Assembly: GCA_030037435.1 (NCBI GenBank) | Contig: JASHRI010000515.1 | Span: 1-37,577 of the forward strand | DNA length: 37,577 nucleotides | Reading direction: 5' to 3' | From: Candidatus Acidiferrales bacterium | Lineage (GTDB): Bacteria; Acidobacteriota; Terriglobia; Acidiferrales; UBA7541 | The notes under the pieces: model-generated | What the model was told of the DNA's origin: nothing | What the model saw: the letters and a program-made list of their open reading frames with translations, nothing else | The model's database searches: none | Part shown: piece after piece, positions 1-37,577 of the stretch | Numbering within the stretch: position 1 is the stretch's first letter | How the letters are laid out: each line of letters begins with the position of its first letter | Program-made: the position numbers and the translations under genes

Positions 1-471
1 GAAATCGACGACCTGTCGCCCGCGCGCCGCCGTGAAAATCCGCGCGGCCTTACTGGCGACCATCGTTTGATAGCCAAGAGTGGCGAGCAAGTAGGTTTCG
101 AGAATCTGCGCTTCAATGATGGGAGCCGTAAGACGCATGAGCGGCTCGCCAGGAAACATCAGGGACCCTTCGGGCATGGCCCAGACATCGCCCGTAAAAC
201 GAAACTTCGCCAAATAGGCGAAGAAATCCTCATGGATGCGGCGAAAATACCGGTGTTGGCGCAGGTAGGCGATCTCGTCCGGGGAAAAATCAACACTTTC
301 CAGGTATCCGAGGGCCTGCTCCAGCCCGGCGGCTACCAAATAGTTGCGCCGGGGCGGCAGGTGCCGGACGAAAAGCTCAAACGTCGCGCGGGCTTGGAGA
401 CCGGTCTCAAAATACCCGGCCGCCATTGTGAGTTCGTAAAGATCGGTGAGAAGTCCCGAGTTTTCACGCAT
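1..471 (-). CDS. pncB: nicotinate phosphoribosyltransferase, N-terminal part (runs off the window edge)
   Basis: Minus-strand translation from the ATG at 471: MRENSGLLTDLYELTMAAGYFETGLQARATFELFVRHLPPRRNYLVAAGLEQALGYLE..., a typical NAPRTase N-terminus; open to position 1. Not in the ORF track because it is truncated. Confidence 0.9.
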   Translation of the reverse strand, partial: MRENSGLLTDLYELTMAAGYFETGLQARATFELFVRHLPPRRNYLVAAGLEQALGYLESVDFSPDEIAYLRQHRYFRRIHEDFFAYLAKFRFTGDVWAMPEGSLMFPGEPLMRLTAPIIEAQILETYLLATLGYQTMVASKAARIFTAARGRQVVDF

Positions 472-557
472 GCGCTTGGATTCTCACGCGAGGGGCACGA
501 AAGAAGTTAGATAAGGGCAGCCACGCGCCTGGCAGAGCCGCACGATGGAAAGACAAA

Positions 558-605
558 ACCCCCAGGCTTGCCTCCCGCTGCACGGGTTAGGCCGCACCTG
601 GGGGT
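558..605 (-). terminator. rho-independent terminator downstream of the HU gene
   Basis: Perfect 9-bp inverted repeat ACCCCCAGG (558-566) / CCTGGGGGT (597-605); read on the minus strand it is followed by TTTTGTCTTT. A second small stem (CCCG/CGGG) lies inside. Confidence 0.75.
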
Positions 606-644
606 CTGCCACTAAACCTGCGTCGCTCGGGCGCCGGAAACTGC

Positions 645-947
645 TTACTTCAAGACCGCGTCTTTGAACGCCTTTGCCGCGCGCAGGCGCACCACGGTCT
701 TGGCCTTGATCTTGATGGCTTCGCCAGTCGCGGGATTGCGGCCCATGCGCGCCTTGCGATGCGCCTTCACCGCGCGACCGATGCCAGGGAGTACAAACTT
801 ACCGGAGCTCTTGGCCTCTTTCACCGCAAGCTTGAACAACTCATCGAAGAAGGCCGCCACCTGCTTCTTGGATACCGGCTTCTCAGGGGTGCTGACCTTG
901 TCGGAAAGGTGCGCAATGATCTTTGATTTGCTCAACGGAGATGCCAT
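645..947 (-). CDS. HU/IHF-family DNA-binding protein
   Basis: MASPLSKSKIIAHLSDKVSTPEKPVSKKQVAAFFDELFKLAVKEAKSSGKFVLPGIGRAVKAHRKARMGRNPATGEAIKIKAKTVVRLRAAKAFKDAVLK; contains the GRNPATGEAIKI signature. Start at 947 preferred over the longer track ORF. Confidence 0.92.
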   Translation of the reverse strand: MASPLSKSKIIAHLSDKVSTPEKPVSKKQVAAFFDELFKLAVKEAKSSGKFVLPGIGRAVKAHRKARMGRNPATGEAIKIKAKTVVRLRAAKAFKDAVLK

Positions 948-1107
948 CGAATTGTCTCTCCTCCTCAGGTGGGATTGCTGTATAGGGCCCGGCGTCCGGG
1001 CTGCCGCGTGAACTATAGCCGTCCTTTTCCATGAACGCAAGTGGCAGCGTGCAAAAAACCCGGAAAAACGGGCCTTTTGTGATAGGCGCTGCGGCGAACG
1101 AAAATTT

Positions 1108-2472
1108 CTAGAGCGAAGCAAGCTGCTGGTAGAACAGCGCGACAGACTTAATGCCGCCAAAATAATTCTCGAGAGCGATATGTTCGTCGGGCGCGTGCGC
1201 GTTTTCGTCGGGCAAGCCGAAACCTAGCAGCACGCAAGGAACTTTGAAGGTATCGTGCATTTGGGTGACGAAAGGAATGGAACCGCCTTCGCGAATGAAG
1301 ACCGCCTTTTTGCCAAAACCCTGCTCAAGTGCATGGATGGCTTTCTGAAAAACCGGATGTGTGTACGAAGCTACCCATGGCTTGCTGGTGCTGAGAACTT
1401 CGAAGCCCACTTTCACGCTTTTCGGCAAGAGTTTGCGGATGTGGCGCTCGACGAGTCTGGCGATTTTCGCTGGATCCTGATCGGGCACGAGGCGCGTGGA
1501 AAGTTTGGCGTGCGCCTTGGAAGGAATCACGGTCTTCGCCCCTTCATCGATGTAACCGCCCCAGATACCATTTATTTCCAGTGTGGGACGCGTCCAAAGC
1601 TGTTCAACGATTGAAAAGCCTTTTTCTCCGCATAGTGCAGGCGCACCAACCGTTTTTCGAAATTCCCTTTCCTTCCACGGCAGGGAGTGAAGCGCTTGGC
1701 GCTCCTGGCGCGAAAGCGTAGCGACGTCGTCATAGAATCCGGGAATTACCACGCGGAAATTCCGGTCGTGAAGCTTGGCAATCATCTCGGCGAGAATCGT
1801 CAGCGGATTGGGAACCGCGCCGCCGAAAACTCCGGAGTGGAGATCCTGCGCCGGGCCGGTGATCTCGACTTGATAATAGTTGAGGCCGCGCAGGCCATAG
1901 GTGATCGAGGGTATGCCCTTCGCGAGCATCGCCGTGTCAGACACAATCAACGCGTCGGCCTTGAGCTGCTGACGGTGGCTATTCACGAAGTCCCATAGAT
2001 TCACGCTGCCGACTTCCTCTTCTCCCTCGACGATCACCTTCACGTTCAGCGGCAGGTTTCCCGAGGTGTTGCGCAAGACTTCAAACGCCTTCAGGTGGAT
2101 GTGCACCTGACCCTTGTCGTCGGCGGTGCCGCGCCCGAAAAGATTCTCGCCGCGCACGGCTGGCTCGAAGGCGGGGCTCGTCCATAGATTGAGAGGTTCG
2201 GCGGGCTGCACGTCGTAGTGCCCATAAAATAGGACCGTGGGTTTGCCCGGAGCCTGCAGCGATTCGGCATACACGAGAGGATGCAGCTTCGTTTGCACGA
2301 TTTCGACGCTTTCAAAACCCGACGCGCGGAGCTTTTCCGCAACCCAGTGTGCGGCGCGTTCGACGTCCGCCTTATGCTCGGTTTGGGCGCTAACGCTGGG
2401 GATGCGGAGGAATTCCTTGAGTTCGCTCAAGTGTTCTTCGCGCTTGGAGTTGATGTATTCGATCAGGTCCAT
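1108..2472 (-). CDS. M20 family dipeptidase/metallopeptidase
   Basis: 454 aa with VLFYGHYDVQPAEP, GRGTADDKGQ and EGEEEVGS motifs typical of M20/CNDP-like peptidases. Confidence 0.93.
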   Translation of the reverse strand: MDLIEYINSKREEHLSELKEFLRIPSVSAQTEHKADVERAAHWVAEKLRASGFESVEIVQTKLHPLVYAESLQAPGKPTVLFYGHYDVQPAEPLNLWTSPAFEPAVRGENLFGRGTADDKGQVHIHLKAFEVLRNTSGNLPLNVKVIVEGEEEVGSVNLWDFVNSHRQQLKADALIVSDTAMLAKGIPSITYGLRGLNYYQVEITGPAQDLHSGVFGGAVPNPLTILAEMIAKLHDRNFRVVIPGFYDDVATLSRQERQALHSLPWKEREFRKTVGAPALCGEKGFSIVEQLWTRPTLEINGIWGGYIDEGAKTVIPSKAHAKLSTRLVPDQDPAKIARLVERHIRKLLPKSVKVGFEVLSTSKPWVASYTHPVFQKAIHALEQGFGKKAVFIREGGSIPFVTQMHDTFKVPCVLLGFGLPDENAHAPDEHIALENYFGGIKSVALFYQQLASL

Positions 2473-2680
2473 GAAAGCTCCTGCCCCAGCGGTTACGATC
2501 TGGATGGAATCTGAGCTCGACGAATCGTGAAGGCCACCCCTGCGGCTATGTTACATGGCCACGCCACATAGTACGGAAGTACAGGGAGGGCCAGCAAACT
2601 TTTTGCAAACTGCTTCTTTGAACACCGCGTTCAGTCGCGTGATTGACTCGCGCAGGGTGCGCATCGCACGATAGATCATT

Positions 2681-3049
2681 ATGATTACTCCAGAGGTTCA
2701 GACAAGCAGTCCGCGGCGCAGCTCCCGCGTATTCACTCGCATTCCGGTGCAGGCCAAAGGCAAGAATGCCGAGGGCCGCAAATATCAGGAGCGCACTCAA
2801 ACGATCGTGATCAACGCGCATGGCGGATTGCTCTATCTCCAGGCTCCGCTCGAAATTGGCGCGGATCTTATTTTGGTGAATCCCGCGACCGAGGAAGAGC
2901 AGGAGTGCCGCGTGGTGTATCTGGGGGACACGTCGGACAAAGGCACTCGCGTTGGCGTGGAATTTCTGTCGCCGAGTCCGCACTTCTGGGGCGTCGAGTT
3001 CGCGCAACAGGACTGGCTCTCGCGCGATCACTCGCAATCAACCAGCTAA
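2681..3049 (+). CDS. PilZ-domain-like protein
   Basis: 122 aa; RRSSRVFTRIPVQ... RVVYLGDTSDKGTRVGVEFLSP resembles the PilZ RxxxR and [D/N]xSxxG-type layout. Confidence 0.7.
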   Translation: MITPEVQTSSPRRSSRVFTRIPVQAKGKNAEGRKYQERTQTIVINAHGGLLYLQAPLEIGADLILVNPATEEEQECRVVYLGDTSDKGTRVGVEFLSPSPHFWGVEFAQQDWLSRDHSQSTS

Positions 3050-3279
3050 GTCACGCACCTGCAAGACTAGATTTCCGCGTCTGCCGAGCTACTACTGCAT
3101 CCCAAACTGCTGTTGCAACGACCACATAAATCAGGCATAAATCTCGCGGTTTTCGATGTGTCGCGCCCTGCGACCGCGTGGCGGTATCACTCGCGGCAAA
3201 AGTCTCTCCGGGAGTCTCATGTTTATGAAACACGCCAAATCAATCGTGGTCGTGATGACAATCGCACGGAGGAAAAGAC

Positions 3280-4899
3280 ATGACGCAACGTCGTAGGATC
3301 ATGTGGCTGGGGTTCGCGATTGTTCTGGGAATGGTTGCGGCGCAGGGCGCGCGTGGTCAGTCACCGTCCACCAGTGCCGAGAGCAGGAAGGCTCCGACGA
3401 AATCGTGCACGAGCCTGACTGCGCTGCAAATTCCTGGCTTCGATATGAAGATCACGAAAGCCGAGGGTATTCCCACAGCGCCGGCCGGTACGATCCGCAT
3501 TTCGCCCTTTGCTCCCGATACGATTCCAGTTGCGGTACCGTCGTATTGCCGCGCGGACGGCGTGATGGATCAGCGTATCGGCGTCGACGGAAAGCCTTAC
3601 GCAATCGGCTTTGCGATCGCTCTGCCAGACAATTGGAACGGAAGATTTTTGTTTCAAGGAGGCGGAGGCCTGAACGGCACAGTGAATCCGCCGCTTGGCA
3701 TGCAGGCCGCAGGTTCGGTGCCCGGATTGGCGCGAGGCTTTGCGGTTGTATCCACGGACACGGGGCACAAGGGCGCCGTGTTTGATCCGTCATTTATGAA
3801 CGACCAGGAAGCCGCCTTGAACTTTGCATACGTCGCCGTCGGCAAGGTTACGCGCGTGGCCAAACAGATCATCATGCAGTATTACGGCGAACAACCCAGC
3901 CATTCCTACTTCGTGGGATGCTCGACGGGTGGACGCGAGGCGATGCTGACGTCGCAACGCTATCCCGACGATTTCGACGGAATTGTTTCTGGCGACCCTG
4001 CCATGGAGACTGGATACTCAAACATCGGGCTTGGGTGGGCTACGGTTGCATTTAATCGGATTGCCCCAAAGGATGCGAATGGAAAGCCTGTGCCAACCAA
4101 GGATTTTTCGAGCAGCGATCGAAAGCTGATCGTCAATGCGATTCTCAACGCCTGCGATGATAAAGACGGGCTGAAAGACGGAATGATCTTCAATCGCCGG
4201 GCATGCCATTTCGATCCGGCGATTTTGGAGTGCAAGGGAGCGAAGACGGATGCATGCCTATCGGCCGACCAGGTGGATGCGCTTCACAAGGCCTTCGGCG
4301 GCCCGAAAGATTCGCGAGGCGATCAGGTCTATCCGGGGTTCCCCTATGACGCGGATATGGTGGCGGAGGCGCCAGGTCTAAGCTTTCTCCCCAGCGCCGG
4401 GCCCAACATCCTGGGGAATGTGCTCCCGTCCCTGAGCATGAACGTCGATCAGCAACTTGCAACGGTCCGAGCAAACGCGACACAGACGCTCACCGACACC
4501 GCGACTTGGACCAATCTCTCGACGTTTTCAGGTCACGGAGGCAAGCTGCTCTTCTATCACGGCACCAGCGACCCGTGGTTCTCGTTCATGGATACGGTGG
4601 GCTATTACGAACGCCTTGGGAGAGACAATGGCGGCGCGGACAAGGTGCTGGGTTGGAGCCGCCTGTATCTGGTTCCGGGCATGAGCCACTGCCAGGGCGG
4701 TCCCGCCACGCTCGATCAGTTTGATTTACTCACTTCCGTGGTCCGGTGGGTTGAGAACGGAACGGCGCCCGATTCCGTGATTGCGACGGGTAAGGACTTC
4801 CCAGGGCGCAGCCGTCCCCTATGCGCCTATCCAAAGTACGCGCATTACAAGGGTACCGGTGACCCGCAGGACGCCGCGAATTTCGAGTGTCGCGAGTAG
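3280..4899 (+). CDS. tannase/feruloyl esterase family alpha/beta hydrolase (secreted)
   Basis: 539 aa with signal peptide; SYFVGCSTGGREAMLTSQRYPDDFDGIVSGDPA, HGTSDPWFS, GMSHCQGG motifs of the tannase family. Confidence 0.93.
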   Translation: MTQRRRIMWLGFAIVLGMVAAQGARGQSPSTSAESRKAPTKSCTSLTALQIPGFDMKITKAEGIPTAPAGTIRISPFAPDTIPVAVPSYCRADGVMDQRIGVDGKPYAIGFAIALPDNWNGRFLFQGGGGLNGTVNPPLGMQAAGSVPGLARGFAVVSTDTGHKGAVFDPSFMNDQEAALNFAYVAVGKVTRVAKQIIMQYYGEQPSHSYFVGCSTGGREAMLTSQRYPDDFDGIVSGDPAMETGYSNIGLGWATVAFNRIAPKDANGKPVPTKDFSSSDRKLIVNAILNACDDKDGLKDGMIFNRRACHFDPAILECKGAKTDACLSADQVDALHKAFGGPKDSRGDQVYPGFPYDADMVAEAPGLSFLPSAGPNILGNVLPSLSMNVDQQLATVRANATQTLTDTATWTNLSTFSGHGGKLLFYHGTSDPWFSFMDTVGYYERLGRDNGGADKVLGWSRLYLVPGMSHCQGGPATLDQFDLLTSVVRWVENGTAPDSVIATGKDFPGRSRPLCAYPKYAHYKGTGDPQDAANFECRE

Positions 4900-4960
4900 G
4901 CGGCCCTAATTCGCGTGGGTTGCTGGGAGATCGGCGCCTCGATCGAGATCGGAGGTAACT

Positions 4961-5424
4961 GTGAAACAGCTGGATGAGATTGTGCCGATCAAGTTGGAGT
5001 ACGTGTTTCAGATTAGCATCGATTTTTCGGAGCGTGTTTCATTTCAAACGCCTAATGGGCGCCGCTCCTACGTCCCGGCGATTTCCGGCGTCGTCGAAGG
5101 CCCGCGGCTGCAAGGCATCGTCGTGCCGCATAGCGGCGCAGACTACGCAGGCAACGGCAGACTGAACGCGCATTACATGTTGAAGGCGTCCGACGGGACG
5201 ATGATCTACATCAACAACACAGGATACCTCTATCCGCTTGACGGCAAATCGACCGGAACGATCCCTCTTGGGGCGGCAATCGCGAATTTTATTTTCGCAT
5301 TACACCTGTTTTTGATACGCCCGTCGGACCGCACGATTGGCTCACGCGAACTGTTATCGTTGGCACTGGCAAGCGTCACGCGAATCCCGACCACACGATC
5401 TTTATCTACTATGCGGTGCTCTAG
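4961..5424 (+). pseudogene. DUF3237 family protein, frameshifted at the TTTT run at 5287-5290
   Basis: GTG start after GGAGGT; MKQLDEIVPIKLEYVFQISIDF... DUF3237-like up to ...GAAIANF. The family-like C-terminus FYFRITPVFDTPVGPHDWLTRTVIVGTGKRHANPDHTIFIYYAVL* continues in another frame to the TAG at 5422-5424. Confidence 0.75.
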
Positions 5425-5457
5425 CCGGTGGGCGTGTGGAAAAAGCGCTCGCATTTC

Positions 5458-6798
5458 ATGAGTACGGCGCGTCCGAAAGCAGCGGAATTTCCGGCGCGCC
5501 GCGCCTCGGCCTCGCCACAAGCTAACTATGCACTCGCCGTTCTAACGCTGATCTACGTATTGAACTACGCAGACCGCGGAATCCTGAGTCTTTTGCTGGA
5601 CTCGATCAAACGGGATTTTCGCGTCACGGATACCGTGATGGGACTGATTAGCGGATTTGGATTCGTCCTGTTCTACTCCCTGCTGGGCTTGCCGATCGCA
5701 CGATGGGCCGATCGATTCAATCGACGGACGATCATCGCCACCGGCCTGCTTGTCTGGAGCTTAATGACGTGTTGCAGCGGATTGGCTCGCGGCGCGTGGC
5801 AGCTCGCATTCACGCGGTTCGGAGTAGGCTCGGGCGAGGCATGCGGAGTTGCGCCGTCCCATTCGATGCTTGCGGATCTTTTTCCAAAAGAGCAGCTGCC
5901 GCGCGCTCTTTCGATTATGACGGCCGGTAGCACGGTGGGAGTGTTCTTAGGATCCGTGGTCGCGGGCGTGGTGAATGAGTATCACGGATGGCGCGCCGCG
6001 TTTATCGTGGCTGGGTTGCCGGGAATTGCGGTGGCGGCGCTGTTTTACTTCACCGTCAAAGAGCCGGCGCGAGGAGCGATGGAAGAAGGCAAGGCGAGCA
6101 CCAACTTGCTTTCGGTGTGGCAGACGTTTGAGTTTCTCTTTCGGCAGCGGTCGTTTCTGTACATTACTTTCGGAGGCAGCCTGATCGGGATGTCCCTCTA
6201 CGGCTTTCAGATTTGGAGCCCAGCCTTCCTGCATCGAGTTCATCACCTTGGCAGCGCACGCATCGGACTGTATCAAGGCGTGATCGGCGGCCTTGGAGTT
6301 GTCGGGGTGTTGCTCGGAGGATTTCTGGCGGAAAGTTGGGGTAAGCGCGACGTGCGCTGGAGGCTGAACGTACCCGCGCTCGCGTCTATTTTGTGCTGCC
6401 CGATGTTTCTTTTGTATCTATTCGTGCCGTCCGTGCCAACTGCGCTAGTTTGCTGGGCCGTGGCGACGATATTTATGTTCGCGTATGTGGGACCTATTTA
6501 TGCTGTGTACCAAATGGTTTCGAAAATCCGAATGCGCGCCCTAGCGTCCGCGACTTTTCTCTTTATTGCCAATCTGATTGGGTTGGGATTCGGCCAATGG
6601 CTTATCGGATATTTGAGCACTCGCTTGGGCGCGCGGCACGGCGATTTGTCGATTCGCTATGCGCTGGTCGTGCCGAGTCTGCTCGGGCTTGTGGCTGGTG
6701 CACTGTTTTGGGCAGGATCGCGGTACTTAGCGCACGACATCGACGTTGCGGCGACTTCCGATCCAGATTCCGGCATCGTTCCAGCTTCAGGAAACTGA
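5458..6798 (+). CDS. MFS transporter
   Basis: About 446 aa from the ATG at 5458 (alternative GTG at 5428); NYADRGILSLLLDSIKRDFRVTDTVMGLISG, GLPIARWADRFNRR; multiple hydrophobic helices. Confidence 0.9.
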   Translation: MSTARPKAAEFPARRASASPQANYALAVLTLIYVLNYADRGILSLLLDSIKRDFRVTDTVMGLISGFGFVLFYSLLGLPIARWADRFNRRTIIATGLLVWSLMTCCSGLARGAWQLAFTRFGVGSGEACGVAPSHSMLADLFPKEQLPRALSIMTAGSTVGVFLGSVVAGVVNEYHGWRAAFIVAGLPGIAVAALFYFTVKEPARGAMEEGKASTNLLSVWQTFEFLFRQRSFLYITFGGSLIGMSLYGFQIWSPAFLHRVHHLGSARIGLYQGVIGGLGVVGVLLGGFLAESWGKRDVRWRLNVPALASILCCPMFLLYLFVPSVPTALVCWAVATIFMFAYVGPIYAVYQMVSKIRMRALASATFLFIANLIGLGFGQWLIGYLSTRLGARHGDLSIRYALVVPSLLGLVAGALFWAGSRYLAHDIDVAATSDPDSGIVPASGN

Positions 6799-6893
6799 GG
6801 GTATGAGGTGATATCATTCGGATTTTCGACTGGCACCGCACGAGCGTGTGGTATACGGACTAGACTCTTCCGGAGCAGGAGGATTTCGAACTC

Positions 6894-7970
6894 ATGACTC
6901 CTATCCATTCGAGGTCGTTTTTCCGATTGGTTGTGATTTGTGCGACGGCGATCGCAATCACCGCGCCCGTGTCTGCAAGAACGGATGAAGTGAGAGATCA
7001 CGGCACCGTGGTACGAATCAAAGTTCACGGCGAATCGCTTGAGGGCAATCTTGAGGGTGACTCGTCCGATCGCGACGTTTCGATCTACCTCCCTCCCAGT
7101 TATAAGACGCAATCGCATCGTCGGTACCCGGTTCTCTATCTGCTGCACGGGTACATGGACAACGACCATAACTGGTTTGGCGCGAAACATATCTTCGTCG
7201 ATGCGCCGGCCGCGATCGACAAATCATTGGCCGACGACGGCGCGCGAGAAATGATCGTGGTGATGCCGAATGCCTACACGGTCTACATGGGCAGTATGTA
7301 TTCGGATTCCGTGACCACCGGCGATTGGGAACGGTTCATCACGCACGATCTGGTTGCCTACATCGACTCTCATTATCGAACAATCGCAGACCGCGCGAGT
7401 CGCGGCTTGGCGGGCCATTCGATGGGAGGATATGGCACGATTCGCCTCGGAATGAAATACCCGGAGATTTATTCGAGTATTTATGCTTTGAGTCCATGTT
7501 GCCTAGCTCCGTCAGCGGGTTCGCAAAATCCCGCGATGGCCAAGGCCGACGCAATCAAGAGCGCGGCGGACTTGCAGAAGGCCGATTTTGGAACGCGCGC
7601 GATGATTGCCTCAGCGGCGGCATGGTCTCCAGATCCGGCAAAGCCGCCGCTTTACCTGGATTTGCCGTCGATTGATGGACAATTGCAACCAGAGATCGTG
7701 GCCGAGTGGGACGCCAATGCACCCCTCGCGATGCTGCCTCAGTACGTTTACAATCTCGAACGGCTCCGTTCCATCGCTCTTGATGTGGGCACCAAAGACA
7801 CCCTGTTGCGCTCTGTCGAGGAGCTCGACCATCAACTTACAGCATTTGGCGTGAAACACAGTTTTGAGACGTATGAAGGAACACATATCAGCGGCATACA
7901 AATGCGTCTCGAACAAAAGGTCATGCCATTCTTTTCGAAGAATCTATTGTTCCCATCAATAAAAAAGTAA
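6894..7970 (+). CDS. esterase D/FrsA-like alpha/beta hydrolase (secreted)
   Basis: 358 aa with N-terminal hydrophobic signal; YPVLYLLHGYMDN, GLAGHSMGGYGTIRLGMKYPEIYSS (putative esterase family). Confidence 0.88.
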   Translation: MTPIHSRSFFRLVVICATAIAITAPVSARTDEVRDHGTVVRIKVHGESLEGNLEGDSSDRDVSIYLPPSYKTQSHRRYPVLYLLHGYMDNDHNWFGAKHIFVDAPAAIDKSLADDGAREMIVVMPNAYTVYMGSMYSDSVTTGDWERFITHDLVAYIDSHYRTIADRASRGLAGHSMGGYGTIRLGMKYPEIYSSIYALSPCCLAPSAGSQNPAMAKADAIKSAADLQKADFGTRAMIASAAAWSPDPAKPPLYLDLPSIDGQLQPEIVAEWDANAPLAMLPQYVYNLERLRSIALDVGTKDTLLRSVEELDHQLTAFGVKHSFETYEGTHISGIQMRLEQKVMPFFSKNLLFPSIKK

Positions 7971-8011
7971 ACCTCCCCAAAAAACCAACCATCGGAGCCT
8001 ACTGGCATCCG

Positions 8012-8141
8012 GTATAAGTACTATACGGGGTCCATTTAGTACCTTAGAGCCTTTGCCATATAGGCCATGATTAAACTTTGTTAACGAGTTAAATGGTACT
8101 TGCGCTGGGACTACCTGTGCTATATTTTCGTCGATCGGTAC
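8012..8141. promoter_or_regulatory. cluster of GTAC-centred motifs and inverted repeats upstream of the LuxR-type gene
   Basis: GTAC at 8018, 8039, 8096 and 8138; GTATA-AGTAC-TATAC inverted repeat at 8012-8026; TTAAC-GA-GTTAA at about 8080-8091. Confidence 0.4.
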
Positions 8142-8196
8142 TAACTAGCCCCGCCCAACGAATGCCAAACACGACAAAGCTCAGGGGCAAAGGATA

Positions 8197-8883
8197 ATGG
8201 GAGAAAAGTCCAAGGTCTATATTGTCTGCTGTAACCGCTTGTTGAGAGAGTCCATCGCGCGGATTCTTTCAAAGAAGACCGACTTCAATATTGTTGCCGC
8301 CCAAGCGCCGGGCTCGACTTCGCGTGAGGAAATCATCGAGTCGGGCGCGGACGCGCTCATTTTGGATTCACTCGAATTTCTTCTCGAAGATCCGTCGGCA
8401 CCCTCAGGCGTCTGCGCCCTGGGGCGCGCGCTGCGATGTCTACTGGTGGCGATGGAAGACGATCACAGCCGGTTCCTACGAGCCATTCGGTGCGGCGCAC
8501 GGGGGTACGTATTGCAGGATGCTTCCGCAGTCGACGTTGTGTCGGCGATCCGGACGGTGGTGGATGGCGAAGCTGTGTGTCCGCCTCATTATGCACGGGT
8601 TCTGTTCGATTATGTCGCGTGTCAAGCCGTGGATCACCCGACCGATCGGCGACCCAGCCAATGGGGGTTAACACGGCGTGAGCGGCAACTCGTGCCGTTG
8701 ATCGGGCAAGGCCTGAGCAACAAGGAGATCGCCAGCCAGCTGAGCTTGTCAGAACAGACAGTGAAGAACCACATTCATCGGATGCTGCAGAAAGTCGGTG
8801 TACCCGATCGCCTGAGCGTATTCGAAGCCTGCCGCTCGGAACGATCGGCTGCCGATACCAAGGACGGCGGGTACTTAGTTTAA
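8197..8883 (+). CDS. LuxR/NarL-family transcriptional regulator with atypical receiver domain
   Basis: 228 aa; C-terminal LTRRERQLVPLIGQGLSNKEIASQLSLSEQTVKNHIHRMLQKVGVPDR HTH; N-terminal receiver-like fold. Confidence 0.92.
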   Translation: MGEKSKVYIVCCNRLLRESIARILSKKTDFNIVAAQAPGSTSREEIIESGADALILDSLEFLLEDPSAPSGVCALGRALRCLLVAMEDDHSRFLRAIRCGARGYVLQDASAVDVVSAIRTVVDGEAVCPPHYARVLFDYVACQAVDHPTDRRPSQWGLTRRERQLVPLIGQGLSNKEIASQLSLSEQTVKNHIHRMLQKVGVPDRLSVFEACRSERSAADTKDGGYLV

Positions 8884-9038
8884 TACGTTTACTCGGGCGG
8901 TACCCCAAAAGTACCCTTTATTTCGATCCATTAAGTTGGCAATTCCTCGACCCGATCCCTCCCTCGGGCCCTGACACTAATTTGAACCTGTTCTCGTCGG
9001 GGTAGCTTCTCCATAATCTCGATTGCGGAGAGGATTCA

Positions 9039-9416
9039 ATGAAAGCTATTCGGGTCCTAGTGGCAAACCGTCCGCGACTGATGCGTGAATTGGTAATTGC
9101 AACGATTTCCGATCAGCCGGATATTGAAATTGTCGGCGAAATTCCGGAAGAGTCCGGGATCGAGAGCGCCGTTGAGCAGACACAGCCCGATTTCCTGATC
9201 GTTGCGCTGGACAGGCAGGACCGGCTTCCGGAGTTTTGCCAGGGGATTCTTCAGAATCATCCCCAAATCAAGATTATTGCGATCGCCTCGGACCGAAACA
9301 GCACTGTGTTTTACTGGGCTTCGCTCCGCGTCCAGTCGAACCAGATTGAGGCGTCTGAGGCGGGCGTCCTGAACGCTTTGCGCGGAATCGCGCAGCCCAC
9401 TGCGAGGTTGCAATGA
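9039..9416 (+). CDS. stand-alone pseudo-receiver domain protein
   Basis: 125 aa, MKAIRVLVANRPRLMRELVIATISDQPDIEIVGE... resembles a receiver N-terminus; no output domain; preceded by GGAGAGG; stop overlaps the next start (ATGA). Confidence 0.7.
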   Translation: MKAIRVLVANRPRLMRELVIATISDQPDIEIVGEIPEESGIESAVEQTQPDFLIVALDRQDRLPEFCQGILQNHPQIKIIAIASDRNSTVFYWASLRVQSNQIEASEAGVLNALRGIAQPTARLQ

Positions 9417-12400
9417 GAAGGCAGAAGTGCGCTCGCTCCTTTGCCCGTCTCCAAGGCGTCGGAACGAAGACGTTGCGCGGCATCGTTGTGTTGCTCTGTC
9501 TGGCTTTGGGCTGCGGCGCAGCGATGGCCCGGCCGCAGGACCAAGATCAAACTCAAGATCAGGGTCAGAATCGGAATCGTACCCAAAATCCTGCAGCGAT
9601 GCAGCGGCCCTCCGAACTGGGCAAGGAAAATATGAGTCTCGTGGCGGCTTCTGCCGCAGAAATCAAAGCTGTAGTCGCGACGGATCCGGGGTTGATGGTC
9701 GAACTGAAGCGCTGGGTTGCGAGGGACGCAACCGATCATGGGCAAATCATTGGCGAATCAGATTTGACCGACGACGCAATTTACGGTCGATTGGAATCAG
9801 ACGTGCGGTTTCGCTCTGTCGCCACTTCGCTCTTGCAGCAATACGGATACCTCGTACCGAAGGTGAACCCCGACTCACCTCTCGCTAAGGAGCAAGACCT
9901 GTTGATGCAGGAGCGGGTAAAGTGGATTACCCAAGAGGAGGAGGAGGAGCGAAACCAAGAACGTACCGAGCGACGACAGGAAACGGAGGACCGCGCGAAG
10001 GCTCAGGAATGTGCTGAAGGAATTGGTACTGATTGCCCACAGAAGCCTGGGACTCCAGCGCAGACTGTGGCACAGCCGATGGGAGGGATGGCGCAGCCCA
10101 ATATGCCTGCGGTATTCCCAGGGGAGTCGCCATATCTGATTAACCCGAGCCAGCCAGGTATCCTAGGGTTTCCTGGCGGCACGAATGGCGGTCTGGAGCA
10201 GGCAGAATTACTAAACACAACAGGTGAAGAGAGCGAAGGCGATCTTTTGGACTTGGGACTCAGCGGGTTGGGCGAGTCTGAGGAGCAGCAATCGTCGACC
10301 GGGCTGCCTGGCATGGGTATTGATTCTGCCTCCAGGGACTCGAATTCGCTCAATTCAAGCTCGCTTCTGGGAGGTTTGGAGGAGGAGGAAGCAGACGGAG
10401 GTGGCAATCTACTTGGAGCGTTGCAAGGAGGATCTTCATCGGGTAGCGACTTAGCGACGCTAGGTTCGTTGATGGAGCCTTCGGCCCTCGGCGAAGAGTC
10501 CCAGTTTGGTACAAATGGAACGCTCAGCCCGCTCGAGACGGTTTCGCCAGCTTATCCGCCGGGAACGCCGGTGATTCCGATGCTGTCGTATGGCCGCGGA
10601 GTCCAGCCGGAGGCGAAGGTCGAACCCGCAATGGCGCGGGTGGAGAATCCGTACCGCAACATTCCCTCACTGTATGACATGTACCTACAGGCGCAACCGC
10701 AACCTCCACTTCCCAGACGATTTGGGGGCGACGTATTCGCAAACGGCAGTCGTGATCCCGAACTGATACCCATGGATTTACCGGCGGGCCCGGACTACGT
10801 TGTGGGACCGGGAGATGGCCTGACGATTGATCTTTGGGGTGGCGTGTCTCGCCGCATCACACGAACGGTGGATCGCGAAGGCAGGGTGAGTCTGCCGGAA
10901 GTAGGGCCTGTTCTCGTCAGCGGGAAGAGCCTGGCGGATGTTCAAGAGGCCTTGCAACAGGCAGTGAGGACTCAATTCCGAAACGAATCGGCGGATGTAT
11001 CTTTGGGACGCCTGCGGACAATTCGGGTTTACGAAGTAGGTGACGTTACAAATCCGGGAGCGTACGACATTAGTTCCCTGTCCACACCGCTCAACGCCCT
11101 CTTCGCCGCTGGCGGGCCGACGTCTCGAGGCTCGATGCGAATAGTAAAGCACTATCGTGGCAATCAACTTGTGCAAGAGGTCGACTTATACGATCTGCTC
11201 CTTCATGGAGTGAGAGGTGACGTCCAGCGGTTGCAAAGCGGCGACACAATTTTGGTGCCTCCGGTCGGACCACAGGTCACGGTCGAAGGGATGGTGCGCC
11301 GTCCCGCGATTTATGAATTGAAAGACGAGAAGGATTTGGCGAGTGTCCTTGAACTGGCGGGTGGGCTTTTGCCCACGGCCACGTTGCGACATATCGAAGT
11401 GCAGCGGCTCGTCGAACATGAAAAGCAGACGATGCTCAGCTTGGATATTCCCGATAGCGACAACGAAGCGGAGGTCACCGCGAAGTTAAAAGCGTTCACG
11501 ATTCAAGCGGGCGATCGGATTCGCGTGTTTCCAATCGCGCAGGGCAATCAAGATACGATATATCTTGAAGGCCACGTGGTTCGTCCAGGCCGATATGCAT
11601 ACCATGCCGGTATGCGAGTAACAGACGTTATTTCGTCATTCAAGGATCTTCTGCCCGAACCAGCCACGCAGTACGCGGAGATCGTCCGCCTAAATCCGCC
11701 GGATTTTCATCCAACAGTTGAAGGCTTTAATCTTTCCGATGCGCTCGCGGATCCCTCAAAGGCGCCCACGCTTGAGCCAATGGATACGATCTCGGTTTTC
11801 AGCCGATTTGATTTCGAAAACCCCCCGACTGTCTCAGTCTTAGGCGACGTGCGAGGGCCTGGGACCTACCGCACGTCGGGACAAGTGCATCTGAGCGATG
11901 CCGTGCATTTGGCGGGCGGGCTTGCGCCCGACGCGGAGACGGCCGATGCCCAAGTGTTTCATTACCTACCCGATGGCAAATCGGAAATTCTGAGCGTGGA
12001 CCTCCGTGAGGCATTGGCGGGAGATTCGACGCAGAACATCCTGCTGGCTCCGCGTGATCGAGTTCTAATCCACCGAAGCCCGGACGCCGAGCAACCCGCC
12101 GTTGTATACGTGCAAGGCGACGTGGCAAAGCCGGGACGCTATCCGCTGACGACGAATATGACAGTTGCAGATTTAATCCGCGTGGGCGGTGGGCTGCAGC
12201 CGAGCGCAGACACGAAGGTCGCGGATCTAACGCACTACAACTGGGAAAGCAACGATCAGTTGGGCGGCCAACATGATTCGGTTGAGCTTGCAGCCGCTCT
12301 TGATGGGGACACGAGCGCCAACGTGCAGTTGCACAATGGAGATGTGGTGACGGTCCGGCAGCGGCCCGGCTGGAACGATTTAGGGTCGTCGATCGCTGTA

Positions 12401-13138
12401 AAGGGAGAGGTCGAGCATCCGGGGACTTATGGAATCCGACCCGGGGAACGGCTCAGTTCGATCCTGGAGCGAGCGGGCGGCTTCCAACCGGATGCATACC
12501 CATACGGAGCGGTTTTGCAAAGGGTACAGGTGCGTGACCTGGAAGCAAAGCAACAAGATCAGCTGCTTCTAAGAGTGAAGGACGTGCAGAGGGAATTGGA
12601 ACAATTGCCTGAGGGTGACGCGCAGCAGAAACAAGCAAAGGAAGCTGCTCTTGCTCAATACCAAACCACGCTGACCGAGCTGAGCTCCACACCTCCGGTG
12701 GGCCGCGTGAATATCCGGATTTCGTCGAACATCAAGCGCTGGAGAAACACGCCTGCGGATATCGAAGTCAGGGCGGGAGACACGTTGGTGATCCCCAAGA
12801 GGCCCGACTATGTGGCGGTCAGCGGACAGGTTTTCAATCCGACTGCGGTCGCGTATCGACCTGGAAAGAGCGCGAAGTGGTATTTGAGTCAGTCTGGCGG
12901 CCCAACCACGCTCGCGGACAGAAAGGATATTTTCGTGATCCGCGCGGACGGATCCGTAGTAAGCGCGAAAAAGAGCCTCTTCGGAGGGGAATCGCTGAGC
13001 GCGACTCTCGAACCAGGCGACACAGTTGTTGTGCCGGAAAAGGCTGTCGGAGGCGGGAAGAACTGGCAGAGTTTGTTCACAAGCGCCGAGGTCGCGTCGT
13101 CGATCGCGGAAGCTGTGGTTATCACGCTGCATTACTGA
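9413..13138 (+). CDS. Wza-like polysaccharide export protein with multiple SLBB repeats
   Basis: 1241 aa; PDYVVGPGDGLTIDLWGGVSRRITRTVDREGRVSLPEVGPV (poly_export) followed by about seven SLBB-like repeats (e.g. VSVLGDVRGPGTY, VYVQGDVAKPGRY, IAVKGEVEHPGTY). Confidence 0.93.
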   Translation: MRRQKCARSFARLQGVGTKTLRGIVVLLCLALGCGAAMARPQDQDQTQDQGQNRNRTQNPAAMQRPSELGKENMSLVAASAAEIKAVVATDPGLMVELKRWVARDATDHGQIIGESDLTDDAIYGRLESDVRFRSVATSLLQQYGYLVPKVNPDSPLAKEQDLLMQERVKWITQEEEEERNQERTERRQETEDRAKAQECAEGIGTDCPQKPGTPAQTVAQPMGGMAQPNMPAVFPGESPYLINPSQPGILGFPGGTNGGLEQAELLNTTGEESEGDLLDLGLSGLGESEEQQSSTGLPGMGIDSASRDSNSLNSSSLLGGLEEEEADGGGNLLGALQGGSSSGSDLATLGSLMEPSALGEESQFGTNGTLSPLETVSPAYPPGTPVIPMLSYGRGVQPEAKVEPAMARVENPYRNIPSLYDMYLQAQPQPPLPRRFGGDVFANGSRDPELIPMDLPAGPDYVVGPGDGLTIDLWGGVSRRITRTVDREGRVSLPEVGPVLVSGKSLADVQEALQQAVRTQFRNESADVSLGRLRTIRVYEVGDVTNPGAYDISSLSTPLNALFAAGGPTSRGSMRIVKHYRGNQLVQEVDLYDLLLHGVRGDVQRLQSGDTILVPPVGPQVTVEGMVRRPAIYELKDEKDLASVLELAGGLLPTATLRHIEVQRLVEHEKQTMLSLDIPDSDNEAEVTAKLKAFTIQAGDRIRVFPIAQGNQDTIYLEGHVVRPGRYAYHAGMRVTDVISSFKDLLPEPATQYAEIVRLNPPDFHPTVEGFNLSDALADPSKAPTLEPMDTISVFSRFDFENPPTVSVLGDVRGPGTYRTSGQVHLSDAVHLAGGLAPDAETADAQVFHYLPDGKSEILSVDLREALAGDSTQNILLAPRDRVLIHRSPDAEQPAVVYVQGDVAKPGRYPLTTNMTVADLIRVGGGLQPSADTKVADLTHYNWESNDQLGGQHDSVELAAALDGDTSANVQLHNGDVVTVRQRPGWNDLGSSIAVKGEVEHPGTYGIRPGERLSSILERAGGFQPDAYPYGAVLQRVQVRDLEAKQQDQLLLRVKDVQRELEQLPEGDAQQKQAKEAALAQYQTTLTELSSTPPVGRVNIRISSNIKRWRNTPADIEVRAGDTLVIPKRPDYVAVSGQVFNPTAVAYRPGKSAKWYLSQSGGPTTLADRKDIFVIRADGSVVSAKKSLFGGESLSATLEPGDTVVVPEKAVGGGKNWQSLFTSAEVASSIAEAVVITLHY

Positions 13139-13150
13139 ACGGACCTGAGG

Positions 13151-15640
13151 ATGACCGGATGGAGGACTGGACTTGTGCTGAGTTGTTGTTTACTTGCGGC
13201 ATTGGAAGCGACCAGCACGGACTGCCGCGCGCAAGATCATCCACAATCTAGCGCAGTTTCTTCCGACCAGAATGTCTCAAAGGGTCAGCAGTCCACGTCG
13301 CAATCGGTTTCTCCGGCGGATGTTTCCCCTCAGGCTCCTGATTCGGCACTCGATTCGACGGACTATGACACTAGCTTAGGCCCTCATTTGCTAAAGAGCA
13401 TTGCCGAGGATCAAAAGGAGATTTGGACGAGCCCCACTCGTCTGCGATTGGTAGACGCGGACTGGCTGCTTCCGTTCGGCATGGCCGTCGGTGGAATGCT
13501 GGCCACTGACACCGAAGTCAGCAAGCATCTCTCGAATTCGCCGAATCGATTGAAATACAGCAACGATTTTTCGAATTACGGGCTTGGAGCGCTCGTGGCT
13601 GCCGATGCCGGATTGTATTTCTGGGGCCGCCTTAAGCATGACGACCACAAGCGCGAAGCGGGTTTTCTGGCTGGCGAGGCGGCAATTAACAGCCTAGCCG
13701 TCACTTATGCGGCGAAGTACGCATTCGGACGCGAGCGACCGCTGCAAGATGATTACCAAGGGAGATTCTGGCAGGGAGACGACTCGTTTCCCTCCGAGCA
13801 TGCGACGGTGGCCTGGTCGGTGGCCGGCGTGCTGGCGCATGAGTATCCCGGTCCGCTGACGTCGCTGCTCGCCTACGGGATGGCGTCGGCAATCGGCATA
13901 TCGCGAGTGGACGCGAAACAGCACTTTCCAACTGACGTTCTCGTGGGTAGCGCAATTGGCTGGTTCGTGGGACAGGAGGTTTATCGGCACCATCACGATC
14001 CCGAGCTCGGCGGCAGCGACTGGCAAACGTACGCAGAATCTCGCGAGGAAAAAACCGGTCGAAGCCCCACAAGCGTTGGATCTCCGTACGTTGAGCTGGA
14101 CAGCTGGATTTATCCAGCCATCGAGAGGCTCGCTGCACTTGGCTACATACGCTCGGAGTACATGGGAATGCGCCCCTGGACTCGCATCGAATGCGCGGAA
14201 CTAATACAAGAAGCGGGAGATGAGATTCGCGAGGATGCATCAATATCTCGAGAGGCGGATCGGCTTTATACCGCTCTTGCAGAGGAATTTGAGGGAGACC
14301 TTGACAAGCTAAGTGGAGGAAACGAGGCAGCGATCAAGCTCGAATCGGTCTACGCAACCACGACCACAATTACTGGCCCACCCCTACATGATAGTGACCA
14401 TTTCGGCCAAACAATCATCAATGATTACGGGCGCCCGTACGAAGAAGGGTTTAACACGTACGACGGGTTTTCCGGTTATGGAACGGCTGGGCGTTTTGTG
14501 ATTTACGTGCGAGGAGAATATCAACAATCGCCCTTTGCGCCGGGATATCCCTTGGCAGCTAGAGAAGCCATTGCTACTGCGGATGACAATCCACTCCAGC
14601 CGGCGACTCCCTTTGAAGCTACGAATCAATTCCGCCTTCTCGACACCTACGTTGCTGGGAATTTCGACGGATGGAATCTTGCTTTCGGCAAACAGAGTCT
14701 TTGGTGGGGGCCCGGTGAAGGAGGGGCGCTGCTGTTCAGTGACAATACTGAGCCGATTTATATGTTTCGCGGCAGCAGAGTTGCTCCCTTTAGCATTCCC
14801 CTTCTCTCGAACGTTCTCGGCCCGTTCAAAATCGACTTTTTTGTGGGGAAGCTTTCCGGCAATGAGTTTCCGCCGCGCCCGGTGATTCATGGGGAGAAAA
14901 TTAGTTTCAAGCCGATCAAGAGCTTGGAGTTTGGTTTTGCTCGCACCGTTGAGTTCGGAGGCGTGGGTCGGGCGATGACGGCCGGCGCAATTTGGAACAG
15001 CTACGTCAGTGTGAAATCTTCGGTGAATTATAGAGCGTCCGCAAACCCCGGAAAGCGGACAAGCGGGTTTGACGTTTCTTATCAGGTTCCGTTCGTCCAC
15101 AACTTCCTGAAGATTTATGCGGACTCACTCGGCGCCGACGATGTCACACCGCTCGCTAATCCTCCTCGAGCCGCATGGGATGCCGGTCTGTATGTGCCTC
15201 GGATACCCAAGATCTCAAAATTGGACCTTCGAGTCGAGGGTGGATACACAGACCCTCCTACTCCTCGAAGCAACAACGGAGAATTTGTTTATTGGGATCT
15301 CTTCTATCACGACCTTTCGACGAACAAGGGCAACATCATTGGCAGTTGGATGGGTAGAGAGGGCAAAGGCGTTCAGGCCTGGACCACATATTGGTTCAAT
15401 TCTCGCAGCAGCTTGCAATTTGGGTACCGCAACGCGAAGGTTGCGAAGGATTTCATTCCATCCGGAGAAACTGTTAATGACGGCTCTGTAAAATTCGACT
15501 GGTGGTTGCACAACGACCTGAACCTGTCGGCTTCAGTACAATATGAGAAATGGCTTGCCCCAATTTTGGCGCCCGGCCCACAAACGAATTGGACTTCGAC
15601 GGTTCAGATTGCTTTTTATCCGCACTCTTGGAGCTGGTAG
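13151..15640 (+). CDS. PAP2 phosphatase / Wzi capsule-assembly fusion protein
   Basis: 829 aa; PAP2 motifs KYAFGRERP, PSEHATVAWSV, SRVDAKQHFPTD; then Wzi-like LDSWIYPAIERLAALGYIRSEYMGMRPWTRIECAELI and a beta-barrel-like C-terminus. Confidence 0.87.
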   Translation: MTGWRTGLVLSCCLLAALEATSTDCRAQDHPQSSAVSSDQNVSKGQQSTSQSVSPADVSPQAPDSALDSTDYDTSLGPHLLKSIAEDQKEIWTSPTRLRLVDADWLLPFGMAVGGMLATDTEVSKHLSNSPNRLKYSNDFSNYGLGALVAADAGLYFWGRLKHDDHKREAGFLAGEAAINSLAVTYAAKYAFGRERPLQDDYQGRFWQGDDSFPSEHATVAWSVAGVLAHEYPGPLTSLLAYGMASAIGISRVDAKQHFPTDVLVGSAIGWFVGQEVYRHHHDPELGGSDWQTYAESREEKTGRSPTSVGSPYVELDSWIYPAIERLAALGYIRSEYMGMRPWTRIECAELIQEAGDEIREDASISREADRLYTALAEEFEGDLDKLSGGNEAAIKLESVYATTTTITGPPLHDSDHFGQTIINDYGRPYEEGFNTYDGFSGYGTAGRFVIYVRGEYQQSPFAPGYPLAAREAIATADDNPLQPATPFEATNQFRLLDTYVAGNFDGWNLAFGKQSLWWGPGEGGALLFSDNTEPIYMFRGSRVAPFSIPLLSNVLGPFKIDFFVGKLSGNEFPPRPVIHGEKISFKPIKSLEFGFARTVEFGGVGRAMTAGAIWNSYVSVKSSVNYRASANPGKRTSGFDVSYQVPFVHNFLKIYADSLGADDVTPLANPPRAAWDAGLYVPRIPKISKLDLRVEGGYTDPPTPRSNNGEFVYWDLFYHDLSTNKGNIIGSWMGREGKGVQAWTTYWFNSRSSLQFGYRNAKVAKDFIPSGETVNDGSVKFDWWLHNDLNLSASVQYEKWLAPILAPGPQTNWTSTVQIAFYPHSWSW

Positions 15641-15660
15641 AGCCATTTTGGCGAAGATGA

Positions 15661-15743
15661 GACCTTTGCGTCGAATGTCCTATGCATAACATCTCAGTGT
15701 GCAAAGGTCGAATGGTCATTATCACGTTCGTGAAAGAACGTGA
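15661..15743 (+). other. intergenic inverted repeats (structured leader or operator) upstream of wzz
   Basis: GACCTTTGC (15661-15669) / GCAAAGGTC (15701-15709) and TCACGTTC (15722-15729) / GAACGTGA (15736-15743), both perfect. Confidence 0.6.
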
Positions 15744-15797
15744 GATAGCGGAAATGCGCATTGTGGCCGAACTTGAAATTAGTTTAGAGAGGCTGCG

Positions 15798-17138
15798 GTG
15801 ACTCCGGAAAACAAATCCTTGGGACCGCACGGGCTTTTCGTCGACAACCTTGAACTTGAGCAAGGCTATGTCGACCCAGCCGAACGACGAGCCGCTCGTG
15901 AAAGGACCGCGGCTAACTTGCAACTCATCTGGGGGCGCCGGCTGTTCTTGTTCAAGGCGTTTATCTGTGGAATGGCCATTGCGATACTTGCAGCGCTCCT
16001 GCTTCCTCCTCGATATGAATCAGTCGCACGATTGATGCCTCCGGACCAACAGCCAGGCCAGGGACTCGCAATGCTATCAGGCCTTGCTGGACAATCTAAC
16101 TCAGATTCGCTCATCGGGTTGGCCAGTAGCGTCTTAGGCCTGAAGACGTCCGGAGATCTTTTTATCGGAGTCTTGGGTAGTCGTACAGTCCAAGACGCCG
16201 TGGTCAACAAGTTCGACCTCCGAAAGGTCTACGGAGAGCGTGACTGGGACGACGCGCGCAAGAAACTGGCTAGTCGCACAGACCTATCGACGGACAGAAA
16301 AAGCGGGATTATCACAATTACGGTAAGCGACCGGAGCCCAAGACGTGCTGCAGCAATGACACAGGAGTATATCGACCAACTGAACCAGGTGATAACGGAG
16401 CAGAACACCTCTGCGGCTCATCGTGAACGCGTATTTCTGGAACAGAGACTGGGTCAGGTAAGGCAAGACCTTGAGGTTGCCGAGACGAACTTCAGCGATT
16501 TCGCGAGCAAGAATGCGGCACTCGACATTCCCGCCCAGGGTAAAGCGACGGTTGCAGCGACAGCGAGCTTAGAGGGTGAGTTGATTGCCGCCCAAACAGA
16601 ATTGCAAGGCTTGAAACAAGTCTATGCAGACAACAATGTGAGAGTGCGATCAACTGAAGCCCGGATCGACGAGCTGCGGCAGCAACTTGAGAAGCTAAGC
16701 GGGCAGATACAATCCACGAACAACGGTGCTGATCAAACGAATAATGTTTCGCTTCCTTCCTTTCAGAAGCTTCCATTGCTAGGGGTCAGTTACGCCGATT
16801 TGCTTAGAAACGCGAAAGTTCAAGAAGTCGTTTTTGAACTGCTTACGCGGGAATACGAAATGGCTAAAGTGGAAGAAGCCAAGGAAACACCTAGTGTTAA
16901 GGTGCTCGATCCTCCGGACATCCCAGAACGTAAGTCTTTTCCCCCGCGGATTCTGATCACGATATCGGGAGGGATTTTCTTTGTCATCCTTGGTGTGGCT
17001 TGGATCGAGAGTTCTGCACGCTGGGATCGCATGGACCCGCAAGATCCCATGAAGTTATTTGCGCGAAAAGTGATTGGAGATGTCGCCCAGCACCTGCCTG
17101 GAGTTTCTACCAACGGCAGCGAGAGACACATGACATGA
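15798..17138 (+). CDS. Wzz/chain-length determinant protein
   Basis: 446 aa; N-terminal TM (LFLFKAFICGMAIAILAALLLPPRYESVARLMPPD), coiled coil, C-terminal PPDIPERKSFPPRILITISGGIFFVILGVAWI; no tyrosine-kinase domain. Confidence 0.9.
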   Translation: MTPENKSLGPHGLFVDNLELEQGYVDPAERRAARERTAANLQLIWGRRLFLFKAFICGMAIAILAALLLPPRYESVARLMPPDQQPGQGLAMLSGLAGQSNSDSLIGLASSVLGLKTSGDLFIGVLGSRTVQDAVVNKFDLRKVYGERDWDDARKKLASRTDLSTDRKSGIITITVSDRSPRRAAAMTQEYIDQLNQVITEQNTSAAHRERVFLEQRLGQVRQDLEVAETNFSDFASKNAALDIPAQGKATVAATASLEGELIAAQTELQGLKQVYADNNVRVRSTEARIDELRQQLEKLSGQIQSTNNGADQTNNVSLPSFQKLPLLGVSYADLLRNAKVQEVVFELLTREYEMAKVEEAKETPSVKVLDPPDIPERKSFPPRILITISGGIFFVILGVAWIESSARWDRMDPQDPMKLFARKVIGDVAQHLPGVSTNGSERHMT

Positions 17139-17198
17139 GTCGTGTTTTTTTTGAAACTCAGCGGGTAATCTGGGGTTAGCCTGGTGAGGTGGCGTTTC

Positions 17199-17304
17199 GC
17201 ACACAGGCTCGCATTGTGCAGTAATCACGAAGGATGCTGATCACCTTCGCGAGGATATAGTCGGTTAAAGACCTGATGGTAAGAAGGTTAGGTCGCATAG
17301 ACCT
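17199..17304 (+). promoter_or_regulatory. candidate structured 5' leader of the NusG-like gene
   Basis: Stems GCACA/TGTGC (17199-17203/17215-17219), CGAAGG/CCTTCG (17228-17233/17244-17249), and alternative pairings of AGGTC (17290-17294) with GACCT at 17270-17274 or 17300-17304. Confidence 0.4.
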
Positions 17305-17360
17305 TGTAAGCGACGGGGCGAAGCTATGGTAGATGGCGGCAACACGGTCAGGGAGGTTGC

Positions 17361-17972
17361 GTGGTAACAGAAGTCAAAACGCGATTAGGGTACGCAGATT
17401 TAGTAGACTCTCTTTCCTGCACGCCAAGGCTTAACCGTCCGGGCGCTTATCTGGAGCCGCACTGGTACGCTGCACGCACGCGTGCTAATCACGAAAGGCT
17501 GGCGTACGAGCGCTTGTTGCAGCGTTCCGTCGATTCCTTTCTTCCGACCTACGCATCGGTACGGCGCTGGAAGGACCGGCATGTGCATTTGCAGATACCG
17601 CTCTTTCCGGGATACTTGTTCGTAAACATAGCACTGGGCGATCGTCTCCGCGTGCTCGAGGTGCCAGGCGTGACGCGTCTGGTTAGTTTTAATGGAAAGC
17701 CGGTCGCACTGAACGAAACTGAAATCGGGGTCTTGCGGCGAGCCTTCGCCGAGGGCACCTCGGCCCAACCTCACCCATACATAGCCGTTGGTCGAAGGGT
17801 TCGTGTGATAAGCGGTCCCTTCCGAGGCGCCGAAGGACTCCTTGTCAAACAAAAGAGCAACTTCAGGGTCATTATCTCCATAGAATTGATCATGCGTTCG
17901 GCGATTATCGAAGTCAGCGCGGCAGATATCGAGCCGGTCGTCTGGTCGCAAACCATGAGCGATGGCACTTGA
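17361..17972 (+). CDS. NusG/RfaH/UpxY-like transcription antitermination protein
   Basis: 203 aa; HWYAARTRANHERLAYERLLQRSVDSFLPTYASVRRWKDR... PLFPGYLFVNI ... VGRRVRVISGPFRGAEGLLVKQK (NGN + KOW). Confidence 0.93.
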   Translation: MVTEVKTRLGYADLVDSLSCTPRLNRPGAYLEPHWYAARTRANHERLAYERLLQRSVDSFLPTYASVRRWKDRHVHLQIPLFPGYLFVNIALGDRLRVLEVPGVTRLVSFNGKPVALNETEIGVLRRAFAEGTSAQPHPYIAVGRRVRVISGPFRGAEGLLVKQKSNFRVIISIELIMRSAIIEVSAADIEPVVWSQTMSDGT

Positions 17973-18074
17973 GACAAATATGGTCTGTCGGATTGGTAAG
18001 GACCGGAGACTGGCCGAACTCTCGCGCATTCTCTAGTGCTGAGAAACGGCAATGGATACTCACGCCTTGCGTGA

Positions 18075-19718
18075 TTGAAACTATCGACATCACTCGTAGA
18101 GCCACAAACTGTCAATAATGGGAAAGAACGAGGACCGCAAGCACTTCCAGACCATCACTGCAAGGTTTCGCCGATGCATGTAACGAGTGCCGCACCCGAA
18201 CGAACTTCGAGAGTTGCCGGAGCCTCGCCTCTCCGCAATCAGAGTTCTTTTCCTCAACAAGGTAACCGGTCTACCCATTTGAAGGCATCGTTTGCGCTTC
18301 GAATAAGGAGCGGGTTGTGGGTTCAAGTGGGATATGTGCTGCTCGATATATGTTTCGTGTCATTGAACGCAATCGCTGCATTGTACTTGCGTTTCGGACA
18401 CGGGCAGCACCACGGAGTCTTTTGGGGCGGGGGTAAAAGTCTCGCTTCGGATATTGGACTTCGCCAGTATGGTGCACTGTTTTTGGTTTACGTAGTCCTC
18501 ATAGTGTTGTTTTGTCAAAGCCGGCATCTTTACCGCACCTTGCGCGAACGAACAGCAGCAGGCGAATCGTTGGCGGTAGCCTGGGCCGTCGCTAGCGCAA
18601 CTCTTCTGCTCACTGCCTTCATTTTCGTGTCTGGGGTAAAGATATTTTCTCGTTTCGTAGTTCTCTTCTGCGGTGGGCTGAATCTAGCCATACTAATAGC
18701 TTGGAGGTTGGCAAGGCGTCAGTTAGTGATTAACCGCGTCACGCAAGGAGTCGGTGCCCGTAATGCGTTGATTATAGGTGCTGGCAGGGTCGGACAAGCG
18801 CTTGCTACTCAGTTCGAACAAAATCGCCTACTAGGGTACTGCGTAAGAGGTTTTCTCGACGGAAATCATATGGGAGATCCCCGTATCTTGGGGAAAATTG
18901 AGGATTTTGATCGCGTCATTCGCGCAGAATTTGTGGACGAAATATTTATCACTATCCCTTCCGAGCGCGAACTGGTTAAGCGAGTAGCCGCGGAGGCGAG
19001 ACATCTGGGTCTCGATGTGAAGGTCATCCCCGATCTTTACGATGGTCTCGGTTGGAACGCCGAGGTTCATTATCTCGGAGATTTCCCTGTAATGGACCTT
19101 CACAGCAAGCCTATTCCAGTCATTGGCTTATTTCTCAAGCGGGTATTGGACGTCGCCGTCGCCGCGACTGCACTCACTTTGCTGTCTCCATTTCTTGCAA
19201 TTCTTGCCATTGCGATCAAGCGAGATTCTCCTGGCCCGGTGCTTTATCGTTCAGCACGGGTTGGAAAAAAGGGACGGAAATTCGTGTGTTACAAATACCG
19301 AACTATGGTGGCCAACGCTGACACACTCAAGGAAGAGCTGCGCTGTCGCAATGAACGGGAGGGGCCTTTCTTCAAGATTTTGGACGATCCGCGGATCACG
19401 CGACTGGGAAAGGTGCTGCGCAAATACAGTCTAGATGAGTTGCCGCAACTGTGGAACGTACTTCGCGGGGACATGAGTTTGGTTGGCCCACGGCCTCATC
19501 CGCTCGACGATTATGAACGATACGACCTGGAGCACCTTCGCAGGCTCGATGTTAAACCAGGAATTACAGGCCTGTGGCAGGTCACAGCGCGTCAGGACCC
19601 GTCATTCGCTAAGAATATGTCCCTCGATTTGGCCTACATCGAAAACTGGCACTTCACACGAGATCTGAGAATTCTTCTGAAGACCATTCCCGTGGTGCTG
19701 AGGGCTTCAGGAAGCTAA
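18075..19718 (+). CDS. undecaprenyl-phosphate sugar phosphotransferase (WbaP/WcaJ family)
   Basis: C-terminal [57 protein letters not shown] ... [30 protein letters not shown]-terminus. The true start may be an internal ATG (18118 or 18177). Confidence 0.94.
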
Positions 19719-19732
19719 TTTCTCGGCTGCGG

Positions 19733-20359
19733 ATGGCCCACCTACTTAAGGCGGCACTGAAGATCGAGAACGCTTTCCATGAGTACCGAATGGGGATATC
19801 GACCCGTGGTCTGTACGGCTTCGCCCCTGGCGACTGGAGCCATGAGGAGCACATCTATTACGGGACCGTTCCATTCAGAGGGATTTTTCGAATTCTGGAT
19901 TTTTTGGACTTGAAGAATACTGACGTAGTCGTTGACCTGGGCTGTGGCAAAGGGCGAGTACTTTGTTGCGCCGCGATGTACAGCGTCCAACAGGTAATTG
20001 GCGTAGACGATACCCGAGACTTATGTGATGTCGCCCTCAATAACCTGCGCCGGCTTAGCCGAAAACGAGCGCCTGCGGCGGTTATTCACGGCAAGGCGGA
20101 GCAGTTCGACTATTCGTTGGGAACTGTCTTCTACTTGTTCCATCCATTCGGCCCGAATACACTTCGATCCGTGATCTCTCGCATGAGCATCGGGCTGAGG
20201 CAGATACCCAGGCTCGCTCGTCTTGCCTACGTGAATCCACGACATGATTCGGTTCTCAAAGATACAGGAGTGCTGGAGCGCTATGAGCATTGGGCCCATC
20301 AGACCCCCCAGTCACGCTTTGTCTGCTATCCTGTGTCTTTCTGGAGGTTTCGAATCTGA
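19733..20359 (+). CDS. class I SAM-dependent methyltransferase
   Basis: 208 aa; DVVVDLGCGKGRVLCCAAMYSVQQVIGVD SAM-binding motif. Confidence 0.82.
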   Translation: MAHLLKAALKIENAFHEYRMGISTRGLYGFAPGDWSHEEHIYYGTVPFRGIFRILDFLDLKNTDVVVDLGCGKGRVLCCAAMYSVQQVIGVDDTRDLCDVALNNLRRLSRKRAPAAVIHGKAEQFDYSLGTVFYLFHPFGPNTLRSVISRMSIGLRQIPRLARLAYVNPRHDSVLKDTGVLERYEHWAHQTPQSRFVCYPVSFWRFRI

Positions 20360-21525
20360 CCGGATCCATCGGGGGATTTGTGGCTGAGGCCGGCTCCTCG
20401 TGGGATGTCTCTCAGGACTCCTCGAATCGTCAGTTTTATTTCTACAAGGGCCGAGTCGCGCTCTACGCATTGCTGCGGGCCTTGAGGGTTTCTCCAAGTG
20501 ACGAAATAATTGTACCGGTATACACATGTCCCGCGGTCATAGAGCCAATACAAGCTTTGGGTTGCCGCGCAGTCTACTGTGACATCGAGTGGAGGACGTT
20601 TGGCCTCTGTCCGGAACGGTTCAAATCTTCGATTACCAATCGTACAAAGGCGGCAATCGTCCAGCACACTTTCGGTGTGCCCAGTCTTATAGACGAACTG
20701 CTGTCAGTGGCGCGATGGGCCGGGATATCAGTTCTAGAGGACTGTTGCCACGTGTGTGCGTCAGCTTATCGAGGAAAACGCTTGGGCTTTTTTGGCGCGG
20801 CGGCGTTCTACTCCCACGACTGGGAGAAGCCGTTGTCCGTGGGCGGCGGCGGAGTGGCAATCGTAAACTCGCCGTCACTGGCCGAGTCGGCTAGTAGACT
20901 CTACTACTCAGAATTTGAAGCCGCCAGTTTCCACGATGAAAGGGAAATTATTGCGAGAACTGCCGGTGTGGCCGCCCGCAGGTTAGCGCGAACTTATGCT
21001 CGGGGCCTGATTCATCGATTGCGCTCCCACAGTCAGGCTGAACAAATCTGCGATCGGCTTCCAATGCATCACGCCGAGCTTGGGTCGGAGTATCAAAAGA
21101 GAATGCCAAGGTCATTGAAATACCGTCTACGCCAAATACTGTTGAATCCTCGTCAACGGATTTCTGCACGGAAATGGACAATCAATCGATACGAGGCTGG
21201 CTTTCGGAGCATAGGCATCAAATGCTACAAAGAGCCCGAGGACTGCGATGTCATTCTGTGGCGCTATCCGCTTTTGGCTTTGGACAAAATAAGGCTCTTG
21301 CAAGAAGCTCGTGAATGCGATGTCCGGCTAGTCGATTGGGGCGCGACCCCGTTGCGCTGCCTTTCTCTCGCGACTTCGAAGCCGAACCACGAACGTCGCT
21401 TTCCGACAGCCGAAGAAGTCACGAGCCAGGTCGTCACCCTGTGCCTGAATGAGAGGCAGGACGATGCCGAGGTGGATAGAACACTTGAGTTTCTTTGTAA
21501 AATGAAAAAGTCTGGCTTCATCTAA
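20356..21525 (+). CDS. DegT/DnrJ/EryC1/StrS-family aminotransferase
   Basis: GDEIIVP-like SPSDEIIVPVYTCPAVIEPIQALGCRAVYCDIE, VLEDCCHVCASAYRGKRLGFFGAAAFYSHDWEKPLSVGGGGVAI. Track ORF starts at 20290; CTG at 20356 with upstream GGAGG, or GTG at 20380, are alternative starts. Confidence 0.85.
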   Translation: MTGSIGGFVAEAGSSWDVSQDSSNRQFYFYKGRVALYALLRALRVSPSDEIIVPVYTCPAVIEPIQALGCRAVYCDIEWRTFGLCPERFKSSITNRTKAAIVQHTFGVPSLIDELLSVARWAGISVLEDCCHVCASAYRGKRLGFFGAAAFYSHDWEKPLSVGGGGVAIVNSPSLAESASRLYYSEFEAASFHDEREIIARTAGVAARRLARTYARGLIHRLRSHSQAEQICDRLPMHHAELGSEYQKRMPRSLKYRLRQILLNPRQRISARKWTINRYEAGFRSIGIKCYKEPEDCDVILWRYPLLALDKIRLLQEARECDVRLVDWGATPLRCLSLATSKPNHERRFPTAEEVTSQVVTLCLNERQDDAEVDRTLEFLCKMKKSGFI

Positions 21526-21569
21526 GCGCCACTGCCAATATAAAAAGGGGAGGACATAACTTTCTCCAT

Positions 21570-22403
21570 ATGATGATCTTCGAACGCCGGGTGGGCGGTC
21601 TGATTCGTTATCGGAAGATTTTTTTCCCAACGTCTGAGGCGGCCCTTCAAATTAGTAGGTCCGTTCTGTTGACTGAGGTTGTCCGACTGTTCGGCGTTTT
21701 CGGCGATCTCGGCGTGCCGCCTAACGTCGTCAGGCATCGGCAGCTCTTGACCGTTTGGGTGGATCTTTCAGTCGGACTTGACCGTGTCTGGGGCGGCATG
21801 AAGAGGAAGAGCTGTCGCTACGAAATTCATCGGGCCGAGAAGATGCTGAGTCGCGTGACGATTGAAATTAACTCCCCAAAAGCGATGAAGGACTTCTTAA
21901 GCGTTTACAATCACTTCGCCGAAACAAAGGGTCCAGTTCCGCGGTTGAGTGCTCCTAAATTGAGCCAATATTCAGCTAATGGCGAGCTGCTAATGGCCTA
22001 TCTAGATGATCGGCCCCTCTGTGGCCACTTGCTGCTGTGCGACCGTAGCGCAGGCATCGCCAGGCTCCTTTATTCGGGGAGCCGGCGACTCGAATCTGCC
22101 GAGGACGCTGCGGCTTGTGGCGCGCTGAACCGCTATTTGCACTGGTATGAAATGCAGCGCTACCACGCTCAAGGATTCGTCACCTATGATCTTGGGGGGA
22201 TTCGAACTCAACTGCATCCAACTGCGCAATTCAAATTGTCGTTGGGTGGCACCATCGTGACAGAGCATACCTACCTGCTAAGCGGCTCGCGTCAAATTGC
22301 AAAGCTGGGTAACTTTCTGTATGAGAAATTCCTCGAAGAATCTCCGAATGTATCCAAGGTTGACTTCCCCAATCGTCTTATGGACGCAAACGGGCCAGGC
22401 TAG
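21570..22403 (+). CDS. FemAB/GNAT-like acyl- or aminoacyltransferase
   Basis: 277 aa; VWGGMKRKSCRYEIHRAEK, FLSVYNHFAETKG, GHLLLCDRSAGIARLLYSGSRR, YDLGGI layout as in FemAB-like GNAT proteins. Confidence 0.65.
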   Translation: MMIFERRVGGLIRYRKIFFPTSEAALQISRSVLLTEVVRLFGVFGDLGVPPNVVRHRQLLTVWVDLSVGLDRVWGGMKRKSCRYEIHRAEKMLSRVTIEINSPKAMKDFLSVYNHFAETKGPVPRLSAPKLSQYSANGELLMAYLDDRPLCGHLLLCDRSAGIARLLYSGSRRLESAEDAAACGALNRYLHWYEMQRYHAQGFVTYDLGGIRTQLHPTAQFKLSLGGTIVTEHTYLLSGSRQIAKLGNFLYEKFLEESPNVSKVDFPNRLMDANGPG

Positions 22404-22484
22404 CCGGACGCGTCGAGTAAATCCCATTGGATTTCGGACATCACAAGAGACATACTCAGAACTCAGATCCTAGGGAACAAACTG

Positions 22485-23186
22485 ATGATTGACACACGAA
22501 AATTTCTGAAGGCGTTCGCGGGTCCACGTGAGACCTTCATTGGCGTGATCGATCGACTGAGATATCCGATGTACAAGCGCTACGTCGGCCCCCCAAGATT
22601 ATACGAAGCGCTTGGCCGATATCAATTTGATGTCTTGATTCGATGGGGGCTCCGCCCTGAGCATTCCCTGCTTGACATTGGTTGTGGTTCGCTACGGGCG
22701 GGTAGGTTCTTTATTCACTATTTGAACCGGGGAAATTATTTTGGCATCGAACCGAACAGTCACTTGGTGAAGGAAGGAGTTACGCATAACATCGGCGACG
22801 ATACGATCACGCAAAAGTGCCCGACGTTCAGGTATGATGGCGACTTTAATTTGAGCGGATTCGGACGGGAGTTCGATTTTATTCTGGCACATTCGATCTT
22901 TACACATGCGGCCCAGCATCAAATCGAGAAGTGTTTCGACTCAGCTCGATCCGTAATGTCCCCGAGCTCTCTTTTCTTTGCGAATTACAATCGTGGCCAG
23001 TGCGATTATCTCGGCAAGGAGTGGATCTACCCCGGCCACGTAGCGTTTACCTTCGAATCTATTTCAAGCTGGGCGAAGAAGTCAGGGTTGGCGTGCAGCG
23101 AATTGGATCAGGAGCATCCTACAGTGGCGTCGTGGATTGTGGCCTATGATCCAAGCTGCCATCCCCTGATGACGGATTCTCGATAG
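22485..23186 (+). CDS. class I SAM-dependent methyltransferase
   Basis: 233 aa; HSLLDIGCGSLRAGRFFIHYLNRGNYFGIEPN; FILAHSIFTHAAQHQIEKCF. Confidence 0.85.
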   Translation: MIDTRKFLKAFAGPRETFIGVIDRLRYPMYKRYVGPPRLYEALGRYQFDVLIRWGLRPEHSLLDIGCGSLRAGRFFIHYLNRGNYFGIEPNSHLVKEGVTHNIGDDTITQKCPTFRYDGDFNLSGFGREFDFILAHSIFTHAAQHQIEKCFDSARSVMSPSSLFFANYNRGQCDYLGKEWIYPGHVAFTFESISSWAKKSGLACSELDQEHPTVASWIVAYDPSCHPLMTDSR

Positions 23187-23260
23187 AAATGGAACTCTCT
23201 CCAAAGGTCGACGCTTGACCGCCACCAGCGAGCAAAGTCGCAGCGCGAGCCTAGGCTGCC

Positions 23261-24808
23261 ATTATTAATAACAAATCGTCGGATAACATCGATACTGTTT
23301 GGTTAGCCAGCGCTTCTTTCGTCACGTTGGCCGGCGGTTTCTTGGGCCGCGCCCTTCAAGTGGGATGTCAGATTTCGCTGGCTCGGTTTCTGGGACCGGC
23401 TACTTTTGGCCTGTACGCCATAGGATGGGCAGTGCTGAGGGTCGCCAATGTACTGTCACCAATCGGCGTGGACAGCGGGGTGATTCACTTCGCGTCCAGC
23501 GAGATCGTAAAGCTCAATCGTCAGCGCCTCGGTCGGATTCTCGTGGAATCGATGACCCTGGCGATGTTGTCTGGAGCACTCGTTGGGCTGGCGCTGTGCG
23601 TGGCCGCGCCTGCGCTGGCGCACCGAGTATTCCATAAGGGTTCGGTGCTGCCGACAATTTATGTGTTCGCTGCCGGGGTCCCGCTTGCTGCGGGATTGAG
23701 AGTAGCCTCGGCATCGACAACGGTCTCCCAGTCGATGAAGTATAGCGTGTATGCGGAATCGATCGCGCAACCCGGTACCAATCTGCTCTTAATCGTAGTT
23801 TTCTATCTAGTCGGCTGGCGGCTCTTGGGAGCTGTCTTGGCAACCGTGATTTCCTTCGGCGCGGCTTTGGCCGTAGCACTGCACTATGAACGGAAGCTTT
23901 TTCCAGAGTTTCAGTATTTAGGTGGCCGCCGTTCCTTGGCGGCTGGGCGTGAGCTGTTGAAGTTTTCGTTGGTTGCTTGGCTTGCTAGCGTCTTTCTGAA
24001 CGTCATGCCATGGATCGACCGACTATTTGTGGGCGCTTACCTACCAGCAACAGAGGTTGGAGTTTACCAAGCCGCTGCCCAGACGTCAGTACTTCTTAGC
24101 GTTATCGCGGGGGCACTAAATGCGGTCGTCAGCCCGCGTATTTCGTCCCTTCACCACAGCTCCCAACGAGAGCGGCTCCACCAAGTGTATAAGGTAGCGA
24201 CGAAATGGATGGTTTATACGAGTGTTCCGATCCTGTTGCTATTCTGTTCTGTACCCAAGCAGGTGCTCACGCTGCTTTATGGAGGCAGCTACGTCAACGG
24301 CTCCAGACCGCTGATCATCCTCTCGATTATGTGGATGATCGACGCAATGGCCGGGCCGGTTGGAATTTTACTTATTTTCACCGGTCGTCAGAAGGTTGTG
24401 TCAATTGTCGCCGCAGCCGGAATGTCACTCTGCATTGGTCTTAACTATTTGTTTGTCCCTGGATATGGGGCGGTCGGCGCGGCCATGGCGACCGGGCTGA
24501 CTAATAGCGCTATGATGTTGGCGCTGTTGCTTGCGGCTCGCATCATGGTTGGAGTTTGGCCGTTTGACAAGCGCTGGACCAAGGGGGCCTTGGCGACCGG
24601 GGCATCAGTGGGTGCGCTTGTGCTCGCGGCGCACGTTCATGTGCAACCGGTGCTGCCGAGTGTGCTGTTTCGTCTAGCTTTATCAACGACTGCGTTCGTG
24701 GGTGGACTGCTCCTGCTCGGACTTGACTTAGAGGATCGCGAGATGCTTCGAGTCCTCAAACATTATTTGGTTGCTCTCACCAGGGCTGCAAGGACTAACG
24801 TAGCTTGA
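23261..24808 (+). CDS. Wzx-type oligosaccharide flippase
   Basis: SFVTLAGGFLGRALQVGCQISLARFLGPATFGLYAIGWAVLRVANVLSPIGVDSGVI; multi-TM MATE/Wzx-like. Track ORF begins at TTG 23327, but homology-like sequence extends upstream to about 23261, with no ATG/GTG. Confidence 0.85.
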   Translation: MINNKSSDNIDTVWLASASFVTLAGGFLGRALQVGCQISLARFLGPATFGLYAIGWAVLRVANVLSPIGVDSGVIHFASSEIVKLNRQRLGRILVESMTLAMLSGALVGLALCVAAPALAHRVFHKGSVLPTIYVFAAGVPLAAGLRVASASTTVSQSMKYSVYAESIAQPGTNLLLIVVFYLVGWRLLGAVLATVISFGAALAVALHYERKLFPEFQYLGGRRSLAAGRELLKFSLVAWLASVFLNVMPWIDRLFVGAYLPATEVGVYQAAAQTSVLLSVIAGALNAVVSPRISSLHHSSQRERLHQVYKVATKWMVYTSVPILLLFCSVPKQVLTLLYGGSYVNGSRPLIILSIMWMIDAMAGPVGILLIFTGRQKVVSIVAAAGMSLCIGLNYLFVPGYGAVGAAMATGLTNSAMMLALLLAARIMVGVWPFDKRWTKGALATGASVGALVLAAHVHVQPVLPSVLFRLALSTTAFVGGLLLLGLDLEDREMLRVLKHYLVALTRAARTNVA

Positions 24809-24908
24809 GCTTCCGGAGAAAGGTCACGCGATGCAATACTGCAAAATAGACTCGCAGCATTTAGTTACCGACGACTGTTCCCAGAGTGGACGCTCCTAAC
24901 CGGCTCGT

Positions 24909-25931
24909 ATGGTCGAAAGACCGACCAGCTTTGATCCGATTCCTACTCCTGTGCATTCCGCCAAAGAGCCGCAGATAGTATTTTTAATTTCGCTACCCCG
25001 GAGCGGTTCGACGCTTCTTCAGAAGATTTTGACTGCTCATCCCGAGGTCGCATCGACCGGCGAACCATGGATTCTCCTCCCGTTGGCATTCCTGGACAGC
25101 GAGCGCACGATCGAGGCTATCTACGATCACGCCAATGCAGCCAGGGGCATTCGGGAGCTAATAGGGAACCTTCCTAAAGGTCGTCAATCCTACATTGCCC
25201 ATCTTAGGCAGTTTTGTATGGGTATTTTTCAAGACCTAGCACACGGCGCACCCATTTTCCTTGATAAGGACCCACGCTACTATTTGATCCTGGACTTCCT
25301 TGTGGAATTGTTTCCGGAAGCCAAGTTCATTTTTCTGTTTCGAAACCCTTTGGATGTCATGTCGTCGATGATAAATACGTGGCTCAGCAATAAACTAACG
25401 TTGCATGCCTACCACATCGACCTCTACGAAGGAGTGCGACTGATGAGCAGAGGGTGTCGAGTCCACGCCAATCGTGGCATCGACGTACATTATGAGCAGC
25501 TGGTACACGAACCGCGAGAGGAGATAGCAAGGATCTGCCGGTTTCTGCAGATCTCATACCGCGACGACCTTCTCGTAAATTTCAAGTCTGTGGACTTCGG
25601 TGGATCGATGGGTGACCCAACCGGAGCCCTTCAATATAACGAGGTCTCGCCTGCCTCAGTTAACATTTGGCCAAAAAAACTGAACAATGTCTATCGCCTC
25701 AGGTTCGCACGCAAATATCTTAAAGTGCTCGGTAATGATGTTTTGGCTCCATGGCGCTTCAGCGTTGAGGAATTCGATCGGACGGCTAGCAAGATGAATG
25801 TGCGCTTTGCCGGGTCGCTGAAAGATATGGCCTACCGTCAAATGAGCGATGCCTGGCGGCTTCTTTCAGGCACGCGCATCAGGAAAATGCTTCGCGAGCG
25901 CAAGTATCGCGAGGTTTATCTTATTCGGTAG
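24909..25931 (+). CDS. sulfotransferase family protein
   Basis: 340 aa; IVFLISLPRSGSTLLQKILTAHPEVASTGEPWILLPL (5'-PSB loop), FLDKDPRYYLILDFLVELFPEAKFIFLFRNPLDVMSS (3'-PB motif). Confidence 0.92.
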   Translation: MVERPTSFDPIPTPVHSAKEPQIVFLISLPRSGSTLLQKILTAHPEVASTGEPWILLPLAFLDSERTIEAIYDHANAARGIRELIGNLPKGRQSYIAHLRQFCMGIFQDLAHGAPIFLDKDPRYYLILDFLVELFPEAKFIFLFRNPLDVMSSMINTWLSNKLTLHAYHIDLYEGVRLMSRGCRVHANRGIDVHYEQLVHEPREEIARICRFLQISYRDDLLVNFKSVDFGGSMGDPTGALQYNEVSPASVNIWPKKLNNVYRLRFARKYLKVLGNDVLAPWRFSVEEFDRTASKMNVRFAGSLKDMAYRQMSDAWRLLSGTRIRKMLRERKYREVYLIR

Positions 25932-25936
25932 ATGAT

Positions 25937-26019
25937 GGGGGAACTTGCTCGATGGTTTCGCGAGATTCCTCAGGTGCTTCAACACATCAGTTACATCTGA
26001 CAATCGAGCATGTTCCTCC
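25937..26019. other. large imperfect inverted repeat between the sulfotransferase and GT4 genes
   Basis: GGAACTTGCTCGAT (25940-25953) / ATCGAGCATGTTCC (26003-26016), 13/14 paired, extended outward by G-U and two G-C pairs. Confidence 0.65.
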
Positions 26020-26172
26020 CCTGAAAGTCCTTTACGTCAGTTTTAGGTCGCAACACTTATCTCGATGTTTGCGCGTGTCGCGGGATACGCCACCAACGGT
26101 TGGGGGTGGGCGTGAACACATACGCTTGTGACTCAAATCAGAGGTTCTGACGACTAACGGAGCGGAGCATAC

Positions 26173-27297
26173 TTGTCTCAAGGTGCACCTCTGAACGGCT
26201 TGCGATTGCTTGTAGTCACGTCTTTATTTCCTCCTGCCACAGGGGGGGCATCCGAGGACTTTCGCCTTCTAGCCGCTGCGTGGCAGGAATGCAGCGCCAT
26301 CAACCACATAGTCATACTGACAGAACGTCGAAAGGGAAGTCCAAGACGAGAGGACAGAGGGAAAATTCTGATTCGACGAGTCCTTCCGTCCCGAGACACG
26401 AATCTCCGACTGAATGCGGCGCTGCGCATGATTCGCTCGGCCTTTACCTACCCGCTACTCACCCTTGCGATTGTCTGGCACATGCATCGGGAAAGCACTC
26501 GCGCTGTGCTGGTACACGGCCGATATGGCAGAAAGAGCTTCCTCAGGATATTGAAGTTGTGCGGCGCGAAGGTAGCGGTATTTCTCTCTGATCACTATAC
26601 ATCGCCAAGAAACTTATCGCATTGCGATGCGATAATTTGCATAGCTGAGAACGTTCACGATCGTGCCACTCGCGACCTAGGGCCCACAAGCAAGATCCAC
26701 TACGTCCCATTGCCTTTCATTCAACCAAGTTCAGCTCCGAGTTCAATGTCCAACCTTCCGAGACCATACTTTTTGTTTATCGGTACTGCTTGCGCGCAGA
26801 AAGGTGTCGACGTGTTGCTTGAAGCGTTTGCAGTGTTCCGACGGGAAAAACCGGGGTTTCGATTGTTGTTAGCCGGTCCAATTCGTGAGTACTCCCTAAC
26901 ACGTATAGCGGGCAGCGGCACAACTTTTCTTGGGGAAGTAGATAGGTCGAGAGTGCTCACGTTAATCCAACAAGCCGAAGCAGTTGTATTACCCTCTAGA
27001 TCGGAAGCCCTGCCGCGCGTTTGCTTGGAGGCCATTGCCTTAGGGACAACTGCGATCTGTCCGCCGGGTGTTCCCGAGCTTGAGCGAGCTTGTCCGGAAT
27101 GGGTACTCCCAAGTATTACACCGCAAAATGTGTTAGAGAAACTTCGTCAGGCGGTAAATTCATCGTTCCAGGTATCCTTTCGGTTCGAGAAACATGATTC
27201 TAGGCTTGTCGCCCATCGAATCGCCGAAGTCTGCTCGGCTATGTTAGAGGACGCCGACGATTCTAAAAGACTGCGGGCACCCGGGCTTCCTTTTTAG
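26173..27297 (+). CDS. glycosyltransferase family 4
   Basis: 374 aa; LRLLVVTSLFPPATGGASEDFRLLAAAW; PYFLFIGTACAQKGVDVLLEAFAVFRREKPGFRLLLAGP; VLPSRSEALPRVCLEAIALGT. Probable TTG start. Confidence 0.88.
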   Translation: MSQGAPLNGLRLLVVTSLFPPATGGASEDFRLLAAAWQECSAINHIVILTERRKGSPRREDRGKILIRRVLPSRDTNLRLNAALRMIRSAFTYPLLTLAIVWHMHRESTRAVLVHGRYGRKSFLRILKLCGAKVAVFLSDHYTSPRNLSHCDAIICIAENVHDRATRDLGPTSKIHYVPLPFIQPSSAPSSMSNLPRPYFLFIGTACAQKGVDVLLEAFAVFRREKPGFRLLLAGPIREYSLTRIAGSGTTFLGEVDRSRVLTLIQQAEAVVLPSRSEALPRVCLEAIALGTTAICPPGVPELERACPEWVLPSITPQNVLEKLRQAVNSSFQVSFRFEKHDSRLVAHRIAEVCSAMLEDADDSKRLRAPGLPF

Positions 27298-27351
27298 GAG
27301 GAGTGAACTGATCCCTATTGGGCTCGGGATTTCGAGGTCGCGGACTTCCAT

Positions 27352-28140
27352 ATGTCGCCGCTAAGGGAAAGAGAGGATGTCAACGACCAAGGCTTCGTCC
27401 TCGGTGAATCACTGGGCGAAGCGAATATAAGCGCAAGAATTGCGGTGTTTGACGAGCTCGAACCGATCGGCCAGGGCGGTACCTTTGCCGATATAGGTTG
27501 TGGCCGCGGCGAGTGCAGCTTGGAACTAGCGAGACGCTGCAGCCGCATCTTGCTCGTTGACGTACGCCCGCAAAATATCGACGCAAGTAGGGCTCGAATG
27601 GCACGCCTCAGTGCAACAAAGGCGCACTACTATTGCGCTGCAGCGGAGTTACTGCCGATCGCAGACGCCGTTTGTGATGCAGTGTTTTTGGTCGAGGTAT
27701 TGGAGCACGTTCGCGAGGTCCCGGAGACCTTACGAGAAATCTTTCGGATCTTGAAACCGAGTGGTCGCTGCTACTTGAGTGTTCCCAACCGACTCTTTCC
27801 ATTTGAGAACCATCCCGTAAAGTTTATGGGGATAACCGTTACACCTAAGTTATTTCCACTGCTAACGTGGTGTCCTCCGCTACATAATCGAATGGCCACT
27901 GCCCGTATATTTACCCCCGCTGAGATCCGCCGAATAGCGGCAAAGACCGGTTTTCAACCGCCCAAGGTCGGATATGTTATGCCGCCTTTTGAAAGGAGCG
28001 GACTGGCCTTTCTGCGCGGATTCACAGGGGCGTGGAGTCGATCGCCCCTGCGAGTTTTCGGAGTGAGTATCGCTGCCGTTCTCAGGAAGCCTGATCTAAC
28101 AGATCATCCCGCGGGGCGTGCAGAGAGGCGCTTCCTGTGA
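27352..28140 (+). CDS. class I SAM-dependent methyltransferase
   Basis: 262 aa; TFADIGCGRGECSLELARRCSRILLVDVRPQNID; DAVFLVEVLEHVREVPETLREIFRILKPSGRCYLSVPN. Confidence 0.9.
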   Translation: MSPLREREDVNDQGFVLGESLGEANISARIAVFDELEPIGQGGTFADIGCGRGECSLELARRCSRILLVDVRPQNIDASRARMARLSATKAHYYCAAAELLPIADAVCDAVFLVEVLEHVREVPETLREIFRILKPSGRCYLSVPNRLFPFENHPVKFMGITVTPKLFPLLTWCPPLHNRMATARIFTPAEIRRIAAKTGFQPPKVGYVMPPFERSGLAFLRGFTGAWSRSPLRVFGVSIAAVLRKPDLTDHPAGRAERRFL

Positions 28141-28889
28141 TTTTCCTCACCGGCGACGTACATCAAATGGCCCCACAGATGGGGGACCAAAAGCGACTTT
28201 CTGCTGGATTGACGGAAGTTACCTGCTGTGAGCCGTACCTAGAGCTTGCGAACAAACATTCCGTGTGCCCCACTCTTTTCTTCACTGGACTTGCAGTGAA
28301 AAGGGAGGGGGACTCCGTGTCTCGTCTCGCGCAGCGATACAGTTTTGAAATAGGCGGTCATACGTACTCGGCGAATAGCCCCCGCGCGTTATACGGCTTG
28401 TCCCGTAGGCTACTGGGATTGGCAAATGGCCCTTACTGGTGGCAAAGGAGAGATATGTCCCTTACAATCAGGTGCATCCGCGAAAGGACCAATGTGTCAG
28501 TGACCTCTTGGCGAAATCATGCATATCGAACGGACCGTAACACTCATAAGATCGCCGCGAGCCTTGGAATTCGCCGCGTATCTAATTGCGTCACCGGAGT
28601 GGAGGGAACCATCCGACCCCTCGACGGGATCTTCGAGGTGCCGATCAACACACCGCCCGATCACGAATCGCTCGGTCACGACTACCATGCCCGGCGATTC
28701 CGCTCGGTCCACGGCTGGGTGGATGAGGTTCTTCGCCAGGTTGAATACCAGCAGGCGCATAACTTGCCTTCGGTGATTCTGGCGCACCCGCTGTGTATGT
28801 TTGTCGAAGAAAACGGCTTGGCTGCTTTTGAGCGCTTATGTGTTGCGATTGGAGGAGGCCAGACCGCTCCCATGCGTGAATGCACCTAG
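28137..28889 (+). CDS. divergent polysaccharide deacetylase-like protein
   Basis: 250 aa; FLTGDVHQM, FEIGGHTYSANSP, SWRNHAYRTDRNTHKIAASLGIRRVSN resemble NodB-fold motifs; GTG start overlaps the upstream TGA by 4 nt. Confidence 0.65.
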   Translation: MIFLTGDVHQMAPQMGDQKRLSAGLTEVTCCEPYLELANKHSVCPTLFFTGLAVKREGDSVSRLAQRYSFEIGGHTYSANSPRALYGLSRRLLGLANGPYWWQRRDMSLTIRCIRERTNVSVTSWRNHAYRTDRNTHKIAASLGIRRVSNCVTGVEGTIRPLDGIFEVPINTPPDHESLGHDYHARRFRSVHGWVDEVLRQVEYQQAHNLPSVILAHPLCMFVEENGLAAFERLCVAIGGGQTAPMRECT

Positions 28890-28996
28890 CTTCGCAACGG
28901 GCCGATGCCCTAGAAAGTGCTAAGGCCTCGAAAGATCAGGACAAATGTCCAAAGTAAACTGCCAGATTCCGGTGCCCGCAGGCAACGACCTTAGGA

Positions 28997-29638
28997 ATGC
29001 TTAAGTCAATCAGATCGTCGGCGCTCGCTTTGGGCCGACCCATACACGTCCTGCTCCGCGGCCGCAAGCTGAAGCTGTTCAAGGCTCTTTTACCGAGGTG
29101 TGCAACGGACTGCACACTCCTGGACGTCGGTGGTGGGACAGGTATAGCCGGGGAATTCTGTCAACTATACTCATTTTTCGGGCAGGTCACTGTCGTCAAC
29201 ATTCGTATACCCCCGGTGAGCACCGACCTTGTCCGAGGGCTTGTACGTCGAGTCATTGCAGACGGGTGCGGCCTTCCCTTTGAGTCGTGTGCGTTCGATT
29301 GGGTATTCTCGAATGCGGTAATCGAACACGTTGGCCCTTGGGAGAGGCAAAAGAGCTTCGCGGACGAGATTCGCCGAGTCGCGCGTAGAGGGTATTTCGT
29401 GGCGACCCCTAACAAATATTTCCCGGTCGAACCACATACATACCTTCCGTTTTATCAATTCTTATCCTCAAATTGGCAGAGAAGGGTTGTGCGCTTCTCA
29501 CCGGGCTACATGCGAGAATATGAGGACATCAATTTGCTCTCCCGCCGAGACTTGAGGGTTCTATTCCCCGGTGCCCGTGTGATTGATTCAGGCTTTCCAC
29601 TGTTCGGAAACAGTCTCGTCGCTTATTACAAGAGATAG
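28997..29638 (+). CDS. class I SAM-dependent methyltransferase
   Basis: 213 aa; CTLLDVGGGTGIAGEFCQLYSFFGQVTVVNI; FDWVFSNAVIEHVGPWERQKSFADEIRRVARRGYFVATPNKYFPVEPH. Confidence 0.88.
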   Translation: MLKSIRSSALALGRPIHVLLRGRKLKLFKALLPRCATDCTLLDVGGGTGIAGEFCQLYSFFGQVTVVNIRIPPVSTDLVRGLVRRVIADGCGLPFESCAFDWVFSNAVIEHVGPWERQKSFADEIRRVARRGYFVATPNKYFPVEPHTYLPFYQFLSSNWQRRVVRFSPGYMREYEDINLLSRRDLRVLFPGARVIDSGFPLFGNSLVAYYKR

Positions 29639-29642
29639 AAGT

Positions 29643-30752
29643 ATGCGCATTGGAGTCGACCTTACCGCGATTTGGCGGCCAGCTACGGGAATGGAGAACG
29701 TGGCCATCGAAATGACCCGTGCCCTCTTGCGCGCCGACAAAGTTAATCGTTATATCTTGTTCTTCGCTGGGGTGGTTCATCCGGCGTTTGAAGAGTTCAG
29801 CGGTCGATACGAGGCAGTCCTGGGCCCTGTAGCCCACGAGGCGCTATTGAAGAACCTCTGGTTTCCAAAGGCGGCCTCCGCTGCCAGGCTGGACTATCTG
29901 CATTTTCCGATTTTCCCACCCCCGCTTTGGTGCCCGTGGACCACAGGGTGGACCGTACCGGACGCTACGCCGTGGATGTACCCGGATACCATGAAAGCTA
30001 GTTCGCGGTGGTATTTCCGCCTGTTGGGCGGGCGAGCAGTTCGGAAAAGTCGCATCTTGATCACTGACACGGAGTCCGCACGCCAAGATCTCCTTACGTA
30101 TTTGCGTATTCCCCCTGACCGGCTGCATGTCATATATCCGGGCGTAAAGCCTGTCTTCCGAGTCCATCGAGACGCGCATGTCTTTGACGAGGTCCGACGA
30201 CGCCATGCCCTGCCCGCAAACTTCATTTTGTTCGTTGGCACCATTGAACCACGGAAAAATTTGCGTCGACTCCTTCGAGCTTTTCGAATGTTGAAAACGG
30301 AGCGCAATTTTGCCCCAAGCTTGGTTATCGTAGGTAGAAAAGGCTGGCTCTACGATTCCGTTTTTTCCGAGCTGGCGGATGAGGAATTCAGGGCTTCCGT
30401 CACCATCACTGGCTATGTCAGCGATGAGGATTTGGTGCAAATTTACAATATGGCTGACTCATTTGTGTTTCCATCTTTATATGAAGGCTTTGGCCTGCCG
30501 TGTGTCGAGGCGATGATGTGCGGATGCCCCGTCATTACCGCCAATAGAGGCGCCTTGCGAGAAGTAACGGGTGACTGTGCCCTGCACACTGACCCCGAAG
30601 ATGTCAGGGCTATCGCGGACGCTATCTGGAAAGTCTCACGCGACTCGACTTTGCGGAACAGGCTTGTTTCGAATGGCCCGGGTCGTGCGGCTCTGTATTC
30701 GTGGAGCACCTATGCCGAGCGCCTGCTCGATCTCATGGGGCGACTATCTTGA
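29643..30752 (+). CDS. glycosyltransferase family 4
   Basis: ATG at 29643: MRIGVDLTAIWRPATGMENVAIEMTRALL; FILFVGTIEPRKNLRRLLRAFRML; FVFPSLYEGFGLPCVEAMMCGCPVITANRGALREVTGDCALHTDPED. Confidence 0.94.
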   Translation: MRIGVDLTAIWRPATGMENVAIEMTRALLRADKVNRYILFFAGVVHPAFEEFSGRYEAVLGPVAHEALLKNLWFPKAASAARLDYLHFPIFPPPLWCPWTTGWTVPDATPWMYPDTMKASSRWYFRLLGGRAVRKSRILITDTESARQDLLTYLRIPPDRLHVIYPGVKPVFRVHRDAHVFDEVRRRHALPANFILFVGTIEPRKNLRRLLRAFRMLKTERNFAPSLVIVGRKGWLYDSVFSELADEEFRASVTITGYVSDEDLVQIYNMADSFVFPSLYEGFGLPCVEAMMCGCPVITANRGALREVTGDCALHTDPEDVRAIADAIWKVSRDSTLRNRLVSNGPGRAALYSWSTYAERLLDLMGRLS

Positions 30753-30845
30753 ATGGCGATAAAAAGAAACGGCACGCTGGCTCGCAGGCGGCAGGTGGGA
30801 GACTGGGCCTGATGCAGAATTCAGCTCACGGCCGACGAAAATAGC

Positions 30846-32255
30846 GTGACACTGGATCTCATTGTTACGGCATTGGCAAGCCTCCTGCTGGTGTTGTGGT
30901 GGAAGGAGCGCGTCCTTTACGTAATTTTTACCTGGGCCTACGTCCAGAATTTCGTTCTGGCATGGATGTACACCTCCGGATGGGCCGGAAAGGACCTGTG
31001 CCAAGCGCTGCTTATCTCCAAAGAATTCCTCTTATTGTGGCTATTCGTGTACTTCCTACCGGTCCTTTTTCGGTATGGACGCGGACGCTGGACTCTTCCC
31101 GTGCAAGCGCTCGCAGTTTTCACTGGTTGGTGTGTTCTGCGCTATGCAGCGGCGGTGGTCTTGCAAGGTCAGGGATTTTTCGAAAATCTCTGGAACCTTC
31201 GAATGGCTTGTTTCCCGTTCCAGATCCTGACGGTAGCAATCGGAGTTGCCTTCGTGAAGCCTCAGTTCGCAACTAAGTTTATCCGCCGCATGGTTTATCT
31301 CGTGGTTTGCCTCGCTGCGGTTGGGATTGCGCTCTATCTGCTTCCTGGTCCCACTTTTTGGCGCGATCATGTGGACATCGCGACTTACAACATCGATGTA
31401 AAAGGCGACACGACAGCGCTTGACGAACCTGGAGCCGCCTTAGCGGCCGCCGCTGGAACAACTGGGAATGGTCTCGCCGGTGTGGAGGAGGAAAACCCCG
31501 CGGAGTTCCTCGCGTTTTCAAATTTCCGGGCGTTTGGAACCGTTGGCGATGCTATCGGCTTTGGGCATTTTGTAGCGTTTCCCGTTTTGTTGCTGGCGCT
31601 CTGGTGGAGGCGGAATTGGAAATCCGCGTTGATGCTCTTCATCACGTCAATCGGCTTGTTTTTCAGTTTTACTCGATCGGCGTGGATTTTTGTCGCGGTG
31701 GGTTTGGTATACGCACTATTGCGAAGAGGATACTATCGCGTTCTTTGCAGCGCGGCTGGACTGCTCGTTCTTGCCATGTTCATATGGCAACCGTTGCGGG
31801 ATTGGCTCTACACGAGCATGGCGGTGTTATCTTGGAGCAGCCCGGATAGCGAGCATGCCGAAGGATTCATCGGTTTTTATAAGACCCAGCTTTGGAAGGT
31901 CGGAAACATCTTTGGCCAGGGTATGACCGCGCGTGTCTCTGAGAGCGGCTATGCTGTTCTTCTTATTCGTTATGGTCTACCCGCAGTTATAGGCTTCGTC
32001 TTTTTCTGCGTCGTGCTATATAAGAGTTTTCGGAAGACGTCACTTCGGGGAAAACCGCTGTTCTTGGTGGCTCAAGCAATTCCCTTGGCCATGCTCGTGA
32101 CCTTAAACTTCTCCTATTATCCCTTTGGCTTTATACCCTACCTTCTCACGTGGTTCGTCCTGGGAGTTTGTTTAGTCGTCGCCGGCGCCACGGGCGGAGC
32201 TCTCAACGGCATCGGTGGAGCTCAACCGCAGGCTGTGCAAGGGGGCACGCTTTGA
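30846..32255 (+). CDS. O-antigen ligase/polymerase-like (Wzy) integral membrane protein
   Basis: 469 aa, multi-TM; ALMLFITSIGLFFSFTRSAWIFVAVGLVYALLRRGYYR and a large hydrophilic loop typical of Wzy/WaaL. Confidence 0.85.
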   Translation: MTLDLIVTALASLLLVLWWKERVLYVIFTWAYVQNFVLAWMYTSGWAGKDLCQALLISKEFLLLWLFVYFLPVLFRYGRGRWTLPVQALAVFTGWCVLRYAAAVVLQGQGFFENLWNLRMACFPFQILTVAIGVAFVKPQFATKFIRRMVYLVVCLAAVGIALYLLPGPTFWRDHVDIATYNIDVKGDTTALDEPGAALAAAAGTTGNGLAGVEEENPAEFLAFSNFRAFGTVGDAIGFGHFVAFPVLLLALWWRRNWKSALMLFITSIGLFFSFTRSAWIFVAVGLVYALLRRGYYRVLCSAAGLLVLAMFIWQPLRDWLYTSMAVLSWSSPDSEHAEGFIGFYKTQLWKVGNIFGQGMTARVSESGYAVLLIRYGLPAVIGFVFFCVVLYKSFRKTSLRGKPLFLVAQAIPLAMLVTLNFSYYPFGFIPYLLTWFVLGVCLVVAGATGGALNGIGGAQPQAVQGGTL

Positions 32256-33076
32256 ACGTGCAAATGGGATCGCTAAAACGGGGCATTGGAAGAGACGAAA
32301 GTGCTCCTCCGTGGCGATTTCGGTGCGGTGAGCTCGCTTTGTTTTCAGCACCAGCCGAGTTCGTGTTTGGTGGGAACGGTCAATTTATTCAGGTCGTCAC
32401 CGTGAACGCCGAGATTTTCGTGTTGGCCCACGAGGACTCGCGCTTGAGGAGTCTTCTTCGCAGTACGGTCAACACCGTAGACGGTCGCATATTACAATGG
32501 ACCTGTGGTCTTTTGTATGGTGGGCGACATGTCAATCTCCTTAAGGGGGCAGATTTCATTCATGACTTGTGTACTTGGTGCTGTGCAAGAAAGCAGAGAC
32601 TTTATTTGCTTGGCTCGAGCCAGGCGTCGAACGCCGCGGCAGTTTCTGTACTACGCAATTCCTATCAAGGACTGCAGGTTGATGGCTTCGGGCCTCCGTT
32701 AGAGGAGTCGCCTTTTGCCCCTTCACTTCGCCTAAACATCTTGGGCGAGATTGCCCGGTGGCGACCCCATCACTTAGTCGTTTGCTTCGGTCCTCCCAAG
32801 CAGGAATTTTGGATCCAAGAAAATGCCGGCGAATTGGCCGGGTTGGGGGTCAGGCGTGCCTACGGATTAGGTGGTACGATCGATTTCCTATCGCGTCATC
32901 GTCGACGGGCTCCGCACTGGGTTCAGTTCATCGGAGCAGAATGGTTTTTCCGACTGCTCTGTGAACCACGGGCGCGTTTTCGGAAGACCGTCACAATGTT
33001 CAGGATGCCCTTGTACGCGCTGAGGACCAAGCGGAGTGCTCAGCAGCTGGAACTGCCTTTAGGCGCCGCGGAGTAA
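32252..33076 (+). CDS. WecB/TagA/CpsF family glycosyltransferase
   Basis: VVTVNAEIFVLAHEDSRLRSLLRSTVNTVDGRILQWTCGLLYGG; KQRLYLLGSSQASNAAAVSVLRNSYQGLQVDGF; HHLVVCFGPPKQEFWIQEN; YGLGGTIDFLSRHRRRAPHWVQFIGAEWFFRLLCEP. Start TTG 32252 (overlapping the upstream TGA), GTG 32258 or ATG 32264. Confidence 0.93.
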   Translation: MNVQMGSLKRGIGRDESAPPWRFRCGELALFSAPAEFVFGGNGQFIQVVTVNAEIFVLAHEDSRLRSLLRSTVNTVDGRILQWTCGLLYGGRHVNLLKGADFIHDLCTWCCARKQRLYLLGSSQASNAAAVSVLRNSYQGLQVDGFGPPLEESPFAPSLRLNILGEIARWRPHHLVVCFGPPKQEFWIQENAGELAGLGVRRAYGLGGTIDFLSRHRRRAPHWVQFIGAEWFFRLLCEPRARFRKTVTMFRMPLYALRTKRSAQQLELPLGAAE

Positions 33077-33231
33077 CGGAAAGGTAAACTTATCACGAAC
33101 TTTAACGAAGTCGGGCTGGTCTTTACGTCGCTGTGGTCATCGCCCCAATTACGTCCATTTGGGAAGAGGTCGCCAGGAAGTATCGAATACCGAGAGCGTA
33201 CCTCATTACCCGCTTCAGTTCTTGACCGGTA

Positions 33232-34635
33232 CTAAAACGCTCCGCAGTTAATAAGCAATTTATCGCTCGCCGTCCATGCGCTTGCAGCGGTCAGGGTGAC
33301 ACTTGATACGGTAAAGGCTGTCTCTCGCGTCACGATGTTGGTGCTCATATCGCTAACCTGGCAGGACCATCCGTTCACAGCAGCAGGAAGACCGATCACT
33401 CCGCTTGTGGCCGTGCCGCCCGTCCCAACGTTGATCTCAAATGCTTGGGTTCCGTTCTGTTGAATAATGCTGGCGCTGGTTCCGAAGCCCGATGAGATCG
33501 TTGGGGCAGCGCCAGAGGCCACAATATTGTTCGTAACCGTGTTGTAGATTCCAGCATATGAAAGCGAGGGAAGCGCGGGGTCGTACCCTGTAAGAACGTC
33601 CCCTCCCGTGCAAGGGTCAGTCGATGAGCACCGACTTTCAAAGTATCCATCCAGACTGATTGTTCCCGCACTCGCGCTCTGCGACATGGCGGCGGCATTG
33701 TAGCGAGTGATGTCGCCGCCGCTGTCGTTTTCGACCGAGTCCGCAACGAAATCAGGGCCGATGTTGGAATGCAAATCGGTTTGCATCAATGAATCCGAGG
33801 TAGCCTGCATGGCACCTGTGGCGATGATCGTTCCTCGGCCCAAGGCCACGCCGCACTCTGCCAGGATTCCTACTTGTCCGGTGAAAAGAGAGAATTGGGA
33901 GTTTATGTAATGGTGCTGTGCATTTGAACTTGACGGAGTACCCGATGAACAGTTGGGGCCAGAAACGATGAGATCATTCGTATCGTTCCAAAATTTTGCC
34001 TCAAGTTTCCAGTTGTTCGTATTGATACCAGTATTGTTGAAAACCTCGATTCCGAACTGATGGGCACCACTGAAATTCTGAACATAAACGCCAGCGCCAA
34101 TTCTTTGCCCTTCCGTGCCACCAAACTCAATTCCGCCCGCGCCGGAGTTTGGGTTCCCATTGCCGTCGATTACGATGCAATCAATCAGGCCTGCGCGGTC
34201 GTTCTGATTGCCACTAGCGGACACGATTTGCTCAATGAACGCGCCACTTCCGGTGTAGTTGAACACGGTCGATGTACCGACTACGGAACCGGATACGACG
34301 TTCCCTCCGCCGCATGATCCGATGACGTTGATTGCATCGTTGTGTCCAGATGTACCGAGAATAAGCTGCGTTGAAGTTGTCCATAGGCCACCCCCCATTC
34401 GGATCGTTCCGTATTTGGAACCATCCCTAGCGGTCGGCAACGCGGAATAAGCCGCACTCCAATCAGCCTTTGCGCTGCTCCAACTCAATCCGCTGTTCGA
34501 ATTATTCCCGTTGATGCTCACGAATTGAATAGCGTCGGGCATAGCGGGCTGGATGGCGACTGTGTTTACGTTGACCTGGGCTCTAAGTCCTGTGGCGAAC
34601 AACATCAGGAAGGCCGCTGCGATAACTTTTCTCAT
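33232..34635 (-). CDS. secreted beta-helix/tailspike-like protein of unknown function
   Basis: 467 aa; signal peptide MRKVIAAAFLMLFATGLRAQ; FVSINGNNSNSGLSWSSAKADWSAAYSALP resembles pectate-lyase-superfamily openings; Gly/Asn/Ser-rich repetitive body. Confidence 0.7.
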   Translation of the reverse strand: MRKVIAAAFLMLFATGLRAQVNVNTVAIQPAMPDAIQFVSINGNNSNSGLSWSSAKADWSAAYSALPTARDGSKYGTIRMGGGLWTTSTQLILGTSGHNDAINVIGSCGGGNVVSGSVVGTSTVFNYTGSGAFIEQIVSASGNQNDRAGLIDCIVIDGNGNPNSGAGGIEFGGTEGQRIGAGVYVQNFSGAHQFGIEVFNNTGINTNNWKLEAKFWNDTNDLIVSGPNCSSGTPSSSNAQHHYINSQFSLFTGQVGILAECGVALGRGTIIATGAMQATSDSLMQTDLHSNIGPDFVADSVENDSGGDITRYNAAAMSQSASAGTISLDGYFESRCSSTDPCTGGDVLTGYDPALPSLSYAGIYNTVTNNIVASGAAPTISSGFGTSASIIQQNGTQAFEINVGTGGTATSGVIGLPAAVNGWSCQVSDMSTNIVTRETAFTVSSVTLTAASAWTASDKLLINCGAF

Positions 34636-35043
34636 CTCGTCCTCATTGCGTCATCGGAAAATAATAAGTTTATCCGGTTTGCCAGATTATCGAATTTAAC
34701 ATAGCGCACGACTGTATAAGGATTAGCCGGCTCAGTTCCGGTTCCGAGCGACAAGTTCGTCACGGGCGCTTGCCGCCTCAAAACGCGAGCCAAAATATGG
34801 GTGCACAATGCGGCGTTGGAGCGCGGAAATCGAGGGGCCGGTGAGGGCTCGCCGAATCAGGATGAATTGTGCAGAGCTATGGAGTGCGCGATGGGAACTT
34901 GTAACTACTCGGTGCCTTTTCAGGGTCGTGCCCGTGCGACGAGCATCTATTCACCATCTGTGGCTGTCGGTGCCTTGACCGTTTGGAGGCGCCGCGGATT
35001 GCTCGATCCGGAGTTCAACCGATTCGGTTCCTTGTTCCTGCGG

Positions 35044-35101
35044 AATGCGCCGCGTGATGGCAGTCAGAACAGAGCGTTATGAGGTTGGCACCCGTGTCAT
35101 T
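35044..35101 (-). pseudogene. HNH endonuclease C-terminal remnant
   Basis: Minus strand encodes NDTGANLITLCSDCHHAAH, the characteristic end of HNH nucleases (NLITLCxxCH), without a recognisable upstream HH/CxxC part in the same frame. Confidence 0.5.
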
Positions 35102-35382
35102 TCCGAGTTTGCCGTTGGTCGAGCTAGTGGCAGCACAAGAGAATTCCTGTCGTGCGCCGCCTTCGGAAGGTAGCTTTGGCCTTATCCGGTTGAGCGGGCT
35201 GCTCGTAGGCTGCTGCCTAGCACCCCTCAATTTGGGCGCTTGGGCTTTGCAATTCTTCGTCCGGGCGAAGCAACTGGGCCACCCTCGTCGATACGATCGC
35301 ATCCATTTGCAGCCCGTCGTGGCCTGAACTGCGCCCTCTCCCGCCTCATTCCTCGTCTGTGCTAGAGTGCCTGAGCGCTCCG

Positions 35383-37365
35383 ATGGACCCTGCTGCCATC
35401 TCCACCGAAAATCTGACGCGCCGCTCCGGCGGCCTGCTCGCCGTCGACCGCATCAACCTTCGCGTTACTCCCGGCCAGTTTTTCGGTTTTCTCAGCCCCA
35501 ACGGCGCCGGCAAAACATTGTTCAACGCGATATTCCAGGGCTGCTTAGTATTCGCCTGTCTTGTGCTCGCATGGCTACTTCGCTTCGAGTTCCATCTGCC
35601 ATATCGCTATCTGCTGTTTACCGCTGCACCGCTCCTGATCGCCATTCGTGTGGCCGCGATCGCTCAGTTTGGCCTTCTGCATGGTTGGTGGCGCTACGCG
35701 GGTCTAAGAGACGTTCTTGGCATCATCAAAGCGGTTCTGCTGGGCTCGATCTTATTCTTCGTTCTCATGCGCTATGTCCTTCACGCTACAGCGTTCCCGC
35801 GGTCGATTTACATCCTGGAAGCGCTGCTCACCGCAGGCGCTCTGGCCGGCGTACGGCTTCTCTCCCGTGTTTTGCATGAATCTGTCCAGAGCGGATCGGG
35901 TTCCTACAAACGCGTCATGATTATTGGCGCGGGTCTCGCGGCTGAAACGATCCTGCGTGAAATCAGGCGTCCAGGGAGCGGCTATGTTGCCCTGGGTTGC
36001 TTGGATGACGATCGCTCGAAGCTGGGCATCAGAATCCATGGCGTTCCGGTGCTGGGCGCTGTTGAACAACTTCCCAAGCTGTTGGGTGCTCATCCAGCCG
36101 ACGAGATACTGATCGCCGTTCCCTCGGCAACTGGATCGCAGATGCGGCGATTTGTTGAAATATGCGAGCAATCGCACGTTCCCTTTAAGACCGTGCCGGC
36201 CCTCAGAGACATCATCGCGGGAGAGGTCAGTATTCGACAGCTTCGAAAAGTCAATTTGGAAGACCTTTTGAATCGCGAGCCGGCGCGAATTGATCTGGAA
36301 TCTGTACAGAAGCAGATCGCGCGTCGCGTCGTACTCGTCACGGGCGCGGCTGGGTCCATCGGATCGGAGCTTTGCCGGCAGATTCTGGAGTACAGTCCTG
36401 CCAAACTGGTGTGCGTGGACCAGAACGAAACGGGCCTGTTTTATTTGGGCCACGATCTTTCGAGTCGTTTGGGTCAAACGGAGCTGATCTCCTGTGTTGC
36501 GGACATCCGCGATGTAGAGCGCCTGCGAGGCATCTTCGCGCAGCATTCTCCTCTTGTGGTTTTTCACGCGGCTGCTTACAAACACGTGCCTATCATGGAA
36601 TTGAATGTCCAGGAGGCCGTCCAAAACAACGTGTTTGCTCTAACGGGTCTTTTAGAGGTGGCTGAGGCAGGGAAATGCGAGAGCTTTGTATTGATTTCCT
36701 CTGACAAGGCAGTCAATCCCGCCAGCGTCATGGGCGTCACAAAGAGAATCGGTGAACTGATTCTATCTTCACGCCCTCGAAATGGGATGCGCTGCGTCTC
36801 GGTCCGCTTTGGAAACGTCTTGGGATCAAGCGGCAGTGTCGTACCGATTCTCGAGCGCCAGCTTCAGGCGAATCAGCCCCTGACGATTACTCACCCCGAA
36901 ATTAAGCGCTTTTTTATGACGACTCCCGAGGCTGTTGCGCTGGTCCTTCAGGCTTTTGCGATCGGTGAACATGGAGACATCCTTGTTTTGGACATGGGTG
37001 AGCCAATCAAGATTCTCGAACTGGCTCAAAGTCTCATTCGCCTGTCGGGCAAATCGGAGGAAGCTGTCCCGATTCGTTTCACGGGGCTTCGAGTGGGCGA
37101 GAAACTAATTGAAGAGCTCTTTTATCCGAATGAAGTGGTACACGCCACGCGCTTTGACGAGATCAAAATCACGCGCGGCACGATTCATGGTTGGCACGAC
37201 CTGCAGCGTCTCCTGCGGGAACTGAAGGATTCACTCACCATCGACGGTGCGGCGCCAGTTCGCGCCAAACTCGGCGAGATCGTTCCCGAATACTCATGCG
37301 AAACCAAATCCACGGACTCTTCAGACCAACCGATTCTGCAATCGCGTTCAGCCGTGGAAGGCTAG
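35383..37365 (+). CDS. CapD/WbpM-type NDP-sugar 4,6-dehydratase/epimerase with an ABC-ATPase-derived N-terminus
   Basis: MDPAAISTENLTRRSGGLLAVDRINLRVTPGQFFGFLSPNGAGKT, then LFNAIFQGCLVFACLVLAWLLRFEFHLPYRY... VLVTGAAGSIGSELCRQI ... AAYKHVPIMELNVQEAVQNNVFALTGL ... SSDKAVNPASVMGVTKRIGE. Confidence 0.92.
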   Translation: MDPAAISTENLTRRSGGLLAVDRINLRVTPGQFFGFLSPNGAGKTLFNAIFQGCLVFACLVLAWLLRFEFHLPYRYLLFTAAPLLIAIRVAAIAQFGLLHGWWRYAGLRDVLGIIKAVLLGSILFFVLMRYVLHATAFPRSIYILEALLTAGALAGVRLLSRVLHESVQSGSGSYKRVMIIGAGLAAETILREIRRPGSGYVALGCLDDDRSKLGIRIHGVPVLGAVEQLPKLLGAHPADEILIAVPSATGSQMRRFVEICEQSHVPFKTVPALRDIIAGEVSIRQLRKVNLEDLLNREPARIDLESVQKQIARRVVLVTGAAGSIGSELCRQILEYSPAKLVCVDQNETGLFYLGHDLSSRLGQTELISCVADIRDVERLRGIFAQHSPLVVFHAAAYKHVPIMELNVQEAVQNNVFALTGLLEVAEAGKCESFVLISSDKAVNPASVMGVTKRIGELILSSRPRNGMRCVSVRFGNVLGSSGSVVPILERQLQANQPLTITHPEIKRFFMTTPEAVALVLQAFAIGEHGDILVLDMGEPIKILELAQSLIRLSGKSEEAVPIRFTGLRVGEKLIEELFYPNEVVHATRFDEIKITRGTIHGWHDLQRLLRELKDSLTIDGAAPVRAKLGEIVPEYSCETKSTDSSDQPILQSRSAVEG

Positions 37366-37570
37366 CCCCGACTCCCCGAACTTTCCCTGCCGCGCTCTTC
37401 ACCCTGCCCTTAGAATGCCGTAGGCTTAATCTCCGCTCCGGTCTCCCTCCTTCGCTCCGCAGCACAATCAGTTCGCCGCCACCGTGCGCCTTGCTCCCGG
37501 AATAAAAATTACTGTAACTACGACACTCATAGGGGTATGTATTGGTCTTTGAATTCCCCAGGAGGAATCC

Positions 37571-37577
37571 ATGAACC
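37571..37577 (+). CDS. possible start of the next gene (truncated)
   Basis: ATG at 37571 preceded by AGGAGGAATCC; only 7 nt visible. Confidence 0.4.

Follow-up and report, generated by a model that had tools for sequence, protein, structure and literature searches.

In-frame fusion of a capD gene to the 5' end of an ABC-transporter ATPase gene: a probable old promoter capture in a metagenome-assembled genome

The window, i.e., the whole stretch of 37,577 nucleotides analyzed here, contains a capD gene whose reading frame opens with the 5' part of an ABC-transporter ATPase gene. The arrangement is probably an old and real promoter-capture fusion, by which capD would have lost its own promoter and leader. 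The window represents contig C154 of the metagenome-assembled genome of an uncultured acidobacterium, consisting of 562 contigs (87% complete, 4.5% contamination) and being the only genome from which the fusion is known; its nearest named homologues belong to Acidobacteria. The best-documented promoter captures by illegitimate joints come from laboratory selection. As deduced from the sequence comparisons described below, the fusion was confirmed as what appears to be a fairly clear instance of this known kind of event. It represents a natural case in which donor, joint, and replaced N-terminus are all identifiable, indicating that fusions of this kind are able to persist. It also offers an example, open to testing, of a polysaccharide gene with a patchy distribution being linked to a resident promoter. 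Knowledge of CapD or ABC transporters is left unchanged by it.

The fused reading frame and its CapD/WbpM part

The open reading frame extends on the forward strand from the ATG at 35383 to the stop codon at 37363-37365 and is open throughout, its translation being in agreement with the initial annotation. The length of 668 residues given there applies only if translation starts at the GTG at 35359, since the ATG yields a protein of 660 amino acids. Codons 1-44 (MDPAAISTENL...SPNGAGK; 35383-35514, forward strand) are derived from an ABC ATPase, are predicted to be unstructured, and end in a defective Walker A motif. The ABC homology stops at 35514 with the AAA lysine codon of this motif and is followed by the junction codon ACA (T45; 35515-35517, forward strand), at which position ABC genes encode Ser; homology to CapD becomes visible from approximately 35518 (codon 46). 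Accordingly, the proposed junction at about 35510-35520 was recovered, as were an ABC-ATPase start ending in Walker A as the N-terminus and a frame running directly into CapD/WbpM, the latter being evident from both the translation and the Pfam domains. The Pfam match to the start of ABC_tran (residues 22-51) was weak, with E values of 0.13 for the whole protein and 0.0077 when only residues 1-52 were searched. The segment stops inside Walker A, the first Gly of which is replaced by Ser, and neither Walker B nor the LSGGQ signature was present when sought in the ABC-derived segment.

The remaining part of the protein (35518-37365, forward strand) was identified, by its identity to homologues, as a CapD/WbpM-type nucleotide-sugar dehydratase devoid of its native N-terminal leader. 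Close homologues featured 59-64% identity over residues 45/48-339, the two nearest full proteins being 62% and 59% identical. With the long-type CapD/WbpM/PglF UDP-GlcNAc 4,6-dehydratases it shares N-terminal membrane helices (indicated by hydropathy and the structure model), followed by the CoA_binding_3 domain (residues 103-272; 35689-36198, forward strand; PF13727, E 1e-15) and the catalytic domain Polysacc_synt_2 (residues 317-596; 36331-37170, forward strand; PF02719, E 4e-99). The NAD-binding GxxGxxG and the catalytic MxxxK of this type are likewise present, and the motifs TGAAGSIGSE and VMGVTK are intact and located in invariant alignment columns. The nearest solved structures are 5BJU-5BJY, representing WlaL/PglF dehydratases. 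In contrast to the long-type enzymes, the window protein carries 44 residues of an ABC ATPase in place of the native leader.

None of the 12 close CapD homologues examined in related genomes possessed the ABC extension. They matched the window protein only from residues 43-51 onwards, and in 11 of them a start codon was located upstream of the matched part, giving leaders of mostly 10-25 residues; the native leader was thus replaced and not merely extended. Such a short leader before the first helix occurs in the close homologues and is not a requirement of the family. Furthermore, no other fused CapD homologue was found in 95 genomes of the order and 399 genomes of the class. Homologues commonly equipped with the same N-terminus, which had been named as the observation that would speak against a fusion, were encountered neither among the homologues examined nor in the 399 class genomes, and the interpretation of the ABC-like segment as a native CapD domain was rejected on the same grounds.

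An AlphaFold model based on an alignment of 11 sequences reached a mean pLDDT of 77, with residues 1-41 below 50, a low value that is partly expected because the other aligned sequences contain nothing equivalent to the tail. Helices were modelled for residues 42-66, 73-95, 108-131, and 140-172, followed by two folded Rossmann domains. Most likely, the product is a membrane CapD dehydratase of the ordinary kind, the tail of which would be unfolded, cytoplasmic, and of no use; we infer that the tail is without function. Its adoption as a functional N-terminal domain, e.g., for nucleotide binding or regulation, is highly improbable, as the P-loop domain is incomplete, having lost the first Walker A glycine and containing no Walker B or signature motif, and as the tail is predicted to be disordered and was seen in no other genome. 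The frame having stayed open despite marked divergence points towards a function, an argument that is weak with so few substitutions. For the same reason, the open frame was rejected as a sign of selection, approximately seven substitutions (estimated from the branch length) being too few.

Donor gene and age of the ABC-derived fragment

The presumed source of the segment was found in the same assembly. Positions 35337-35514 of the window (forward strand), comprising the upstream region, the start codon, and codons 1-44, appear to be a duplicate of the 5' part of a gene for an ABC-transporter ATPase, featuring 84% DNA identity over 178 bp (E about 1e-47) to C203:1962-2137. The latter region spans the upstream sequence, including approximately 46 bp before the start codon, and the 5' part of an intact ABC gene. 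At the protein level, the same-genome match shows 89% identity across 45 residues (E 7e-22), and the two identities obtained within one genome argue against a chance match. In a search of the bin for further copies of the fragment, only C203:1962-2137 matched closely. The best NCBIfam match of the donor-type ATPase was TIGR01188, with a score below the cut-off of this family. Compared with DrrA-like ABC-2 transporter ATPases, to which the donor gene corresponds, the window copy shares the first 44 codons and the promoter region; however, it breaks off within Walker A, and the Walker B and signature motifs are missing. Two features of a promoter capture are found: the same genome contains an intact donor gene in which both the promoter and the 5' coding part can be identified (C203:1962-2137), and the recipient has lost its own 5' end while its homologues keep theirs. 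The illegitimate in-frame fusion proposed in the initial annotation is supported by these results, as the suggested search for an intact ABC gene and for unfused capD genes in related genomes yielded both, the CapD homologues being free of the segment.

In a tree calculated on 132 bp, the ABC fragment grouped with the ABC gene of its own genome (support 0.97), and both share the residues DRIN, which were not seen in the other species compared. This grouping suggests that the segment arose in the same lineage or a very close one. Fragment and donor have diverged by 12-16%, and most of the differences between the fragment and the resident ABC gene are synonymous. Two replacements, F15S and G38S, the latter affecting the first glycine of Walker A, occur in none of the 16 intact ABC genes, in which both positions are invariant. 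As they would be unusual in a functional ABC gene, the fragment looks like an old duplicate that is no longer constrained to work as an ABC ATPase rather than a misassembled working gene, although the substitutions are few.

These observations also bear on the question of whether ABC sequence of the same or a related organism was wrongly joined to capD during assembly. Fragmentation of the bin, some contamination, strain variation visible at the contig end, and the occurrence of the fusion in only one genome are compatible with such a chimera, which is nevertheless quite unlikely: the fragment differs by 16% from the only other copy, F15S and G38S would not be expected, exact identity near the junction extends over no more than 20 bp, which is short for a de Bruijn misjoin, and the joint is exactly in frame.

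In the main rival scenario regarding the origin, the fusion came into being in a sister species and was then acquired together with capD by horizontal transfer. This capD type is indeed patchily distributed, with only G015 being comparable within the genus and the nearest N-terminal match originating from another genus. In addition, the ABC fragment differs by 12-16% from the resident gene, compared with approximately 4% between two versions of the capD 3' end (see below). Transfer is still considered rather unlikely, because, among the ABC genes of all species sampled, the resident one is the most similar to the fragment and because the presumed donor is probably located next door.

Presumably captured promoter-like element and start codon

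An extended -10 promoter-like element, TGCTAGAGT, was found at 35360-35368 (forward strand), 14 nt before the ATG, with no -35 element being seen. The sequence TGNTAGAGT was present in 13 of 14 aligned sequences and replaced by TGNTAGATT in the remaining one, the rest of the leader being unalignable. In the window, TGNTAGAGT was found once, compared with 0.42 occurrences expected by chance. A consensus promoter scan detected no TTGACA/TATAAT pair, so that the candidate promoter is of the extended -10 type only. A Shine-Dalgarno sequence was not visible before the ATG at 35383, which implies that the message would be nearly leaderless. The proposed capture of promoter, ribosome-binding site, and start codon consequently holds for the conserved promoter-like element and the ABC start codon, and not for the ribosome-binding site. 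We infer that the captured promoter would drive capD.

Near the start codons of the ABC genes themselves, a conserved TGNTAGAGT was likewise observed without a visible Shine-Dalgarno sequence, e.g., at L009:1982-1992, and this arrangement suggests that ABC gene transcripts may be near-leaderless across the genus.

It is possible, with a low probability, that the ABC segment is real but represents an inert scar, CapD being produced from a TTG (35518-35520, forward strand) or by read-through, while the captured promoter and ABC start remain unused. The TTG is located at the CapD boundary and would leave the first membrane helix complete; however, it is preceded neither by a Shine-Dalgarno sequence nor by the leader of the homologues, and the ABC start and the -10 element are intact with the frame open throughout. 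A near-normal CapD, as had been anticipated for this TTG, would not be quite normal, as the native leader (mostly 10-25 residues) is gone.

Genomic neighbourhood and proposed origin

In the window, capD is preceded by glycosyltransferase, methyltransferase, and sulfotransferase genes and a WecG-type gene, and thus lies at the end of a polysaccharide cluster. This cluster end also contains an ORF of 467 amino acids without Pfam match (33232-34635, reverse strand). Contig C203 starts within another version of the capD 3' end; bases 1-520 overlap the last 492 bases of the window (37086-37577, forward strand) with 91% identity over 520 columns, and the two ends of the overlap match exactly over 84 and 74 bp. 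In the search for further capD copies in the bin, only C203:1-520 was close. Ten of the 11 coding differences between the two versions are synonymous, which indicates that capD, with its dehydratase motifs retained, is under purifying selection. The simplest reading of the overlap is a strain bubble between what would be neighbouring contigs; it could alternatively reflect two strains or two capD copies.

Behind the capD 3' end, C203 encodes an orf, tRNA-Ser(TGA), the intact ABC gene, and the next gene in the same orientation. Taking the overlap as a strain bubble, the likely order is ABC fragment, capD, orf, tRNA-Ser, and ABC gene, which would place the donor approximately 2 kb past capD on the same strand and the two ABC starts approximately 3.7 kb apart. 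The orf between capD and tRNA-Ser (L009:514-1254) encodes a protein of 246 amino acids without Pfam or NCBIfam match.

Tandem duplications fusing silent, horizontally acquired genes to neighbouring promoters have been documented experimentally (PMC11111574), and the promoter-capture cases cited in that source include the Salmonella his-gene fusions (Anderson and Roth 1978) and the citrate transporter of the E. coli long-term evolution experiment. As in these cases of capture by tandem duplication or deletion, a neighbour's promoter would have been gained via an illegitimate joint, with the donor staying intact nearby. In contrast to them, the coding sequence was also fused in frame, the event appears to be old (12-16% divergence), the second copy is gone, and activation is putative. 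Deletion-born fusion genes (PMC12803068, preprint) resemble the present one in that two gene fragments are joined into a new ORF by rearrangement; the fit is poorer, since deletion consumes the parent genes there, whereas the donor ABC gene is intact here. For this reason, duplication is favoured over a simple deletion.

In the proposed promoter capture, capD at the end of the polysaccharide cluster would have been joined illegitimately and in frame to the ABC-ATPase 5' end, losing its own promoter and leader and gaining the extended -10 element, a near-leaderless start codon, and 44 codons. As the putative route, we propose that the unit capD-orf-tRNA-Ser-ABC(5' end) was duplicated in tandem: the joint formed between the copies would be exactly ABC(5')|capD, with the donor following on the same strand, and later loss of the upstream copy of the unit would result in the present layout. 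Upstream of 35337, nothing similar to tRNA-Ser, orf, or capD was found, the 700 bp before the fusion gave one weak 46-bp match, and no tRNA genes were detected in the window. Since no upstream remnant is present, a second loss must be assumed, which is a weakness of this route. Only tentatively can the locus be regarded as the fossil of a tandem-duplication promoter capture, old enough for donor and captured copy to have diverged by 12-16%; under this reading, the native capD would have been displaced by the fused gene, and the membrane enzyme would be synthesized with the ABC tail and tolerate it.

The tRNA-Ser(TGA) gene lies directly upstream of the ABC gene in this genome (L009:1392-1481) and also in G003, G007, and G014, thus in several species of the genus, where the vicinity contains other genes or has no detectable match to the window. 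In the genome studied, orf and capD occupy the position upstream of tRNA-Ser, in place of the genes seen in G003 and G014; these genes are absent from the window, and only short matches to them were obtained in the bin. As the pair is shared by G003, G007, and G014 in the company of other genes, it looks ancestral and capD appears to be the newcomer. In another genus (G021:C61), a 40-nt 5' fragment of tRNA-Ser(TGA) was located approximately 270 bp downstream of a CapD homologue (L056:4332-4371); it matches the tRNA-Ser of C203 with 95% identity and is truncated at the anticodon arm. The tRNA-Ser gene may thus represent a recurrent edge of capD-bearing islands.
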